From positions 248,001 through 312,000 of the forward strand of contig NZ_NEGH01000003.1 of assembly GCF_002135375.1 (NCBI RefSeq): a stretch of 64,000 bases of DNA, in the 5' to 3' direction. The notes below the pieces were generated by a model. The model saw only the letters and a program-made list of their open reading frames with translations. It made no database searches and was not told the DNA's origin. The stretch is from Acinetobacter sp. ANC 4558 (lineage in GTDB: Bacteria > Pseudomonadota > Gammaproteobacteria > Pseudomonadales > Moraxellaceae). The position numbers and the translations under genes are program-made. Positions 1 to 64,000 of the stretch are shown here, piece by piece (the stretch's first letter is position 1; each line of letters opens with the position of its first letter).

Positions 1-547
1 TATTTTCAATTGCTTTGGTTTTCATTGAAATCTGGAATTTAGATTCCATTGAGTTTAAGTTTTCTTGATCACTTTTAGGCACAGTATTTCGTGGATTTGG
101 ACTGGTTGGTAATTCATTTTTACGTGTGGTCCAAAATAGTGGCAGTGCGTAAACAGGTTGAAAGGCACTTAAACGCCAAACTCCTTTTTTAGTTTCTGGT
201 GTCAATTCCCACCGTTGATCTAATAAAGATATATTTTTGGATGACTTAAACGGATGTAATTGATCTGATTGTTGAGTAATTATATTAGCTGTATTAGATA
301 AACGCTCTAAGGACTGCGATTCATCTTGCTGAAAAAAAACCGCAGGTGTTTCTATAACATGCTGCCTAAATCTATAGTCATAACATGCTAAACGCTCTGC
401 ATTAGAAACTAAGGCAGAGCATTGTTCAGGGGTCATATTCTCAAATATACTCCCCGCATTTTGAGCAGAGGTTTTCAAAGGCGCTATCAAGCATACAATC
501 ATTGTACACAACGCCCTTGTTGTGTACTGATAAGAGTTAGATATCAT
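1..547 (-). CDS. pldA: Outer-membrane phospholipase A, 5' part (runs off the window)
   Basis: About 182 N-terminal residues are visible; the rest lies beyond base 1. The protein starts with a basic stretch and a hydrophobic segment ending in TSAQ, which fits a cleaved signal peptide. It then has the RLACYD motif common in the N-terminal part of neisserial and moraxellaceal PldA proteins, and the block WRLSAFQPVYALPLFW that precedes the barrel. The last visible residues (KFQISMKTKAIEN) match the first beta strand of the barrel. PldA is a calcium-dependent outer-membrane enzyme that hydrolyses phospholipid acyl chains and maintains outer-membrane asymmetry. The catalytic His and Ser lie outside the window and could not be checked. 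A second ATG 15 codons downstream would give a shorter leader. Family assignment is from recognition of these blocks, not from a search. Confidence 0.8.
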   Translation of the reverse strand, partial: MISNSYQYTTRALCTMIVCLIAPLKTSAQNAGSIFENMTPEQCSALVSNAERLACYDYRFRQHVIETPAVFFQQDESQSLERLSNTANIITQQSDQLHPFKSSKNISLLDQRWELTPETKKGVWRLSAFQPVYALPLFWTTRKNELPTSPNPRNTVPKSDQENLNSMESKFQISMKTKAIEN

Positions 548-568
548 ACTATTTCCAAGAAATAGTGT

Positions 569-3508
569 TTATTTGACCTGTTGAATATTAAAGCCTAAAT
601 TCACTAATTCTTCACGTTTTGTTATTGGCGCAACTACCGCTTTTTCAGGTGTTTGCTGTTGCAAATACTGATTTGCAACTCGTTTTAAGTCTTCTAAACT
701 AACAGCCAATAAGCGTTCACGCAATAGATTTCTAAAAGCTGGTGTACGTGCATGCAAATATGCATAACATGCTGTAATTGCCTCGCCCGCAGGAGAGCCA
801 GGTTTATCCATTCCAGCAATTAATCCTAAAATTGCTTCTTCAAGCTGATGCTCTTGCTGTTCTGTATTAAATAACCATTCAACACTTGCTTCAAAATCTT
901 TAAACGTTTCTGCTAACCGTGGATCACGATAACTATAAAAACGGAAAGAACATGCATTTCCATCATAGCTTGCTCCACCACCATAAGCCCCACCTTTCTC
1001 ACGAATTGCACTATGCAAGAAACCATTACGTAAGTAAGCAGCAAGAACCATTAATGGTGCAGCATCTGGATGTGAAACTTCAACAGCCTGATAAGCCGAT
1101 GAGCAAAATTGAACATTTGCTTGAATCAACCATGCCTCATTATCAGTTGTATTATTCACAGACACAGGCGTTAAAGTTTGCGTAATCTCAGGAACAGCTA
1201 ATTTGTCCCAAACATTTTGAATTTCTTCAACTAAACGATCAGATTGTGGTTCTTCGCAAACCAATAAAAATTGCTTCGGCGCTTGCAATAACAAAGTATG
1301 AATCGTTTTTAATTCATTGATTAAAGCATCATAAGCTGCATCATCTTTTTCAATTGATGAAACTAAATCTGTTAACCAATTTAAGGCACCCAAACCGGTA
1401 TTGTGATAATCACGTAATGCTAAAGCACTATGATGACGACCTGCTATTTGCATTGCATAGCTATGCCCAGAGCCAGAAATACGTGAAGCCCAACGTGTTT
1501 TACGTTGTTGTAAAAGCTCAATAATTCGATCTTTTTCATCAAATCTTAGCTGTTCAAATGCTAATTTAAGCAATCGAATCGCTTCAAAATTATGCACCAA
1601 TGATTTTGTTGTAAGCGTCAACCATGCACTGATTTCATTTTTATCATCTACTTTTGAGCGCAGCGATGCCCCCATTCCTAAACCACCACTTACAGCGGTT
1701 TGAAGCTGTTGAAGCTCAAGATAATCATATTCTCCAGCACCCACTTCACCCATTAAAATAGATAACAGATTAAAATATGGCGACATGACAATTTCATTTG
1801 GAATTTTAATGATGACCTGCTGATAGTAAATTCCATTCGTGCCAGCATGATATAAGTTTAATGGTGTATCAATTTGATTTGAAATAATTTCACGCAGCTG
1901 GCCTTGTACAATCTGTAAGGCTGCTGGAACATCTTGCAAGCCCACTTTAGGTAACAAACTTAAATCATCTGGCGTATCTTGGCGAATTTTTAATGCTTCA
2001 GTTTGCGCAATAATTTCAGTTTTCTCATCCTCTGTTAATTTTTGACCAATAGCGGCTAAACGTGATTTTTCAACTTCTGCTTCTTTCACCGATTTAGTTG
2101 CATCTGGAACCAACGTCATTTGAACACGATGTGGATTGTCCAATAAATGCTGTTGAATTAAATGAGACAGCCACATTGGATCTTTTAATTCTTCTTTGAC
2201 TTGTTCTATTGCAGTGTCTACATCCCAAACATGAATTGGGTCTGAATGATGAATCGCACTTCCTAAACCATTTAAGATGAGACTTAAACCATATGGCGTG
2301 CCATCCCCATTAATTTCACGTTGATGTAATTCAATTTGATGTAATATTGCATCAACCAACGCAGTATCGACAGGCTTAGATGCCATTTCTGTTAGAATAT
2401 TCAATACGCCATTTTTAAATTCTTCTGCATATTCAGGGTTTGAACCTTGTACCCCACAGAAAAATGTCATTTCAAAATTAGAATCATCTACGCCCATAAT
2501 TGGACCTGTAGATTGTGCATAACCACATGTTTCTAAATAATGACGTAAAGGTGAGGCAGAATTTTCTAATAAAACACCTTCAACAAGACGCATTCCTAAA
2601 CGTAATTTAATGTTACTCGCTTCAGGCAATAACCAAGAAATAATATGATAAGTTTTATCTTTTAAATCTTCTGCATCTACGGCATAAGTCTCAGTCACTT
2701 CAATAGGTGCTGTTAATCGACGTTCTGGTTTTGAATATAATGTTTCACCTTTTTGAAACTTATGCAGCGCCAATGTTTCGAATTGCTCTTGTAAATGATA
2801 TGCAGATTCATTACCAAACGTCATAAATACGGCATTACTTGGGTGGTAATGAGATTTATAGAAACTAACTAACTCTTCGTAAGTTAAATCTGGAATATCT
2901 TTTGGGTCACCACCAGAATTATAATGATACGTTGTTTCTGGGAACAAATGATGTGCCAATTGATGATATAGCTGATCTGAAGGAGAGCTCATTGCCCCTT
3001 TCATTTCATTAAATACCACACCTTTATACACAGGCTCACCATTTTCTAACTCAATTCGAATACCTTCTTGAGAAAAATCAAGTGGGTTTAAATTTGCGGC
3101 AAATGCTGCATCTAAATAAACAGTTAATAAGTTTTGGAAATCTTTTTTATTTTGCGTAGCAAAAGGATATGCAGTCCAATCCGCTGCCGTAAATGCGTTC
3201 ATAAATGTATTAAGTGAACGACGAATCATTAAAAAAAACGGATCACGCACCGGAAATTTTTCAGAACCACATAAAGCTGTATGTTCTAAAATATGTGCTT
3301 CACCTTTTGAATCCATGGGTTGAGTACGAAAAGCTACCAAAAATACATTTTCATCATGATTTGTTGCCAAATGATAATGTACAGCGCCTGTCACTTTATG
3401 TTGATATTCTGAGACTAAAATATCTAAGGCTTCCACATGGTGTTGACGTATCAACTGAAACGCAGGATGAACAGTTTGAGTAATGGTTTCAGTGACATCT
3501 ACAGTCAT
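569..3508 (-). CDS. M16C zinc metalloprotease, presequence protease (PreP/Cym1) type
   Basis: This 979-residue protein has the inverted zinc motif HxxEH at residues 72-76 (HILEH), with the distal glutamate ligand in NEMKG at about residue 168. The C-terminal half contains the catalytic-chamber motif with Arg/Tyr (REKGGAYGGGASY). Length and motif layout match the M16C family, in which two halves enclose a closed chamber that degrades unfolded peptides. In mitochondria and plastids the homologue clears targeting peptides; in bacteria it is probably a general peptide scavenger. No signal peptide is seen, so it is likely cytoplasmic. The start is supported by GGAGC a few bases before the ATG. It is separate from the upstream neighbour by about 160 bases. 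The peptide substrates cannot be inferred. Confidence 0.9.
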   Translation of the reverse strand: MTVDVTETITQTVHPAFQLIRQHHVEALDILVSEYQHKVTGAVHYHLATNHDENVFLVAFRTQPMDSKGEAHILEHTALCGSEKFPVRDPFFLMIRRSLNTFMNAFTAADWTAYPFATQNKKDFQNLLTVYLDAAFAANLNPLDFSQEGIRIELENGEPVYKGVVFNEMKGAMSSPSDQLYHQLAHHLFPETTYHYNSGGDPKDIPDLTYEELVSFYKSHYHPSNAVFMTFGNESAYHLQEQFETLALHKFQKGETLYSKPERRLTAPIEVTETYAVDAEDLKDKTYHIISWLLPEASNIKLRLGMRLVEGVLLENSASPLRHYLETCGYAQSTGPIMGVDDSNFEMTFFCGVQGSNPEYAEEFKNGVLNILTEMASKPVDTALVDAILHQIELHQREINGDGTPYGLSLILNGLGSAIHHSDPIHVWDVDTAIEQVKEELKDPMWLSHLIQQHLLDNPHRVQMTLVPDATKSVKEAEVEKSRLAAIGQKLTEDEKTEIIAQTEALKIRQDTPDDLSLLPKVGLQDVPAALQIVQGQLREIISNQIDTPLNLYHAGTNGIYYQQVIIKIPNEIVMSPYFNLLSILMGEVGAGEYDYLELQQLQTAVSGGLGMGASLRSKVDDKNEISAWLTLTTKSLVHNFEAIRLLKLAFEQLRFDEKDRIIELLQQRKTRWASRISGSGHSYAMQIAGRHHSALALRDYHNTGLGALNWLTDLVSSIEKDDAAYDALINELKTIHTLLLQAPKQFLLVCEEPQSDRLVEEIQNVWDKLAVPEITQTLTPVSVNNTTDNEAWLIQANVQFCSSAYQAVEVSHPDAAPLMVLAAYLRNGFLHSAIREKGGAYGGGASYDGNACSFRFYSYRDPRLAETFKDFEASVEWLFNTEQQEHQLEEAILGLIAGMDKPGSPAGEAITACYAYLHARTPAFRNLLRERLLAVSLEDLKRVANQYLQQQTPEKAVVAPITKREELVNLGFNIQQVK

Positions 3509-3665
3509 GCTAGCTCCAAAATAAATGCTTTTAAGACTCTACATTATACGCTAAAAACCAGAAGAAAATGATATATTCTCTATATTCCAAGCAGATTGAT
3601 TGGTATTTTGTCAAAATAAAAATTACTTATTTATGGCTGCTTTTTATCTGTATTTAAATGTAGTC

Positions 3666-4442
3666 TTATTTATGTCGTTTTTGATAGTTCCAATGCTCCC
3701 AAAATACGCAAACCATCATCACAAAAAATAACACGATAGATGCAGTAAAACGACTTAAATCTAAACCTCCAGAACTCAGTGGTTTATCTAAAAAATCTCC
3801 GACAACTGCGCCAAGTGGTCGTGTTAATACAAATGCTGTCCAAAATAATAAAACTCGTGAAATAGGTGTGAATAGATATAAATATAAAGTAAATAAAATT
3901 AAACAGGCAAATAAAGCAACGCCTCCTAAGTATCCGAGTCCTGCTGTATCTGCAGACCAATCTCCCAATGCTGTACCTAATGTTTGTGAGAACGTTATCG
4001 TTATCCAGTAAAATAATTCTATCCGAGGAGCATGGGCAACATGAGGTGAAATACTTCCTTCAGTTTTATACCAAAGCCATAATGAAAGACTAACACAGAG
4101 GAATAATAAACTACTTCCCCCCCAATAGCCTATTCCTAACGATCGATCTACAAAATCTGCTAATGTTGTGCCCACTGTCGTACTTGCAATAATTGTAAAC
4201 CAATAAATAAAGGGGCGGTATTTTGATGATTTAATTTGCCAAACAACAAAAGTAATGAACAGAATAGCAAAAATTACTGTGCTGATCAGATAACCTAAAT
4301 TCAGCGACATTGAAACAGCATCACCTGCTATTTCACCAAAAGTGGTAGCAAATATTTTGGTTAACCAAAATATGACTGTTATTTGAGGAACTTTTTGAAT
4401 TAAATCTTCTGTTTGTTGTATTTTTAAGTCGTGTGTGTTCAT
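3666..4442 (-). CDS. Polytopic membrane protein with four internal repeats (COG4705-like)
   Basis: A 258-residue very hydrophobic protein with roughly eight membrane segments. A short motif recurs four times: T-x-G-x3-G/A-D followed about 9-10 residues later by a G-rich turn. The copies centre on residues 34-51, 89-106, 154-171 and 208-229, with acidic residues at D41, D96, D161 and D216. The pattern suggests a repeat-built transporter in which membrane-embedded acidic residues line a path, perhaps for cations. That role is inference. It resembles a family of uncharacterised membrane-anchored proteins (COG4705). It stands alone, with no close operon partner; the gene to its left on the same strand is the M16 protease, about 160 bases away. 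Confidence 0.7.
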   Translation of the reverse strand: MNTHDLKIQQTEDLIQKVPQITVIFWLTKIFATTFGEIAGDAVSMSLNLGYLISTVIFAILFITFVVWQIKSSKYRPFIYWFTIIASTTVGTTLADFVDRSLGIGYWGGSSLLFLCVSLSLWLWYKTEGSISPHVAHAPRIELFYWITITFSQTLGTALGDWSADTAGLGYLGGVALFACLILFTLYLYLFTPISRVLLFWTAFVLTRPLGAVVGDFLDKPLSSGGLDLSRFTASIVLFFVMMVCVFWEHWNYQKRHK

Positions 4443-4581
4443 TAGAAAAAATCAATAATCCTGATTCTTAAAGTATTTATCAAAATACTTAACACAAAAT
4501 TAAAAAAGTGATAAAAAATTCAAATTTTATAAAATAGCTATATTATAGAGATTTCATACAATATAGCTTTTAATACTTAAA

Positions 4582-5034
4582 TTACGAAATCAAATACTTG
4601 AAATAATTATAATTCGGATGGTTTTCTACAAATACATAATTCATTTTTTGATAAAAATGAGCCGCAGGATGCGTATCTGTATATAGACATAAGGCTGAAA
4701 AATGAGTGATTGCTTTTTTCTCTAAATGTTGTAAAAGCTGTTTTCCTACACCATATTTACGATATTGCGGTAAAACATAGAAACGACGCACACGACCAAT
4801 GCGCGTTTCTAAATCTTTTTCATTCCATTGCTGATTTAACCCACCACACGCAATCAATTTGTTATTTTCATATGCAGTTAAAAAAAACTCCCCAGGTTGG
4901 TTAAAACAGTTTTTTCCACTGTTAAACTCATCAATTAACGTTGTAACAAAATTAAAACTTTCCTCGTTGGCCTCTTTTTCTAGCTCTACAATTTCTTGTG
5001 GGAGTATCTTTGCTTCTTTAATCACTATCTTCAT
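4582..5034 (-). CDS. GNAT-family N-acetyltransferase
   Basis: A 150-residue GCN5-related acetyltransferase. The acetyl-CoA pyrophosphate loop is visible as RRFYVLPQYRKYGVGKQLL (R/QxxGxG form), followed by the typical C-terminal LCLYTDTHPAAHFYQKMNY block. I chose the ATG at 5034 because AGGA sits 5 bases before it. An in-frame ATG 42 bases further upstream has only a poor ribosome site and adds a charged leader not typical of the family. The substrate is unknown. The gene is divergent from the PfkB-kinase gene that begins at 5176. Confidence 0.8.
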   Translation of the reverse strand: MKIVIKEAKILPQEIVELEKEANEESFNFVTTLIDEFNSGKNCFNQPGEFFLTAYENNKLIACGGLNQQWNEKDLETRIGRVRRFYVLPQYRKYGVGKQLLQHLEKKAITHFSALCLYTDTHPAAHFYQKMNYVFVENHPNYNYFKYLIS

Positions 5035-5175
5035 ATAATTCCTGACCAATTCCTGTCTATCTTTCATAAAACTCATCCAGCTATTATATAGAATGTTGAA
5101 TTTTATTCATTAAACTACTGCAATGCTGAGCATTCATGTAAACTGTCCATCTTATTTTTAACGTGATTCAAAAAC

Positions 5176-6174
5176 ATGGCTACAGTTGACCTTTTTGCAA
5201 TTGGAAATGCATTAATTGACCAAGAATTCAGAGTTTCTAACGATTTCTTAACTCAACAAAACCTACAAAAAGGCAATATGCAGCTAGCAGATGGTGAAAC
5301 ACAAACAAATTTATACAACAACTTATTGAAAACTCAAAATTATAAAGGTCAAGCCGCTGGTGGTTCTGCCGCAAATACAACAGTCGCATTTTCCGCATTA
5401 GGTGGATCTGCATTTTATGCCTGTCGAGTTGGAAATGATGAATTAGGTAAAATCTACCTCACCGATCTAACAAACTCAGGAATCAAATCATCACCCAAAT
5501 CGGTCAGTGACGGTGTTACTGGTACTTGTATGGTTCTCGTAACTGAAGATTCTGAACGTACGATGCAAACTTACTTGGGTATTACAGCTGAGTTAAATGA
5601 ACAACAAATTGATTTTGAGCCCCTAAAAACAGCACAATGGCTGTATATAGAAGGTTATTTATCAAGCAGTGATAGTGCGCGTATTGCAGTGAAGCAAGCT
5701 CGTAAAATTGCAAAAGCAAATCAGGTCAAAGTTGCACTCACCTTATCTGATCCTGCGATGGTGCAATATGCACGTGATGGTCTGAATGAAATTATTGCAG
5801 ATGGCGTTGATTTATTATTTTGTAATGAACAAGAAGCATTGATGTATACAGAGACTGATCATATTGCAGCTGCATTAATTAAATTGAAATTACTTAGTCA
5901 ACACATTGTCATTACATTGGGAGATAAAGGTGCTTTAATCTCTACCGATGGTCATGAATTTACAGTAAACGGGCGTTCAGTTAAAGCTGTGGATACGGTT
6001 GGCGCTGGTGACTCATTTGCTGGGGCTTTTTTATATGCTCTAAATTCTGAGCATACTTTTCAACAATCGGCTGAACTCGCTGTATTAATTTCAAGTGAAG
6101 TTGTTTCTAAATTTGGTCCTCGCTTAGAGCTAAAAGAATATGTAAAATTATTTGAAGAATTCAAACAAGGCTGA
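5176..6174 (+). CDS. PfkB-family sugar/nucleoside kinase, adenosine kinase-like
   Basis: A 332-residue ribokinase-fold enzyme. The second PfkB signature DTVGAGDSFAGAF covers residues 273-285, with the catalytic base Asp279 in GAGD. The N-terminal substrate region has GGSAANT, the first PfkB signature that binds the ribose. The LLFCNEQEA block near residue 214 is the NxxE motif that helps bind Mg-phosphate. Members of this subfamily are usually annotated as adenosine kinase, phosphorylating adenosine with ATP, but specificity within PfkB cannot be read from motifs alone. It is followed after 5 bases by a Rieske protein gene and is probably cotranscribed with it. Cytoplasmic. Confidence 0.85.
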   Translation: MATVDLFAIGNALIDQEFRVSNDFLTQQNLQKGNMQLADGETQTNLYNNLLKTQNYKGQAAGGSAANTTVAFSALGGSAFYACRVGNDELGKIYLTDLTNSGIKSSPKSVSDGVTGTCMVLVTEDSERTMQTYLGITAELNEQQIDFEPLKTAQWLYIEGYLSSSDSARIAVKQARKIAKANQVKVALTLSDPAMVQYARDGLNEIIADGVDLLFCNEQEALMYTETDHIAAALIKLKLLSQHIVITLGDKGALISTDGHEFTVNGRSVKAVDTVGAGDSFAGAFLYALNSEHTFQQSAELAVLISSEVVSKFGPRLELKEYVKLFEEFKQG

Positions 6175-6179
6175 ATTTA

Positions 6180-6503
6180 ATGTTTAAAGTGTGTAGTACA
6201 GACGATATTCCTGAGCGTGAGGCACGTGCTTTTGAAATACCAAATGGCGAAATTATTTTTATCACACAAAGAGATGGTCATTTTTTTGCCTATCAAAATA
6301 TTTGCCCACATCTACAAGTTGAACTTGAGTTTTTAGAAAATCAATTTTTAGATCGTGATCAAGAATATATCGAATGTTCTACACATGGTGCTTTATTCAT
6401 TGTTGAAACAGGTGAATGTATTTCAGGGCCATGCCAAGGTCAATCTCTTGAAAAAGTTCATATTAATGTGCATTCTGATGGTGGCATTTATCTTGTAGAT
6501 TAA
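6180..6503 (+). CDS. Rieske [2Fe-2S] ferredoxin-type protein
   Basis: A 107-residue protein with the Rieske cluster ligands Cys42-x-His44 (CPH) and Cys66-x2-His69 (CSTH). The linker between the two ligand pairs is 21 residues, within the family range. No membrane anchor or oxygenase domain is attached, so it is a free ferredoxin-like electron carrier or a small NirD-like subunit. It starts 5 bases after the kinase stop codon and is followed 26 bases later by a membrane protein gene, so all three probably share a transcript. The redox partner is not apparent from the neighbourhood. Confidence 0.85.
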   Translation: MFKVCSTDDIPEREARAFEIPNGEIIFITQRDGHFFAYQNICPHLQVELEFLENQFLDRDQEYIECSTHGALFIVETGECISGPCQGQSLEKVHINVHSDGGIYLVD

Positions 6504-6529
6504 TATATTTATTTACTGAGGTTTCTTTT

Positions 6530-7135
6530 ATGCAAAACTTCCTTTTTGATTCTAACTTAATTCCATTTCACTTAAGTTTGATCATTCTTGTGGTACTGAG
6601 CATAATTGAAACCACAGGTTATTATTTCAATATAAAACCAAGTTCTTTTTTTAAAGCTTTTTTCCCAAAATCACTTAAAAACTCTCCTCTTATTAATGTA
6701 AAGTTCTCTAAGATACTAATTTTCATATTTTTATTATTAAATTTTAGTGTTGCTGGTTATTTTATCGAATTCGTCATTTTTGCTAAATTTGATACCTTTG
6801 TTCCTTCATACTATATTTTTATTCCTGTATTAATTATTGCAGTTTTTTTCACAGTATTTATGATTCATTGCCTTGATCAAGTGATTAAACCTAAAATGCA
6901 TCGTGGCAATATTATATTAATTGGTCGTTTAGCCACGGTTTCTAGTGGGAATGCAAGACCTGGTTCTTCTGCTCAAGCTCGCGTACGAGATGAATATGGT
7001 CAATTACATCATATTCAAGTCGAACCTGAGTTTGGTGAACTTGAACTAAGTGCCCAAGTTCTACTTATTAAACAACAAAAATCTCATTATATTGCTAAAC
7101 GCATAGCAAAATTAAATCAGCTTCTAGATCAATAA
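6530..7135 (+). CDS. YqiJ-like membrane protein with C-terminal OB-fold domain
   Basis: A 201-residue protein. The first 125 residues hold three hydrophobic segments (about 15-34, 63-85 and 97-117). The remainder is a soluble beta-rich domain with the pattern RGNIILIGRLATV, then ARPGSSAQARVRDEYGQLHHIQVEP, resembling the OB-fold end of E. coli YqiJ (DUF1449). YqiJ/NfeD-type proteins normally work with flotillin-like YqiK proteins in membrane microdomains. No flotillin gene is nearby, so the partner is elsewhere or absent. The ribosome site GAGG lies 10 bases before the ATG. The assignment is by pattern resemblance and is moderately sure. Confidence 0.6.
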   Translation: MQNFLFDSNLIPFHLSLIILVVLSIIETTGYYFNIKPSSFFKAFFPKSLKNSPLINVKFSKILIFIFLLLNFSVAGYFIEFVIFAKFDTFVPSYYIFIPVLIIAVFFTVFMIHCLDQVIKPKMHRGNIILIGRLATVSSGNARPGSSAQARVRDEYGQLHHIQVEPEFGELELSAQVLLIKQQKSHYIAKRIAKLNQLLDQ

Positions 7136-7618
7136 TTGCATATTTATCTGATTTTATTGTTTACTTATTGATTATTTTTACTTTATGTAATTTATTTGTT
7201 ATCAAACGTAATTTTAAGTTTGTATTGCGTAAATTTGTTAATCCAATATATTACACTTATTGTTTTAAATTTTCAGATTAAATACAATAACTGTACTGTA
7301 ATATTTATTTAAATTATTTTTTAAAAACTATTTTTAAAATTATTTTATAAGAAAATTTAGTTATTTTAATCAGCATAAAATTATTAGTATTAAATTAATC
7401 CTGACTATTTTAGTCTACATTATATTTATTAATTTCGACTAAAATAGTCAGGATTAATAAAATGAATAATTAGTATAATTTTAAAGCAAAAATAAAATGT
7501 AACAACATGATTTTAAACGAAATAAAATATATTATTCATTAAAACTGATTAGTCTATTTCTTTTTTCTCATAAATTATCAATAATATAAATCATATTTTA
7601 AAAATATGGCTTATCGAT
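7136..7618. other. Gene-free AT-rich stretch upstream of the cyd operon
   Basis: About 480 bases with no credible gene and extreme AT content. It should hold the promoter region of the cytochrome bd operon. The one conspicuous element is the inverted repeat at 7394-7458, described separately. I see no clear FNR or ArcA site that I would defend. Confidence 0.6.
7394..7458. repeat. 22-bp perfect inverted repeat with 21-base spacer
   Basis: The left arm 7394-7415 and right arm 7437-7458 are exact reverse complements over 22 bases. Inside each arm is a smaller 13-base dyad, GACTA-ttt-TAGTC, so the structure is nested: two small palindromes that together form a large one. There is no T-run after it, so it is not a standard intrinsic terminator. 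It lies about 160 bases before cydP. It could be a pair of operator sites, a cruciform or a remnant mobile palindrome. Confidence 0.8.
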
Positions 7619-7810
7619 ATGAGCACAAAACGTAATGATTTTAACAAACGTATCATTCGTGAAATAACAGCGATATTAATTATTAAAGTTGTTATTTTAC
7701 TTGTCATAAAAAACATTTGGTTTGATGAGCCAACGATTCCAAAAAATTTTGACAATCAAGTTGCCGAGCGGATAGCTGGCAGCCCTTCCATAAACAAGGA
7801 GACACGTTGA
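7619..7810 (+). CDS. cydP: Cytochrome bd oxidase putative small subunit CydP
   Basis: A 63-residue protein with a basic N-terminus, one membrane helix at about residues 15-33 and a short polar tail. It sits directly before cydA, with its stop overlapping the cydA start (TGATG). Size, topology and position match the small CydP proteins annotated ahead of cydAB in Acinetobacter and relatives. By analogy it would be an accessory or assembly subunit of the bd quinol oxidase in the inner membrane; its exact role is not known to me. The translational overlap suggests coupling with cydA. Confidence 0.8.
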
Positions 7811-9396
7811 TGATTTCTGAAAGCGTGGTCGATCTATCGCGGTTCCAATTTGCAATGACTGCGATGTATCACTTTATATTTGTTCCACTCACTTTAGGTC
7901 TCGCTTTTATACTTGCCATCATGGAAACCACATATGTGATTTCTGGTAAAGAAATTTATAAAGACATGACCAAATTCTGGGGAAAACTCTTCGGTATTAA
8001 CTTTGCACTCGGTGTCACAACTGGGTTAACTATGGAGTTTCAATTTGGTACAAACTGGGCATATTACTCGCACTACGTGGGTGATATTTTTGGGGCACCA
8101 TTAGCCATTGAAGGTTTAATGGCTTTCTTCTTAGAATCGACCTTCATTGGGTTGTTCTTTTTTGGATGGGATCGACTTTCAAAAGTACAGCATTTATGCG
8201 TAACTTGGTTGGTTGCTTTAGGCTCCAATATGTCTGCATTATGGATTCTTGTTGCGAATGGTTGGATGCAAAACCCTGTCGGCTCAGCATTTAATTATGA
8301 AACAATGCGAATGGAGTTAGTGGACTTTAGTGCGCTAATTTTCAACCCAGTAGCTCAAGTAAAATTTGTACATACCGTTTCAGCTGGTTATGTGACAGGC
8401 GCTATTTTTGTACTCGCGATTTCAAGTTTTTATTTATTAAAAAAACGTGATTTACCATTTGCACGCCGCTCATTTGCTATTGCCGCTGTCTTTGGCTTAG
8501 CTTCAACACTTTCTGTTATTTTATTAGGTGATGAATCTGGTTATGAAGTTGGTGATGTCCAGAAATCTAAACTTGCGGCAATTGAAGCTGAATGGGAAAC
8601 TCAACCTCCTCCAGCGGCAATTACCTTAATTGGTTTCCCTGATAGCGATACCATGACCACCAAGTATGCGATAAAAATACCTTATGTTTTGGGTATTATT
8701 GCGACACGTTCTTTAGATACCCCGATTATGGGCGTCAAAGAGCTCATCACCCTACATGAACAACGTATTCGTAATGGTATGGTTGCATATGACCATCTTG
8801 AAAGATTACGTGGTGGTGATCAAAGTCCTGAACTTAAAGCTGCTTTTGCTGAATCGCAAAAAGATTTAGGTTACGGCTTATTACTTAAAAAATATACCAC
8901 CAATGTAGTTGATGCCAATGAGCAACAAATTAAATCTGCTGCAAAAGATAGTATTCCAGATGTTCCTACGTTGTTCTACGCATTCCGTATTATGGTTGCA
9001 TCAGGATTCTTAATGCTATTGCTCTTTGTCTTAGCTGCGTATGCTGTCGCTAAACGCAATGCAGAACATAAACCATGGCTATTAAAATTTGCACTTTTTG
9101 CATTACCGCTTCCATGGCTTGCTGCTCAAACTGGTTGGTATGTTGCAGAAGTCGGTCGCCAACCTTGGACCATTGGTGAAGTTTTACCAACTTATCTTTC
9201 GGCTTCTAGTTTAAGTGAAGCAGATGTTATTGGCTCTATTACAGCTCTGGCATTATTCTATACCGTGTTACTTGTCATTGAATTATATTTAATGATCAAA
9301 TTCTCACGTCTTGGCCCAAGTTCTCTGCATACGGGGAAATACCACTTCGAGAAACTTGAAGCTGCTAAAAAGGCAAATGAGGAGTCTCAAGCATGA
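7810..9396 (+). CDS. cydA: Cytochrome bd ubiquinol oxidase subunit I
   Basis: A 528-residue polytopic inner-membrane protein. It carries the conserved haem ligands in context: the N-terminal His in [12 protein letters not shown] (haem b595/d side), His in [10 protein letters not shown] and Met in FRIMVASG (haem b558). The quinol-binding region ends with [13 protein letters not shown] use the ATG at 7810, which has AAGGAG 8 bases upstream; a TTG one codon earlier is also open. The enzyme oxidises quinol and reduces oxygen to water with high affinity, supporting growth at low oxygen. It overlaps cydP by one base and cydB by four (ATGA), so the genes are tightly coupled. Confidence 0.97.
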
Positions 9397-10538
9397 TCGA
9401 ATATGAAATTCTCAAAATAATTTGGTGGGTTCTTGTTGGTGTATTACTTATCGGTTTTGCACTCACAGATGGTTTCGATATGGGTTCAATGGCCATCATG
9501 CCATTTGTTGGAAAAACGGATGATGAACGCCGTGCAGCAATTAATACCATTGCACCGCACTGGGATGGTAACCAAGTTTGGTTTATTACGGCTGGAGGGG
9601 CTTTATTTGCTGCTTGGCCAATGCTCTACGCGACTGCCTTTTCAGGAATGTATTGGGCACTACTCTTAGTCTTATTCGCCTTGTTCTTAAGACCCGTCGG
9701 GTTTGATTATCGATCTAAACTTGAGAATACTAAATGGCGTAATTCTTGGGATTGGGGTTTAGCAATTGGTGGTGCGGTACCAGCCCTTGTTTTTGGTGTC
9801 GCTTTTGGAAACATGTTCCTTGGTGTACCATTCCATTTTGACCCAACTTTACGTTCATTCTATGAAGGTAGTTTTTTTGCCCTGCTTAACCCTTTCGCAC
9901 TTGTCTGTGGAATTGTAAGCTTATCTATGCTTTGTGCACATGGCGGTGCTTGGTTAATGCTACGTACCGATGGCGCATTACAAAAGCGTGCATCTAAAGC
10001 AACGCAAATCATGGGAATTGTATTTTTAGTATGCTTCCTTGGTGCTGGTGCTTGGTTATACTTTGGTGGGATTCAAGGTTATACATTACAACAACCTTAT
10101 GATGTTAATGGTGTTGCAAATCCATTGGCTAAAGTGGTCATCACTGATGCAAATCCAGGTTGGATGAATAATTACAGTCTATATCCAATTACGATGATTG
10201 CGCCGATTATGGCAATTTTAGGCTCACTCATTGTGATAGGTTCCGCAGGAAAAATTAAAGCTGGTTTAACTTTCTTAGGAACATCTCTTTCAGTTGTAGG
10301 TGCAATCTTAACTGCTGGTTTTGCATTATTCCCATTCTTAATGCCATCTAGTACTAACCCTGTATCAAGCTTGACGATGTGGGATGCTGTTTCTAGCCAT
10401 ATGACATTGACTGTCATGACTGTCGCTGCGTGTATTTTTGTACCACTCATTTTAATTTACACCACTTGGTGTTATTACAAAATGTGGGGGGTTGTTACGA
10501 CTAAACATATTAAAGAAAATACGCATAGCCTTTACTAA
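9393..10538 (+). CDS. cydB: Cytochrome bd ubiquinol oxidase subunit II
   Basis: A 381-residue membrane protein with the CydB N-terminal hallmark [39 protein letters not shown] and the [16 protein letters not shown] block. CydB pairs with CydA to form the bd oxidase core and is structurally related to it by fold. The start codon overlaps the cydA stop by four bases, so translation is coupled. Length is the usual 378-385 residues. Confidence 0.97.
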
Positions 10539-10561
10539 GGTCTTGTACAGGAGAATAAATT

Positions 10562-10663
10562 ATGTGGTATTTTGCATGGATTCTAGGTGTTTTGATGGCC
10601 TGCTTTGCTGGTGTACTCAGTGCACTTTACATGGAAAATCATCAAGATCTTGATGAGGAATAG
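10562..10663 (+). CDS. cydX: Cytochrome bd oxidase small subunit CydX
   Basis: A 33-residue protein, MWYFAWILGVLMACFAGVLS and then ALYMENHQDLDEE. It is a single membrane helix with an acidic tail, which is the standard CydX form; the W-x-x-G-x-x-x-A pattern is present. It starts 23 bases after the cydB stop with AGGAG about 6 bases upstream. CydX stabilises the haem centres of the bd oxidase in E. coli. Together with CydP this operon encodes two different small subunits. Confidence 0.93.
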   Translation: MWYFAWILGVLMACFAGVLSALYMENHQDLDEE

Positions 10664-10667
10664 TTAA

Positions 10668-10970
10668 ATGAATGATGTCACGATGATTTCGAATTCAGTA
10701 GAAAAAAAACCAAATAAATATGCGATGATCATTTCATGTTTATTGGCATTCCCACTTGCAGCAGTTTTACTGGTTCATCCATCTGCGATGTTAGATGCAG
10801 ATGGCGGATATAGTCACCGCGCCATGATGTTTATCATGATCGGAATCTCTGGTGGATTTATTCATGGTGTCGGATTTCAGCCAAGATTTTGGCTTTGGAA
10901 ATGGTTATTCAGTCCATGGATTGCGTGGCCATTAATGATTCTAGGCTATTATACTTGGTTCATTCAATAG
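10668..10970 (+). CDS. ybgE: YbgE-family cyd operon protein
   Basis: A 100-residue protein with about three membrane helices, starting 4 bases after cydX. The block FPLAAVLLVHPSAM and the later GVGFQPRFWLWKWLFSPWIAWPLM are typical of the YbgE family that ends cyd operons in many gammaproteobacteria. Its function is not established; it is thought to accompany the bd oxidase in the inner membrane. A strong terminator follows immediately, which closes the operon here. Confidence 0.87.
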   Translation: MNDVTMISNSVEKKPNKYAMIISCLLAFPLAAVLLVHPSAMLDADGGYSHRAMMFIMIGISGGFIHGVGFQPRFWLWKWLFSPWIAWPLMILGYYTWFIQ

Positions 10971-10982
10971 TCAATTCCTAAT

Positions 10983-11011
10983 AAAAAAGAGCACAAAATG
11001 TGCTCTTTTTT
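10983..11011 (+). terminator. Intrinsic terminator of the cyd operon
   Basis: A 13-bp stem (GAGCACA core at 10989-10995, TGTGCTC at 10999-11005, flanked by A6 and T6) with a 3-base loop. The T-run follows the stem on the plus strand. It lies 12 bases after the ybgE stop. Confidence 0.93.
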
Positions 11012-11342
11012 ATTTATGTTTTTTCCATTTTAATTATAATGATTAAAAACACAATTAATTTACAAATTAAAACATTATAATTCTAAGTTATTTTTTAATT
11101 TAAAATGAGAACAATGATTTTGATATAATTAATTCACATTATTCATAAAATAATTAAATTATGCATAATTTAAAACTTATTTATATCTTACTATTCATTA
11201 AATAAAAATTAAAATCAATTCAAATAGCCATATCGATAGAACCCCAAATATAGATTTATAAAAATTTAAACTATAGAATCCGTCAAAATTTATTATTTAG
11301 TTAATAAGTTAAATATTATTTTTAATCAGATGGATTTATATT
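11012..11342. other. Gene-free AT-rich stretch before the barrel protein gene
   Basis: About 330 very AT-rich bases. It must contain the promoter of the outer-membrane protein gene at 11343. I see no operator or RNA element that I can support. Confidence 0.5.
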
Positions 11343-11879
11343 ATGAAAATTTTCTACATTTTTACGGTTTCTACATTACTTACATCAACTGCTTTCGCTG
11401 GCGGTTCTTTTTCTTTAGGATATTCACATGCTAAAATAACTGATGGAGACAAACTTCAAGGCTTAAATCTAAAGGCTACAAATGACTTAAATGATAAATG
11501 GGGCGTTATTTACTCTCTCAACTTTATGCAAGGTCAATCAAAAGCCACGACTGAAACTGCGAACTCATATTATCAAAGTGACAGTTTAACAAAATATTTC
11601 TCAGCATCAGTAGGTCCAACCTATAAAGTTAATAAATATCTTAACTTTTATGGATTACTTGGATTAGGTGTCACAAATGCAACATTAACTAAAAATACTG
11701 TATCACAACAAGAAGAATATCATCGTAGATCACCATCGTTAACTTATGGCGTAGGTACGCAAATCAATATTACACCTAATTTTCTCGTTGATATTGGTTA
11801 TGAAGGCACTAAGTCAAATAATGCGATTGATAACAAATTATTAAATTCCTTTAATATTGGCATAGGTTATAAATTTTAA
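11343..11879 (+). CDS. Small outer-membrane beta-barrel protein (Ail/OmpX-like)
   Basis: A 178-residue protein with a clear signal peptide ending TAFA, followed by alternating hydrophobic strands with aromatic ends (SFSLGYSHAKI, KWGVIYSLNFMQG, LTKYFSASVGPTYKV, LNFYGLLGLGV, LTYGVGTQIN, FLVDIGYEGT, SFNIGIGYKF). That gives about eight strands, and the last residue is Phe, the usual outer-membrane insertion signal. The layout fits the Ail/Lom/OmpX group of eight-stranded barrels. Its role (adhesion, serum resistance or simple porin-like function) cannot be told. It is a single gene ending in a shared terminator. Confidence 0.8.
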   Translation: MKIFYIFTVSTLLTSTAFAGGSFSLGYSHAKITDGDKLQGLNLKATNDLNDKWGVIYSLNFMQGQSKATTETANSYYQSDSLTKYFSASVGPTYKVNKYLNFYGLLGLGVTNATLTKNTVSQQEEYHRRSPSLTYGVGTQINITPNFLVDIGYEGTKSNNAIDNKLLNSFNIGIGYKF

Positions 11880-11966
11880 AATTTTTATATTAATATGAAA
11901 TATATATAATTTTTTAATTATGATAGAGATTATGATTTTTTAATACTTAAATCAGACGCTATAAAT

Positions 11967-11994
11967 AAAATGGGCATCTTAAGATACCCATTTT
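11967..11994. terminator. Bidirectional terminator between convergent genes
   Basis: A 14-bp stem with one mismatch, arms 11967-11980 and 11981-11994. The ends are A4 on one side and T4 on the other. It separates the barrel gene (plus) from the antiporter gene (minus), so it can serve both. Confidence 0.8.
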
Positions 11995-12007
11995 ATTCTA
12001 AAACTTA

Positions 12008-13711
12008 CTAACTAATTAATAAGATAACAACCATACCCCATAATGTTAATAGTGTATTACTGACGGCATAAGGAACCGTATACCCCAACATTGGAACATT
12101 ACTTTTAGCGACTTCAGCAACCATTGCAACAGATGCCGTACTGGTTCTTGCTCCACCACAACATCCCAAGTTAATTGCTGGATCGAATTTGAAAATATAT
12201 TTCCCAATCAATGGAGCTAAAAGCATAGGTACTCCAGTGACAAATATTCCCCAAAAAAACATTTCAAAGCCGACTTGTTGTACACCTTTCACAAAGGTAG
12301 GCCCTGCGGTAATACCAACCACAGCAATAAAAATATTCAAACCCACAGAGTTCATAAACCATAAGGTAGCACTTGGCACGCTTCCTAATTTTGGTTGAAA
12401 ACTTCGTAACCAACCAAAGAATAGACCCGATATTAATGCCCCTCCTGCAGTTGACAGTGTTATCGGCACACCATGAATAGGAATAACAATTGCACCGATC
12501 AGTCCACCAATGACAATACCAAAACCAACAAATACCATATCTGTAACACTTGTTGCTCGATCCGCAAAGCCATATTCTGCGACTGCAGCTGCTACATTTT
12601 TAGTGCTTCCACTGATGGTAAGAATATCACCACGGTAAAGTTTGGTTTGCGCAAATACTGGAATATCCACCCCCATAGAACCTCGACGAATACGTCGAAT
12701 AAAAATACCTTTCGTCTGAGGAGACTTCGACAATTCCAACAGTGTTTTCTTATTAGCACTTTTATTGGTAATAATGACATCGACTTCTTCAACGGGAATA
12801 TCAATAATCTCTTTATCTGCAACTTCTGTTGCACGATTTGACCAATGTACTAATATTTCATGTTTACCAGAAACGGCAACAATATCACCAACTTTGAGCA
12901 CAGTATTTGCATCAAATGGAATGATTTTTCCATCTCGACGAATACGCTCTACAAATACGCGCTCAGGTGCAAGCTCTTCAGCTTGTCGAACTGTTTTACC
13001 TGCAATATCTTCTTCTGACAGCTTTTCATGAGATAGCTCATAGGCACGAATAATATATTCATGCCATGCAGATTGCATCCCATTTTCAGGTGTCCCTTGC
13101 GCCATATCTCGTTCATAACGAGCACATTCATCTTCTAAATTGACACCTATTAATTTTGGTCCTAAAAATGCCAAAATCCATCCTGTACCGATTGTTCCAA
13201 AAATATACGTCACAGCATAAGCAACTGGAATTTGCGAAAGCTCAGTTTGAACAGCCTCGGGCGATAAATCTAATTGAGTAATTGCATTTGTTGCAAGCCC
13301 AATAGAGGCAGAAATTGTCTGTGATCCTGCCAATAAACCTGCTGTTAAACCTGGACCATATCCAGCAATAACCGAAGCAATATAAATACAGCCTAAACAA
13401 AGTAAACAAATTACAACAGCAAATACTGCTTGAGGTAAACCATCACTTGCTACACCACGAACAAATTGTGGTCCCACACCAAATCCAACCGAAAATAAGA
13501 ACATGATGAAGAAGATAGATTTGATTTGTGATGAAATATCGATCCCAATTTGACCAATCACAATTCCCATCAATAATGTGCCAGTCACTGCACCTAAACT
13601 AAAACTTTTGAATTTCCATTGACCAACTAAAAAGCCCAAAGCTACCGAGAGGAAAATAGCTAACTCTGGGTAACTACGTAGCGTAGTCTCAAACCAGTGA
13701 TATAATTGCAT
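12008..13711 (-). CDS. Aspartate:alanine antiporter family transporter (AspT/AAEX type)
   Basis: A 567-residue inner-membrane protein. Two membrane halves (about residues 15-190 and 385-567) flank two cytoplasmic RCK_C/TrkA-C domains, visible as GKTVRQAEELAPERVFVERIRRDGKIIP and TKGIFIRRIRRGSMGVDIPV. The second membrane half has the conserved block NLGCCGGARTSTASVAMV. AspT members exchange precursor and product of amino-acid decarboxylation. Here the gene follows a large Orn/Lys/Arg decarboxylase gene on the same strand with a 173-base gap that contains a hairpin. This suggests it exports the decarboxylation product while importing the amino acid, but the substrate is an inference from position. 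Confidence 0.85.
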   Translation of the reverse strand: MQLYHWFETTLRSYPELAIFLSVALGFLVGQWKFKSFSLGAVTGTLLMGIVIGQIGIDISSQIKSIFFIMFLFSVGFGVGPQFVRGVASDGLPQAVFAVVICLLCLGCIYIASVIAGYGPGLTAGLLAGSQTISASIGLATNAITQLDLSPEAVQTELSQIPVAYAVTYIFGTIGTGWILAFLGPKLIGVNLEDECARYERDMAQGTPENGMQSAWHEYIIRAYELSHEKLSEEDIAGKTVRQAEELAPERVFVERIRRDGKIIPFDANTVLKVGDIVAVSGKHEILVHWSNRATEVADKEIIDIPVEEVDVIITNKSANKKTLLELSKSPQTKGIFIRRIRRGSMGVDIPVFAQTKLYRGDILTISGSTKNVAAAVAEYGFADRATSVTDMVFVGFGIVIGGLIGAIVIPIHGVPITLSTAGGALISGLFFGWLRSFQPKLGSVPSATLWFMNSVGLNIFIAVVGITAGPTFVKGVQQVGFEMFFWGIFVTGVPMLLAPLIGKYIFKFDPAINLGCCGGARTSTASVAMVAEVAKSNVPMLGYTVPYAVSNTLLTLWGMVVILLIS

Positions 13712-13808
13712 ATGCTTTCCTTAATATCGCGATCTTTGCGATGATAAATAACCATATAAATCTATGCTTGAATGTATAGCTCTTAAGTTTTGGCATTTCT
13801 AATGAGTG

Positions 13809-13837
13809 AAAACCCACCGCATAAAACGATGGGTTTT
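13809..13837 (-). terminator. Hairpin between decarboxylase and antiporter genes
   Basis: An 8-bp perfect stem AAAACCCA / TGGGTTTT with a 13-base loop. On the minus strand the right side runs into TTTTCAC, a weak U-tract. It may terminate most decarboxylase transcripts and let some reach the antiporter gene. Confidence 0.6.
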
Positions 13838-13884
13838 GACATTAAATTTAAGCCAGACTATAAAGTTTCCTAAATATTTACAAT

Positions 13885-16584
13885 TTAAAATAAGCCAATG
13901 ACTTTTAATCCTTTAATGGCATCGTAGCCATGAACTTCTTTGACATCTAATTTACGCATAAACGTAACAACATCTAAAGTTATAATTTGACCTGGGACTA
14001 AAATTGGAAACCCAGGTGGATAAGGAATCACAAAGTTTGCTGAAATAAGCTCTTTATCCTGAGCAATTAGCTCATCTAATTTATGATCATTTAATAAAAT
14101 ATAACTACAGTTTTGATCATCATAGGCATCAAAAAAGGCGCGACGAATATCACCTTGTTTTGATTCTTTGGCTTGATCATCTTTATAGCGTGATTCAAAT
14201 CTGCTGAAATTCGGCAAATGAGGTACATCTTCCACTAAAGATTTAACATTACTATCGAAAATAATTCTTTGCCCATCTTCTTTTAATTTGTCTTCTAAAT
14301 CACTTGATATTTCCATCAGAACACGCATTAATGCAGCAACATCACTTCGTGTATTATTAATATTCGATTGGAGTAATACGCTATTTCTAGAGGTTTTATT
14401 TAATTGAATATTATATTTGTCTGCTAGTAATTTTTTTAGTGACGTACCATCAAACCCAGCAGAACCACAGAATAAAGTAATACGCGTTGGATCCAATAAA
14501 AACTCATCTTCCTGAATGCTTCGTGCTGCATCCGCCCAAGAAATTTCATGAGAAGTATAATCTTTCACACCACTAACACGATATGCTTCTGGTACCATCT
14601 CTTCATTGGTTAAAATTCTAAAGTATTTTGAAATTAAAGGATGATTATTGACTTCACGACGAATTGTTAAAGCAACCTGAATCGAATTATTGACCAAACC
14701 ATAACCTTCTAGCTCCATTTGTCTACGTGCAATATCTAATGAAGCAATCAACTGCTGATTCGGACTGGTTGTAGAATGTGTGAATATTGCTTCTTTAAAG
14801 CGTCCCAATAATTGATGATGATAAACATCATGTGCCAAAATAATAGAACCCTGACGTAATGCTGACATAGACTTATGTACGGAATTCGTCTGATAGACAC
14901 GCACAACCGCCTGACTTGGATCTGGATAAAGTCGCGTATTTAATAATGTTTCTTTTGATGGGTGAGCACCAAGTGTAGCTTGTTGATCATCATAATTTTT
15001 TTGAGCTTCTGCTGTGGTAAACCACTCTGTTAATTCTTTCGCTGCCCCCATTGCGGTACGTTTACGCAATAATGGCGACCAATGTGCAAAGCCAAACCAT
15101 GCTTCATCCCAAAGGAAAACTAAATCTGGCTTAATTGCCAAACACTCCTCCATCACGAGACGCACATTATAAACTTGCCCATCAAAAGTACAGTTAGTTA
15201 GATCAACCAATTTCACACGATCTAACAACCCCTCATCACGTAAATTTAGCAATGCTGTTTTAATTTCACGTAATGGTACGGCACCATACATCGAATATTC
15301 AGTTAATGGATAAGCTTCCACATAATATGGTTGTGCCCCTGCTAAGACACAGCCGTAATGATGTGACTTATGACAATTACGGTCAATTACGGCAATATCA
15401 CCAGGTGCAAGTAAAGCCTGTAATACAATTTTATTACTGGTTGAAGTACCGTTCGTGACAAAATAAGCTTCTTTTGCCCCAAATGCTTTTGCAGCACGTT
15501 CTTGAGATACTTTAATGTTTCCAGTTGGCTCAAGCAAACTATCTAAACCACCTGTTGTTGCAGAACTTTCAGCTAAGAATAAATTAACGCCATAGAACTC
15601 CCCCATATCTCTAATCCAGTTGGATTTAAACACAGACTTACCACGGGCAATTGGTAATGCATGGAAAGTTGAAATTGGTTTTAATGCATACTTTTTAAGA
15701 TTATTGAAAAATGGAGTTTCATAACGCTCATGAATACCCTCAATAATTGATAAATGTAGCTCTAATGGTTCTTCTACTTGATAAAATACACGACGAATAC
15801 ATTTACTTTCAGCTGAACTTACAATTTTTTCAACTTCAAAATCACTTAATAAATAAATATCAATTTCAGGTCGTAAATGATGAATAATCTTCGCTAATTT
15901 AATCGCATGTTCAGATTCATCTTCACCAAGATCTAAATTTAAAGCAGATTTTAAACCCTCAATAATAGAGTTATCTTCACTGGCATGAGTAGTAAAACCT
16001 TGATATAAAACAACAGCATTGATTTGAGAATTTAATATAATCGCAGTGAGTGCATCTGTTGCATTTCCGACAACAACAGGTTCATATACAAATTCGTCTT
16101 CAGGACGACGCATTTGTCGTGCTTCGTGCACAATATGTTGCCAGCGGGAAATCTCATGAGGAACGACGCTCAAAACCTCAAAATATGGACGATAATTTGA
16201 GCTACTAATTGCAGAAGGAGTTCGATCTGCGATTACAGTATCATCTAAATATCGATCCTCAAATAGACTTGCATCGTGCATATATTTTTCAGAAATAATT
16301 GCTGTTGCAATAAACTGAGTATTTTTCAGTAATGCTTTATATTCTTGTTCTTTCAACAGAATATCTAATTCATGCAATTTTTCTAAACTCGGGAATGCAA
16401 AATACTTTTCAATTTTTCGGATATGCTCTAAATGCTTCGAATATTCATCTACTACTTTTTGTTCTGGTTTAGATGCAAGTAAACGAGCTTTTGAAAGTAA
16501 TTCAATCCATAAATCAGCTCTTAAAGATGGAGCGATCATAAAATTACCTAAAGAATGAGACTCAGATTTTGTCGAAAGAATCAT
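13885..16584 (-). CDS. Orn/Lys/Arg-family PLP decarboxylase, long form
   Basis: An 899-residue fold-type I decarboxylase. The PLP lysine is in SVHKSMSALRQGS at about residue 570. The cofactor-binding Asp is in FLWDEAWFGFAHW at about residue 498, and the conserved FVTNGTSTSNKIV and DRNCHKSHHYG blocks lie further upstream. A receiver-like wing domain precedes the core and a C-terminal domain ends with VPGQIITLDVVTFM. It is longer than CadA or SpeC (about 715-730 residues), with an extra N-terminal segment of around 150 residues. It removes CO2 from lysine, ornithine or arginine; which one cannot be decided from these motifs. The partner antiporter gene is downstream on the same strand. Cytoplasmic. 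Confidence 0.9.
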   Translation of the reverse strand: MILSTKSESHSLGNFMIAPSLRADLWIELLSKARLLASKPEQKVVDEYSKHLEHIRKIEKYFAFPSLEKLHELDILLKEQEYKALLKNTQFIATAIISEKYMHDASLFEDRYLDDTVIADRTPSAISSSNYRPYFEVLSVVPHEISRWQHIVHEARQMRRPEDEFVYEPVVVGNATDALTAIILNSQINAVVLYQGFTTHASEDNSIIEGLKSALNLDLGEDESEHAIKLAKIIHHLRPEIDIYLLSDFEVEKIVSSAESKCIRRVFYQVEEPLELHLSIIEGIHERYETPFFNNLKKYALKPISTFHALPIARGKSVFKSNWIRDMGEFYGVNLFLAESSATTGGLDSLLEPTGNIKVSQERAAKAFGAKEAYFVTNGTSTSNKIVLQALLAPGDIAVIDRNCHKSHHYGCVLAGAQPYYVEAYPLTEYSMYGAVPLREIKTALLNLRDEGLLDRVKLVDLTNCTFDGQVYNVRLVMEECLAIKPDLVFLWDEAWFGFAHWSPLLRKRTAMGAAKELTEWFTTAEAQKNYDDQQATLGAHPSKETLLNTRLYPDPSQAVVRVYQTNSVHKSMSALRQGSIILAHDVYHHQLLGRFKEAIFTHSTTSPNQQLIASLDIARRQMELEGYGLVNNSIQVALTIRREVNNHPLISKYFRILTNEEMVPEAYRVSGVKDYTSHEISWADAARSIQEDEFLLDPTRITLFCGSAGFDGTSLKKLLADKYNIQLNKTSRNSVLLQSNINNTRSDVAALMRVLMEISSDLEDKLKEDGQRIIFDSNVKSLVEDVPHLPNFSRFESRYKDDQAKESKQGDIRRAFFDAYDDQNCSYILLNDHKLDELIAQDKELISANFVIPYPPGFPILVPGQIITLDVVTFMRKLDVKEVHGYDAIKGLKVIGLF

Positions 16585-16889
16585 GATATCTATTGTCCTT
16601 TTATTTACTTTAAATTAATTTATATTCATGTGATCTTTCGAATGTAAGTTAAGAAAAAAAAATTAAATACAACAAATAGTTAACCAATTGTTGTTCAATA
16701 TTTTCTATATGTATACATTTTGTAAAAAACTTAACAATATTTTTCAAAATTCCGACTAGTTCATAATAAATTACTTAAAAACATCGCCTTAGGTCACAAT
16801 TTTAAACATGCATAATCCTATCAAATATGCCAAAGCATATTTGACAATGTATTTATACTTTTCTAAATTTTAATTATATAGCTGTATTT
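16585..16889. other. Gap between the decarboxylase and ABC exporter genes, with a 10-bp inverted repeat
   Basis: About 305 AT-rich bases that should contain the decarboxylase promoter. A perfect 10-bp inverted repeat TCAAATATGC / GCATATTTGA (16821-16830 and 16835-16844, loop CAAA) stands out. It lacks a T-run and could be an operator or an mRNA 5' hairpin. Confidence 0.5.
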
Positions 16890-18554
16890 TTATAGGTGAA
16901 AAATATAATCATTAGAATTCATCAAACTTTTTTGATGCGTGATGACTATAATCGTGACATCATTTTGTAATGTCCGAATATAGGACATAAACTCAATTTC
17001 AGTTTCTTGATCTAAACTTGAACTTGCTTCATCCAAAAATAAAAATTCAGGTTCTGCATATAAAGCCCGAGCAATTGCGATTCTTTGTTTCTCCCCACCT
17101 GAAAGCATTAATCCTCGTTCTCCAATAACGGTATCAAATCCATCTTGCATCTCTAATATACGTGTGAGTATTTGTGCTTTTTCTGCTGCTCGATATAACT
17201 TATTTTGATCATAATTTCGCCCTAAACAAATATTATTTTGAATTGAATCATTCAATAACATTACTTCTTGAGGAATCACGCCAATTTTAGAAAACCACTC
17301 ATTTCGAGAAATACAATTTAGAGGAATATCATTAATTAATATTTCTCCTCGCTCAAGTTCTAATTCTTTTAACGCAAGTTTAAATATTGTTGATTTTCCC
17401 TTGCCGCTTTCTCCGAATAAAAAAACAATGCGACCTCTTTGCGCATTAAAACTAATATTCTCAATCCCTTTTCCATTTTCATAATGAAATGAAACGGTAT
17501 TAAATTGTAATTTTCCAATATTATGTTTTAATATTCTTTTTTGATTGGTTTGTTCATAAAATTCAAATACATTCCACATTTTTGCAAAAGGTTTAAGTTC
17601 TATATAAGCTGCATTAAACTCTAAAATACACATTCCAATATATTCAAAAGGTTTATTTAGTTGAAGTAATAAGGTATTAAAAAGTACCAAATCCCCTATA
17701 TTCAGGTGACCTGCTTGAACCTCTGGTATAAATATATAAAATGTAATAAAAAACTGTATACAGATTCCAACACCAAAAACAATTGAATATTGGATATTTT
17801 TTAATGCATATAAAGTTATATTTTTAAGTACAACATCTGAAGCTTTTTTTATTTTTTTCTCTATCCAGATACCTGCGTTAAAATATCGTAATGTTTCAAT
17901 CATCGATATTGTATTCCCAATTATTTGTGCTTTTAATTGCTCTTCATTGATTGCAACATCTAAATATTTATTAATATTTTTATTCGCATAATAAGCAACA
18001 CTAATAAAAAAAACGCCATACAGTAAAATAATCAGCATAACGGTCACGTTTAACTTTATGCCCAATAGCAAGCAAGAAAGTACTACTTGTATAATTGCAG
18101 GTATAAAATATGTAATTAAAAGTTGTGTTCCTCTATTTAAAGCCGATATTCCTATATCTTGCATCGCTTGTATTTCTGCAGGATTATATTTTATAAAAAA
18201 TGTTGACGATTTTTGAATAAGTTTATTAAAAAAAATCATCGAACTAATATATTTTATTTTTTCTGCCATAATAACAGCAATATAAGTCACAGCATCTTTA
18301 AAAACTAAAGATAATCCAATTAAAATTGCATAAATAAATAAACCTGTACTAAATTGAGTTAAATAGTTATTTTCATTGATTTCATTAATAACAAGTGAAA
18401 ATATATAAGGCGCTAATACAGATAAAACAGATGAAATTACAATCACAAGAATTAAACTAAAAAAGTGAATTTTTTCTTGTATAAAAAACCTTTTTAAAAT
18501 GCTATTGATGACAACTTTAACACCGTTTAATTCATTTAAATGCAAAATTTTCAT
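16890..18554 (-). CDS. ABC exporter, fused membrane and ATPase domains
   Basis: A 554-residue half-transporter. Six membrane helices fill about residues 30-310. The ATPase follows, with Walker A GESGKGKST near residue 383, the LSGGEKQR signature near 484, Walker B FLFLDEASSS near 505 and the H-loop ITHQK near 537. All catalytic motifs are intact. The protein stops only about 14 residues after the H-loop, so the usual C-terminal beta/helix segment is trimmed. Substrate is unknown; the domain order is that of Atm1/MsbA/peptide exporters. No cargo, membrane-fusion or maturation gene is next to it. It is the most AT-rich large gene in this part of the window. Confidence 0.85.
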   Translation of the reverse strand: MKILHLNELNGVKVVINSILKRFFIQEKIHFFSLILVIVISSVLSVLAPYIFSLVINEINENNYLTQFSTGLFIYAILIGLSLVFKDAVTYIAVIMAEKIKYISSMIFFNKLIQKSSTFFIKYNPAEIQAMQDIGISALNRGTQLLITYFIPAIIQVVLSCLLLGIKLNVTVMLIILLYGVFFISVAYYANKNINKYLDVAINEEQLKAQIIGNTISMIETLRYFNAGIWIEKKIKKASDVVLKNITLYALKNIQYSIVFGVGICIQFFITFYIFIPEVQAGHLNIGDLVLFNTLLLQLNKPFEYIGMCILEFNAAYIELKPFAKMWNVFEFYEQTNQKRILKHNIGKLQFNTVSFHYENGKGIENISFNAQRGRIVFLFGESGKGKSTIFKLALKELELERGEILINDIPLNCISRNEWFSKIGVIPQEVMLLNDSIQNNICLGRNYDQNKLYRAAEKAQILTRILEMQDGFDTVIGERGLMLSGGEKQRIAIARALYAEPEFLFLDEASSSLDQETEIEFMSYIRTLQNDVTIIVITHQKSLMNSNDYIFHL

Positions 18555-18648
18555 TCTTATTGATCATTAATTTAATTATTATTAATAATCTATCTTTTTA
18601 AAAAAACTACAATTTTTTTTGTTAATAATAATTGACGATTAGCATCAT

Positions 18649-18677
18649 AAAAAACCAGACATCATGTCTGGTTTTTT
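18649..18677 (-). terminator. Terminator of prmB-aroC
   Basis: A 13-bp perfect stem (AAAAAACCAGACA / TGTCTGGTTTTTT) with a 3-base loop. On the minus strand it is followed by T-rich sequence and lies just after the aroC stop. Confidence 0.9.
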
Positions 18678-18690
18678 AAACTTATTTAAT

Positions 18691-19776
18691 TTAAATCGGT
18701 TCAAATGGCACAATTACATCTGCATTTTGGGCACGATGACGCATAAAGTGATCCATGAGTACAATTGCAAACATTGCTTCAGCAATTGGGGTAGCTCTTA
18801 CCCCTACGCAAGGATCATGACGACCTTTGGTTAATACATCCGTATCTTCACGATTTAAATTAATCGTTTTTCCAGATGTCGTAATTGAAGCTGTTGGCTT
18901 TAAAGCAATGGCAACACGAATGTCTTGACCACTTGAGATACCACCTAAAATTCCGCCAGCATGATTTGCAAGGAAACCTTCCGTTGTCAGCTCATCACGA
19001 GATTCATGTCCAAATTGCTCTGCTACTGCAAAACCATCACCAATTTCAACACCTTTTACCGCATTAATTGACATCATGGCATGTGCAATATCAGCATCTA
19101 ATCGATCAAATACAGGCTCACCCCAACCTACAGGCACATTTGATGCAATAATTTCAAGTTTAGCACCACAGCTCGTTCCTTGTTCACGTAGAGACGTAAC
19201 TAATGCTTCAAAACGTGGAATAGCATCAACATCACCACAAAAGAATGGGTTATTCGTGACTTCCGCCCAATCTAACTTTTCAGTTTTCTCAAGACCAATT
19301 TGAGTTACATGTCCACGAATTTCAATGCCAAATTTTTCTAAGAGATATTTTTTTGCAATTGCTCCTGCTGCGACTCGCATTGCAGTTTCTCTCGCACTAG
19401 AACGCCCACCTCCACGATAATCACGGAAACCATATTTTTGTGTATAGGTATAATCTGCGTGTCCTGGACGGAATGTTTGCGCAATATTTCCATAATCTTT
19501 AGATTTTTGGTCAGTATTACGAATTAATAATCCAATAGAAGTTCCTGTTGTTTTACCTTCAAATACACCAGAGATAATTTCAACTTCATCGGGTTCTTTA
19601 CGTTGAGTGGCAAATTTAGATGTTCCTGGTTTACGACGATCTAAATCTTTTTGTAGATCTGCTTCAGAAAGCTCAATTCCAGGTGGAACACCATCAACAA
19701 TAGCCATTAAGCCAACGCCATGAGATTCACCACAAGTCGTTACACGGAAAAGTTGTCCGATACTATTACCTGCCAC
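18691..19776 (-). CDS. aroC: Chorismate synthase
   Basis: A 361-residue enzyme starting [18 protein letters not shown] after the first two residues. Other family blocks visible are [29 protein letters not shown] and the C-terminal [18 protein letters not shown]. It converts 5-enolpyruvylshikimate-3-phosphate to chorismate with reduced FMN, the last common step of aromatic amino-acid synthesis. I chose a GTG start at 19776 because AAGGAG precedes it by 9 bases and this gives the same length as E. coli AroC; an upstream ATG at 19821 would lie inside prmB. It follows prmB with a 13-base gap, so the two are cotranscribed. Confidence 0.96.
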
Positions 19777-19789
19777 GTTCAACGACTCC

Positions 19790-20800
19790 TTATGCTTGAA
19801 TAGATTGAATGAATAACTCACGGAATTTACGGCACTGTTCTGCTGTTAATGCAAAAATTCCAGTACCGCCTTTTTGAAATTGTAACCAGTAAAAATCAAC
19901 CGTATGGAAATTTTGACGCATTGCCCATTCAGAATTACCCACTTCAATGACAATTAAGCCATCTACAGTTAGGTAATCAGCTGCTTGAACCAACATTTTT
20001 CTCACTAAATCAAGACCATCTTGTCCTGCAGCCAATGCTAATTCTGGCTCATGTAGAAACTCTTCTGGAAGATCAGCCATATCTTCTGCATCGACATAAG
20101 GTGGATTTGATACAATTAAATCATATTGATTTTCAGCTGGAATTTTTTCAAATAAATCGGATTCAAGTAAAGCCACTTGATATTGTTTATTATGATGTTC
20201 ACAGTTAATTTGAGCAACTTCTAATGCTTCTTTAGAAAGATCTGTCGCATCAATTTCTGCATCAGGGAAAGCATATGCTAAAGCAATTGCTATACAGCCG
20301 GAACCTGTACACATGTCTAAAATGCGTTGTGGTGCTTTAGGGGTCGCATTTTCTGGTAAATTATTAACAGCAGCTCCCATTTCTTCATTTTCACCTAAGA
20401 AATAGGGTGCAAATCGATTCTCAATAAGCTCTGCTATTGGTGAACGTGGAATGAGTACACGTTCATCAACGTAAAATGGCTTATTATAGAAATAAGCTAA
20501 ATTCAATAAATATGATGTAGGAACTTTTTCATTAATTCGACGTTCTAGTAAACTTAAAAACTCAGCAATCTCGCTTGGAAGCAGTTTAGCATCTAATATT
20601 TGAGCATCTGCATTCCAATCTAATGAAAGTGTCTGTAATACTAAAGCTGAACTTTCAGCAAAATAATCTTCTGTTCCTTGACCTAAGTGAGCATCGTATT
20701 GACGTAAAGCTGAAACCCCAAATCGAATAAAATCACGAATGGTTATTAAGTTTTCAGCAGCTTCCTGTAAATTTTCAGCACTAATTGTCGGTCGATCCAC
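19790..20800 (-). CDS. prmB: Ribosomal protein uL3 N5-glutamine methyltransferase
   Basis: A 336-residue SAM-dependent methyltransferase. The SAM motif is [20 protein letters not shown], and the catalytic NPPY motif that binds the target glutamine is in [14 protein letters not shown]. PrmB methylates a glutamine of ribosomal protein L3. It precedes aroC, an order that recurs across gammaproteobacteria. The alternative is the paralogue PrmC (release-factor methyltransferase); the downstream aroC and the [20 protein letters not shown] block favour PrmB. Confidence 0.93.
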
Positions 20801-20879
20801 TTAAGGTGTCTCCAAGGTCAAAATTTATAACAGCTAATGATACCTTGTTTTGCCGCATGTTTTATATGGATTTACATGT

Positions 20880-21281
20880 TTAGAGCAAATTTTTATTACG
20901 AAGTTGGACTTCTAATAATTCTGCCCGAGTTACTGTCGCCTTGACCAGACAATGTAGCTGTACAATTGGTGCATCTTGAATTTCTACGCTTCTAATACCA
21001 CACATTTTTTTACGCTGTATGAGCCAACGATCTTGATTGATCTGTAATAATTCACGTTGATTATCTTCTAATTTTGAAAGCAATTTTTTTAGTTGCACAT
21101 CCACGCGTTTTTCTTGTAATTTGTATTCATCCATTTGGCATGATTTCAATTCCTTCATTTGATTTTTAGCTGCTTTCATACATATTTCATAATCTAGATT
21201 ATTTTGAGCAAAGGTATATGTACTCATCAATATGAATCCCATGCCCAATACCCCCATATATTGATTTATTTTTATCTTCAT
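20880..21281 (-). CDS. LprI-like / DUF1311 secreted protein
   Basis: A 133-residue protein with a signal peptide ending STYTFAQ. The mature part is charged and helical, with Cys residues in YEICMK, KSCQMDEY, KKMCGIR and LHCLVK, which could form two disulfides. The pattern D-Y-K-x2-E-x-R-V-x3-L and W-I-x-Q-R-x-x-C matches the lysozyme-inhibitor LprI N-terminal domain family (DUF1311). Location should be periplasmic. Whether it inhibits lysozyme is untested. It is a single gene. Confidence 0.7.
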   Translation of the reverse strand: MKIKINQYMGVLGMGFILMSTYTFAQNNLDYEICMKAAKNQMKELKSCQMDEYKLQEKRVDVQLKKLLSKLEDNQRELLQINQDRWLIQRKKMCGIRSVEIQDAPIVQLHCLVKATVTRAELLEVQLRNKNLL

Positions 21282-21454
21282 CAGTTTTATTACTATTATT
21301 TTTTATATCTTTTTATAACATATTATATTTACGATAGAAAAAGATATTCGACAAATAATTCTTATTAAGAAAAAATTTAAGCATAAACACAATTTTAAAT
21401 ATTCATGAAATTGTCATATTTATCATTTTCAGAATGTCATACCAGAATGAAAAT

Positions 21455-21484
21455 CATAAAAGAAAGCCTATACTTTCTTTTATG
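21455..21484 (-). terminator. Hairpin after the 123-residue protein gene
   Basis: A perfect 12-bp stem CATAAAAGAAAG / CTTTCTTTTATG with a 6-base loop. It lies 41 bases past the stop at 21526 and 174 bases before the next minus-strand gene. It probably ends that transcript. Confidence 0.65.
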
Positions 21485-21525
21485 TTCTATATATTTTTTG
21501 GTTTACTCACGTCTTTATTATAAAA

Positions 21526-21897
21526 TTACTCTAGATCGCCTTCTTTCCAAACATCTTCATAATCATCACCATCAATCATAAATCTATAGCCAATATCTAA
21601 TGCCAAGTATGGAAGCACTTCTGGAATAATATCTTGTAATTTTTTAATGGTCATTGTTTCAAAAAAATCCTCACCCTCTTGTAATTCTCCACCATAAATA
21701 TACCAACTTACACCTTCTTCAGTACTTGGTGGTTTTCGAATCCCGACAATAGGTTCTTGATTCAGTGTTTGTACAGCAACTGCAACCACATCATGACCAT
21801 TTAACTCAATATAAGCAGATTCAAATTCTTCACATAATAGTTTTTGTTCTGCGATGAGTTCTTGTAGTGGTGACATTTTTGCGGTTTTTTGTGACAT
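21526..21897 (-). CDS. Small acidic protein, resembles Imm33/DUF2185
   Basis: A 123-residue acidic soluble protein. The C-terminal half has WYIYGGELQEGEDFF, then LQDIIPEVLPYLALDIGYRF and DGDDYEDVW. That order (W-x-x-x-x-G-E-x2-x-D..F, I-x-P-x-x-x-x-Y-L, G-x-R-F) resembles the Imm33/DUF2185 group, some members of which are immunity proteins of polymorphic toxins. No toxin gene is adjacent, so it may be an orphan or have a house-keeping role. The likeness is from memory of the pattern, and the call is tentative. Confidence 0.4.
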   Translation of the reverse strand: MSQKTAKMSPLQELIAEQKLLCEEFESAYIELNGHDVVAVAVQTLNQEPIVGIRKPPSTEEGVSWYIYGGELQEGEDFFETMTIKKLQDIIPEVLPYLALDIGYRFMIDGDDYEDVWKEGDLE

Positions 21898-22062
21898 TTG
21901 TGTTCTATCTTAATATTTAACGAGTTTTAATAGTACTGCATTTTTTAATTTTATGATGTTTTTATTTTTATATTTAATATTGCTTAGGCTATTTTAACTC
22001 AACTTGCATTTAATAAGTCTTCAGAGTAGAGTTACCTCATTTGGTTACCCTGATTAACTATT

Positions 22063-22506
22063 TTGAATACCTCTTTAAAGTTTCGTACTTCCATATTGCG
22101 TTGCGCCAGAATAATGAGTGATGAAATCAATACACTCTTAGTACCATACAAGCTCAATTATTCACTTTGGCAAGTGCTGTTTGTGATCGAAGATCGTCAT
22201 GGATGTACCTCTATAGAAATCGCAGATTATTTAAATGTTTCAAAGCCCTCCATTGCAAAACGAATTCACAGTTTAATGTTGTTAAATGTTTTACAACAAG
22301 TTGAAACAGATGACAAACGCCAAAAGAAACTCATATTAAGTCCAACTGGTCGAGAGTTATTTAAACAATGTTCACATGTGGTTGATGAGTTTGAATCTCG
22401 ATTAATACAAACTTTGGATTCAGAACAGGTGAAGCAGTCTACGACTCTTCTACAACAATTAACTGATCAATTAGAAAAATCAAGACGTGGTGATCTTCAT
22501 GAGTAA
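22063..22506 (+). CDS. MarR-family transcriptional regulator
   Basis: A 147-residue winged-helix regulator. The HTH is in CTSIEIADYLNVSKPSIAKRIHSLMLLNVLQQVE, and the wing follows at DKRQKKLILSPTGREL. The first ATG in frame is at codon 19, but the family dimerisation helix needs the preceding residues (FRTSILRCARIMSDEINTLL), so I use the TTG at 22063. Its stop lies 8 bases inside the following MFS gene, so the two are translationally coupled. It most likely controls the pump. Confidence 0.85.
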   Translation: MNTSLKFRTSILRCARIMSDEINTLLVPYKLNYSLWQVLFVIEDRHGCTSIEIADYLNVSKPSIAKRIHSLMLLNVLQQVETDDKRQKKLILSPTGRELFKQCSHVVDEFESRLIQTLDSEQVKQSTTLLQQLTDQLEKSRRGDLHE

Positions 22507-23689
22507 TTCAGCTGCTCGCTTATGGACAAGAAATTTTATTCTAGTCAGTGCTATAAATTTCCAATTGGTTCTCATTTTTTATTTACTAGTCGTTGTAATT
22601 GTTGGCTATGCCGTTACCGAATTAAATGCAACGACAGCGAATGCTGGTTTAGTTTCAGGTTTATTCATTGTTGGCACGCTTATTGGTCGTCTTATTGTTG
22701 GGCAGTTTTTGGATAAATTAGGGCGAAAAAAAACGCTCATTATGGGTCTTTCAGGCTTTTTAATTTTCTCTATATTATATTTTCTTCCCTTAAACTTAGA
22801 AATGCTACTTTTAATCCGTTTTAGCCATGGTTTCATGATGGGTATTGCCTCATCTGTACTCGGTACCATTATTGCTCAAATTTTACCTGCTCCCCGTCGT
22901 GGAGAAGGTATCGGTTATTACAGCATGAGTAGTACACTGGGTACAGCAATTGGCCCTTTCTTGGCTATTTGGATGATGTTTAATCTCAGTTATGACGCTA
23001 TTTTCTTACTTTCGACTGCAATTTCAATTAATTGCCTTATTGTTGCATTTTTTATTAATATCTCACATATATCTCTCACCCAAAAACAACATCTCAATCC
23101 GACGCAACAACCACTAAAACCAACATTTATTTCTCGATTTATTGAGCCTAAAGCGCTTCCTATTTCAATCATTATTCTTTTTACCTCCATCTGTTATTCA
23201 GGTGTACTCTCTTTTATTAACTTGTATGCTAAAGAAATTGATCTTGTTCCTGCTGCCTCATTTTTCTTTTTAATGTATGCCATTGCTATTTTAGTTTCAC
23301 GCCCTTTTACAGGTCCCTTGATGGATAAAAGAGGTGAAAATATTATTATTTACCCTGCTTTTATTCTCATGGGCTGCGCCTTAATATTGTTAAGTTTTGC
23401 ACAGACCTCTTCTATATTTTTACTTTGTGCTGGATTACTTGGATTTGGCTATGGCAATATACAATCAGTATGCCAAACTATTGCTGTTAAAAGTGCATCT
23501 TTAGAGCGTATGGGTTTTGCAACATCAACATTTTATATCTTTTTAGATGCAGGGTTAGGCTTTGGTCCATACTTTCTGGGTATCGCTTTAAATTATATCA
23601 ATTACGCCCAACTTTATTTATATAGTGGTATTTCAGCGTTTATTTGCATTATTTTCTACTTTTTACTACATGATCAAAAACAACATTAA
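22499..23689 (+). CDS. Major facilitator superfamily efflux transporter
   Basis: A 396-residue, 12-helix MFS protein. The loop 2-3 motif is GRLIVGQFLDKLGRKKTL, and the second-half equivalent is SRPFTGPLMDKRGEN. The arrangement fits drug or metabolite efflux pumps. I use the ATG at 22499; an upstream GTG at 22487 is also open. It overlaps the marR stop and probably shares its promoter, which suggests MarR-controlled export of an unidentified compound. Confidence 0.88.
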   Translation: MSNSAARLWTRNFILVSAINFQLVLIFYLLVVVIVGYAVTELNATTANAGLVSGLFIVGTLIGRLIVGQFLDKLGRKKTLIMGLSGFLIFSILYFLPLNLEMLLLIRFSHGFMMGIASSVLGTIIAQILPAPRRGEGIGYYSMSSTLGTAIGPFLAIWMMFNLSYDAIFLLSTAISINCLIVAFFINISHISLTQKQHLNPTQQPLKPTFISRFIEPKALPISIIILFTSICYSGVLSFINLYAKEIDLVPAASFFFLMYAIAILVSRPFTGPLMDKRGENIIIYPAFILMGCALILLSFAQTSSIFLLCAGLLGFGYGNIQSVCQTIAVKSASLERMGFATSTFYIFLDAGLGFGPYFLGIALNYINYAQLYLYSGISAFICIIFYFLLHDQKQH

Positions 23690-23731
23690 AGAGATAAACG
23701 ATATAAATTAAAAATCAATTCAACTGAAAGT

Positions 23732-23758
23732 AAAAAATCCCATGATCTGGGATTTTTT
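23732..23758. terminator. Bidirectional terminator between MFS and nitroreductase genes
   Basis: An 11-bp perfect stem AAAAAATCCCA / TGGGATTTTTT with a 5-base loop. Both sides have A/T runs, so it can stop transcription from either convergent gene. Confidence 0.9.
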
Positions 23759-23774
23759 ACTTATAAACATTATT

Positions 23775-24377
23775 TTATTTAAAAACTTTAAAACGATGAT
23801 CATCATTCATATATTCTTTTGCTTTTGCTTCGCCCTCGATTGAACCAAAAACAAGTTGTGCTCGTAATTTCCAATTCACAGGAATATCCCATGCTTGATG
23901 AACTTCTTCATCTACAATAGGATTATAGTGTTGTAAAGATGCACCTAGACCTTCTGTATGCAATGCAGCCCAAGTTGCGAATTGAGCAATTGCTGTTGAA
24001 TGCTCTGACCAAATTGGAAAATTTTCTGCATAAGATGGAAATTGTTTCTGTAAACCTTTTACCACATCTAGATCTTCAAAAAACAAAACCGTCCCAGTTC
24101 CTGCAGAAAAACTATCCATTTTTGCTGCAGTTTTTGCTGCTGATTCTTCATCTTTAGCATATGATTTTAATTTTTCTTTTACAAAATTCCAGAACTTTTC
24201 ATTTTCTGCATTTAATAAAATAACAGCACGTGATGACTGTGAGTTAAATGAAGAAGGGCTTTGTTTTATCGCATTTTGTATCAAATCGATTAAATATTCT
24301 GGGCTTTGTTCAATATTTTTACCAATGGCGTAAATTGTACGGCGTTGTGTAATTAAATCAATAAACTGATTTGACAT
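23775..24377 (-). CDS. Nitroreductase-family protein, FRM2/HBN1-like
   Basis: A 200-residue FMN-dependent enzyme fold. It starts LITQRRTIYAIG (the nitroreductase RRS/T motif) and has AIKQSPSSFNSQSSRAVIL, typical of the FRM2/HBN1 branch, with GLGASLQHYNP near residue 160. These enzymes reduce nitroaromatics or quinones with NAD(P)H; in yeast homologues they affect lipid signalling and nitrosative stress. It is a single gene with its own terminator. Confidence 0.85.
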   Translation of the reverse strand: MSNQFIDLITQRRTIYAIGKNIEQSPEYLIDLIQNAIKQSPSSFNSQSSRAVILLNAENEKFWNFVKEKLKSYAKDEESAAKTAAKMDSFSAGTGTVLFFEDLDVVKGLQKQFPSYAENFPIWSEHSTAIAQFATWAALHTEGLGASLQHYNPIVDEEVHQAWDIPVNWKLRAQLVFGSIEGEAKAKEYMNDDHRFKVFK

Positions 24378-24542
24378 AAATGCATCCTATAACAGTGATT
24401 AAATGAATATATTTCATGTTATTCATCTAAAATAATAACATTTAAAATATGACCGTTAATAATGTAGCACACATTTTAATTTTCAATTTACTCAGCTGAT
24501 AAATTCATAAAAATGTCTTATAAAACATTACAAAACAATCTA

Positions 24543-24580
24543 TAAAAATGATTTATTAAAAATAATTAACATCATTTTTA
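24543..24580 (-). terminator. Probable terminator of the 163-residue protein gene
   Basis: A 10-bp stem TAAAAATGAT / ATCATTTTTA with an 18-base loop. The minus-strand side continues into T-rich sequence. Made only of A/T-rich pairs, so moderate strength. Confidence 0.5.
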
Positions 24581-24585
24581 TTTTT

Positions 24586-25077
24586 TTAAAATTTTGCCTC
24601 TACCACATTCAGAGAAATTTTATTCTTCCATAAATCACGTAAAATTGGTAAATAAAACTTCTCGCCTACTTCGACTAATTCTGCATCAATTTGTGCATGA
24701 ATTTCATGCATCATTAAATAGTCCAATTCAACTGTTGTTAATTTTGTTTGAGTTTTTGCCAATTCTTTGCGTTTAGTTTGTGCTTTTTTAACAATCCCAT
24801 CTGCGAATACTTTATCTCTGAATTGTGCAATTGTGACTAATCTAAGTTCGATTACTCCCCATCCGCTTAACAATAATTGAAATAACTCAAAATCTTGAGA
24901 CGTTGATTCCCATGTAATTTCTTCCATATTTTCATTTTCTGGTAAAACAGGAAGTAAAAGCTCCATTACACTTGGAAAAATTTTCTTCAAATCTAAAATA
25001 AATTTAACAGGATGCTCGCCTGGGTAATCATTAAATTGAACTTCTTTTTTCGCATCTGTTAAATAAATCGCAAGCAT
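24586..25077 (-). CDS. Hypothetical protein, 163 residues, soluble
   Basis: I do not recognise this protein. It has no signal peptide or membrane segment and no cysteine. The first half is mixed; the second half is strongly helical and charged (KKAQTKRKELAKTQTKLTTVEL), ending with MMHEIHAQIDAELVEVGEKFYLPILRDLW. The start ATG at 25077 is preceded by GGAATACC, a fair ribosome site. It stands alone between a nitroreductase gene and a 450-base gap. Codon use looks like its neighbours, so it is probably a real gene. Confidence 0.6.
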   Translation of the reverse strand: MLAIYLTDAKKEVQFNDYPGEHPVKFILDLKKIFPSVMELLLPVLPENENMEEITWESTSQDFELFQLLLSGWGVIELRLVTIAQFRDKVFADGIVKKAQTKRKELAKTQTKLTTVELDYLMMHEIHAQIDAELVEVGEKFYLPILRDLWKNKISLNVVEAKF

Positions 25078-25526
25078 TAAGGTATTCCTTCAGTAAATTA
25101 CTGTTTTATATTCACTAATTCAAAATTTTACAAATCAATGTAAATAAAAAAATAGCAAGAAAAACTGAAATGTATTTTAACAATTATAACAAGTTATTCA
25201 ATCACAATTCTTCAAGCTTTCCAGTAATAACTGGAAGTACTTTATCGAATGATTAAATCTATATCTTGTGATTTTTTAATATGTATAACTAATTGCATTT
25301 TTTAATTGTGCTATTTATTCAATTTTTTTATGTGATTGGTACATTTTAATTCAAATATTTAACCATTCCTAAGAGCATAATGTTTATTACATATTATTTG
25401 AGACACACCCTCAACGTAAAAAATCAGTAATAATATCTTTTATATAGTACTGCATAAAAAATAAAATTACTGATCATTCAATTTAAGATTTATGATACGA
25501 TCAAATTAATGTCAATTTTACACTCA
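25078..25526. other. Gene-free AT-rich gap downstream of fumC
   Basis: About 450 bases without a credible gene. A short inverted repeat TTCCAGT-aata-ACTGGAA lies at 25219-25236. No T-run follows it closely, so I do not call it a terminator. Nothing else stands out. Confidence 0.5.
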
Positions 25527-26921
25527 TCATTTCGCATTTGGTGAAACCATATTTTCTGGTCGAACAACTTCATCAAACTGCTCTGCTGTAACAAGTCCTA
25601 GTTCAACCGCAACGTGCTTTAATGTTTTGCCTTCTTTATAAGCTGTTTTTGCAACCTTAGCAGCATTTTCATAACCAATCACTGGATTAAGAGCTGTCAC
25701 TAACATTAAAGAATCATGTAAAAAATGATCGATTTTTTCGTAATTCGGCTCAATACCTACGGCACAATGCTCATTGAAACTATTACATGAATCTCCAAGT
25801 AATTGGATAGATTGTAATAAATTAAATGCAATCACTGGCATAAATACATTAAGCTCGAAATTACCCGATGCTCCAGCAACATTAATTGTTGTGTCATTGC
25901 CAAGCACTTGAGCAACAACCATTGTCATTGCTTCACTTTGAGTTGGATTCACTTTACCTGGCATAATACTTGAACCTGGTTCATTTTCTGGAATACTTAA
26001 TTCACCAAAACCACATCGAGGTCCACTCGCTAACCAACGAATATCATTGGCTATTTTATTTAAACTTGCTGCTAATGTTTTTAATGCACCTGAGGCAAAT
26101 ACTGCCGCATCACGCCCAGCTAAAGCTTCAAACTTATTCGGTGCGGTAATAAACGGTAAGCCTGTTAAATTTGCCAATTCAGTTGCAACTTTTTCAGCAT
26201 AATCTGGGTGTGCATTTAACCCAGTACCCACTGCTGTCCCTCCCAAAGGAAGCTCATATAAACCTTCCAATGCCTGTTGTAAACGTTTTAGTCCATGATC
26301 AAGCTGAGAAACATAACCACTAAACTCTTGTCCTAACGTTAATGGTGTTGCATCTTGTAAGTGGGTGCGTCCAATTTTGACAATCTCAGAAAATGCTTTA
26401 GATTTTTCTTCTAAAGTATTACGTAAATGAGTTACGGCAGGGATTAAAAGTTCATTAATTTGTAGACTTGCCGCCACATGAATTGCAGTTGGAAATGAAT
26501 CATTCGTTGATTGCGCACGATTTACGTGGTCATTTGGATGTACTGGTTTTTGTGAACCTAAAGGGTTTCCTAACTTTTGATTCGCAATATTAGCAATGAC
26601 TTCATTACAGTTCATATTACTTTGAGTGCCAGAACCCGTTTGCCAAACGACCAATGGAAATTGTTCATCCCACTGACCAGAAATTACTTCATCTGCTGCA
26701 CCCACAATATAATTCGTTAATTCTTGTGGAATTTGTTTTAATTCAGCATTGGTAATTGCTGCGGCTTTTTTCACTAGCCCCATTGCACGAATCATTGGTC
26801 TTGGAAGTCTTTCCCCACCAATTTTAAAATTCTGTAAACTACGTTGAGTTTGTGCACCCCACAAAGCGTTGCTTGGTACAGCAACTTCGCCCATTGTGTC
26901 ATGTTCAATACGTGTTTGCAT
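25527..26921 (-). CDS. fumC: Class II fumarate hydratase
   Basis: A 464-residue lyase of the fumarase/aspartase superfamily. The signature [13 protein letters not shown] is near residues 313-325 and contains the catalytic serine loop. The substrate blocks [13 protein letters not shown] and [16 protein letters not shown] are also present. It converts fumarate and malate in the TCA cycle and is the oxygen-stable, iron-free type. Aspartase or argininosuccinate lyase are less likely from the full length and the [10 protein letters not shown] block. It has its own upstream region and is not obviously in an operon. Confidence 0.95.
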
Positions 26922-27060
26922 AGTTAACCTCTAAATCCTTATTAATTTCTTGGCGCTAGCAAAATCTGCATGCTATGGCTACACATTTATATTATGTAAT
27001 TTAAATGATTTTGTAAATGATAATTATTTACAAAAAAATCTCTTAAATTTTAACCCAATA

Positions 27061-28068
27061 TTACCGCCCATTTAACACTTGATTATAAAATTGCCATTGA
27101 TCTGAAATCATTTGCTGAATTGTTCTTTTTGCTTGCCAAGATAAACTTTCTTTGGCCTTTATGCTTTGTGTACCAATTTGTGCGAGCTCATGAAAATTAT
27201 CATACGCATGGCTAATGGCATTAATTTTTTGCCCAGTCACATTTTCAATCACTTGTATTAGACCGATAATAGACAATGTATAACCACCGATATTAAATAT
27301 TTCTAATATATGTGATTGTAAAGATAACCATTTTAAACTCTGTTCCACAGCTGAACATAAATCTAGAACATGGACAAAACTACGCTCTACGGTAAAGTCT
27401 TGTGTCGATGAACATCTTTTTAACTCAATATTCTCACGAATTCCTATAGAAGCTTGCAAAGCTAAAGACACAATATTTTTAGGGAATGGCGGAATCATTT
27501 CACCCAAAATAGCATGTTCAAATGCACCAACCACATTTCCTACTCGTAAAATAGTAATTTTCCATTCATTATCAGTAATAAAAGTATCCTGAATAATTTG
27601 CTCAACCATCTGTTGTGATCTTATATAAGGATTATCGTAAGCATAATTAATTACAGTATCTTCTGTTAAATTTAGACTCGATCTTCCATAAACTTGTAAA
27701 CTTGATAAATATATACATGTTCGAATGCCTGTTTGTTGCATTGCACGAAACAAACTCATAATACAACTAACATTTGCGTTATAATATTCCAAAGGTTTTA
27801 TCACAGATTCGGCAAGCGACTTAAAGCCTGCTGCATGAATTACTGCAGTAATTGGATAAGATTCTAAAACTTTTATTAATGCTGGGGTATTCCGTAAATC
27901 TACTTTAACAAATGCAATATATTTTTGAGCGATATATTCAAGGCGTTTTAAAATTTGAAGATTAGAATTAGATAAATTATCTACAATGACAATATCGTGT
28001 CCTTTAGTTATTAAGCTTATAGCAATATGAGAACCTAAAAAGCCTAACCCACCTGTTACTAAAATCAT
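27061..28068 (-). CDS. GalE-like NAD-dependent epimerase, catalytic Lys replaced
   Basis: A 335-residue extended short-chain dehydrogenase most similar to UDP-glucose 4-epimerase. The NAD motif is VTGGLGFLGSH, and Asp30 follows for the adenosine ribose. The catalytic Ser is kept in LSSLQVYG (Ser123). The active-site YxxxK is altered: Tyr148 is followed by IRSQ, so the lysine position 152 is Gln. The usual RDY-(I/V)-H-V block reads RSFVHV, and the substrate loop after LRVGN is divergent. The protein may be a bound-sugar or structural paralogue with weak or altered activity, or use another base. It is a single gene, not in a visible sugar cluster. Confidence 0.75.
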   Translation of the reverse strand: MILVTGGLGFLGSHIAISLITKGHDIVIVDNLSNSNLQILKRLEYIAQKYIAFVKVDLRNTPALIKVLESYPITAVIHAAGFKSLAESVIKPLEYYNANVSCIMSLFRAMQQTGIRTCIYLSSLQVYGRSSLNLTEDTVINYAYDNPYIRSQQMVEQIIQDTFITDNEWKITILRVGNVVGAFEHAILGEMIPPFPKNIVSLALQASIGIRENIELKRCSSTQDFTVERSFVHVLDLCSAVEQSLKWLSLQSHILEIFNIGGYTLSIIGLIQVIENVTGQKINAISHAYDNFHELAQIGTQSIKAKESLSWQAKRTIQQMISDQWQFYNQVLNGR

Positions 28069-28081
28069 TATATAGATACTC

Positions 28082-28580
28082 CTTATAATTATCAGTACCT
28101 TACATATTAATGGTGTAATTTTGGTGTTCTACTCACTTTTTCACAATCATTAAAAGTGAAAAATCAACTCAAAATTTTTCTTGAATCGACTATTTACAAG
28201 AGCTTTCTAGGATCATTTTATAGACTTAGAACATTACATATGTTGTAGTTTTGGCTATAATCTGTATTTTACTTATACCAAAAAAGAATCTATAAATTCT
28301 TTTTTGTATGTGCTTAATTTTTATTTATTTTTCATAAAATAATTATATTATATCCATTGTTATTAATCTTGATATTGTAACTCTACTTAAAGCAGATAAA
28401 TAAAAAATTATTTTGAACCTTCTTTTAAACTGATTATCCTACAACCAATCACATACATTCTTGCCACAGATAATTTAAGTCCCCCTTGAAATTCAGCTGA
28501 TCTGACACCTGATGTATCTTTAACTCAATTTTTAAGGACTTTTGCATCATCTTCATTTTTATGTAATGTGGTTAAATCTT
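28082..28580. other. Intergenic stretch, partly decayed sequence
   Basis: About 500 bases without an intact gene. The AT-rich part (28100-28400) shows nothing I can support. On the minus strand a short open stretch from about 28524 to 28412 reads like a normal protein (TSGVRSAEFQGGLKLSVARM then YVIGCRIISLKEGSK) but has no start codon and a stop just upstream. It looks like a fragment of a former gene. The family is not recognised. Confidence 0.35.
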
Positions 28581-28808
28581 TTAAGCATAATTGGCTTGTT
28601 TAAACTTATCGTAATGTTTGTCATTCGCTGAACGTGTTTTATTTTTAATTTGCAACGCATGGGCTTTGTTCATTTTTTCTAAGTTAACTTTTAAATCATT
28701 CATTTGAACATGCGCAAGCCAAGAATCGTAAGTTACTTTGTTGTACTTATCGCTAAAATGGCGCACAACTTTAGACTGTTCAGCGCTTTGATGATTCCAA
28801 AGAACACC
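28581..28808 (-). pseudogene. Fragment of an unidentified protein gene
   Basis: An open stretch of about 75 codons that reads well beyond the only possible start (GTG at 28766, giving 61 residues). It begins GVLWNHQSAEQSKVVRHF and ends KHYDKFKQANYA. The composition (Lys-, Asn-, His-rich helices) looks like the C-terminal part of a longer cytoplasmic protein. A TGA lies immediately before the first residue at 28809, and no ribosome site precedes the GTG. I read it as a truncated remnant, but a short real gene is not excluded. I do not recognise the family. Confidence 0.4.
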
Positions 28809-28842
28809 TCATGACTTCAATTCAGAACTAGTCCTAAAAAGA

Positions 28843-28864
28843 GAAGGATCGCGATTGCGATCCT
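28843..28864 (-). terminator. Terminator after the AEC permease gene
   Basis: A perfect 8-bp GC-rich stem AGGATCGC / GCGATCCT with a 4-base loop. On the minus strand it is followed by TCTCTTTTTA. It lies about 45 bases after the permease stop. Confidence 0.85.
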
Positions 28865-28906
28865 GCCTTTATGTGTCTATAGAAATTTATTCTATATAAC
28901 TCAATC

Positions 28907-29836
28907 TTATAACCATGTTTCAATGACAATAATCCCTAACACGATTGTGACCAAAGAACACAAAGTACTTAAAAATACAGCTGCTGCTGCGTTTTCTTCA
29001 TATGCTTTATAACTCATTGCAAGTGCTGGCACAGCAGTTGCTGTTGGTAAAATACCAATAATAAAAGCTGATTTTAACAATCCACCTTCTAAACCTAAAC
29101 CAATCGCAACGACCAAAATAATAATCGCCTGTAGAATATTCTTAATAAAAATATTGCAAAGCATCTCAAAATTGAATTTTAGCTTAATGTGAGAAATCAT
29201 TAAACCAAGGAAAAATAAGGCTACACCACCCGCACATTTACCCAGCTCATCAACTGAATTATAAAATACGGTTGGAAGTTTAATTCCAGAGATTGCGACA
29301 ATCGCACCAAGAATAGGTAAAATGACTAAGGGCTGATAAACACTTTTCCAAATTGCACGGCCTATACTTTGCTTTTTATCGCCATTGCCTAATAGCAACA
29401 TTGCAATAGGTAGAATGATCACGGTATAAATTAAATTACCCATGACCATAGCAATGAGTCCTGAAGAACCAACGGTCGCTAAAAGTACTGGTGGTCCACA
29501 ATACGCCATATCAGGAAATGACATCGTCAAGGCCTGCATTGTTCCATCACGTCGATTACGTTTAAAAATAAACTTGGCAACAATCAAACCAATAATAAAG
29601 GTGATGATTAAGCCCGCAGCTAAAGATAAAAAATAATCAAAATTCAATAAAATACTGGGTGAAACGGTTGCAGCAGAAACAAAAAGTGCTGCTGGTAAAG
29701 CAATTTTTACAACAAAATCAGCGAAAGCTTGTTCTGTTTCTTCCTTAAAATATTTCTTTTTCCCACAGATAAATCCGACAAGTAAGCCAACAATAATTGG
29801 CCCCATCGCAGAAAGAATAATATGTAGCATAGTCAA
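28907..29836 (-). CDS. AEC-family permease (auxin efflux carrier / MdcF type)
   Basis: A 309-residue membrane protein with about ten helices in two inverted halves. Typical AEC blocks are visible: a start with LSAMGPIIVGLLVGFICG, then FADFVVKIALPAALF, and a second half with KSAFIIGILPTATAVPALAMSY. Bacterial members include MdcF (malonate) and MleP-type malate carriers. The gene follows the NAD malic enzyme gene with a 38-base gap on the same strand, so malate or a related dicarboxylate is the likely substrate. That is an inference from position. A strong terminator closes the two-gene unit. Confidence 0.87.
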   Translation of the reverse strand: MTMLHIILSAMGPIIVGLLVGFICGKKKYFKEETEQAFADFVVKIALPAALFVSAATVSPSILLNFDYFLSLAAGLIITFIIGLIVAKFIFKRNRRDGTMQALTMSFPDMAYCGPPVLLATVGSSGLIAMVMGNLIYTVIILPIAMLLLGNGDKKQSIGRAIWKSVYQPLVILPILGAIVAISGIKLPTVFYNSVDELGKCAGGVALFFLGLMISHIKLKFNFEMLCNIFIKNILQAIIILVVAIGLGLEGGLLKSAFIIGILPTATAVPALAMSYKAYEENAAAAVFLSTLCSLVTIVLGIIVIETWL

Positions 29837-29874
29837 CTCCCAGTCAGATGTTCCAATACTGCCTTAAACGCGTA

Positions 29875-31506
29875 TTACACCGCTGGATAAGTAGGAGTAT
29901 AGGCAAGCTGTTGAATATAAACACTAATATCTTCGGGTTGATCAAGAGAAGCAAAACCATGTTGAAAAATATATTCAGCAATTTTAGCGGCAACTTTTAA
30001 CGATACCGTTAAAATTTCTTTTTGTGGTGGATAAATTAGGCCCATATCTAAATATTCGTTAGAAACCTCTTTCGAGAGTGCTTGTGCTGCAACAATGAAC
30101 ATTTCATCCGTAACTAACTTTGCACCAGTTGCATAAATTGCCATTCCCATTGCAGGAAAAATATAAACATTATTTCCTTGCCCTGGAACAAAGACTTTAT
30201 TGTTAAAATGTACCGGTGGAAATGGGCTACCGCTGGCAAAAACAGCTTGACCATTTGACCACTGATAAGCTTCTTGTGCTGAGCACTCTGAATGTTCAGT
30301 AGGGTTTGAATAAGGGAAAATAATCGGTCGGCTATTATGTTGCGCCATCGCTTCAATTACTGCTTGATCAAAGGCTTTTCCAACCGTAGAAACACCAATA
30401 ATTGCGGTTGGTTTAAGTGTGTTAATTGCATCAACAAAACGACCAACAGCAGAATGCTCGTGAGCAAATGGTCTTTGGAAATCGGCTAAATCATGACGTT
30501 GACTCTGTAATAAACCATGAATATCAAACATCCAGCAATGTGTTCTCGCCTCTTCCTCACTCAATCCTTCCATCATTAAAGCTTTGGTAAATAAGGTCGC
30601 AATTCCAACAGCCGCTGTGCCTGCGCCAAAAAATAAAATTCTTTGTGCGGATAACTTCGCTTGAGTAATTCTCAAAGCTGTTTGAATACCCGCCAGTGCA
30701 ACTGCTGCAGTACCTTGAATATCATCATTAAAACAGCAAACTTTTTCACGATATTTTTCAAGTATTGGTGCTGCGTGTGCGAAAGCAAAATCTTCAAACT
30801 GTATACATGCTTTAGGAAAAACTCGCTGCACAGATTGAATAAAAGCATCAATGAATTCATCATACTTTTCACCAGTTACACGCGGTTGTTTTAAACCTAA
30901 ATACATTGGATCATTTAAACGATCGGCATTATCGGTACCAACATCTAATGTAATCGGCAAAGTTACTTGAGGAGGAACCCCTGCACATGCAGTGTAAAGG
31001 GATAATTTACCAATTGGAATTCCCATTCCTCCAATACCTTGGTCACCTAAACCCAAAATACGCTGACCATCAGTCACGACAATAAATCTAACATCTGGTT
31101 CATACCAATTTTTTAAAATTTCATCAAGCTCTGCCTGTCGAGTAATAGGTAAATATAAACCTCGGGGACGACGCATAATTTCATCAAATTTTTGGCATGC
31201 CTCACCTACTGTCGGAGTATAGACTAATGGCATAAAGTAAGCTGGATCTGACATAAGCGTTTTAAAATACAAAACCTCATCGGTATCAAGCAATGCGGAT
31301 AAATAAATGTAACGATCTAAATCATTTGCACGACTTTTTACTTGAAACAAAACACGTTGCAATTGTTCATCTTCAGTTTCAACTTTCTCAGGTAATAAAC
31401 CTAATAAACCAAGTCGTTTTCGCTCTTCTATTGAAAAAGCTGTTCCCTGATTTAAAAGCGAATTATTAAGTACTGTTTCACCCATATATTTTTTTTGATT
31501 ATTCAT
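29875..31506 (-). CDS. maeA: NAD-dependent malic enzyme
   Basis: A 543-residue malate dehydrogenase (oxaloacetate-decarboxylating). Family blocks visible: MPLVYTPTVGEACQKF at the N-terminal side, the VTDGQRILGLGDQGIGGMGIP loop, the metal-binding ACIQFEDFAFAHA and the NAD site FFGAGTAAVGIA. The length and the fused N-terminal part match the SfcA/MaeA group rather than the 760-residue MaeB type. It converts malate to pyruvate and CO2 with NAD reduction. It is followed by an AEC permease gene, suggesting a small malate-uptake and use unit. Confidence 0.94.
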   Translation of the reverse strand: MNNQKKYMGETVLNNSLLNQGTAFSIEERKRLGLLGLLPEKVETEDEQLQRVLFQVKSRANDLDRYIYLSALLDTDEVLYFKTLMSDPAYFMPLVYTPTVGEACQKFDEIMRRPRGLYLPITRQAELDEILKNWYEPDVRFIVVTDGQRILGLGDQGIGGMGIPIGKLSLYTACAGVPPQVTLPITLDVGTDNADRLNDPMYLGLKQPRVTGEKYDEFIDAFIQSVQRVFPKACIQFEDFAFAHAAPILEKYREKVCCFNDDIQGTAAVALAGIQTALRITQAKLSAQRILFFGAGTAAVGIATLFTKALMMEGLSEEEARTHCWMFDIHGLLQSQRHDLADFQRPFAHEHSAVGRFVDAINTLKPTAIIGVSTVGKAFDQAVIEAMAQHNSRPIIFPYSNPTEHSECSAQEAYQWSNGQAVFASGSPFPPVHFNNKVFVPGQGNNVYIFPAMGMAIYATGAKLVTDEMFIVAAQALSKEVSNEYLDMGLIYPPQKEILTVSLKVAAKIAEYIFQHGFASLDQPEDISVYIQQLAYTPTYPAV

Positions 31507-32014
31507 GATTTAACTCGAATATTTATTGGTATTTACCAACATATTCCAGTATAAACTTCATAGCAATCAGGGATTTGTGTCTTTATGTTTTGATTAAAAA
31601 ATTTTAATTAACTTTATTTAAAACAATATTTTATAAATTTAAATAGATTTTTCAAAATATCTTGAATTAGTTTTAAATTTCACATTATTTTGAATAATAA
31701 CAACTAATTTTCTTAAGTAAAATACGATATCAGTAGAAATAAATTATTTTGAAAGTAAACTAAAAAATCAATTAATCTCAATAAAATTAATAACAATCTA
31801 TGCGATCTTTACCTTAAACATCTTTGCGATAAATCACTTTAATGCCCTAAGCACCCAAATTCATGTGTTTTTATGTATAAAAGTATTTATCATATAGAAT
31901 AACCAAGTAATATTTATCAAATAGATTGAACGATCAACTTTCAAATACGGACATAACAGCATCTTAATGCGTGATATCACTTACCTCTACAAAATGGAAG
32001 AATAGAGCCTTTTT
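31507..32014. other. Divergent gap between malic enzyme and deacetylase genes
   Basis: About 500 AT-rich bases that must hold both promoters. A 17-base imperfect direct repeat (TATTTATCA-w-ATAGA-w-T) occurs at 31884-31900 and 31911-31927, with a 27-base offset and two mismatches. It lies 90-130 bases before the deacetylase start. Nothing else is clear. Confidence 0.45.
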
Positions 32015-32926
32015 ATGTTTAAAAAAATTATTCTTAGTTTATATTTACTAAGCTTATCTCATATCGCCATTGCAAAAAGCCTCACCTTAAGCTTTGATGA
32101 CGGATTAGATCCTGATACGAATCCAGATGCATCTCAGATTAATGATGCAATTCTAAATACATTAAAGAAAAATGAAATTTCAGTCATTTTATATCCAAGC
32201 CTCAGCAAAGTCGGATCACAAAATGGATTAAGTATTGTTGAAAAGTGGGGAGAACAAGGTCATCGAATTGGCAATCACTCCAACTTACATCTTAATTTAA
32301 ATAAAAGTGAAGTAACCTTATCTAATTATTTGCAAGATATGCAACAAGGTCATCAAGCTTTCAAGGATTTAACAGGTTTTACTCCTAGATATCGATTCCC
32401 TTACTTAAAAGAAGGAAATACAATCGAAAAACGGGACGGTGTCCGTCAATGGCTAACAGAAAATCATTATCAATCTGGTGCGGTTAGCATTGATGCTAGT
32501 GATTGGTATTACAATTTACTCTTCTTAAAATATCAGCAAGAAAATGATCAAAATAGTATAAATAAACTCAAACAAGCGTATATCCATCATTTGCTTGACC
32601 GAGCACAATATTATGATGGTTTAGCATTACAAACTATCGGGCGTTCGCCAAAGCATGTACTTTTATTACATGTTAGAGCAATTAATGCGGCATGGTTAGA
32701 AGATATCATTCAAGCATTTAAACATCAAGGTTGGACCTTTATAGACAGTGATCGTGCCTATCAAGATCCAATTTACCAGCTACAATTTCAAACACTTCCT
32801 GCTGGCGAAAGTATTTTATGGAATATTGCAAAGATTTATGGGGTTAAAAATTTACGCTATCCTGCGGAAGATTCGCCCTATGAATATCCAAATTTAATTC
32901 AATATGGTTTAAATGTAGAACCTTAA
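32015..32926 (+). CDS. Secreted polysaccharide deacetylase (NodB fold)
   Basis: A 303-residue protein with a signal peptide (MFKKIILSLYLLSLSHIAIA). The NodB motifs are in order: TLSFDDG with Asp28-Asp29, the metal-binding pair His88 and His92 in NHSNLH, RFPYLKEG, the DASDWYYN block, and VLLLHVRAINA near the end. All metal and catalytic residues expected from the family seem present. It removes acyl groups from a sugar polymer, probably in the periplasm, but the target (peptidoglycan, poly-N-acetylglucosamine or xylan) cannot be read from the sequence. A small C-terminal extension follows the catalytic domain. Confidence 0.87.
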   Translation: MFKKIILSLYLLSLSHIAIAKSLTLSFDDGLDPDTNPDASQINDAILNTLKKNEISVILYPSLSKVGSQNGLSIVEKWGEQGHRIGNHSNLHLNLNKSEVTLSNYLQDMQQGHQAFKDLTGFTPRYRFPYLKEGNTIEKRDGVRQWLTENHYQSGAVSIDASDWYYNLLFLKYQQENDQNSINKLKQAYIHHLLDRAQYYDGLALQTIGRSPKHVLLLHVRAINAAWLEDIIQAFKHQGWTFIDSDRAYQDPIYQLQFQTLPAGESILWNIAKIYGVKNLRYPAEDSPYEYPNLIQYGLNVEP

Positions 32927-32950
32927 TACAATTCATCCATTCATCGATAT

Positions 32951-32987
32951 ATTTAAAAGTGTGAATATTTACCTCACACTTTTAAAT
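32951..32987. terminator. Bidirectional terminator between convergent genes
   Basis: A perfect 14-bp stem (ATTTAAAAGTGTGA / TCACACTTTTAAAT) with a 9-base loop. It lies between the deacetylase (plus) and hydrolase (minus) stops. Confidence 0.88.
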
Positions 32988-33000
32988 GAATGATCAATTC

Positions 33001-33666
33001 TTAAAATGCATTGATCCACGTTTTTATCGGTTCAATCCAAATTTGATTTGGTCTAAAAAAAGCACCATGTTGTTGATTAGTCGTAATTGCTTTTTCTGTG
33101 AAAGATGTTATTCGTGGGCTTCTTTCTTGAATTGTCTTACAAGACCCAACCTCATCAGAGGTTTCATAAATCGATAAAACCCGTCCATAGAGTTTTATAT
33201 TCGGATCACGTTCAATATCACCCAAACATGCTGCAAGAATTACATAATTAATTTTTTCATTTTTTAAAGCATTAGATGCCAAAAGCGTTATTTCTCCACC
33301 TCTAGAAAAGCCAATTAATGATATATTTTCAGCCTTCACCCCCAAACGTATTAAGTGTTCTACGTCATGTTTTAACTTATGTGCATATTCATATTTATCG
33401 GTATTTTTAGGTCGATGATATGCAATTAGATTATATGCATTGTCACTTAATTGTTCCTTAACATTTGGAAAATCATACATCCCCCATTGTGGTTTTTTAG
33501 GGTTAATGGGTGTATCAATATTTCCCTCTAAAATCAAACCATGAGAATAAAATACATATTTCTGATTAGCATCCACCTGAGATGGAAATTCTGTATAAAT
33601 TTTTCCAGCAGACGTAAAGTTTGATATCAATAATAATATACAACTGATAAATAATGATTTTTTCAT
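33001..33666 (-). CDS. Secreted alpha/beta hydrolase
   Basis: A 221-residue protein with a signal peptide ending TSAGK. The nucleophile elbow GFSRGG places the catalytic serine at residue 121. YSHGLILEG supplies the oxyanion-hole HG. The likely acid is in ETSDEVGSC and the histidine in NQQHGAFF near the C-terminus. It is likely a periplasmic esterase or lipase-like enzyme of unknown substrate. It converges on the polysaccharide deacetylase, but on the opposite strand, so joint regulation is not implied. Confidence 0.75.
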   Translation of the reverse strand: MKKSLFISCILLLISNFTSAGKIYTEFPSQVDANQKYVFYSHGLILEGNIDTPINPKKPQWGMYDFPNVKEQLSDNAYNLIAYHRPKNTDKYEYAHKLKHDVEHLIRLGVKAENISLIGFSRGGEITLLASNALKNEKINYVILAACLGDIERDPNIKLYGRVLSIYETSDEVGSCKTIQERSPRITSFTEKAITTNQQHGAFFRPNQIWIEPIKTWINAF

Positions 33667-33905
33667 TCTTGGCTCTAAAGTTGTGCAGCAATGATCTAAG
33701 TGTACAAAGCTGTACGACGATTTAACAAATCTCTATGATGATTTAACAACCAGTATAATCAATAAATAATGGAGAGAAATTTCATAGAGTATCATCTAAA
33801 AATATTCAAAATTGTTGCTGAACATGCTCAAATTTAATGTAAACATTTAATTAAAAATCAATTTAATTCAAGAAATATACAAACTTAAATTAAAAACTAT
33901 TTTTA

Positions 33906-34820
33906 TCATTTAAATATCTCATTAATCTGACTCATTAGCCAAGCTTGAGCATCATTTAAATGCTCTTGCTGTAATGAAAATATCGTAATTTCGTACTCTG
34001 GCACATTAAATGATAGTTCAAATATTTCAATCGGATAAATATCTTTAAGTACTTTTGCTGCTCTATACGGCAAGCTAATCATTAAATCTGAATTTTCTAT
34101 CATATAAGGACTACTCATAATATGAGGCAATTCAACTACTATATTTCTGGTTAAGCCCAGTTTTTTTAAAGATTGATCAATGATTCCTTCATGATCATGC
34201 CAAGCATTGATACGAATATGGTTATTTTTAATATACACATCTAAATCAATCGATTGGTATTTTCCTTTTGGAACCACAACAACATATCGATCAGTAAAGC
34301 ACTTAACAGATTCTATATTTTTGGGTAAAGTTTCTTCTTGCTCCAAATACCCGATGGTTAAATCGATCTTTCCAAGTTGTATATTCTTAAAAGAATTACT
34401 TTTATTTTCATGCAGAATCTTAAAGCGAATATTAGGTGCCAATTGTCTACATCTTTGAATAAGTGAAGGTAATATACTAAATGCCGTATATTCAGTGGAA
34501 TTAATATAAAATTCATAAGTGCTACTTTCACAATTAAACTCTTCATTGCTGAATAAATTTATCGACAGTGTTTCAAGACTATTAAAAATAAATGGTGCGA
34601 TCTCCTCCGCTTTTTTTGTCGGCTTCATTTCACCCTCAATTCGTATAAAAAGTGGATCGTTTAAAACAGTCCTGAGCCGATTTAAAGCATGACTAAAAGC
34701 AGAAGGGCTAATAAATAATGATTCTGCAGCCTGAATAACATTGTGATGTCTATACAAAGCATAGAAAACTGAAAGTAAATTAAGATCAAAATTATGGGGA
34801 ATTAAATGCATAAATTTCAT
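33906..34820 (-). CDS. LysR-family transcriptional regulator
   Basis: A 304-residue regulator. The N-terminal winged HTH is FDLNLLSVFYALYRHHNVIQ followed by AAESLFISPSAFSHALNRLR, and the effector-binding domain follows from about residue 95. It is divergent from a GNAT gene starting 85 bases away, the classical LysR arrangement, so it may regulate that gene and itself. The effector is unknown. Confidence 0.88.
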   Translation of the reverse strand: MKFMHLIPHNFDLNLLSVFYALYRHHNVIQAAESLFISPSAFSHALNRLRTVLNDPLFIRIEGEMKPTKKAEEIAPFIFNSLETLSINLFSNEEFNCESSTYEFYINSTEYTAFSILPSLIQRCRQLAPNIRFKILHENKSNSFKNIQLGKIDLTIGYLEQEETLPKNIESVKCFTDRYVVVVPKGKYQSIDLDVYIKNNHIRINAWHDHEGIIDQSLKKLGLTRNIVVELPHIMSSPYMIENSDLMISLPYRAAKVLKDIYPIEIFELSFNVPEYEITIFSLQQEHLNDAQAWLMSQINEIFK

Positions 34821-34904
34821 TATTTGATAGAATAAATTGCATCATATACACTTATAAAATATTTTAGAATAATAACTTCCATCTTTAAAGAACCGCACCG
34901 ATCT

Positions 34905-35393
34905 ATGAATATTGCAATTCGCCAAGTAACTCCGAATGATATTGATCATTGCTTTGAAATAGAATCTGCTGCATATCCTGCAGAAGAAGCAGCCACGCTT
35001 GAAAAAATCAGAATACGTGCTGAACAATATCCTGAGGGATTTATTGTTTTAGAACTCAATCATAAAGTTATTGGTTTTATGAATAGTGGATGTACAGATG
35101 AAGTGGTGATGTCTGATGAAAATTTTAAAGAATTAATAGGACATTCGTCTAGTGCCTCTCATATTGTAATTATGTCTGTGGTAATACATCCTGAATTCCA
35201 AAGTTTAGGCTATTCTTCTCAGCTTATTCATAATTTTATTAAAATAATGAAAGACCTCAATAAACAGAGCATTCAGTTAATCTGCAAAGATCAGTACGTC
35301 AAATTTTATGCAAAGTTTGGTTTTGAATATTGTAAAATTTCAGAATCTAGTCACGGTGGCGAAAAGTGGCATGAAATGCAGTTAATTCTTTGA
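34905..35393 (+). CDS. GNAT acetyltransferase, arylalkylamine N-acetyltransferase-like
   Basis: A 162-residue GNAT protein. The N-terminal region ESAAYPAEEAATLEKIRIRA resembles the AANAT-like branch. The acetyl-CoA loop is VIHPEFQSLGYSSQLI, in which the third position of QxxGxG/A is Ser. The end has KFYAKFGFEY, the usual GNAT beta-bulge block. The acetylated amine is unknown. It is divergent from the LysR gene, which may control it. Confidence 0.8.
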   Translation: MNIAIRQVTPNDIDHCFEIESAAYPAEEAATLEKIRIRAEQYPEGFIVLELNHKVIGFMNSGCTDEVVMSDENFKELIGHSSSASHIVIMSVVIHPEFQSLGYSSQLIHNFIKIMKDLNKQSIQLICKDQYVKFYAKFGFEYCKISESSHGGEKWHEMQLIL

Positions 35394-35428
35394 TGATCAT
35401 TAAACTGCTGATCAAAACCTTATTTTTC

Positions 35429-35466
35429 TTCTCCTGATTAAATCATATGAGTTTTAAGCAGGAGAA
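35429..35466. terminator. Possible terminator between the GNAT and 96-residue protein genes
   Basis: An 8-bp stem TTCTCCTG / CAGGAGAA with a 22-base loop. It lies between two convergent stops. The loop is large and the T-run is weak on both strands. Confidence 0.4.
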
Positions 35467-35491
35467 ATCTAATTTTGATCTATAACTCAAT

Positions 35492-35782
35492 CTAATTTGT
35501 ATTGATTTCAGTTTTAAATAATGGATGGGAAGCCTTATATATTTCCAATAATCTTTTTTCATTCTCGATAAAAGATGGGCTTTCCTCACTCCATATTGGT
35601 CTTCGCGTATCAAAATCAGAATTCCTCAAAAACCAATCAGAAACCACACCATAGATAAAAGTATCATCTGCAAATACAAATTTCGCAATTTTATTATCTT
35701 GGGTATTAATAAAAATTTTATGTGTTGGTATGCACCCTGTCGTACCAATTCGAGTATATCGATATTTATATAAATCAGACAT
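35492..35782 (-). CDS. Hypothetical protein, about 96 residues
   Basis: I do not recognise this protein. I choose the ATG at 35782 (MSDLYKYRYTRIGTTG), because the 20 residues between it and an earlier ATG at 35842 are of unusual composition and have no ribosome site. It is soluble, with aromatic-rich beta-like segments (KIAKFVFADDTFIYGVVSDWFL) and a charged C-terminal helix. No motif points to a function. It ends close to the convergent GNAT gene. Confidence 0.5.
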   Translation of the reverse strand: MSDLYKYRYTRIGTTGCIPTHKIFINTQDNKIAKFVFADDTFIYGVVSDWFLRNSDFDTRRPIWSEESPSFIENEKRLLEIYKASHPLFKTEINTN

Positions 35783-35842
35783 AAATATATATTTTTGTAT
35801 GTGATTTCCTATACTATACCAAACTATAAAAAAGCTCATCAT

Positions 35843-36224
35843 TTGATAAAATTTAATTTAGATATATTGAATCATTACAAGATCTAAATTGCTTAAATTT
35901 AAGATAAAGCAAGACAATTACGTATTCTTATTTAATGTTGGACTATCGTTCTTACATTACTTAAAACTTTAAACTTCTAATAATTCAGCATAAATGAGTA
36001 AACTTTTGTTCAAATTTCTAAAAATCAGCACGATTTAAAATAACACCTTCTATACCCTAAATCTACGCTACCCAAGTGATAACAAAGTATCAAGCCAACT
36101 TAATTCTTGAAAAAATTCTGACTTCAACGAAAATTTTAAATTCTTTCTCCTTATTCCCCTCATCTTAACAAAATATTAACAACTAAAAAAATATACTCCA
36201 AATGCAATTGAAAATCTTTCGCTT
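35843..36224. other. Upstream region of the TonB receptor gene
   Basis: About 380 AT-rich bases. An 11-base-spaced direct repeat CTTAAC-N5-ATTAAC occurs at 36164-36180, about 57 bases before the receptor start. This spacing is typical of OmpR/PhoB-family response regulators. I found no convincing Fur box here. Confidence 0.45.
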
Positions 36225-36236
36225 TTGAGGTGTGTA

Positions 36237-38558
36237 ATGTCATCAAATACTTATGGCATCAGAGATAAATCCATTCAGTTATTAAAGTTATCCTCTTTAG
36301 GGATGCTTATTGGTAGTTCTTTTATCGGACATACCCGTGCAGCCGAATCTCCTGCAGTGGCACTCCCTTTAATCAAGCTTGAAGCTGTATCCAATCAACC
36401 TGCCAAAATTGATTCAAACAAATTCACTCAACCTCTCTTAGATACGCCACAAAGTGTCAGTATTGTCTCATCTAAAACAATCAATGAACAAAATGCACAA
36501 AGCCTTCAAGATGTTTTGAAAAATGTCGCAGGAATTACCTTTATGTCTGGAGAGGGCAATTTAGGTTGGGGCGATTTATTTTCAATTCGTGGTTTTTCTG
36601 CGGAGCAAGCCATTACTGTAGATGGAATTCGAGATGCAGGTATGTCCAACCGCACTGAGAGTTTCAACCTTGAGCAAGCTGAAGTGTTCAAAGGAACAGG
36701 TTCAATTGAATCGGGTGCATCAGCAGTGGGTGGTAGTGTAAACCTTGTCAATAAAAAAGCGCACTTAGGCAATTCACGTGATTTTAGTTTTGGTTTAGGT
36801 TCTGATCAATATCGTCGTGCTACTGCTGATATTAACCAACAAATTGATGAAACTTCGGTTGTTCGTATCAACTTAATGCGACATTATAATGAAGTATCTG
36901 AACGTAATGTCGTCAATAACGATCGTTGGGGCGGCGCAATTGATCTTGCCACAGGTTTAGGTACGGCAACACGTATTCATCTCAACTATCTGCATCAAGA
37001 TGATGATAATACTCCAGATACTGGTTTACCAATTCAACGTGGTACAGGTGGAAAACGGATGCCAACTGTGGCACGTGACGCTTGGTATGGTGATAAAAAC
37101 CTGTATACAGATCAAATTAAAAATGATCAAACCACATTTAAAATTGAACATGATCTCAGCAAGAATATTAAATTAAGTAATATCAGCCGCTATCAACAAA
37201 CTGATCGTTTAACTATTTTAAGCCCTGCCCGTTTTAACAATCTTCTTGGCGAATCTTATGGTTATGTTGGGTCAGATTTATCTGATGGTATTTTGCACGG
37301 TTCAACTCCAATTACTTCTGGTTTAGATCCTTTGGCAAAGTTACGTCTAACCTCGCTTACCACGTCTAAACGTTATATCATCGCAGCCAACCAAACCAAT
37401 GCTGAATTTAAATTTAATACAGGAATCGTTCAGCATGATGTTGCCACTGGGGTTGAACTTTATCGTGAAAGCTATGGTGATTTAGCTCGTAATACTTTAA
37501 AAGCAAGCTTAAATCCAACAATTGATTTATCAACACAAGATAAAGGTTTTGATTTAGGTGCTGTCAGCACACGTGTTGGAGATGCAACAAATAAAGCAAC
37601 CATTCATAATATCGGATATTATTTTAATGATACGCTTAAATTTGGCCCTAAATGGCTACTAAATTTAGGACTACGTTATGATCGATTTGACCTAAAGCAA
37701 CAGGTCACTAAAAATAATGCCTTAGTAGAATATAAGCAAAATGATGGTGTATGGAGCACCAGAGCTGGCTTGACGTATAAACCAGCAGAAAATGGCAGTA
37801 TTTATATTTCCTACAGCCAAGCTCAACAACCTTCAGCAGTTGGTGCAACCACAAATAATAACATTTATGGTTCAAATTCAGAGAGCAATTACAAACCTGC
37901 CAAAGCCAAAACGACAGAATTAGGCACAAAGTGGGATGTGCTTAATCAACAATTATCATTAACTGCGGCACTTTATCGTACTGAACTTTCAGATAGTTGG
38001 GAATATGGTGACGATGAATATGTCGTACGTCAGTTGCCTGCGAAACGAGTTGATGGTTTGGAACTCACCGCATCAGGGCAAATTACTGATCGTTGGAATA
38101 TCACGACAAGTTATAGCTATATGCATGGCAAAATTACCAAAGGTGTCAATGAAGGCGCTGAACCAAAGAATTTACCTAAAAATAGTTTCAGTTTATGGAA
38201 CACTTATAATGTCAGTGATCAGTTGAACCTAAGCTATGGGCTACAATATGTAGGTGAGCGTCGTTATAGTGATAATATTTACGTAGGTGGTTTATCCAAC
38301 AACAGCAGTAATGCAATTTATAATGGCAAACTTTATCCAGTCATGGTCAAAGATAATGAAAGAGCACCAAGTTACTGGTTGTCTTCAGTTGCTACACATT
38401 ATAAATACAACGATCAAATCGGTTTTGGTTTAAATATTGATAATCTTTTCAATAAGTTTTATTACAGCCGAATTGCTGCTTCTTTGGATGGTTATCAACT
38501 CTATGGTATTCCAGGTGCTGGACGTACATTTGTTGCAACTGTTGATTTTCATTTTTAA
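36237..38558 (+). CDS. TonB-dependent siderophore receptor (Fiu/catecholate type)
   Basis: A 773-residue outer-membrane receptor. The signal region ends HTRAAESPA. The plug domain has TPQSVSIVSSKTINEQNAQSL and the ITVDGIRDAG block. The barrel follows, with GPKWLLNLGLRYDRFD and the C-terminal strand RTFVATVDFHF ending in Phe. The downstream gene is a PiuC/YbiX-type dioxygenase, a pairing seen with Fiu and PiuA receptors for catecholate siderophores and the antibiotics that exploit them. I use the ATG at 36237, with GAGG 6 bases upstream. Substrate assignment is by this association only. Confidence 0.92.
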   Translation: MSSNTYGIRDKSIQLLKLSSLGMLIGSSFIGHTRAAESPAVALPLIKLEAVSNQPAKIDSNKFTQPLLDTPQSVSIVSSKTINEQNAQSLQDVLKNVAGITFMSGEGNLGWGDLFSIRGFSAEQAITVDGIRDAGMSNRTESFNLEQAEVFKGTGSIESGASAVGGSVNLVNKKAHLGNSRDFSFGLGSDQYRRATADINQQIDETSVVRINLMRHYNEVSERNVVNNDRWGGAIDLATGLGTATRIHLNYLHQDDDNTPDTGLPIQRGTGGKRMPTVARDAWYGDKNLYTDQIKNDQTTFKIEHDLSKNIKLSNISRYQQTDRLTILSPARFNNLLGESYGYVGSDLSDGILHGSTPITSGLDPLAKLRLTSLTTSKRYIIAANQTNAEFKFNTGIVQHDVATGVELYRESYGDLARNTLKASLNPTIDLSTQDKGFDLGAVSTRVGDATNKATIHNIGYYFNDTLKFGPKWLLNLGLRYDRFDLKQQVTKNNALVEYKQNDGVWSTRAGLTYKPAENGSIYISYSQAQQPSAVGATTNNNIYGSNSESNYKPAKAKTTELGTKWDVLNQQLSLTAALYRTELSDSWEYGDDEYVVRQLPAKRVDGLELTASGQITDRWNITTSYSYMHGKITKGVNEGAEPKNLPKNSFSLWNTYNVSDQLNLSYGLQYVGERRYSDNIYVGGLSNNSSNAIYNGKLYPVMVKDNERAPSYWLSSVATHYKYNDQIGFGLNIDNLFNKFYYSRIAASLDGYQLYGIPGAGRTFVATVDFHF

Positions 38559-38582
38559 ACTTTAGATTTTAAATCTTATCAA

Positions 38583-38611
38583 GATTGACCTTATTCTCGA
38601 TAAGGTCAATC
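38583..38611. repeat. 12-bp hairpin between receptor and hydroxylase genes
   Basis: A perfect 12-bp stem GATTGACCTTAT / ATAAGGTCAATC with a 5-base loop, 25 bases after the receptor stop and 54 bases before the piuC start. No T-run follows. It may stabilise the upstream mRNA or attenuate transcription into the hydroxylase gene. Confidence 0.75.
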
Positions 38612-38664
38612 ATAAACTCAAAACATTCTTCTGCAACCATTTTGAAATATCGACAGATAATCAT

Positions 38665-39348
38665 ATGATCATTGAAATAAAATCCGTATTCAGTCCAGAC
38701 GAAGCTGCACAATTATGTCAACAATTAAAGATACAATCATGGGTGAATGGCAAACAAACTGCTGGTATACAATCATCACAAGTGAAAGAAAATTTACAGT
38801 TAGATGAAGATAATCCTTTTGCAATCCAGTTAGGTCAAGAGTTAATTCAACGTATCAGTCAAAATGCATTATTTATGTCATTTTCTTTGCCTAAACGCAT
38901 CTATCCGCCTCTCTTTAACCGTTATCATCATGGTGGGCATTTTGGTTTTCATATTGATAATGCAATTCGTGGCATTAAAGGTGTCAAAGAACGTGTTCGT
39001 ACAGATTTATCCGCTACATTATTTTTGTCCGATCCCGATAGCTATGAAGGCGGTGAATTAGTCATTCGCGATACCTATGGCGAACAAAAAATTAAACTCA
39101 AAGCTGGAGACATGATTGTTTATCCTGGAACCAGTGTACATCGCGTCAATCCAGTCACAGATGGCGAACGTTTTGCTGCATTTTTTTGGATAGAAAGTTT
39201 AGTTCGCGAACAATCACAACGTTCCATTCTTTTTGATATGGATATTGCAATTCAGACCTTAACTGCTGAACATGCTCATCCAAATGCTTTATTACAACTG
39301 ACTGGAAATTATCATAATTTACTACGAATGTGGAGCGATGTCATGTAA
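38665..39348 (+). CDS. piuC: Fe(II)/2-oxoglutarate dioxygenase, PiuC/YbiX type
   Basis: A 227-residue protein of the PKHD-type hydroxylase family. The metal ligands are His and Asp in [13 protein letters not shown], and the distal His in [12 protein letters not shown]. The second part has the [15 protein letters not shown] and [14 protein letters not shown] blocks. It is always found beside siderophore receptors, and its substrate is not settled. Its 3' end overlaps the 3' end of the convergent histidine-kinase gene by 27 bases. It likely shares the receptor promoter, though a hairpin lies between them. Confidence 0.9.
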
Positions 39349-40614
39349 GCTTTTAGATGATTTAATCTGAAAATGTGAACCATGGTTAGGACTTGAAGAC
39401 AACGTAATTTTCCAATCAAGGTATTGGCAAATACGCTGTACCAATGATAATCCTAAACCTAAATTATGCTGAGAAGCATGCTGATAGCGTACAAATGGAT
39501 CGAAAACATCAGATTGTTCAACTTCATCTATACCAATTCCATTGTCAAAGACACAAAAACCTGTATCTTCAAGTACAATGGTAACTTGAGTGTGCACACC
39601 ACCATATTCAACCGCATTTTTGATTAAATTCATTAAAATCGTATAAGTGAAAATATACGGATAAGATATATTCGTAGTTTGCTGTTGCCGTAAAATTAAT
39701 TCAATTTGATTGTTTTGGGCTAAATCCTGACAATCTGCAATCGCCTGCTCTGCAATCTCAAATAAAAACATTTTTTCAATATTTTGATCAATTGGATTTT
39801 GCCGTGCTAAATCAAGATATACCTGTACACGTGCCAAAATATTTTCCGCTGATTTTTGAATTTTCAAGATTCGATTCAACTGTTTTTCTGTCATTGAATT
39901 TTGACTTAATAATTCACAACTGCTTAAAATCACCATTAAAGGACTACGTAATTCATGACTTAAATCTGCACTGAATAACTTTTCACGTTGTAATGTAATA
40001 AATAATTTCTGATAAACGTCATCAAAGGCCTGTGCAACACGACCAATTTCATTTTCAGGAAAATGTTGACTCAATTGAAGCATGTTCTCAGCCTGATATT
40101 GTTGACGCACCAAACGTTCAAGTTGTTCAATCGGATGCACAATAAAACGAATAGTGAGAAGTACTAAACCTAAACTTAGCACGCCACTGGTCAAAAAAAT
40201 CGCGAGAATAATTAAAATTAAATAAATTTTATTGCTTTCAAATAACGTGTAATCACGAATTAAAATATAACGCTGATCTGGATAATCCTTGATCATTACA
40301 TGCCATAACACGTCATCTTGATTAATTTTATGAAAACCAGAATTGAATGATTTTAGCCAATCTGGGAAATCATTTTGTTGTTTTAATCCATGGAAGAATC
40401 GATTTTTACGACCAACATCTTCACCATGTAAATATTGCTGACGAATCCGATCGAGTGCCAGTCCCATATCAATATTTTGTAATTCTTGTTCAATTTGTTT
40501 TAATCCCGCAAAACTCAATGCGATAAAAATACTGCTCATAAATAAAGTAAAACTGACAAATAAGATGATCAATTGTGTTTTTAACTTTTGCACAGGCAAT
40601 TTTTTTATCCGCAT
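39322..40614 (-). CDS. Sensor histidine kinase
   Basis: A 430-residue inner-membrane kinase. Membrane helices are at about 13-35 and 136-158, enclosing a periplasmic sensor of roughly 100 residues. A HAMP region follows. The phosphoacceptor His lies in [10 protein letters not shown] near residue 221. The ATPase domain has [20 protein letters not shown] and [11 protein letters not shown]. It overlaps the response-regulator gene by 10 bases. The neighbours (siderophore receptor and hydroxylase) make an iron or siderophore signal plausible, like PfeS/PirS. That is an inference. Its 3' end overlaps piuC by 27 bases. Confidence 0.9.
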
Positions 40615-41273
40615 ATTTTAAAACCGACACCATGTACAGTCTGTAACAAAGTACCGTTAAAAGGTTTATCAATAACTTGACGAATCAAATGAATATGTGT
40701 GCGTAAGCTATCACTATTCGGCACTTCATCTTTCCAGAGATTTCTTTCTAACTCTTGTCTTGATACAACATTTGGACTTTCTTTCATTAATTTTTCAAGT
40801 ACAGCCAGTGCAATTGGAGGTAAATGTAATATTTGCTGATCACGGGTTAGTTTTCGAGTTCCTAGGTCTAATCTAAGGTCAGCCACTTGTAAAACTTGTG
40901 GATAATTTAATTGATTACATCGTTTTAAAAGCGCAACTATTCGTGCATGTAATTCGGACAAAGCAAAAGGTTTAACTAGATAGTCCTCTGCACCATATGA
41001 AAAGCCATCTAAACGATCTTGTAGCTGATCACGTGCAGAAATCATAATAATCGGAATATTGGGTAGTTGCTCCTTAATACGCTGACATAATTGAAAGCCA
41101 TTCATTCTAGGTAAATTAATATCTAATAGAATCAATGAGTAATTATTCTTTTGTAATAAATTTAAAGCTTGAATTGCATTCGTTGCAAAGTCTAAAATGT
41201 ACTTCTTTTCTTCAAGATATTCAGAAATATTTTCTAAAATATCAAGATCATCTTCAACCATCAAGATATGCAT
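40605..41273 (-). CDS. OmpR/PhoB-family response regulator
   Basis: A 222-residue regulator. The receiver has the acidic pocket VEDDLD, phosphoacceptor Asp51 in LLDINLPRMNGF, and Lys in YLVKPF. The C-terminal winged helix has TRDQQILHLPPIALAVLEKLM and DSLRTHIHLIRQVID. It is the upstream gene of the two-component pair, and a Fur-like box precedes it. Possible target sites with 11-base spacing lie in front of this gene and of the siderophore receptor gene. Confidence 0.92.
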   Translation of the reverse strand: MHILMVEDDLDILENISEYLEEKKYILDFATNAIQALNLLQKNNYSLILLDINLPRMNGFQLCQRIKEQLPNIPIIMISARDQLQDRLDGFSYGAEDYLVKPFALSELHARIVALLKRCNQLNYPQVLQVADLRLDLGTRKLTRDQQILHLPPIALAVLEKLMKESPNVVSRQELERNLWKDEVPNSDSLRTHIHLIRQVIDKPFNGTLLQTVHGVGFKICG

Positions 41274-41292
41274 ACATTTTTCATTACAAAGT

Positions 41293-41310
41293 GAGAATGA
41301 TTATTATAAT
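41293..41310 (-). promoter_or_regulatory. Fur-like box upstream of the two-component system
   Basis: Three adjacent hexamers, GAGAAT-GATTAT-TATAAT, match the Fur repeat NAT(A/T)AT in 5, 6 and 6 positions. It lies 20-37 bases before the response-regulator start. This suggests that iron represses the kinase and regulator genes. Confidence 0.6.
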
Positions 41311-41332
41311 ATTTTGTAATAAAAATAACACT

Positions 41333-41349
41333 ATTAAATAAATCTTAAC
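41333..41349 (-). promoter_or_regulatory. 11-base-spaced direct repeat upstream of the two-component system
   Basis: On the minus strand: GTTAAG-N5-TTTAAT. The 11-base period and TTAA cores resemble sites of PmrA-type regulators. A related repeat is at 36164-36180 before the receptor gene, at a similar distance from the start codon. Possible autoregulation site. Confidence 0.35.
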
Positions 41350-41510
41350 GCATTTATATATTTCATATTAATGGAATAAGAATACTCTCTTCATTCATTT
41401 TTTGATTGTATTAAAATCATTCTGCCTTCTCTTTGTCTTCTAAAGATGTCCTGACTTTTTAGCTTTAATAACTCATTGAAGTTAGGTCATGATTATTTTA
41501 TGTTTAAAAA

Positions 41511-41568
41511 GTAAAGTTTCCTTTACATTGAAAATTTAATACACTATTATTTGTAAAGTTTCCTTTAC
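41511..41568 (+). promoter_or_regulatory. Promoter with two identical operators of the XRE/membrane-protein operon
   Basis: A palindromic 16-mer, GTAAAG-tttc-CTTTAC, occurs at 41511-41526 and again at 41553-41568; including flanks the match is 20 identical bases. The offset is 42 bases, almost exactly four helical turns. Between and overlapping them is a near-ideal promoter: -35 TTTACA at 41522-41527, a 17-base spacer, and -10 TATTAT at 41545-41550. One operator covers the -35, the other the start site. This is the classic layout for strong repression, probably by the XRE protein encoded in the operon. Confidence 0.85.
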
Positions 41569-41579
41569 ATTTGAGCAAT

Positions 41580-41957
41580 ATGAAAAAATTTAGATATCCT
41601 TTAGAATTAGGTGTAAGTTTAGTCCTATATTTGATCGTACTGATATTATCTTTAAACTATCTTAAACGAGATCAAATAGATTACACTGTACAGATTATTG
41701 TTACTTTATTACCTGTTTTACCCTGCTTACTTACTATAGTTAGTGTTGTGAGACTTATTACCCGCTTGGATGAATTACAACGGCAAATTCAATTATATGC
41801 ACTTGCCTTTGCTTTTACTGCCACGGCATTCGCTAGTTTTAGTTATGGATTTTTAGAAAACATAGGCTTCCCTCAATTATCAATGTTTGTCATATGGCCT
41901 GTAATGGCTACTTTATGGGGCGTTGGCGTTGCAATTGGTGTTTGGCGTTATCGATGA
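41580..41957 (+). CDS. Small four-helix membrane protein, partner of an XRE regulator
   Basis: A 125-residue protein with four predicted membrane helices (about residues 7-27, 36-58, 71-92 and 99-122). A conserved-looking cytoplasmic block RLDELQRQIQLYALAFAF lies between helices 2 and 3. I use the ATG at 41580; a TTG three codons earlier is also open. The stop overlaps the start of the regulator gene (ATGA). Pairs of a short membrane protein with a 65-residue XRE regulator are common in bacteria, but the function is not known to me. It may be a sensor or the regulated product. Confidence 0.7.
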   Translation: MKKFRYPLELGVSLVLYLIVLILSLNYLKRDQIDYTVQIIVTLLPVLPCLLTIVSVVRLITRLDELQRQIQLYALAFAFTATAFASFSYGFLENIGFPQLSMFVIWPVMATLWGVGVAIGVWRYR

Positions 41958-42151
41958 AAAATATTGTCTCCGAATTAAGAAATAAACAGGGATGGTCGCA
42001 GCAACAACTTGCTGAATATTTAAGTGTATCCCGCCAGACTATTAATGCGATTGAAAAAGGACGCTATGACCCTAGTCTGCCTTTAGCGTTCAAACTTTCA
42101 AAGATTTTTAATCTATCGATTGAGACAATTTTCCAAGATGAATCAAATTAA
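41954..42151 (+). CDS. Short XRE-family transcriptional regulator (YozG-like)
   Basis: A 65-residue protein that is little more than one HTH_3 domain: LRNKQGWSQQQLAEYLSVSR followed by QTINAIEKGRYDPSLPLAFK and LSKIFNLSIETIF. Its ATG at 41954 overlaps the upstream stop (ATGA), and an in-frame open region before it is only read-through of the membrane-protein gene. It is the best candidate to bind the two operators at 41511-41568, which would make the operon self-repressing. Confidence 0.88.
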   Translation: MKNIVSELRNKQGWSQQQLAEYLSVSRQTINAIEKGRYDPSLPLAFKLSKIFNLSIETIFQDESN

Positions 42152-42537
42152 GCGGCTTGATTTTCATCCTATCCTTTTTAGCATTTAACGTTCCAAGACT
42201 TAATCACAAAATACGTTCAATTGCTCTCATATGAGGGCTTTTGCAATTTCACATACATATAATAATGTTCAATATCATACAAAAAAAATCATGTCATCAA
42301 TCTATTTACACTGAAACAAAAAATTAATTGGTTGGAAAATTTGTTTTAGATTAAAAAAGTTGAATAATTTTAAGATACTAGATATTGCTTAATCATTTGA
42401 TTTAATCAGATTATTGGTAAAATACTATCGATAGGTCTTATTAATTTATTTAGATGACACCTAAAATCATTGTATAATGGTGCTTCTTTCAGAATTTATA
42501 TATCTCTAGAGTTGATAGCTCTATTTAGTGAATATCG
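42152..42537. other. Gene-free gap before the tus operon
   Basis: About 385 AT-rich bases. A weak hairpin with one G-T pair (GCTCTCAT / ATGAGGGC) followed by CTTTTG is near 42223-42242; it could end the XRE operon. The rest should hold the tus promoter. I see nothing else. Confidence 0.4.
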
Positions 42538-42906
42538 ATGAGTACCCTATTATTAATTACATCTGCACCGACTTCGATTCATGCTTGGCATGCATTTGGA
42601 CTAGCTCAAGCACTCAAAAATATGAATGAAGAATTTCGTGTCTTTTTCTATCAAGATGGTGTTTATATCGCAAATAATTTACAGTGGGTACCAGATGACC
42701 AACGTAATTTAAAAAATGAGTGGCAAAACTTATCTATTCGCTTGCCTGTTTGTGTGAGTGCTGCATTAAACCGAGGAATTACAGATGCTGAAAATGCCAA
42801 GAGACACCAACTTAGCCAACATAATTTAGCTTGTGGCTTTGAATTAGTGGGACTTGGCGAGCTTGCAGATGCAGTACAAACTGCAGATCGCTTAATTCAG
42901 TTTTAA
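42538..42906 (+). CDS. tusD: tRNA 2-thiouridylation sulfurtransferase subunit TusD
   Basis: A 122-residue DsrE-family protein. The persulfide-carrying cysteine is Cys72 in LPVCVSAALNRG, in the expected context. TusD with TusB and TusC forms a hexamer that takes sulfur from TusA and passes it to TusE, then to MnmA for the wobble 2-thiouridine of Lys, Glu and Gln tRNAs. It is first in the tusDCBE cluster, the same order as in E. coli apart from the placement of tusE. Cytoplasmic. Confidence 0.92.
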   Translation: MSTLLLITSAPTSIHAWHAFGLAQALKNMNEEFRVFFYQDGVYIANNLQWVPDDQRNLKNEWQNLSIRLPVCVSAALNRGITDAENAKRHQLSQHNLACGFELVGLGELADAVQTADRLIQF

Positions 42907-42948
42907 TTTTTTATTTGGTAATGCCTGGCGTTTTAAAAGGTGAATGAT

Positions 42949-43299
42949 GTGAAATCTGTACTCGTTATCTTAACTAAATCCAATTTAAATAGTTTACAGA
43001 TATATGAAAGTTTGTCTGCAACCATGGTACTTGCAACATTTGGTTGTGACGTAAAAGTTCTCCTACAAGATGCAGCATTAAATTTATTAAAATCAGAACT
43101 ACAATTTAATTCCTTAAAACATGCTTTTAAGCTTGCGTCTAATTTGGTCGATAGTTTTGAATTTTATGATTTAAGCCCAATTTATCTGGAAAAACACCAA
43201 CAATCTCACTTAGATGTATTCAAAAACCATCCAGATATTGAATTTATTGAACTTAATTCACAATTCATCAAACAATTTGATCATGTTTTATATTGGTAA
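42949..43299 (+). CDS. tusC: Sulfurtransferase complex subunit TusC
   Basis: A 116-residue DsrF-family protein starting KSVLVILTKSNLNSLQIYES after the initiator. I use GTG at 42949 because AAAAGG lies 8 bases upstream; an in-frame GTG at 42940 has no room for a ribosome site. The structural role is in the TusBCD hexamer. It lies 42 bases after tusD and 17 before tusB. Confidence 0.85.
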   Translation: MKSVLVILTKSNLNSLQIYESLSATMVLATFGCDVKVLLQDAALNLLKSELQFNSLKHAFKLASNLVDSFEFYDLSPIYLEKHQQSHLDVFKNHPDIEFIELNSQFIKQFDHVLYW

Positions 43300-43316
43300 A
43301 TTTTGAGAATGACATT

Positions 43317-43595
43317 ATGTCGACACTTTTTTTAATTCAGTCAGATTTTGCTGCTACACCACATATCTTGAATAAATTACAATCTTTATATATGCAAGAT
43401 GATTTTATTATTTTAATGGGCGAAGCGGTACAATTTATTACAGATGCATTTCTTCAAACTTTAAACAAAATTTATTTGCTTGAGACAGACTGCGATACCT
43501 TAATGAATCTCGATATAAAAAATATTGAAATTATTCAATATCAAGATTTTGCAAAACTGTGCATACAACACACTCGCTGTATTAGTTTAAAATAA
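43317..43595 (+). CDS. tusB: Sulfurtransferase complex subunit TusB
   Basis: A 92-residue DsrH-family protein beginning MSTLFLIQSDFAATPHILNK. This start gives a normal length, and the residues before it come from a frame overlapping tusC. The gene order, size and DsrH-like sequence support TusB. It completes the TusBCD complex. Confidence 0.87.
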   Translation: MSTLFLIQSDFAATPHILNKLQSLYMQDDFIILMGEAVQFITDAFLQTLNKIYLLETDCDTLMNLDIKNIEIIQYQDFAKLCIQHTRCISLK

Positions 43596-43607
43596 TTTGA
43601 GATTTTT

Positions 43608-43919
43608 ATGACTTTAGAACTTGATCAAGATGGGCATTTACTCGATTACACCATTTGGAATGAACATGTCGCGCAAGAACTTGCCAATACAATTTCTTTA
43701 GAATTGACCCCATGGCATTTTGAAATTTTAAATGCAGTGCGTCAGTTTTATCAACAATATGGTCACTCCCCCGCGACACGTCCCTTGATTAAATTTTTGA
43801 TGAAAACCATTCACCCCGAAATAAATAATGCAATTTTGCAAGAAAAATTTAATACTGGTTTGGTTGCACGACATTTAAGTCGATTAGCGGGTATTCCTAA
43901 ACCTGCTAATTGCTTATAA
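43608..43919 (+). CDS. tusE: Sulfur acceptor protein TusE (DsrC family)
   Basis: A 103-residue DsrC-like protein. The conserved C-terminal Cys is penultimate (Cys102 in KPANCL), and LTPWHFEILNAVRQFY and the GHSPATRPLIKFLMK blocks are typical. Only this single C-terminal cysteine is present, as in TusE, rather than the two of dissimilatory DsrC. It accepts sulfur from TusBCD and gives it to MnmA. It lies 12 bases after tusB. Confidence 0.93.
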   Translation: MTLELDQDGHLLDYTIWNEHVAQELANTISLELTPWHFEILNAVRQFYQQYGHSPATRPLIKFLMKTIHPEINNAILQEKFNTGLVARHLSRLAGIPKPANCL

Positions 43920-43943
43920 ATTTATTCAATCTTTTTCCAACAT

Positions 43944-44300
43944 TTATGTTGCATGCATGTCCAAAATTATTTGAATTTCTTCTGGCTGAAATACCTTGTG
44001 TAAAGTTGATGTTGGATTAAGAATAAGTATCGCTCCTTGCGTCATTTCAAATAATTTTTTAGTTTTTAGCAAAATATATTCTGTTTCTATTCCTATATCC
44101 TGATGAATTTGTGCCAAAGTCAGAAAAAAGGGAATCGCTTGTTCCCCTTCAGATGTTTCAAAAACTCTGAACTGTATTTCATTGGCATTATTTTGTTGCG
44201 CAATACAATAAATATCAGCAACAAGTAATTGTTCAATAAAATCTGGGATTAAATTATAGTGCCTTTGAGTTTGTTGAAAAAGTTGCTCTAAATGACTCAT
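43944..44300 (-). CDS. SseB-like protein, 118 residues
   Basis: A small soluble protein. The middle has EGEQAIPFFLTLAQIHQ and the end GAILILNPTSTLHKVFQPEEIQIIL, the pattern of the SseB N-terminal domain (an I-P-x-F-T/L core and a lV-N-P-x-S block). Function is unknown; SseB-type proteins are named for Salmonella secretion but the domain is widespread outside it. It faces tusE convergently and has no link to it. Confidence 0.6.
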   Translation of the reverse strand: MSHLEQLFQQTQRHYNLIPDFIEQLLVADIYCIAQQNNANEIQFRVFETSEGEQAIPFFLTLAQIHQDIGIETEYILLKTKKLFEMTQGAILILNPTSTLHKVFQPEEIQIILDMHAT

Positions 44301-44330
44301 ATATTCTCTTCATATTATTTTATAAATAAA

Positions 44331-44375
44331 GAATAAAGTAGATCTATCTTATAAATTTATCTCTCTACTTTATTC
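44331..44375 (-). repeat. 11-bp inverted repeat with a large loop
   Basis: Arms GAATAAAGTAG (44331-44341) and CTACTTTATTC (44365-44375) are exact complements around a 23-base loop that includes an ATAAATTTAT dyad. It lies between the SIMPL gene and the SseB-like gene. It may be an attenuator or weak terminator. Confidence 0.5.
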
Positions 44376-44437
44376 CTTGCGATCTTCTTAATTAATGAAT
44401 TAAAAATGATACAACCAACACCATCAAGACTAATCGT

Positions 44438-45205
44438 TTATTCAATTGAATAATTAATGGTCACGACCACACGAGCAATTTTATTAATCGTTTCTTTATC
44501 ATAAGCTCCACCATAATCACTGCCATCATCGGAACCATTCTCAGGTAAAATATAAAATGCACCTTGACTTGCTGAACGCATAGCACCAACTTTAACATTT
44601 CCAACTTTAGCAAACTCATTCGCACGGCTATGCGCATTTTTAGTTGCATTAGCAATTAAAGACATTTTTATTTCTTCTAAATTAGAAACTAAATACGCAG
44701 GGTTCTGTTCAATACTAATTCCTTTTTCATCCAATAAATATGCATCTTTTGCTGCCTTTTCAATTTTTTGAATATCTCGTGTGTTAATTACTAAAGGCTG
44801 AGTTGCAAGATAACCTCGAAACTCTCGTGTCGTACGTCCCTCGCCAATATCCACATCTTCATAATATGATTGTGAACTTTTATTGCCCAACTGAATTTCT
44901 GTGGCTTTAATTCCATGTTCAATAAAGAAGTTTTGCAATAACTTCATTTGTTGATCAATTAATTCATAGGCTTGTGAAACATTCTCAGATGCATGTTGGG
45001 TCTGAAGACGAATTTCCCAGCGTGCTGTATCTGCACGGATTGGCTTTTCCGCTAAGCCTTTTACTGTAATCGAGTTTTTTGTGGTATTGAGTTGTTTAAA
45101 TGAATACCCAATAATAGCCGCAGAAAGCGCTAATCCTAAACTTAAAATTAATGCAAAAACCCAAAATGTTTTAGCTGAAATATCTTTATTTTCCATCATG
45201 CACAC
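44438..45205 (-). CDS. SIMPL-domain (DUF541) protein
   Basis: A 255-residue protein with one N-terminal hydrophobic anchor (about residues 10-34), then the SIMPL/DUF541 domain starting NSITVKGLAEKPIRADTARW. Later blocks are GIKATEIQLGN, KIEKAAKDAYLLDEKGI and an end with INKIARVVVTINYSIE. Proteins of this group (such as E. coli YggE) are periplasmic, form rings and affect stress response; the mechanism is unclear. A possible start two codons later exists. It is a single gene. Confidence 0.8.
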   Translation of the reverse strand: MCMMENKDISAKTFWVFALILSLGLALSAAIIGYSFKQLNTTKNSITVKGLAEKPIRADTARWEIRLQTQHASENVSQAYELIDQQMKLLQNFFIEHGIKATEIQLGNKSSQSYYEDVDIGEGRTTREFRGYLATQPLVINTRDIQKIEKAAKDAYLLDEKGISIEQNPAYLVSNLEEIKMSLIANATKNAHSRANEFAKVGNVKVGAMRSASQGAFYILPENGSDDGSDYGGAYDKETINKIARVVVTINYSIE

Positions 45206-45346
45206 TCTTAAAATAATAAATGCTTTTTTACTTAATTATCAAACTTGATGATATAAAAAATATGGTTAAACATAAATTTCAAGTCTTACACAAGCAATCC
45301 AACATCAATGTTTATCATTTTAGGTTCTTAACATCAAACAATATCA

Positions 45347-46588
45347 CTAAATTGGAATTTTTTTAAAAATTTCTTGTCCTATGATTGCTGCAGTTGCAGC
45401 CGCCAGTGTCCAACCTAAATGCCCATGCCCTGTATTATAAAAAATGCGTTTTCTCTTGCCTTGTTTCATCACTGGCATCATATTCGGCATCATAGGTCTT
45501 AAACCTGCCCAAGGTACAACATGTTCAGTACATATATCAAAATGTCTGTTGGTCCAATCAATCAATGGTTGAATACGATCTGCTCGAATATCTCGATTAT
45601 AACCATTAAATTCAGCAGTTCCTGCAACTCTAAAGCGATGCATACCTAAGCGTGAAGCGACAATTTTACTGCTCTCATCTAATAAGCTCACCCAAGGCGT
45701 ATTTTTTATCGAACGTTCATCATTAATATTCACTGTGATTGAATAGCCTTTTACAGGATAAACATTAATGCGATCTCCTAGCATATTTGCCAACTGATAA
45801 CTCCCCACACCAGCACATACTAAAATAGCATCAGCAGAGATTTTTTCATCGCCAAAATCTGTTCTGATATTTTCTTTACTATGTCGGTAAATCAATTCAA
45901 TGCCATGCTCATAATGTTGAACAGTTAAAGCTTCTGTACCAAATAAAAATTTCACGCCTTTGTCTTTACAAACTCCGGCCAAACCTACGGTAAATTTATG
46001 AATATCTCCAGTTGCATCTGCGGGGCAGTAAAATCCTCCGAAATATTCCTCCGTCAATGTAGGTTCAATACTTTTAATTTCTTGTGGTGATACTGCATAT
46101 CGTTCTAAACCACTTTGGGTTAATAATTGATTTACTCGTATGGCGTCATCATAGTCATGTTGATTATGATAAAAATGTAAAATTCCTCTTTTTTCTAAAT
46201 TAAATTCAATATTTTCTTGTGTTGCAATTTCAAATAACCGATTTCTTGCCATCAATGCCAAGCGAACTGTTTCTCGAGTATTCATTTCATAATTTTTAAT
46301 CTGACCTAAAAATTCCATTAGCCATGTATACTTATGCACACTAAAAGAAGGATTGAGCAATAAGGGTGCAGATTTTTGCGACATCCATTTAATGCCCTTA
46401 AATACGGTCGATTTTTGATTCCAAACCTCCGCATTACACGCAGACAATTGTCCACCATTTGCAAATGAAGTTTCCATTGCTGGATATAAATGTTTATCTA
46501 AAACTGTGACTTGATAACCTAAATTAATCAACTCATACGCAGATGTGACACCCGTAATGCCTGCACCAATGATAATAATATGTGACAT
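45347..46588 (-). CDS. dadA: D-amino-acid dehydrogenase/glycine oxidase-type FAD enzyme
   Basis: A 413-residue FAD-dependent deaminating oxidoreductase. The dinucleotide motif is IIIGAGITGVTSAYELINLG. The block TSFANGGQLS and the C-terminal VPWAGLRPMMPNMMP and GHGHLGWTLA are typical of DadA. I use the ATG at 46588, which has AGGGAG 5 bases upstream. DadA oxidises D-amino acids to oxo acids at the inner membrane. Its leader carries a tandem glycine riboswitch, so glycine, or an amino acid made from it, is the likely controlling signal and perhaps a substrate. That step is inference. Confidence 0.85.
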   Translation of the reverse strand: MSHIIIIGAGITGVTSAYELINLGYQVTVLDKHLYPAMETSFANGGQLSACNAEVWNQKSTVFKGIKWMSQKSAPLLLNPSFSVHKYTWLMEFLGQIKNYEMNTRETVRLALMARNRLFEIATQENIEFNLEKRGILHFYHNQHDYDDAIRVNQLLTQSGLERYAVSPQEIKSIEPTLTEEYFGGFYCPADATGDIHKFTVGLAGVCKDKGVKFLFGTEALTVQHYEHGIELIYRHSKENIRTDFGDEKISADAILVCAGVGSYQLANMLGDRINVYPVKGYSITVNINDERSIKNTPWVSLLDESSKIVASRLGMHRFRVAGTAEFNGYNRDIRADRIQPLIDWTNRHFDICTEHVVPWAGLRPMMPNMMPVMKQGKRKRIFYNTGHGHLGWTLAAATAAIIGQEIFKKIPI

Positions 46589-46627
46589 AAACACTCCCTA
46601 AGAATATTTTATATTCTTGTGTTTACC

Positions 46628-46797
46628 CCATCTGTCATTGTTACCTGAGAGCTTCGATTAAACTTAATCATTTAACCTTCCCCTTCGGTGAGTATAAAAA
46701 ATACTTCTCTCCAGATTTTTGAATTATTACAGTCCTTTTGCCTGAGAGTTTCCGGGGCTGTTGCTCCTTCGGCGAACACTATTGTGTTTCTCTCCTG
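46628..46797 (-). ncRNA. Tandem glycine riboswitch
   Basis: Two consecutive glycine aptamers read on the minus strand. The first (about 46797 to 46731) has GGAGAGA, GCCGAAGGAGCAA and CTCTCAGGCAAAAGGACTG. The second (about 46714 to 46628) has GGAGAGA, CACCGAAGGGGAAGG and CTCTCAGGTAACAATGACAG. These are the conserved gcvT-type blocks in the right order, separated by a short linker. It ends about 40 bases before the dadA-type gene, so it controls that gene. In bacteria such riboswitches usually turn on glycine use or export when glycine is abundant. Confidence 0.93.
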
Positions 46798-46821
46798 CAA
46801 TAATTGCTTATTTGTTTTATT

Positions 46822-46849
46822 ATGCAAAAAACATTCCAGTTTTTTGCAT
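46822..46849. repeat. 11-bp inverted repeat upstream of the riboswitch
   Basis: A perfect stem ATGCAAAAAAC / GTTTTTTGCAT with a 6-base loop. It lies downstream of rodA and just upstream of the riboswitch transcript. It could be a rodA terminator, though the T-run sits in the stem, or a regulator site at the dadA promoter. Confidence 0.55.
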
Positions 46850-46939
46850 TTTACTCAATGTTTGTACTTATTCAATGACTATGCCAGATATTCAATTTTT
46901 TTAAAACTTTTTTATCATGTAGTACTTTTAATTTCATAC

Positions 46940-48088
46940 TTAGCGATGCGTATGAATAGACATTACAATTCCCATACTTGCCAAGAGTACAATCACAGCC
47001 GTTCCGCCATAACTCATTAAAGGCAAAGGATCTCCTGTCACAGGTAAAATTCCGCTCACCATACCTGAATTCAGAAAAACAAAGAAAAAGAATGTTAAGC
47101 CTGTTGCACCAGCAAACAAACGACCGAAATTATGAAAACAGTTCATTCCAATCATTAAACAACGAATAATAATGGCTGCAAATAAACTGATAAGTAAAAA
47201 TACGCCAACAAAACCAAACTCCTCAGCATAAGTTGACATGATAAAATCAGTATGATGTTCAGGCAAATATCCCAAATGAGATTGTGTTCCCTCTGTGAAA
47301 CCTTTTCCAACTACACCACCAGAACCAATGGCAATTTTAGATTGAATAATATTCCAACCTGCTCCCAAGGCATCAGATTCTGGATCAAATAAAGTTAATA
47401 CACGCTTTTTTTGATATTCTTGCAAAACAAACATCCAGAGCACAGGCGCAATAATTGCAAAACCAGTTAACGCACCTAAAATTAATCGCCAAGACATTCC
47501 GCTTAAAAATAAAACAAAGATTCCTGGAATAATTAAACCAATATTTAAATCGGGTTGTAATGCCACCAAAATAAAAGGAATCATCATCAGTAGAAATGCA
47601 ATAACAATATGCATAAATTTAGGTGGAAATGGCTTTAATGAAAAATACCATGCCATCATTAAAGGCATAGCAAATTTCATAAACTCACTGGGTTGCATAC
47701 TTCCAATAGCAGGTAAACTAATCCATCGCTTCGCGCCTAACCGCTTTTCGCCAATGACCAGCACTAATAATAGAAGTAATGTTGCAATGAGATATAAATA
47801 TGGTGCTAAAGATTGATAAACTTTAGGCGGAATTTGTGCACAAATAAATAATGCAATAAATCCGACCCCAAAACTAATGGATTGGCGAATGAGCATACCC
47901 GAATCTTCTGCTGTCGCACTATAGACAACCATTAAACCTAAAATTGAATTCAAGATTAAAAAGCATAAAAGCCATGGATCTAAATGTAGCTTTGCCCATC
48001 TGCTTGGCACATCACTTTTCATGCTTCTACCATCACGCAATGCATGACGTAAAAAACGATACTGCTGGGAAGGTATCATTTCATTCAA
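46940..48088 (-). CDS. mrdB: Peptidoglycan polymerase RodA (SEDS family)
   Basis: A 382-residue SEDS membrane protein with about ten helices. It has the block LMVVYSATAEDSG near residue 52, then LQPDLNIGLIIPGIFVLFLSG. The C-terminal region includes the PEHHTDFIMSTYAEEFGFVG motif and LPVTGDPLPLMSYGGTA, both diagnostic of SEDS proteins. RodA polymerises glycan strands with PBP2 during elongation. The alternative FtsW is less likely because of the shorter N-terminus and the absence of division genes directly next to it. No mrdA gene adjoins it in the window. Confidence 0.92.
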   Translation of the reverse strand: MNEMIPSQQYRFLRHALRDGRSMKSDVPSRWAKLHLDPWLLCFLILNSILGLMVVYSATAEDSGMLIRQSISFGVGFIALFICAQIPPKVYQSLAPYLYLIATLLLLLVLVIGEKRLGAKRWISLPAIGSMQPSEFMKFAMPLMMAWYFSLKPFPPKFMHIVIAFLLMMIPFILVALQPDLNIGLIIPGIFVLFLSGMSWRLILGALTGFAIIAPVLWMFVLQEYQKKRVLTLFDPESDALGAGWNIIQSKIAIGSGGVVGKGFTEGTQSHLGYLPEHHTDFIMSTYAEEFGFVGVFLLISLFAAIIIRCLMIGMNCFHNFGRLFAGATGLTFFFFVFLNSGMVSGILPVTGDPLPLMSYGGTAVIVLLASMGIVMSIHTHR

Positions 48089-48171
48089 TTTTCATATTAA
48101 AAAATATAGCCTGAATTATAGAATTAAAGCTAGAAAGTGTGAATCATTAAAAACCATACTCTTGTTTCTTT

Positions 48172-48906
48172 TTAATACAATAACGATTCTTTTTGAGATT
48201 CTAAAATAAGTTTGGCAAGCACTAAGTCTTCTGGATAAGTAATTTTAATATTATCTGCTCGCCCTTGAACCAGCATAACCGCTTCATCGATAAACTCTAA
48301 AGCACTTGCTTCATCGGTAATATTTATATTCGCTGCCAATGCTTCTTCTATGGCATGTTTTAATATACCAATTCGACTCACTTGAGGGGTTTGTGCTTGC
48401 CACATTAAATGACGATCTACTGTTTTTTCAATAACTGCATGCACTTTTTCTTTTTTTAAGGTATCTCGTACTGGCGTTGCTAAAATAGCATTCTGGTTAT
48501 TAGAGATTGCAGAGGTGATTAATTTTTCTAGCGAAGCGACATCAACACATGGGCGCGCTGCATCATGGACCAAGACCCAATCCTCTTGAGATGCGATTTG
48601 ACTTAAATAGATTAAAGCATTTAAAACAGAATTTACCCGTTCTCGACCACCAAGACAAAAATGTATTTTTGTTGCATGTTCAAAACTTAAAGTTTTTACA
48701 AAATCATCTTGCTCGCTCACTGCAAGCACACAACCTGCTAAATCTAATTGATTAATTCGCTCTACCGTATGTTGTAAAACAGTTTTATTCTGAATTAATT
48801 GATATTGCTTTAACTCTGTTTTGGAGAATCTTGAACCCGAACCAGCAGCAGGTATAATTGCCCAAATTTTATTGTTCTGGTGGAAGTTCATTGGGTTCTT
48901 GTTCAT
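48172..48906 (-). CDS. ispD: 2-C-methyl-D-erythritol 4-phosphate cytidylyltransferase
   Basis: A 244-residue nucleotidyltransferase. The CTP-binding loop is IIPAAGSGSRF, and the later blocks LVHDAARPCVD and WQAQTPQVSR are typical. It converts MEP to CDP-ME in the non-mevalonate isoprenoid pathway. Its 5' end overlaps the ftsB 3' end by 38 bases with the ATG at 48906; an internal ATG five codons later would shorten this to 23. It follows ftsB, the standard gammaproteobacterial order. The usual ispF partner is not adjacent. Confidence 0.94.
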   Translation of the reverse strand: MNKNPMNFHQNNKIWAIIPAAGSGSRFSKTELKQYQLIQNKTVLQHTVERINQLDLAGCVLAVSEQDDFVKTLSFEHATKIHFCLGGRERVNSVLNALIYLSQIASQEDWVLVHDAARPCVDVASLEKLITSAISNNQNAILATPVRDTLKKEKVHAVIEKTVDRHLMWQAQTPQVSRIGILKHAIEEALAANINITDEASALEFIDEAVMLVQGRADNIKITYPEDLVLAKLILESQKESLLY

Positions 48907-49258
48907 TGGTTCTTAAATCATTGGCATATGGATTCACATACACAGGCTTATATTGCGTACTAATTGTACTCATTTGTATAAATGTTTCATGCGGTTTAAT
49001 TAAACCTAAGTCTAATCTTGCATGCTCTTCCATGGCTTCAATACCATTTTTGAGATCATAAACTTCTGCCGCCAAAATGCGGTTCCGTTCTTTTAATTCA
49101 CTATTCAATTCAGCTTGTTGCTGTATTTTTTGATTGAGTTTCTGGTGTTCAAAATATCCACCTTCACCAAACCAATAGAGGTACTGAAACCCTGCGATCA
49201 AAATGATCGCAAGGCCCAATAATACTTTGCTCATGGTTGAGCTAAAAATGCTTAACAT
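48869..49258 (-). CDS. ftsB: Cell division protein FtsB
   Basis: A 129-residue bitopic protein: N-terminal membrane helix at about residues 10-29, then a coiled coil (KLNQKIQQQAELNSELKERN) and the conserved LKNGIEAMEEHARLDLGLIKPHE block. A low-complexity C-terminal tail follows. FtsB forms the FtsQLB complex that activates septal peptidoglycan synthesis. An ATG at codon 9 is an alternative start. Between eno and ispD, as in E. coli, with the eno stop 15 bases upstream of it. Confidence 0.92.
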   Translation of the reverse strand: MLSIFSSTMSKVLLGLAIILIAGFQYLYWFGEGGYFEHQKLNQKIQQQAELNSELKERNRILAAEVYDLKNGIEAMEEHARLDLGLIKPHETFIQMSTISTQYKPVYVNPYANDLRTNEQEPNELPPEQ

Positions 49259-49272
49259 TTAAATGCGATCGC

Positions 49273-50580
<1,308 letters not shown>

Positions 50581-50606
50581 TTAATAACGAAATGCGTTTA
50601 ATGGCA

Positions 50607-51464
<858 letters not shown>

Positions 51465-51495
51465 TTAAACTTCCTAGTTTTGTCCTAATTATCCA

Positions 51496-53232
<1,737 letters not shown>

Positions 53233-53361
53233 TCACAACATTTCACATTTGATTGTTTTTTAAACGAACATTCTTTCTTAGTTCACGCTTTTACAGCATT
53301 TTATTCATCTATTTTGCTGTTATAATAACTTTATCCTTTAATGACACTGTTTTGTGCAATT

Positions 53362-53808
53362 ATGAATAAAAAACTTTTGATCTTAGGTGCTATTGCGACG
53401 GGTTTATTATTAACAGCATGCGTAAAAAAAGAATCACCGACTGAACACGAACCTGAACAAACTCAAGCGGTTTCTGAACCTACTGAATTTCATTCATTAG
53501 AAGCAACCCCATCTGAAGAAACAACACCAACACAAGTAGTTATAGAGACAACTGAAGTTCAAGTAGTTACACCTGAAATTCGCCATACTGAAACTCCAGC
53601 GGTGACTCAACCTGCAACTCAATATAATAATGTTGAATCTGTTACACCACCACCTTCAAAACCTATGCCTGTTGAAAATAAGCCTGTTGAAAACAAACCT
53701 GCTCAAATCCAACAACAACCTGCAAAAGCAAGCAATAACAATGCTCAATCCGAAGATGATGCCGTTGCGGCAGCCATTGCAGCTGCAACTCCAGCATTGA
53801 AAAATTAA
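53362..53808 (+). CDS. Proline/threonine-rich lipoprotein
   Basis: A 148-residue predicted lipoprotein. The signal peptide ends with the lipobox LLTAC, so Cys20 would be acylated. The mature part is low-complexity, rich in Pro, Thr, Glu and Gln, with the short repeat PVENK twice and an alanine-rich C-terminus (AVAAAIAAATPALKN). No catalytic fold is apparent; it may be a flexible surface or periplasmic linker. I chose the ATG at 53362 because the signal peptide begins there. It is divergent from pyrG. Confidence 0.7.
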   Translation: MNKKLLILGAIATGLLLTACVKKESPTEHEPEQTQAVSEPTEFHSLEATPSEETTPTQVVIETTEVQVVTPEIRHTETPAVTQPATQYNNVESVTPPPSKPMPVENKPVENKPAQIQQQPAKASNNNAQSEDDAVAAAIAAATPALKN

Positions 53809-53842
53809 ATCAATATGTTTTGATTTAGGTTTCTGATAAAAG

Positions 53843-53867
53843 ACCCAATCATCAATTGGGTTTTTTT
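53843..53867 (+). terminator. Terminator after the lipoprotein gene
   Basis: A 7-bp stem ACCCAAT / ATTGGGT with a 5-base loop, followed by a run of six further T. It lies 35 bases after the stop. Confidence 0.8.
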
Positions 53868-53886
53868 CAATAAAAAGAACACTGTT

Positions 53887-54777
53887 TTATAAATCGTCTT
53901 GTAATTTTTCTGCTAAATAATCAATAAGCACTCTAATTCTTTTAGGAATTTGATTCTGCTGATAATAGACAGCATGTATTTTTTGTTGTTGTATTTCAAT
54001 ATGCTCTTCCAATAATGCAACAAACCGTCCTTCTTTCAAATCATCTCCAACCATAAACCGTGATAAACAGGCAATACCTGCTCCTTGCAATGCAAGTTGG
54101 CGTACCGTTTCACCATTCGAAGATTTAATTTTTGCCTCTATGGTGAATGGTTTATTATTAATTTGAATTGGCCAATTATTTAAATGGGTAGGTTGGCTAA
54201 ACCCAAGCAAAGTATGTGTCATTAAATCAACAGGATGTTTCGGAATACCTGCTTGAGCTAAATAGTTTGCAGTTGCCACAATATATAATCGACTGGTACA
54301 TAATAATTTAGCATGCAAACTCGAATCTCTTAATTCACCAAAACGAATTGCAACATCTGTTTTATGTTCCAATAAATCAATAATCTGTTCGTGATTCGTT
54401 AACTCAATCTGAATATTCGGATATTTTTTCGTAAATTCTGCAACCAAGGGCACAATGACATGTAAAATAAAAGGCGTTGCAGAATCAATACGAATAAGTC
54501 CACTCATTTCTGCATTCGATCTTTGTAAAGATTCTTCTGCCTCTGACAAGTCTGATAAAATTTTTCGTGCTTTTTCTAAAAACTGTTGTCCTTCATAGGT
54601 CAATTTCAGCTTTCGTGTCGTGCGTTCCAACAATGTCACATTCAACTTATTTTCAAGCCGTTGTAAAGCACGACTAATGCCCGAAGTCGTTTGATCTAAT
54701 TGCTGTGCAGCTGCCATAATTGAACCGCTATCAACAATAGTAACAAAGGCACTTAATTCTTCAATCGTAGATTTCAT
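53887..54777 (-). CDS. LysR-family transcriptional regulator
   Basis: A 296-residue regulator. The N-terminal HTH is STIEELSAFVTIVDSGSIMA followed by AAQQLDQTTSGISRALQRLE. The effector domain starts near residue 90. It is divergent from the dkgB-MFS unit, with about 110 bases between the starts, so it probably controls that unit. The effector is unknown. Confidence 0.9.
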   Translation of the reverse strand: MKSTIEELSAFVTIVDSGSIMAAAQQLDQTTSGISRALQRLENKLNVTLLERTTRKLKLTYEGQQFLEKARKILSDLSEAEESLQRSNAEMSGLIRIDSATPFILHVIVPLVAEFTKKYPNIQIELTNHEQIIDLLEHKTDVAIRFGELRDSSLHAKLLCTSRLYIVATANYLAQAGIPKHPVDLMTHTLLGFSQPTHLNNWPIQINNKPFTIEAKIKSSNGETVRQLALQGAGIACLSRFMVGDDLKEGRFVALLEEHIEIQQQKIHAVYYQQNQIPKRIRVLIDYLAEKLQDDL

Positions 54778-54888
54778 AGATTTATTTATTGATTTTTAGT
54801 CAATAATATTTTGCAAACTAACGACTATTTAATCAAGAGAACTTTCTGCAAAATAGCGCCCATACATTTACTGAAACATGAAAATCTT

Positions 54889-55692
54889 ATGATTATTCCA
54901 CAATTTGGTCTAGGAACTTTTCGCTTAACAGGTGAAACAGTGATTCAATCTGTTCAAACTGCACTTGAAGTCGGCTACCGCACAATAGACACTGCACAAA
55001 TTTATGGAAATGAAGCTGAAATTGGTCAAGCGATTGCTCAAAGTGGTGTTGCTCGATCAGAACTATTTTTAACCACTAAAATTTGGACGGTACATTATGA
55101 TGCTGAAAAACTGATAGGAAGTTTGAAAGAAAGTTTACAAAAACTACGCACTGATCATGTGAATTTAACACTCATACACTGGCCTGCACCAAAACTAGGT
55201 GTGCAAATTCCTGAGTTAATGCAAACATTACTTGAGGCGAAGCAGCTCGGCTTAACTGAATATATTGGAATTTCAAACTTTAATATTGAACTCACCCAAC
55301 AGGCCATTGAGAGTGTTGGTCAAGTTAATATTGCGACAAATCAAATTGAACTTAGTCCTTATTTACAAAATCAAAAATTAGCTCGTTTTCTCCAACAGCA
55401 AAATATTGATGTTACCTCTTATATGACGCTTGCCTATGGCAAAGTGCTCAAAGATCCCGTTCTCCATAATATTGCCTTAGAACACCAAGTGACCCCTGCT
55501 CAAATTGCTTTAGCATGGGCATTACAAAAAGGCTATGCTGTCATTCCATCGTCTACACAACGTGAACATCTTATTGCAAACTTACAAGCCCAAGATATTC
55601 AATTAACAGAACTGGAAATGCAAGCAATCGCCTCACTTGATCGCAATGGCAGAGAGGTTAATCCAGATGAACTTGCACCAGAGTGGGATTAA
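54889..55692 (+). CDS. dkgB: Aldo/keto reductase, DkgB type
   Basis: A 267-residue AKR, the same length as E. coli DkgB, with strong block similarity ([20 protein letters not shown] and [20 protein letters not shown]). The catalytic tetrad is visible: Asp and Tyr in DTAQIYGNE, Lys in TTKIW and His in LIHWP. DkgB reduces 2,5-diketo-D-gluconate, methylglyoxal and related carbonyls with NADPH. I use the ATG at 54889; an upstream open region up to 54811 is likely untranslated. The next gene starts 3 bases after the stop. Confidence 0.9.
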
Positions 55693-55695
55693 TTC

Positions 55696-56865
55696 ATGAA
55701 ATTTAACTTCCCATTACTTGCATTAGCAATTGGTGCTTTTGCCATTGGCACAACAGAGTTTTCGCCCATGGGTTTTCTTCCAGAAATTGCTCATGATCTT
55801 TCTGTATCTATTCCACAAGCAGGACTATTAATTAGTGCCTATGCCATTGGTGTGATGATTGGTGCACCACTCATGACATTATGGTTATCACGTTTTCCCA
55901 AACGTACAGCCTTAATCTTATTAATGGCAATTTTTACCATTGGCAATATCTGTGCAACATTTGCGCCTGATTATATGAGCCTAATGGGTGCTCGTTTAAT
56001 TACCAGTTTAAATCATGGTGCGTTTTTTGGTTTAGGTTCCATCGTTGCAGCCAGTGTTGTTCCTAAAGACAAACAAGCCAGTGCTGTTGCCATGATGTTC
56101 ATGGGACTAACTATTGCAAATATTGGTGGTGTACCTCTTGCAACATGGGTGGGTCAAAATATTGGATGGCGCATGTCTTTTGCAACGATTTCTATTTTAG
56201 GCATTATTACAATGTTCTTTTTATGGAAAGCCTTACCTCAAAATGACCGTGCAACCAAACCAAATGTTCGCAAAGAACTAAAAGTATTAACCCGAGCGCC
56301 TGTTGTGCTCGCTTTGTTAACCACCGTAATGAGTGCGGGTGCAATGTTTGCTTTATATACGTATATTGCACCTAGTCTAAAAGACTTCGCGAACACCTCA
56401 CCACAAGTCATTACTTTTATGTTAGTTCTGATTGGCATCGGGTTTTCAATTGGAAATCATTTAGGCGGAAAATTTGCAGATATTTCATTAGAAAAAACCC
56501 TGATTGGTTTTTTAACACTCTTGATGATTATCATGTTACTTTTCCCATTACTTGCTCAAACTCTTTTAGGTGCTTCAATCGCATTAGTAATCTGGGGTGC
56601 ACTGGCCTTTGCTGTTGTACCACCGCTACAAATGCGAGTGATGTCTGTGGCTTATGACGCTCCTGGTCTTGCATCATCTGTTAATATTGGTGCATTTAAC
56701 CTCGGAAATGCATTAGGTGCTTTTGCTGGTGCAATGGTTTTAAACTTAGGGTTTAGCTATCGTGTTGTCTCATTTACAGGTGCAGGTTTAAGTTTCATTG
56801 CACTCTTGTTAGTTTTGATACAAATGAAACTTACACCACTCAAAGCACATGAAAATCATTGCTAA
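55696..56865 (+). CDS. MFS transporter, YdhP/AraJ-like
   Basis: A 389-residue, 12-helix transporter. It begins FPLLALAIGAFAIGTTEFSP MG-type, and has RTALILLMAIFTIGNICATF, RLITSLNHGAFFGLGS and GGVPLATWVGQNIGWRMSF, all typical of the YdhP/arabinose-efflux group. Substrates are not known; the adjacent aldo/keto reductase and LysR suggest a carbonyl or sugar-derived compound. It follows dkgB by 3 bases and ends in a strong terminator. Confidence 0.88.
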   Translation: MKFNFPLLALAIGAFAIGTTEFSPMGFLPEIAHDLSVSIPQAGLLISAYAIGVMIGAPLMTLWLSRFPKRTALILLMAIFTIGNICATFAPDYMSLMGARLITSLNHGAFFGLGSIVAASVVPKDKQASAVAMMFMGLTIANIGGVPLATWVGQNIGWRMSFATISILGIITMFFLWKALPQNDRATKPNVRKELKVLTRAPVVLALLTTVMSAGAMFALYTYIAPSLKDFANTSPQVITFMLVLIGIGFSIGNHLGGKFADISLEKTLIGFLTLLMIIMLLFPLLAQTLLGASIALVIWGALAFAVVPPLQMRVMSVAYDAPGLASSVNIGAFNLGNALGAFAGAMVLNLGFSYRVVSFTGAGLSFIALLLVLIQMKLTPLKAHENHC

Positions 56866-56892
56866 AAAACCTAATATTTCAATTGTTCTATG

Positions 56893-56923
56893 TTAAAAAG
56901 CCTGTATCTTACAGGCTTTTTAA
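56893..56923. terminator. Bidirectional terminator between the MFS and hydrolase genes
   Basis: A perfect 14-bp stem (TTAAAAAGCCTGTA / TACAGGCTTTTTAA) with a 3-base loop. It lies between convergent genes. Confidence 0.92.
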
Positions 56924-56947
56924 CGATTAAAAATTTTATACGACTTT

Positions 56948-58039
56948 TCAATTACGCTGTATTTTAAAAAAATCTGCAATTAATTGATTCGCCCAAGATT
57001 TAGTATTAAATGTTCCTTCGTAAAAGCCGCAATGACTTCCTTTTTTTGTTGTAATTACAGCAATATTACTCTTTTGCTGTAATGCATCTTTATAAGGCTC
57101 AAAATTTTTAATATGACACACGGGATCATCTTCTGCATTCAAAATTAATAGTGGAACATGAATATTATCTAACACATAAATTGGATTCGTTGCTTTACTA
57201 TAGCTTTCATAATCATGAAAACCCGCCATTCGATAATAAACTTTCTCAAACTCGGCTAAATTCTTCGCACGTGTTACCACCTTTATTGTTTCTTCTTCTC
57301 GCCATGCTTTTGAGTAAGGTTCAATAAATCTTTGACATAATTTCTTGACCATAATCTTACTATAAAAAGGATGAACATTCTTAAAGCCTGTTTCGGTATT
57401 ATATCCAGGGCACAAAGCAAAAGCTGCTTTAATCGGTGTGTTTTTTCCAACATCTCCTAAATATCTAACCAAAAGCCCTGTTCCAGCCGAAGACCCAACG
57501 GCATATAAGTCTGATTCAGGAAACCTTTGTTGAATATGTGCAAGTTGTTCTTTTAAATCATCTGGTGAGCCAAAGAGATTAATCTTAGGCACAGTCATCG
57601 GTAAATTGGCATGACCACGGCGAACACATAAAGCTATGCGCCAACCTGTATATTGATGAAGATCATGTACCATTTCAACCATACTTTCAGGAGAACCTGT
57701 CAATGTATGTAAAATCACGATTGTTGGCGTATTCTCAGGTAAATCCAAGCCAACCCAAGCGATAGCAGTCACGCCACCATCACTCATGGTTAACTGTTCA
57801 ATGACATCATATTCAATTTGATGATTTTTTTTCTTCACAACATCAAAATAAAAAATATGCAAGTGAGAATTTGCTAACCACGGTGTAGGCTTATACTTTC
57901 GCTTTAATTGAGGTAAAGAATTAAATAACTCATCAAAGAAGCCATGCTGTTTAAAATATAATTTGGGTTCTTCAGCACCAATAGCACGGTCTAACCATTG
58001 ATCTGTAAACTGATGAACCTTAGCCACAATTTTTTTCAT
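56948..58039 (-). CDS. YheT-type alpha/beta hydrolase
   Basis: A 363-residue hydrolase (COG0429-like). The nucleophile elbow is VGSSAG, the oxyanion strand is TIVILHTLTGSPESM, and the catalytic acid and His are probably in LNAEDDPVC and KKGSHCGFYEG. I chose the ATG at 58039, with AGGA 8 bases upstream; the long open region to 58156 overlaps the SnoaL-like gene and is unlikely to be translated. Bacterial substrates are unknown. It probably shares the promoter of the SnoaL-like gene (70-base gap). Confidence 0.83.
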   Translation of the reverse strand: MKKIVAKVHQFTDQWLDRAIGAEEPKLYFKQHGFFDELFNSLPQLKRKYKPTPWLANSHLHIFYFDVVKKKNHQIEYDVIEQLTMSDGGVTAIAWVGLDLPENTPTIVILHTLTGSPESMVEMVHDLHQYTGWRIALCVRRGHANLPMTVPKINLFGSPDDLKEQLAHIQQRFPESDLYAVGSSAGTGLLVRYLGDVGKNTPIKAAFALCPGYNTETGFKNVHPFYSKIMVKKLCQRFIEPYSKAWREEETIKVVTRAKNLAEFEKVYYRMAGFHDYESYSKATNPIYVLDNIHVPLLILNAEDDPVCHIKNFEPYKDALQQKSNIAVITTKKGSHCGFYEGTFNTKSWANQLIADFFKIQRN

Positions 58040-58109
58040 AAGCATGATCCTATATTCAGTTAAAATAATTTTAGAGCTAAGCGAAATACCATGTTGACCA
58101 AATCGACCA

Positions 58110-58511
58110 TTAACTGCCCGAATATTGTTTAATCCGCTCCCCCATCTGTAGCGCAAGTGCTTCTAAACCATTTTTAGGCCTAATCATGACTTCTATTTCT
58201 TGTATTTTTCCATCTTCATTAAATTGAATCATATCGATTCCTTTTAATTCTTTTTCGTGAATATTCGCTGAAAATTCTAAAACAATATGTTGTCTATCTT
58301 CTGTATAGAATTCACGGTGATAACGAAAATTCTCAAAGACCTGAATAACATTCGTTAAAATAAAAGTTACAACCGATTTACCCACATAAGGCGTAATTGC
58401 AACAGGCGAGCGAAAAACAACATCATCCGCCAGTAACTCTTGCAAGAGACTCATATCTCTTTGCGCCAACATAAGATGCCATTTATTTAGTGATTGTTGA
58501 TTTTTGTGCAT
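58110..58511 (-). CDS. SnoaL-like / NTF2-fold protein
   Basis: A 133-residue cone-fold protein. It begins with a helix (LNKWHLMLAQRDMSLLQELL) followed by ADDVVFRSPVAITPYVGK, then strands ending GIDMIQFNEDGKIQEIEVMIRP, the NTF2/SnoaL pattern. Members act as isomerases, cyclases or hydrolases, or are binding proteins; the active residues vary and no function can be assigned. It precedes the YheT-type hydrolase gene on the same strand. Confidence 0.75.
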   Translation of the reverse strand: MHKNQQSLNKWHLMLAQRDMSLLQELLADDVVFRSPVAITPYVGKSVVTFILTNVIQVFENFRYHREFYTEDRQHIVLEFSANIHEKELKGIDMIQFNEDGKIQEIEVMIRPKNGLEALALQMGERIKQYSGS

Positions 58512-58530
58512 TATATTTTCCCCAGATATT

Positions 58531-58555
58531 AAAAAAGGAAGTGCTTAACACTTCC
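58531..58555 (-). terminator. Terminator of fadH
   Basis: A 7-bp stem GGAAGTG / CACTTCC with a 5-base loop, followed on the minus strand by T6. It lies 11 bases past the fadH stop. Confidence 0.88.
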
Positions 58556-58566
58556 ATAATGATGTC

Positions 58567-60630
<2,064 letters not shown>

Positions 60631-60691
60631 TTATGCAACTTGTTGCATAACTTATATTCTAGATTTGCTTTTTATGCAACATCTTGCATAA
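60631..60691. promoter_or_regulatory. Paired palindromic operators between fadH and padR, with fadH promoter
   Basis: Two related palindromes: TTATGCAAC-tt-GTTGCATAA at 60631-60650 and TTATGCAA-catc-TTGCATAA at 60672-60691. Centres are 41 bases apart, close to four helical turns. Read toward fadH on the minus strand, TTGCAT (60679-60674) and TATAAG (60656-60651) form -35 and -10 with a 17-base spacer. One operator covers the -35 and the other the start region. The PadR protein is the likely ligand. Confidence 0.8.
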
Positions 60692-60720
60692 TAATCTCAA
60701 CTTTTTATTTATCTTTATTT

Positions 60721-61260
60721 ATGTCCTTAACTCATGTTTTATTAACAAGCCTAATTGAAAAACCAAGCAATGGTATTGAATTGGCTCGTCGTTTCGATCG
60801 CTCAATGGGCTTTTTTTGGGGGGCAACCCATCAACAAATTTATCGTGAACTGAGTTTAATGCAGCAAAAAGGATGGATTTCAACTCTCATAGAACCGAAT
60901 CAACAAAGTAGAAAAAAAACATATCAGGTTGAACAATTAGGTCGCACAGAACTGGCAAATTGGATGTTAAAAAATAGCGAACCCGCACAATTGCGAGAAG
61001 AATTGATGGTTCGATTACGTGCTGAAGCACAATTGGGAGGTAATACAATTTTACCAGAGTTGGAAAATCATTTATGCATACATCAAGAAAAATTAGCGAC
61101 GTATCAAACTATTTTTGCAAAAGATTTTTCAGAATCTTGCTCAAATGATCGTACACTTTATATTCATAAAATGATTTTACAACTTGGCATAAAAAATGAA
61201 CTAAATTGGATTGAATGGCTTGAAGAGCTCATCCCTCACCTTAAAAACTTTAGTTCATAA
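60721..61260 (+). CDS. PadR-family transcriptional regulator
   Basis: A 179-residue regulator. The winged-helix part is SLTHVLLTSLIEKPSNGIEL followed by the RQIYREL-like motif (THQQIYRELSLMQQKGWI). A C-terminal helical domain (ELMVRLRAEAQLGGNTILPEL) follows, as in PadR/Vir-type proteins. I use the ATG at 60721, because the family begins there; earlier open codons cross the operators. It is divergent from fadH and probably represses fadH and itself. The ligand may be an acyl-CoA or aromatic acid. Confidence 0.9.
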   Translation: MSLTHVLLTSLIEKPSNGIELARRFDRSMGFFWGATHQQIYRELSLMQQKGWISTLIEPNQQSRKKTYQVEQLGRTELANWMLKNSEPAQLREELMVRLRAEAQLGGNTILPELENHLCIHQEKLATYQTIFAKDFSESCSNDRTLYIHKMILQLGIKNELNWIEWLEELIPHLKNFSS

Positions 61261-61284
61261 TTTACATAAACAGGTAGAAAAAAA

Positions 61285-61656
61285 TTACTTTTGAACAAAT
61301 TCTTTTTTATAAACTTCACGCGACATCTCTGCAAATTCTACACACAATTGAATTTGCAAACCTGTTGCAACATAAGCATCAAAGGATTTCAAAAAATCAA
61401 ATAATTTAGACGTCATCAGATTTTTTTGCTCTTCTGTACGTCCACTTAGCCCTTGTAAACGAACAAAAATAAATCCTTGATTATTATCTTCACTCAGACC
61501 AATTAAATAATCTTCAACTGCTTTAATGCGAGACTTAATATCATATTCATGACCAACCAAGCCTGTATCAAACAAAGCATGGTTGAGTCCACGTAATAAA
61601 GCTTTACGATCTAACGCTTTAATATTGTCAGAATAGTCAACAAACATTTGTGGCAT
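61285..61656 (-). CDS. 5-carboxymethyl-2-hydroxymuconate isomerase-like tautomerase
   Basis: A 123-residue protein in the CHMI family. It starts MPQMFVDYSDNIKALDRKAL, so the catalytic N-terminal proline would be exposed after Met removal. The block GHEYDIKSRIKAVEDYLIG and the end IQLCVEFAEMSRE fit the family. CHMI isomerises a homoprotocatechuate-pathway intermediate, but no other pathway gene is next to it. It may therefore act on another substrate. A single gene ending close to the PadR gene; its start is 28 bases from the Pif1 stop. Confidence 0.8.
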   Translation of the reverse strand: MPQMFVDYSDNIKALDRKALLRGLNHALFDTGLVGHEYDIKSRIKAVEDYLIGLSEDNNQGFIFVRLQGLSGRTEEQKNLMTSKLFDFLKSFDAYVATGLQIQLCVEFAEMSREVYKKEFVQK

Positions 61657-61684
61657 CTTACTTTCCTATATGATTCCCTAAGCA

Positions 61685-63400
61685 CTACTCAATAAAAAGG
61701 AGTGCTAAACGTACTTGGTCATAGCCCATCTTTGGGCTGGTTAATTCAACAATGGGCCGCAATTTTATTGAACCATCATCATTAAAATGTTGTGCCTCTT
61801 GGCGCTTACTTAAGCGTTTATAAATTTTACGAATTTGTTCTACAACGTCCTCACCAGGACTTGCAACTGAAATATCTAATGCTTGTTCTTTATGCAATCG
61901 ACCTAAATGATTGATAATAGTAGCAGGTGTTAAACCACGCTCATGTGCAATATCTTGAATTTCATAGCCTGACTCAAATAATGCGCGTGTTTCATCCAAA
62001 GTTGCTGTCGCAAAATTAGCTTTATTACCACTTTTCGTCATCTTTTTTTCATTTCGTTCAATTTCTGCTTCATTTAACGTGCCACCACAATGACGAATAA
62101 ATGCTTTGTGTTGTACTGTTAAATCGATCGTCTCAAATTTACTTTCTGCTTCATTTGATAATTCTTGAAAACGACAGTCGGCTTTAATGGCTAAGTGATC
62201 GAGTTCTAAAGCTTGCTCATTAAAACCCAATAACCGTAAACCGTTTAAACTTTTTAATCGAGATAGAGCAACATAACCTTGTCCTTTTTCAAAGGTATGA
62301 CTCAAATTAATTTCTGCTGCTTCTAAAGTCATTCCTTGCGACTTATGAATCGTGATTGCCCAAGCCAATCTCAATGGAATTTGCTGAAAGCTTGCAATGG
62401 TTTTACCTGCTTCGTTATCCACAGACCAAATTTCAGGCTCTACCACCAATGTTGTACCATCCGTTAACTTAACTTTAGGTAAACAACCATATTCATCATC
62501 TTCTTCAAAACCAATTACTTCACCCAAACTACCGTTAATATAGCCCATATCAAAATTATTACGGACAAACATCACTTTAGCATTTTTCTTTAAAACCAGT
62601 GTTTCTGGTGCTCTTACTGAAGATTTTAACGTTTCAATAAGCTTATCATTACCATCACATTGAGCATCAAATTGACGTATGTCTTGGTCAATTTCATTGA
62701 GATGCTTTAAGTTAATCGTATCAACATCCATATTATGTGTATATAAACGTGTAAATGTTTCACCAATATCTTGATGGCGCGTTTGCTTTAATGCTTTGAT
62801 ATGCTCATGATCTATCGATTGGCGACGAATTGCGTTTAATATATCATTTAAATAATCATTTTCTTGACGATGCTGCTCTGTCAAATAACATACTCTAAAT
62901 TTTGCCTCAACCCACGCTTCAGACATAAAACAAAATTTATCCCGATTACGCTCATCATTTTTTCCAACAGGAGGTAACTGAAAAAAATCACCAGCAACAA
63001 TAACCTGGATACCGCCAAAAGCGTCATCGCTTTCTTTAAAATACTTTAAAACCTTATTCACCAAATTCAACTGTTTAGCATGAAGCATTGAAATTTCATC
63101 AATAATCAATACTTGTGCATTTTCTAAATGTTCTTTTAGATATTTTCGTTCCTTCATACGCTTCAAATCATCTTCTGAAAGCGCATCTTTAATACCAATG
63201 CCCGCCCAAGTATGAATCGTCATACCATTCATATGCGTTGCGGCAATACCCGTCGAAGCTGTTATTGCCACAGGTACTTTTCGTGCTTTCAAATAATTAA
63301 TATATTGATTTAATGTGTATGTTTTTCCCGCACCCGCAGAGCCTGTTAAAAATACATTTTCGCCTGCTTTGAGTAACTTAAGTGCAGTTTCCTGTTTCAT
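61685..63400 (-). CDS. Pif1-like superfamily 1 helicase with C-terminal HTH
   Basis: A 571-residue ATPase. The Walker A motif is FLTGSAGAGKTYTLN near residue 17, with ITASTGIAATHMNG (motif Ia), Walker B VLIIDEISMLHAK, and SRL near motif VI preceded by AITIHKSQGMTLE. These define the Pif1/RecD group. After residue 450 the protein has DETRALFESGYEIQDIAHER followed by GLTPATIINHLGRLHKE, a helix-turn-helix of the HTH_40 type also found at the end of RecQ-like helicases. Bacterial Pif1 proteins unwind G4 or forked DNA. The gene runs toward the CHMI gene with a 28-base gap. Confidence 0.88.
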   Translation of the reverse strand: MKQETALKLLKAGENVFLTGSAGAGKTYTLNQYINYLKARKVPVAITASTGIAATHMNGMTIHTWAGIGIKDALSEDDLKRMKERKYLKEHLENAQVLIIDEISMLHAKQLNLVNKVLKYFKESDDAFGGIQVIVAGDFFQLPPVGKNDERNRDKFCFMSEAWVEAKFRVCYLTEQHRQENDYLNDILNAIRRQSIDHEHIKALKQTRHQDIGETFTRLYTHNMDVDTINLKHLNEIDQDIRQFDAQCDGNDKLIETLKSSVRAPETLVLKKNAKVMFVRNNFDMGYINGSLGEVIGFEEDDEYGCLPKVKLTDGTTLVVEPEIWSVDNEAGKTIASFQQIPLRLAWAITIHKSQGMTLEAAEINLSHTFEKGQGYVALSRLKSLNGLRLLGFNEQALELDHLAIKADCRFQELSNEAESKFETIDLTVQHKAFIRHCGGTLNEAEIERNEKKMTKSGNKANFATATLDETRALFESGYEIQDIAHERGLTPATIINHLGRLHKEQALDISVASPGEDVVEQIRKIYKRLSKRQEAQHFNDDGSIKLRPIVELTSPKMGYDQVRLALLFIE

Positions 63401-63701
63401 ACGACCTATACCATTAAAGAACCGCTATAGCCTACAGCTTTTTATCGAAAAAGTTAAGTTTAATGGCGAATGCACTATTATTTTCGAAATAAAGAATTTG
63501 GTTTAAAATTAATGCATGCTTAGGCTATTTTGAGTATTCACTGAATTTCATCATTTTTTTAATCATATTAAATCAATGATTTCATATCATTACACTCAAT
63601 CCTTTAATCAATATACGATATTTACACTTTTCCATTGTTAATTCTCCCCTCTTTTTTGCTACAACTACACTATACAAGGATGTTTAACGATAGGAATTCT
63701 A
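63401..63701. other. Divergent promoter region between helicase and hydrolase genes
   Basis: About 300 AT-rich bases holding two divergent promoters. I could not pick a reliable -35/-10 pair. No repeat or RNA element is evident. Confidence 0.45.
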
Positions 63702-64000
63702 ATGACAATTTACACAACGTATCAGCCCGATATTTTAGGATTAACATATCAATTTACAGAATTACGGTTTCCAAATGATTATGAAGGTAAAGTGATTGCA
63801 ACACTCATTCGGAAACAAGCCCCGCAAAAAACAAAAAAAGCCGTACTTTATATTCATGGTTTTATTGATTATTTTTTTCAAACAGAAATGGCTGAACAAT
63901 TCAACCAATTTGGTTTTGATTTCTATGCTCTCGATTTACGTAAATATGGTCGATCTCATTTAAAGCATCAAAAATTTTATAATGTTAGGAATTTATCTGA
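63702..64000 (+). CDS. Alpha/beta hydrolase, 5' part (runs off the window)
   Basis: About 99 N-terminal residues are visible. No signal peptide is seen. KKAVLYIHGFIDYFF contains the oxyanion HG-F-x-D motif of lysophospholipase-like hydrolases, and FDFYALDLRKYGRSH is the following strand and helix. The nucleophile elbow lies outside the window. The start has AGGA 6 bases upstream. Likely a monoacylglycerol lipase or lysophospholipase-like serine hydrolase, but only the first third can be judged. Confidence 0.8.
   Translation, partial: MTIYTTYQPDILGLTYQFTELRFPNDYEGKVIATLIRKQAPQKTKKAVLYIHGFIDYFFQTEMAEQFNQFGFDFYALDLRKYGRSHLKHQKFYNVRNLS

Follow-up and report, generated by a model that had tools for sequence, protein, structure and literature searches.

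A tandem glycine riboswitch heads the gene of a proposed flavin-dependent glycine dehydrogenase in Acinetobacter and other Pseudomonadota

Introduction

Glycine riboswitches in front of gcv genes and of transporter genes are already known (PMC3766115, PMC6944388), and twelve target families of glycine metabolism have been counted (PMC3766115). In Acinetobacter sp. ANC 4558 a tandem glycine riboswitch is located in front of a gene whose protein family is labeled "D-amino acid dehydrogenase". This raises the question of what a glycine sensor controls at such a gene, and which substrate the encoded enzyme might have. A stretch of 64,000 nucleotides (the window, to which all positions refer unless a locus is named) and related loci from other genomes were analyzed computationally.

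Results

Two aptamers in front of one gene

A sequence-only reading had placed a tandem glycine riboswitch at 46588-46797 and had named the Rfam model RF00504 as a means to check it. Two regions on the minus strand indeed scored above the gathering score of 32, i.e., the 5′ aptamer (aptamer 1, 46720-46807) with 71.1 bits (model positions 1-94, E 7.6e-13 for the whole window) and the 3′ aptamer (aptamer 2, 46622-46724) with 57.6 bits (model positions 1-94). It was thus confirmed that a tandem glycine riboswitch precedes the enzyme gene, which starts with the ATG at 46588. The interval given earlier drops 10 nt of the 5′ end of aptamer 1, and the distance to the gene start had to be corrected from about 40 bases to 33 nt, measured from the end of aptamer 2 to the ATG. 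A cmscan analysis of the window listed aptamer 1 alone, probably because the two matches overlap by 5 nt. An absence of aptamer 2 was rejected, as it was found in an RF00504 search of the whole 3.66-Mb genome, which revealed no glycine riboswitch besides these two.

The two aptamers share a single expression platform ahead of the gene start. In the predicted fold, the platform (46589-46621, minus strand) forms a hairpin immediately 5′ of the Shine-Dalgarno sequence AGGGAG (46594-46599, minus strand), and an outer stem closes on the start region. The predicted leader fold was more stable than shuffled sequences (z -3.97; none of 200 shuffles was as stable), and both aptamer folds could be recognized in it by eye.

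The enzyme is neither the classical DadA nor ThiO

The gene at 45347-46588 on the minus strand encodes a FAD-dependent oxidoreductase of 413 amino acids, as deduced from the open reading frame, NCBIfam, and Pfam, and a function as a glyoxylate-forming glycine dehydrogenase is proposed for it here. Against NCBIfam NF009074 (PRK12409, the family with the label "D-amino acid dehydrogenase") residues 1-412 scored 698.3 bits, above the curated equivalog cut-off of 494 bits, and the Pfam DAO domain PF01266 scored 219.3 bits. The enzyme stayed below the cut-offs for the classical DadA (NF001933/PRK00711, 326.8 versus 383 bits) and for ThiO (TIGR02352, 118.2 versus 250.8 bits). DadA of E. coli exhibited the opposite pattern, with 755.2 bits for NF001933 and 274.8 bits for NF009074. 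That the gene is simply the ordinary DadA or ThiO of the organism was rejected, because both are encoded separately elsewhere in the genome, DadA with 427.3 bits (over the cut-off; L004) and ThiO with 252.9 bits (L005).

In a phylogenetic tree with 77 rows, all 64 NF009074 proteins were separated from the remaining rows by a branch with 100/100 support. The other rows were two DadA proteins, four ThiO proteins, and seven DadA-like proteins below the cut-off; the positions of the DadA and ThiO rows within the tree are unsure because of their long branches. One locus (L227) was left out of the tree and also of the search for partner genes described below. The enzyme is therefore neither a classical DadA nor a ThiO, and NF009074 constitutes a separate clade. 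A firm grouping with D-alanine-specific DadA would have spoken against the sequence-only reading; the score below the NF001933 cut-off and the separate branching of the NF009074 rows show that this is not the case.

A structural model of the enzyme was obtained with a mean pLDDT of 78.3. Its best matches in the PDB were glycine oxidases (7cyx, 4ysh; TM 0.68-0.73, 16-18% identity); further enzymes with this fold ranked next. The predicted structure is consistent with glycine as the substrate, without proving it. The neighbors of the gene in the window encode a SIMPL-family protein and RodA, and an alanine racemase is not among them.

The riboswitch and the enzyme gene are linked throughout the Pseudomonadota

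The best 80 of 561 protein relatives in the genome_contigs collection were analyzed for riboswitches upstream of their genes. All but one of the 80 originated from Acinetobacter, the remaining one from another member of the Moraxellaceae. A match to R1, a riboswitch model built in this analysis, was present just upstream of the gene at 77 of these 80 loci, and sequences from 11 of these 77 had gone into the model. The three loci without a match were L019, L036, and L085, and a weak match of 30.4 bits was obtained at L073. Nine related DadA or ThiO loci below the NF009074 cut-off were all devoid of an R1 match.

Among 293 genomes drawn from the Pseudomonadales, 14 from outside of Acinetobacter encoded a protein over the NF009074 cut-off, and RF00504 was found upstream of the gene in all 14. 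The same was true for 16 of 17 further genomes detected among 398 that were drawn from the whole phylum, so that in other genera RF00504 preceded 30 of 31 family genes. The single exception (L158 in genome G707) is located behind an amino-acid permease gene, and no R1 aptamer was detected in 12 kb around it. One of the 31 genes (L144 in genome G511) is interrupted by a stop codon.

Plasmid-borne relatives were also found: 339 records matched the window protein (P0001), and 65 matched an Aminobacter copy at a stricter E-value. Nineteen copies, picked for high score, annotation, and spread, were fetched, and RF00504 was present upstream of every one. Six of the 19 were scored, all of them over the NF009074 cut-off, and the 18 that were included in the tree all fell within the clade. 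Three Cupriavidus records (L213, L226, L227) had RF00504 ahead of the family gene. On one Paraburkholderia plasmid a SAM-I/IV riboswitch (L225, 2929-3034, minus strand) adjoins the glycine riboswitch on the opposite strand. The linkage of riboswitch and enzyme gene thus recurs across the Pseudomonadota, and the same pairing in many related bacteria suggests that the enzyme serves to burn glycine.

In Acinetobacter the enzyme alternates with the glycine cleavage system

A gcvP match was absent from the window genome, whereas the same search was positive in 10 of 14 control genomes. In addition, 149 Acinetobacter genomes were compared. RF00504 was found in 127 of them, NF009074 in 126, and a full gcvP in only five. 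Riboswitch and enzyme gene occurred together in 122 genomes, the riboswitch alone in five, the gene alone in four, and 18 genomes had neither; the search filters can lose weak RF00504 matches, and the status of a few genomes was inferred from gaps in the result lists. The 127 riboswitch-bearing genomes comprised the 122 with the enzyme gene, four with gcv only, and one (G127) in which the riboswitch precedes a remnant that matches residues 1-47 of the enzyme (L165, 4770-4380, minus strand).

Each of the five gcvP-bearing genomes (L160-L164) has a glycine riboswitch in front of a gcvH-gcvP-gcvT operon, and NF009074 is missing from four of them. The exception, G139, combines the two systems, with gcv behind one riboswitch and NF009074 together with a malate synthase gene behind another. 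It contains a further NF009074 copy without a glycine riboswitch (L173, 5118-6410, plus strand). The mutual exclusion of gcvP and the enzyme in Acinetobacter had a Fisher p of 0.002, a value that ignores kinship and depends on five gcvP genomes; the five GcvP proteins are 96-99% identical, and the exclusion therefore perhaps reflects a single event. Outside of Acinetobacter, a full gcvP and the enzyme were found together in 18 of the 31 genomes, which shows that the enzyme does not strictly replace the gcv system. In one genome from outside the genus (G649; L198, 11850-5415, minus strand) the enzyme gene follows gcvP, and two aptamer pairs are arranged in series, one ahead of each gene.

Partner genes connect the enzyme with threonine, glyoxylate, and malate

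In four Acinetobacter genomes a malate synthase G gene directly follows a riboswitch-headed copy of the enzyme gene; one of the four proteins was scored (1204.9 bits with NF002825), the others were assigned by similarity. On an Aminobacter plasmid and a Mesorhizobium plasmid a row of enzyme gene, malate synthase G gene, and a gene for a small HbpS-like protein was found. On two plasmids, one from Agrobacterium and one from Paraburkholderia, the enzyme gene is followed by kbl and tdh on the same strand; in L200 kbl was present on the same strand ahead of the enzyme gene, and in L220 close by on the other strand. A clustering of gene neighbors revealed no partner gene cluster in more than four of the 31 loci of other genera (at four of the 31 the gene was masked by a longer frame overlapping it and gave no row), and the argument for a pathway therefore rests on a minority of the copies. 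The window genome also has a malate synthase G gene.

Threonine is converted to glycine and acetyl-CoA by Tdh and Kbl, and malate synthase G joins glyoxylate and acetyl-CoA to malate. The pieces of the various operons fit to one route from threonine via glycine and glyoxylate to malate, in which the enzyme would close the gap between glycine and glyoxylate.

Several further observations were made at these loci. The small HbpS-like gene, annotated as "heme-binding", recurs behind the enzyme gene on rhizobial plasmids (L208, 8640-9071; L209, 6331-6762; L210, 8567-8998; L217, 6882-7313; L220, 4778-5209). Broken malate synthase G matches lie directly behind the enzyme gene on two Sinorhizobium plasmids (L217, 4790-6824; L221, 4809-5812), and in one further genome a malate synthase G fragment is retained at this place (L195, 4904-4571). 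Beside one malate-synthase-linked copy a further glycine aptamer (L081, 1894-1558, minus strand) heads a short stretch that weakly resembles the two ends of the enzyme (residues 1-72 with E 1e-4, residues 372-410 with E 2e-5) and represents a decayed copy of its gene. Another glycine aptamer (L166, 7719-8307, plus strand) precedes an open frame of 118 amino acids; that this frame is a decayed enzyme copy was rejected, as no similarity was found (E 0.98).

The direction of the switch and a sigma-54-like promoter element

Glycine riboswitches that control gcv have a more conserved aptamer 1, a pattern that has been related to ON switches (PMC6944388). The mean pairwise identity over 75 leaders was 83% for aptamer 1 versus 58% for aptamer 2 (L019, L036, L073, and L085 were left out, as were L029 and L043, which were missed by the pattern), and the present switch would thus also be expected to act as an ON switch. 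No terminator-like site was found in 46500-46950, and the platform hairpin ends at the Shine-Dalgarno sequence, which together suggest that control is probably exerted at translation. Folding predictions for 77 leaders did not reveal a consistent direction; on average, the Shine-Dalgarno sequence was unpaired to 0.60 with and 0.63 without aptamer 2.

Sigma-54 promoters have the consensus GG-N10-GC at -24/-12, with TGGCAY and TTGCW as the surrounding sequences. A sigma-54-like -24/-12 element (TGGAATGTTTTTTGCA; 46823-46838, minus strand) was detected by motif score ahead of the leader. Such an element, scoring 5-7 of 7, was present in 74 of 77 Acinetobacter leaders including that of the window, and at the same score in 2 of 231 control windows (this count did not include L019, L036, L085, or a further locus whose upstream stretch was short). 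In 64 of the 77 leaders it was located 24-29 nt before the core of aptamer 1, i.e., the consensus was found at a steady distance. The element was likewise located ahead of the five gcv riboswitches; of three second-copy operons examined, all but L168 were preceded by it. Among 49 non-Acinetobacter leaders a single one (L122) scored at least 5, and its element is at a different distance. The window genome contains rpoN. Judged from these motifs, a sigma-54 promoter immediately in front of aptamer 1 is probably the start point of transcription in Acinetobacter.

Discussion

The results are best explained by a glycine riboswitch that controls a glycine-oxidizing, FAD-dependent DAO-fold enzyme, which took over the role of gcv in Acinetobacter; on the basis of the sequence comparisons this explanation as a whole is regarded as probable. 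Abundant glycine would be bound by the aptamers and would turn on expression of the enzyme, most likely at the level of translation. The enzyme would most likely convert glycine to glyoxylate and ammonia, and would hand the electrons to the respiratory chain rather than to oxygen. Glyoxylate could then be joined with acetyl-CoA to malate by malate synthase G. In Acinetobacter the enzyme would stand in for the glycine cleavage system, which is absent from nearly all members of the genus. The earlier proposal that the enzyme oxidizes glycine or a glycine product, and not only D-alanine, gains support from the comparison of genomes, i.e., from the conserved linkage, from gcv behind the same riboswitch, and from the operon partners.

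The family label would be correct if the enzyme were a true D-amino acid dehydrogenase that acts on D-alanine. At high concentrations glycine is misincorporated in place of D-alanine into peptidoglycan, and an OFF switch could spare D-alanine under these conditions. Folding is compatible with an OFF switch, as the platform can put the start region into a stem in the predicted fold. However, the genome already has a classical DadA over the cut-off (L004), the neighbors in the window are the SIMPL-family protein and RodA instead of an alanine racemase, and the operon partners, where present, are malate synthase G or the glycine-forming kbl-tdh. In addition, a gcv operon is located behind the riboswitch in five relatives, and conservation is higher in aptamer 1, which is also true of gcv-type switches. 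An OFF switch for D-alanine is therefore considered improbable. Slightly less improbable, but still unlikely, is an enzyme that acts on an N-substituted glycine (sarcosine, iminodiacetate, a glyphosate-like or an opine-type compound) or on another small amino acid and yields glycine or glyoxylate, with glycine as a proxy signal. Sarcosine, dimethylglycine, and iminodiacetate oxidases belong to the fold family, and a similarly annotated glyphosate oxidoreductase family has been described (PMC12452685). But it would be surprising to find a glycine-producing enzyme controlled by a switch that glycine turns on, two operons already contain kbl-tdh as a supply of glycine, and the fact that the enzyme alternates with gcv favors glycine itself as the substrate.

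The riboswitch might also be a relic or hitchhiker that does not control the enzyme gene. Four of the 126 NF009074-bearing Acinetobacter genomes are devoid of RF00504, as is the L173 copy, and in G127 the riboswitch heads nothing but a gene remnant. Yet this explanation seems very improbable in view of RF00504, which precedes all but one of the 31 family genes from other genera, and of R1 matches at 77 of the 80 genome_contigs loci (the best 80 of 561). The control of a glycine-oxidizing enzyme by the riboswitch thus remains the preferred explanation.

Compared with known systems, the locus resembles the tandem RF00504 riboswitches of gcv operons in that both aptamers are above the cut-off, aptamer 1 is more conserved, and a control of glycine disposal is proposed. 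It differs in that it precedes a flavoenzyme gene and has no terminator-like site, so that it is probably translational. A connection of a glycine riboswitch with glyoxylate use is shared with SAR11/Pelagibacter, where a riboswitch is located at the malate synthase gene glcB (PMC2211319, PMC5069720); there glcB itself is controlled, whereas here it would be the step from glycine to glyoxylate, in some copies with glcB in the operon. With ThiO (TIGR02352) the enzyme has in common the DAO fold, the proposed oxidation of glycine, and glycine oxidases as best structural matches, but it is below the cut-off, belongs to a separate clade, and coexists with a ThiO of the organism. DadA (NF001933/PRK00711) is the nearest annotated relative and has a similar length, but again the score is below the cut-off, the clade is separate, SIMPL and RodA are the neighbors, and the genome has its own DadA.

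Glycine oxidation by DadA6 of Cupriavidus necator reportedly goes back to Claassens 2020. This protein, also named "D-amino acid dehydrogenase", is cited in the context of engineered strains and their oxidation of glycine (PMC12421819), and the activity proposed here therefore has a precedent. The likeness concerns the label and the activity, which is credited for DadA6 and proposed for the window enzyme. A full-text literature search found neither the linkage of the riboswitch with NF009074 nor any pairing of "glycine riboswitch" with "D-amino acid dehydrogenase"; supplementary tables lay outside of this search, and an earlier listing there is possible.

In a wider sense, flavin-dependent glycine dehydrogenases that are mislabeled as D-amino acid dehydrogenases could represent a third main class of glycine riboswitch targets throughout the phylum, in addition to gcv and glycine transporters. 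They would direct glycine via glyoxylate to malate and would replace gcv in Acinetobacter, where a sigma-54 promoter and an ON switch would act on the same gene. This generalization appears reasonably likely.

Sigma-54 is often a factor of nitrogen control. If the -24/-12 element is real, glycine disposal in Acinetobacter would be wired to sigma-54, whichever enzyme does the job. The results provide a testable function for a large family of enzymes that probably bears an incorrect name in the databases. The proposed enzyme would explain how glycine is disposed of in Acinetobacter, to which hospital pathogens belong and in which 144 of 149 genomes are without a full gcvP. Besides gcv and transporters, glycine riboswitches would then also have an oxidative route via glyoxylate among their targets. 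Taken together, the findings also bear on engineered carbon assimilation via glycine, from which such an enzyme would divert glycine.
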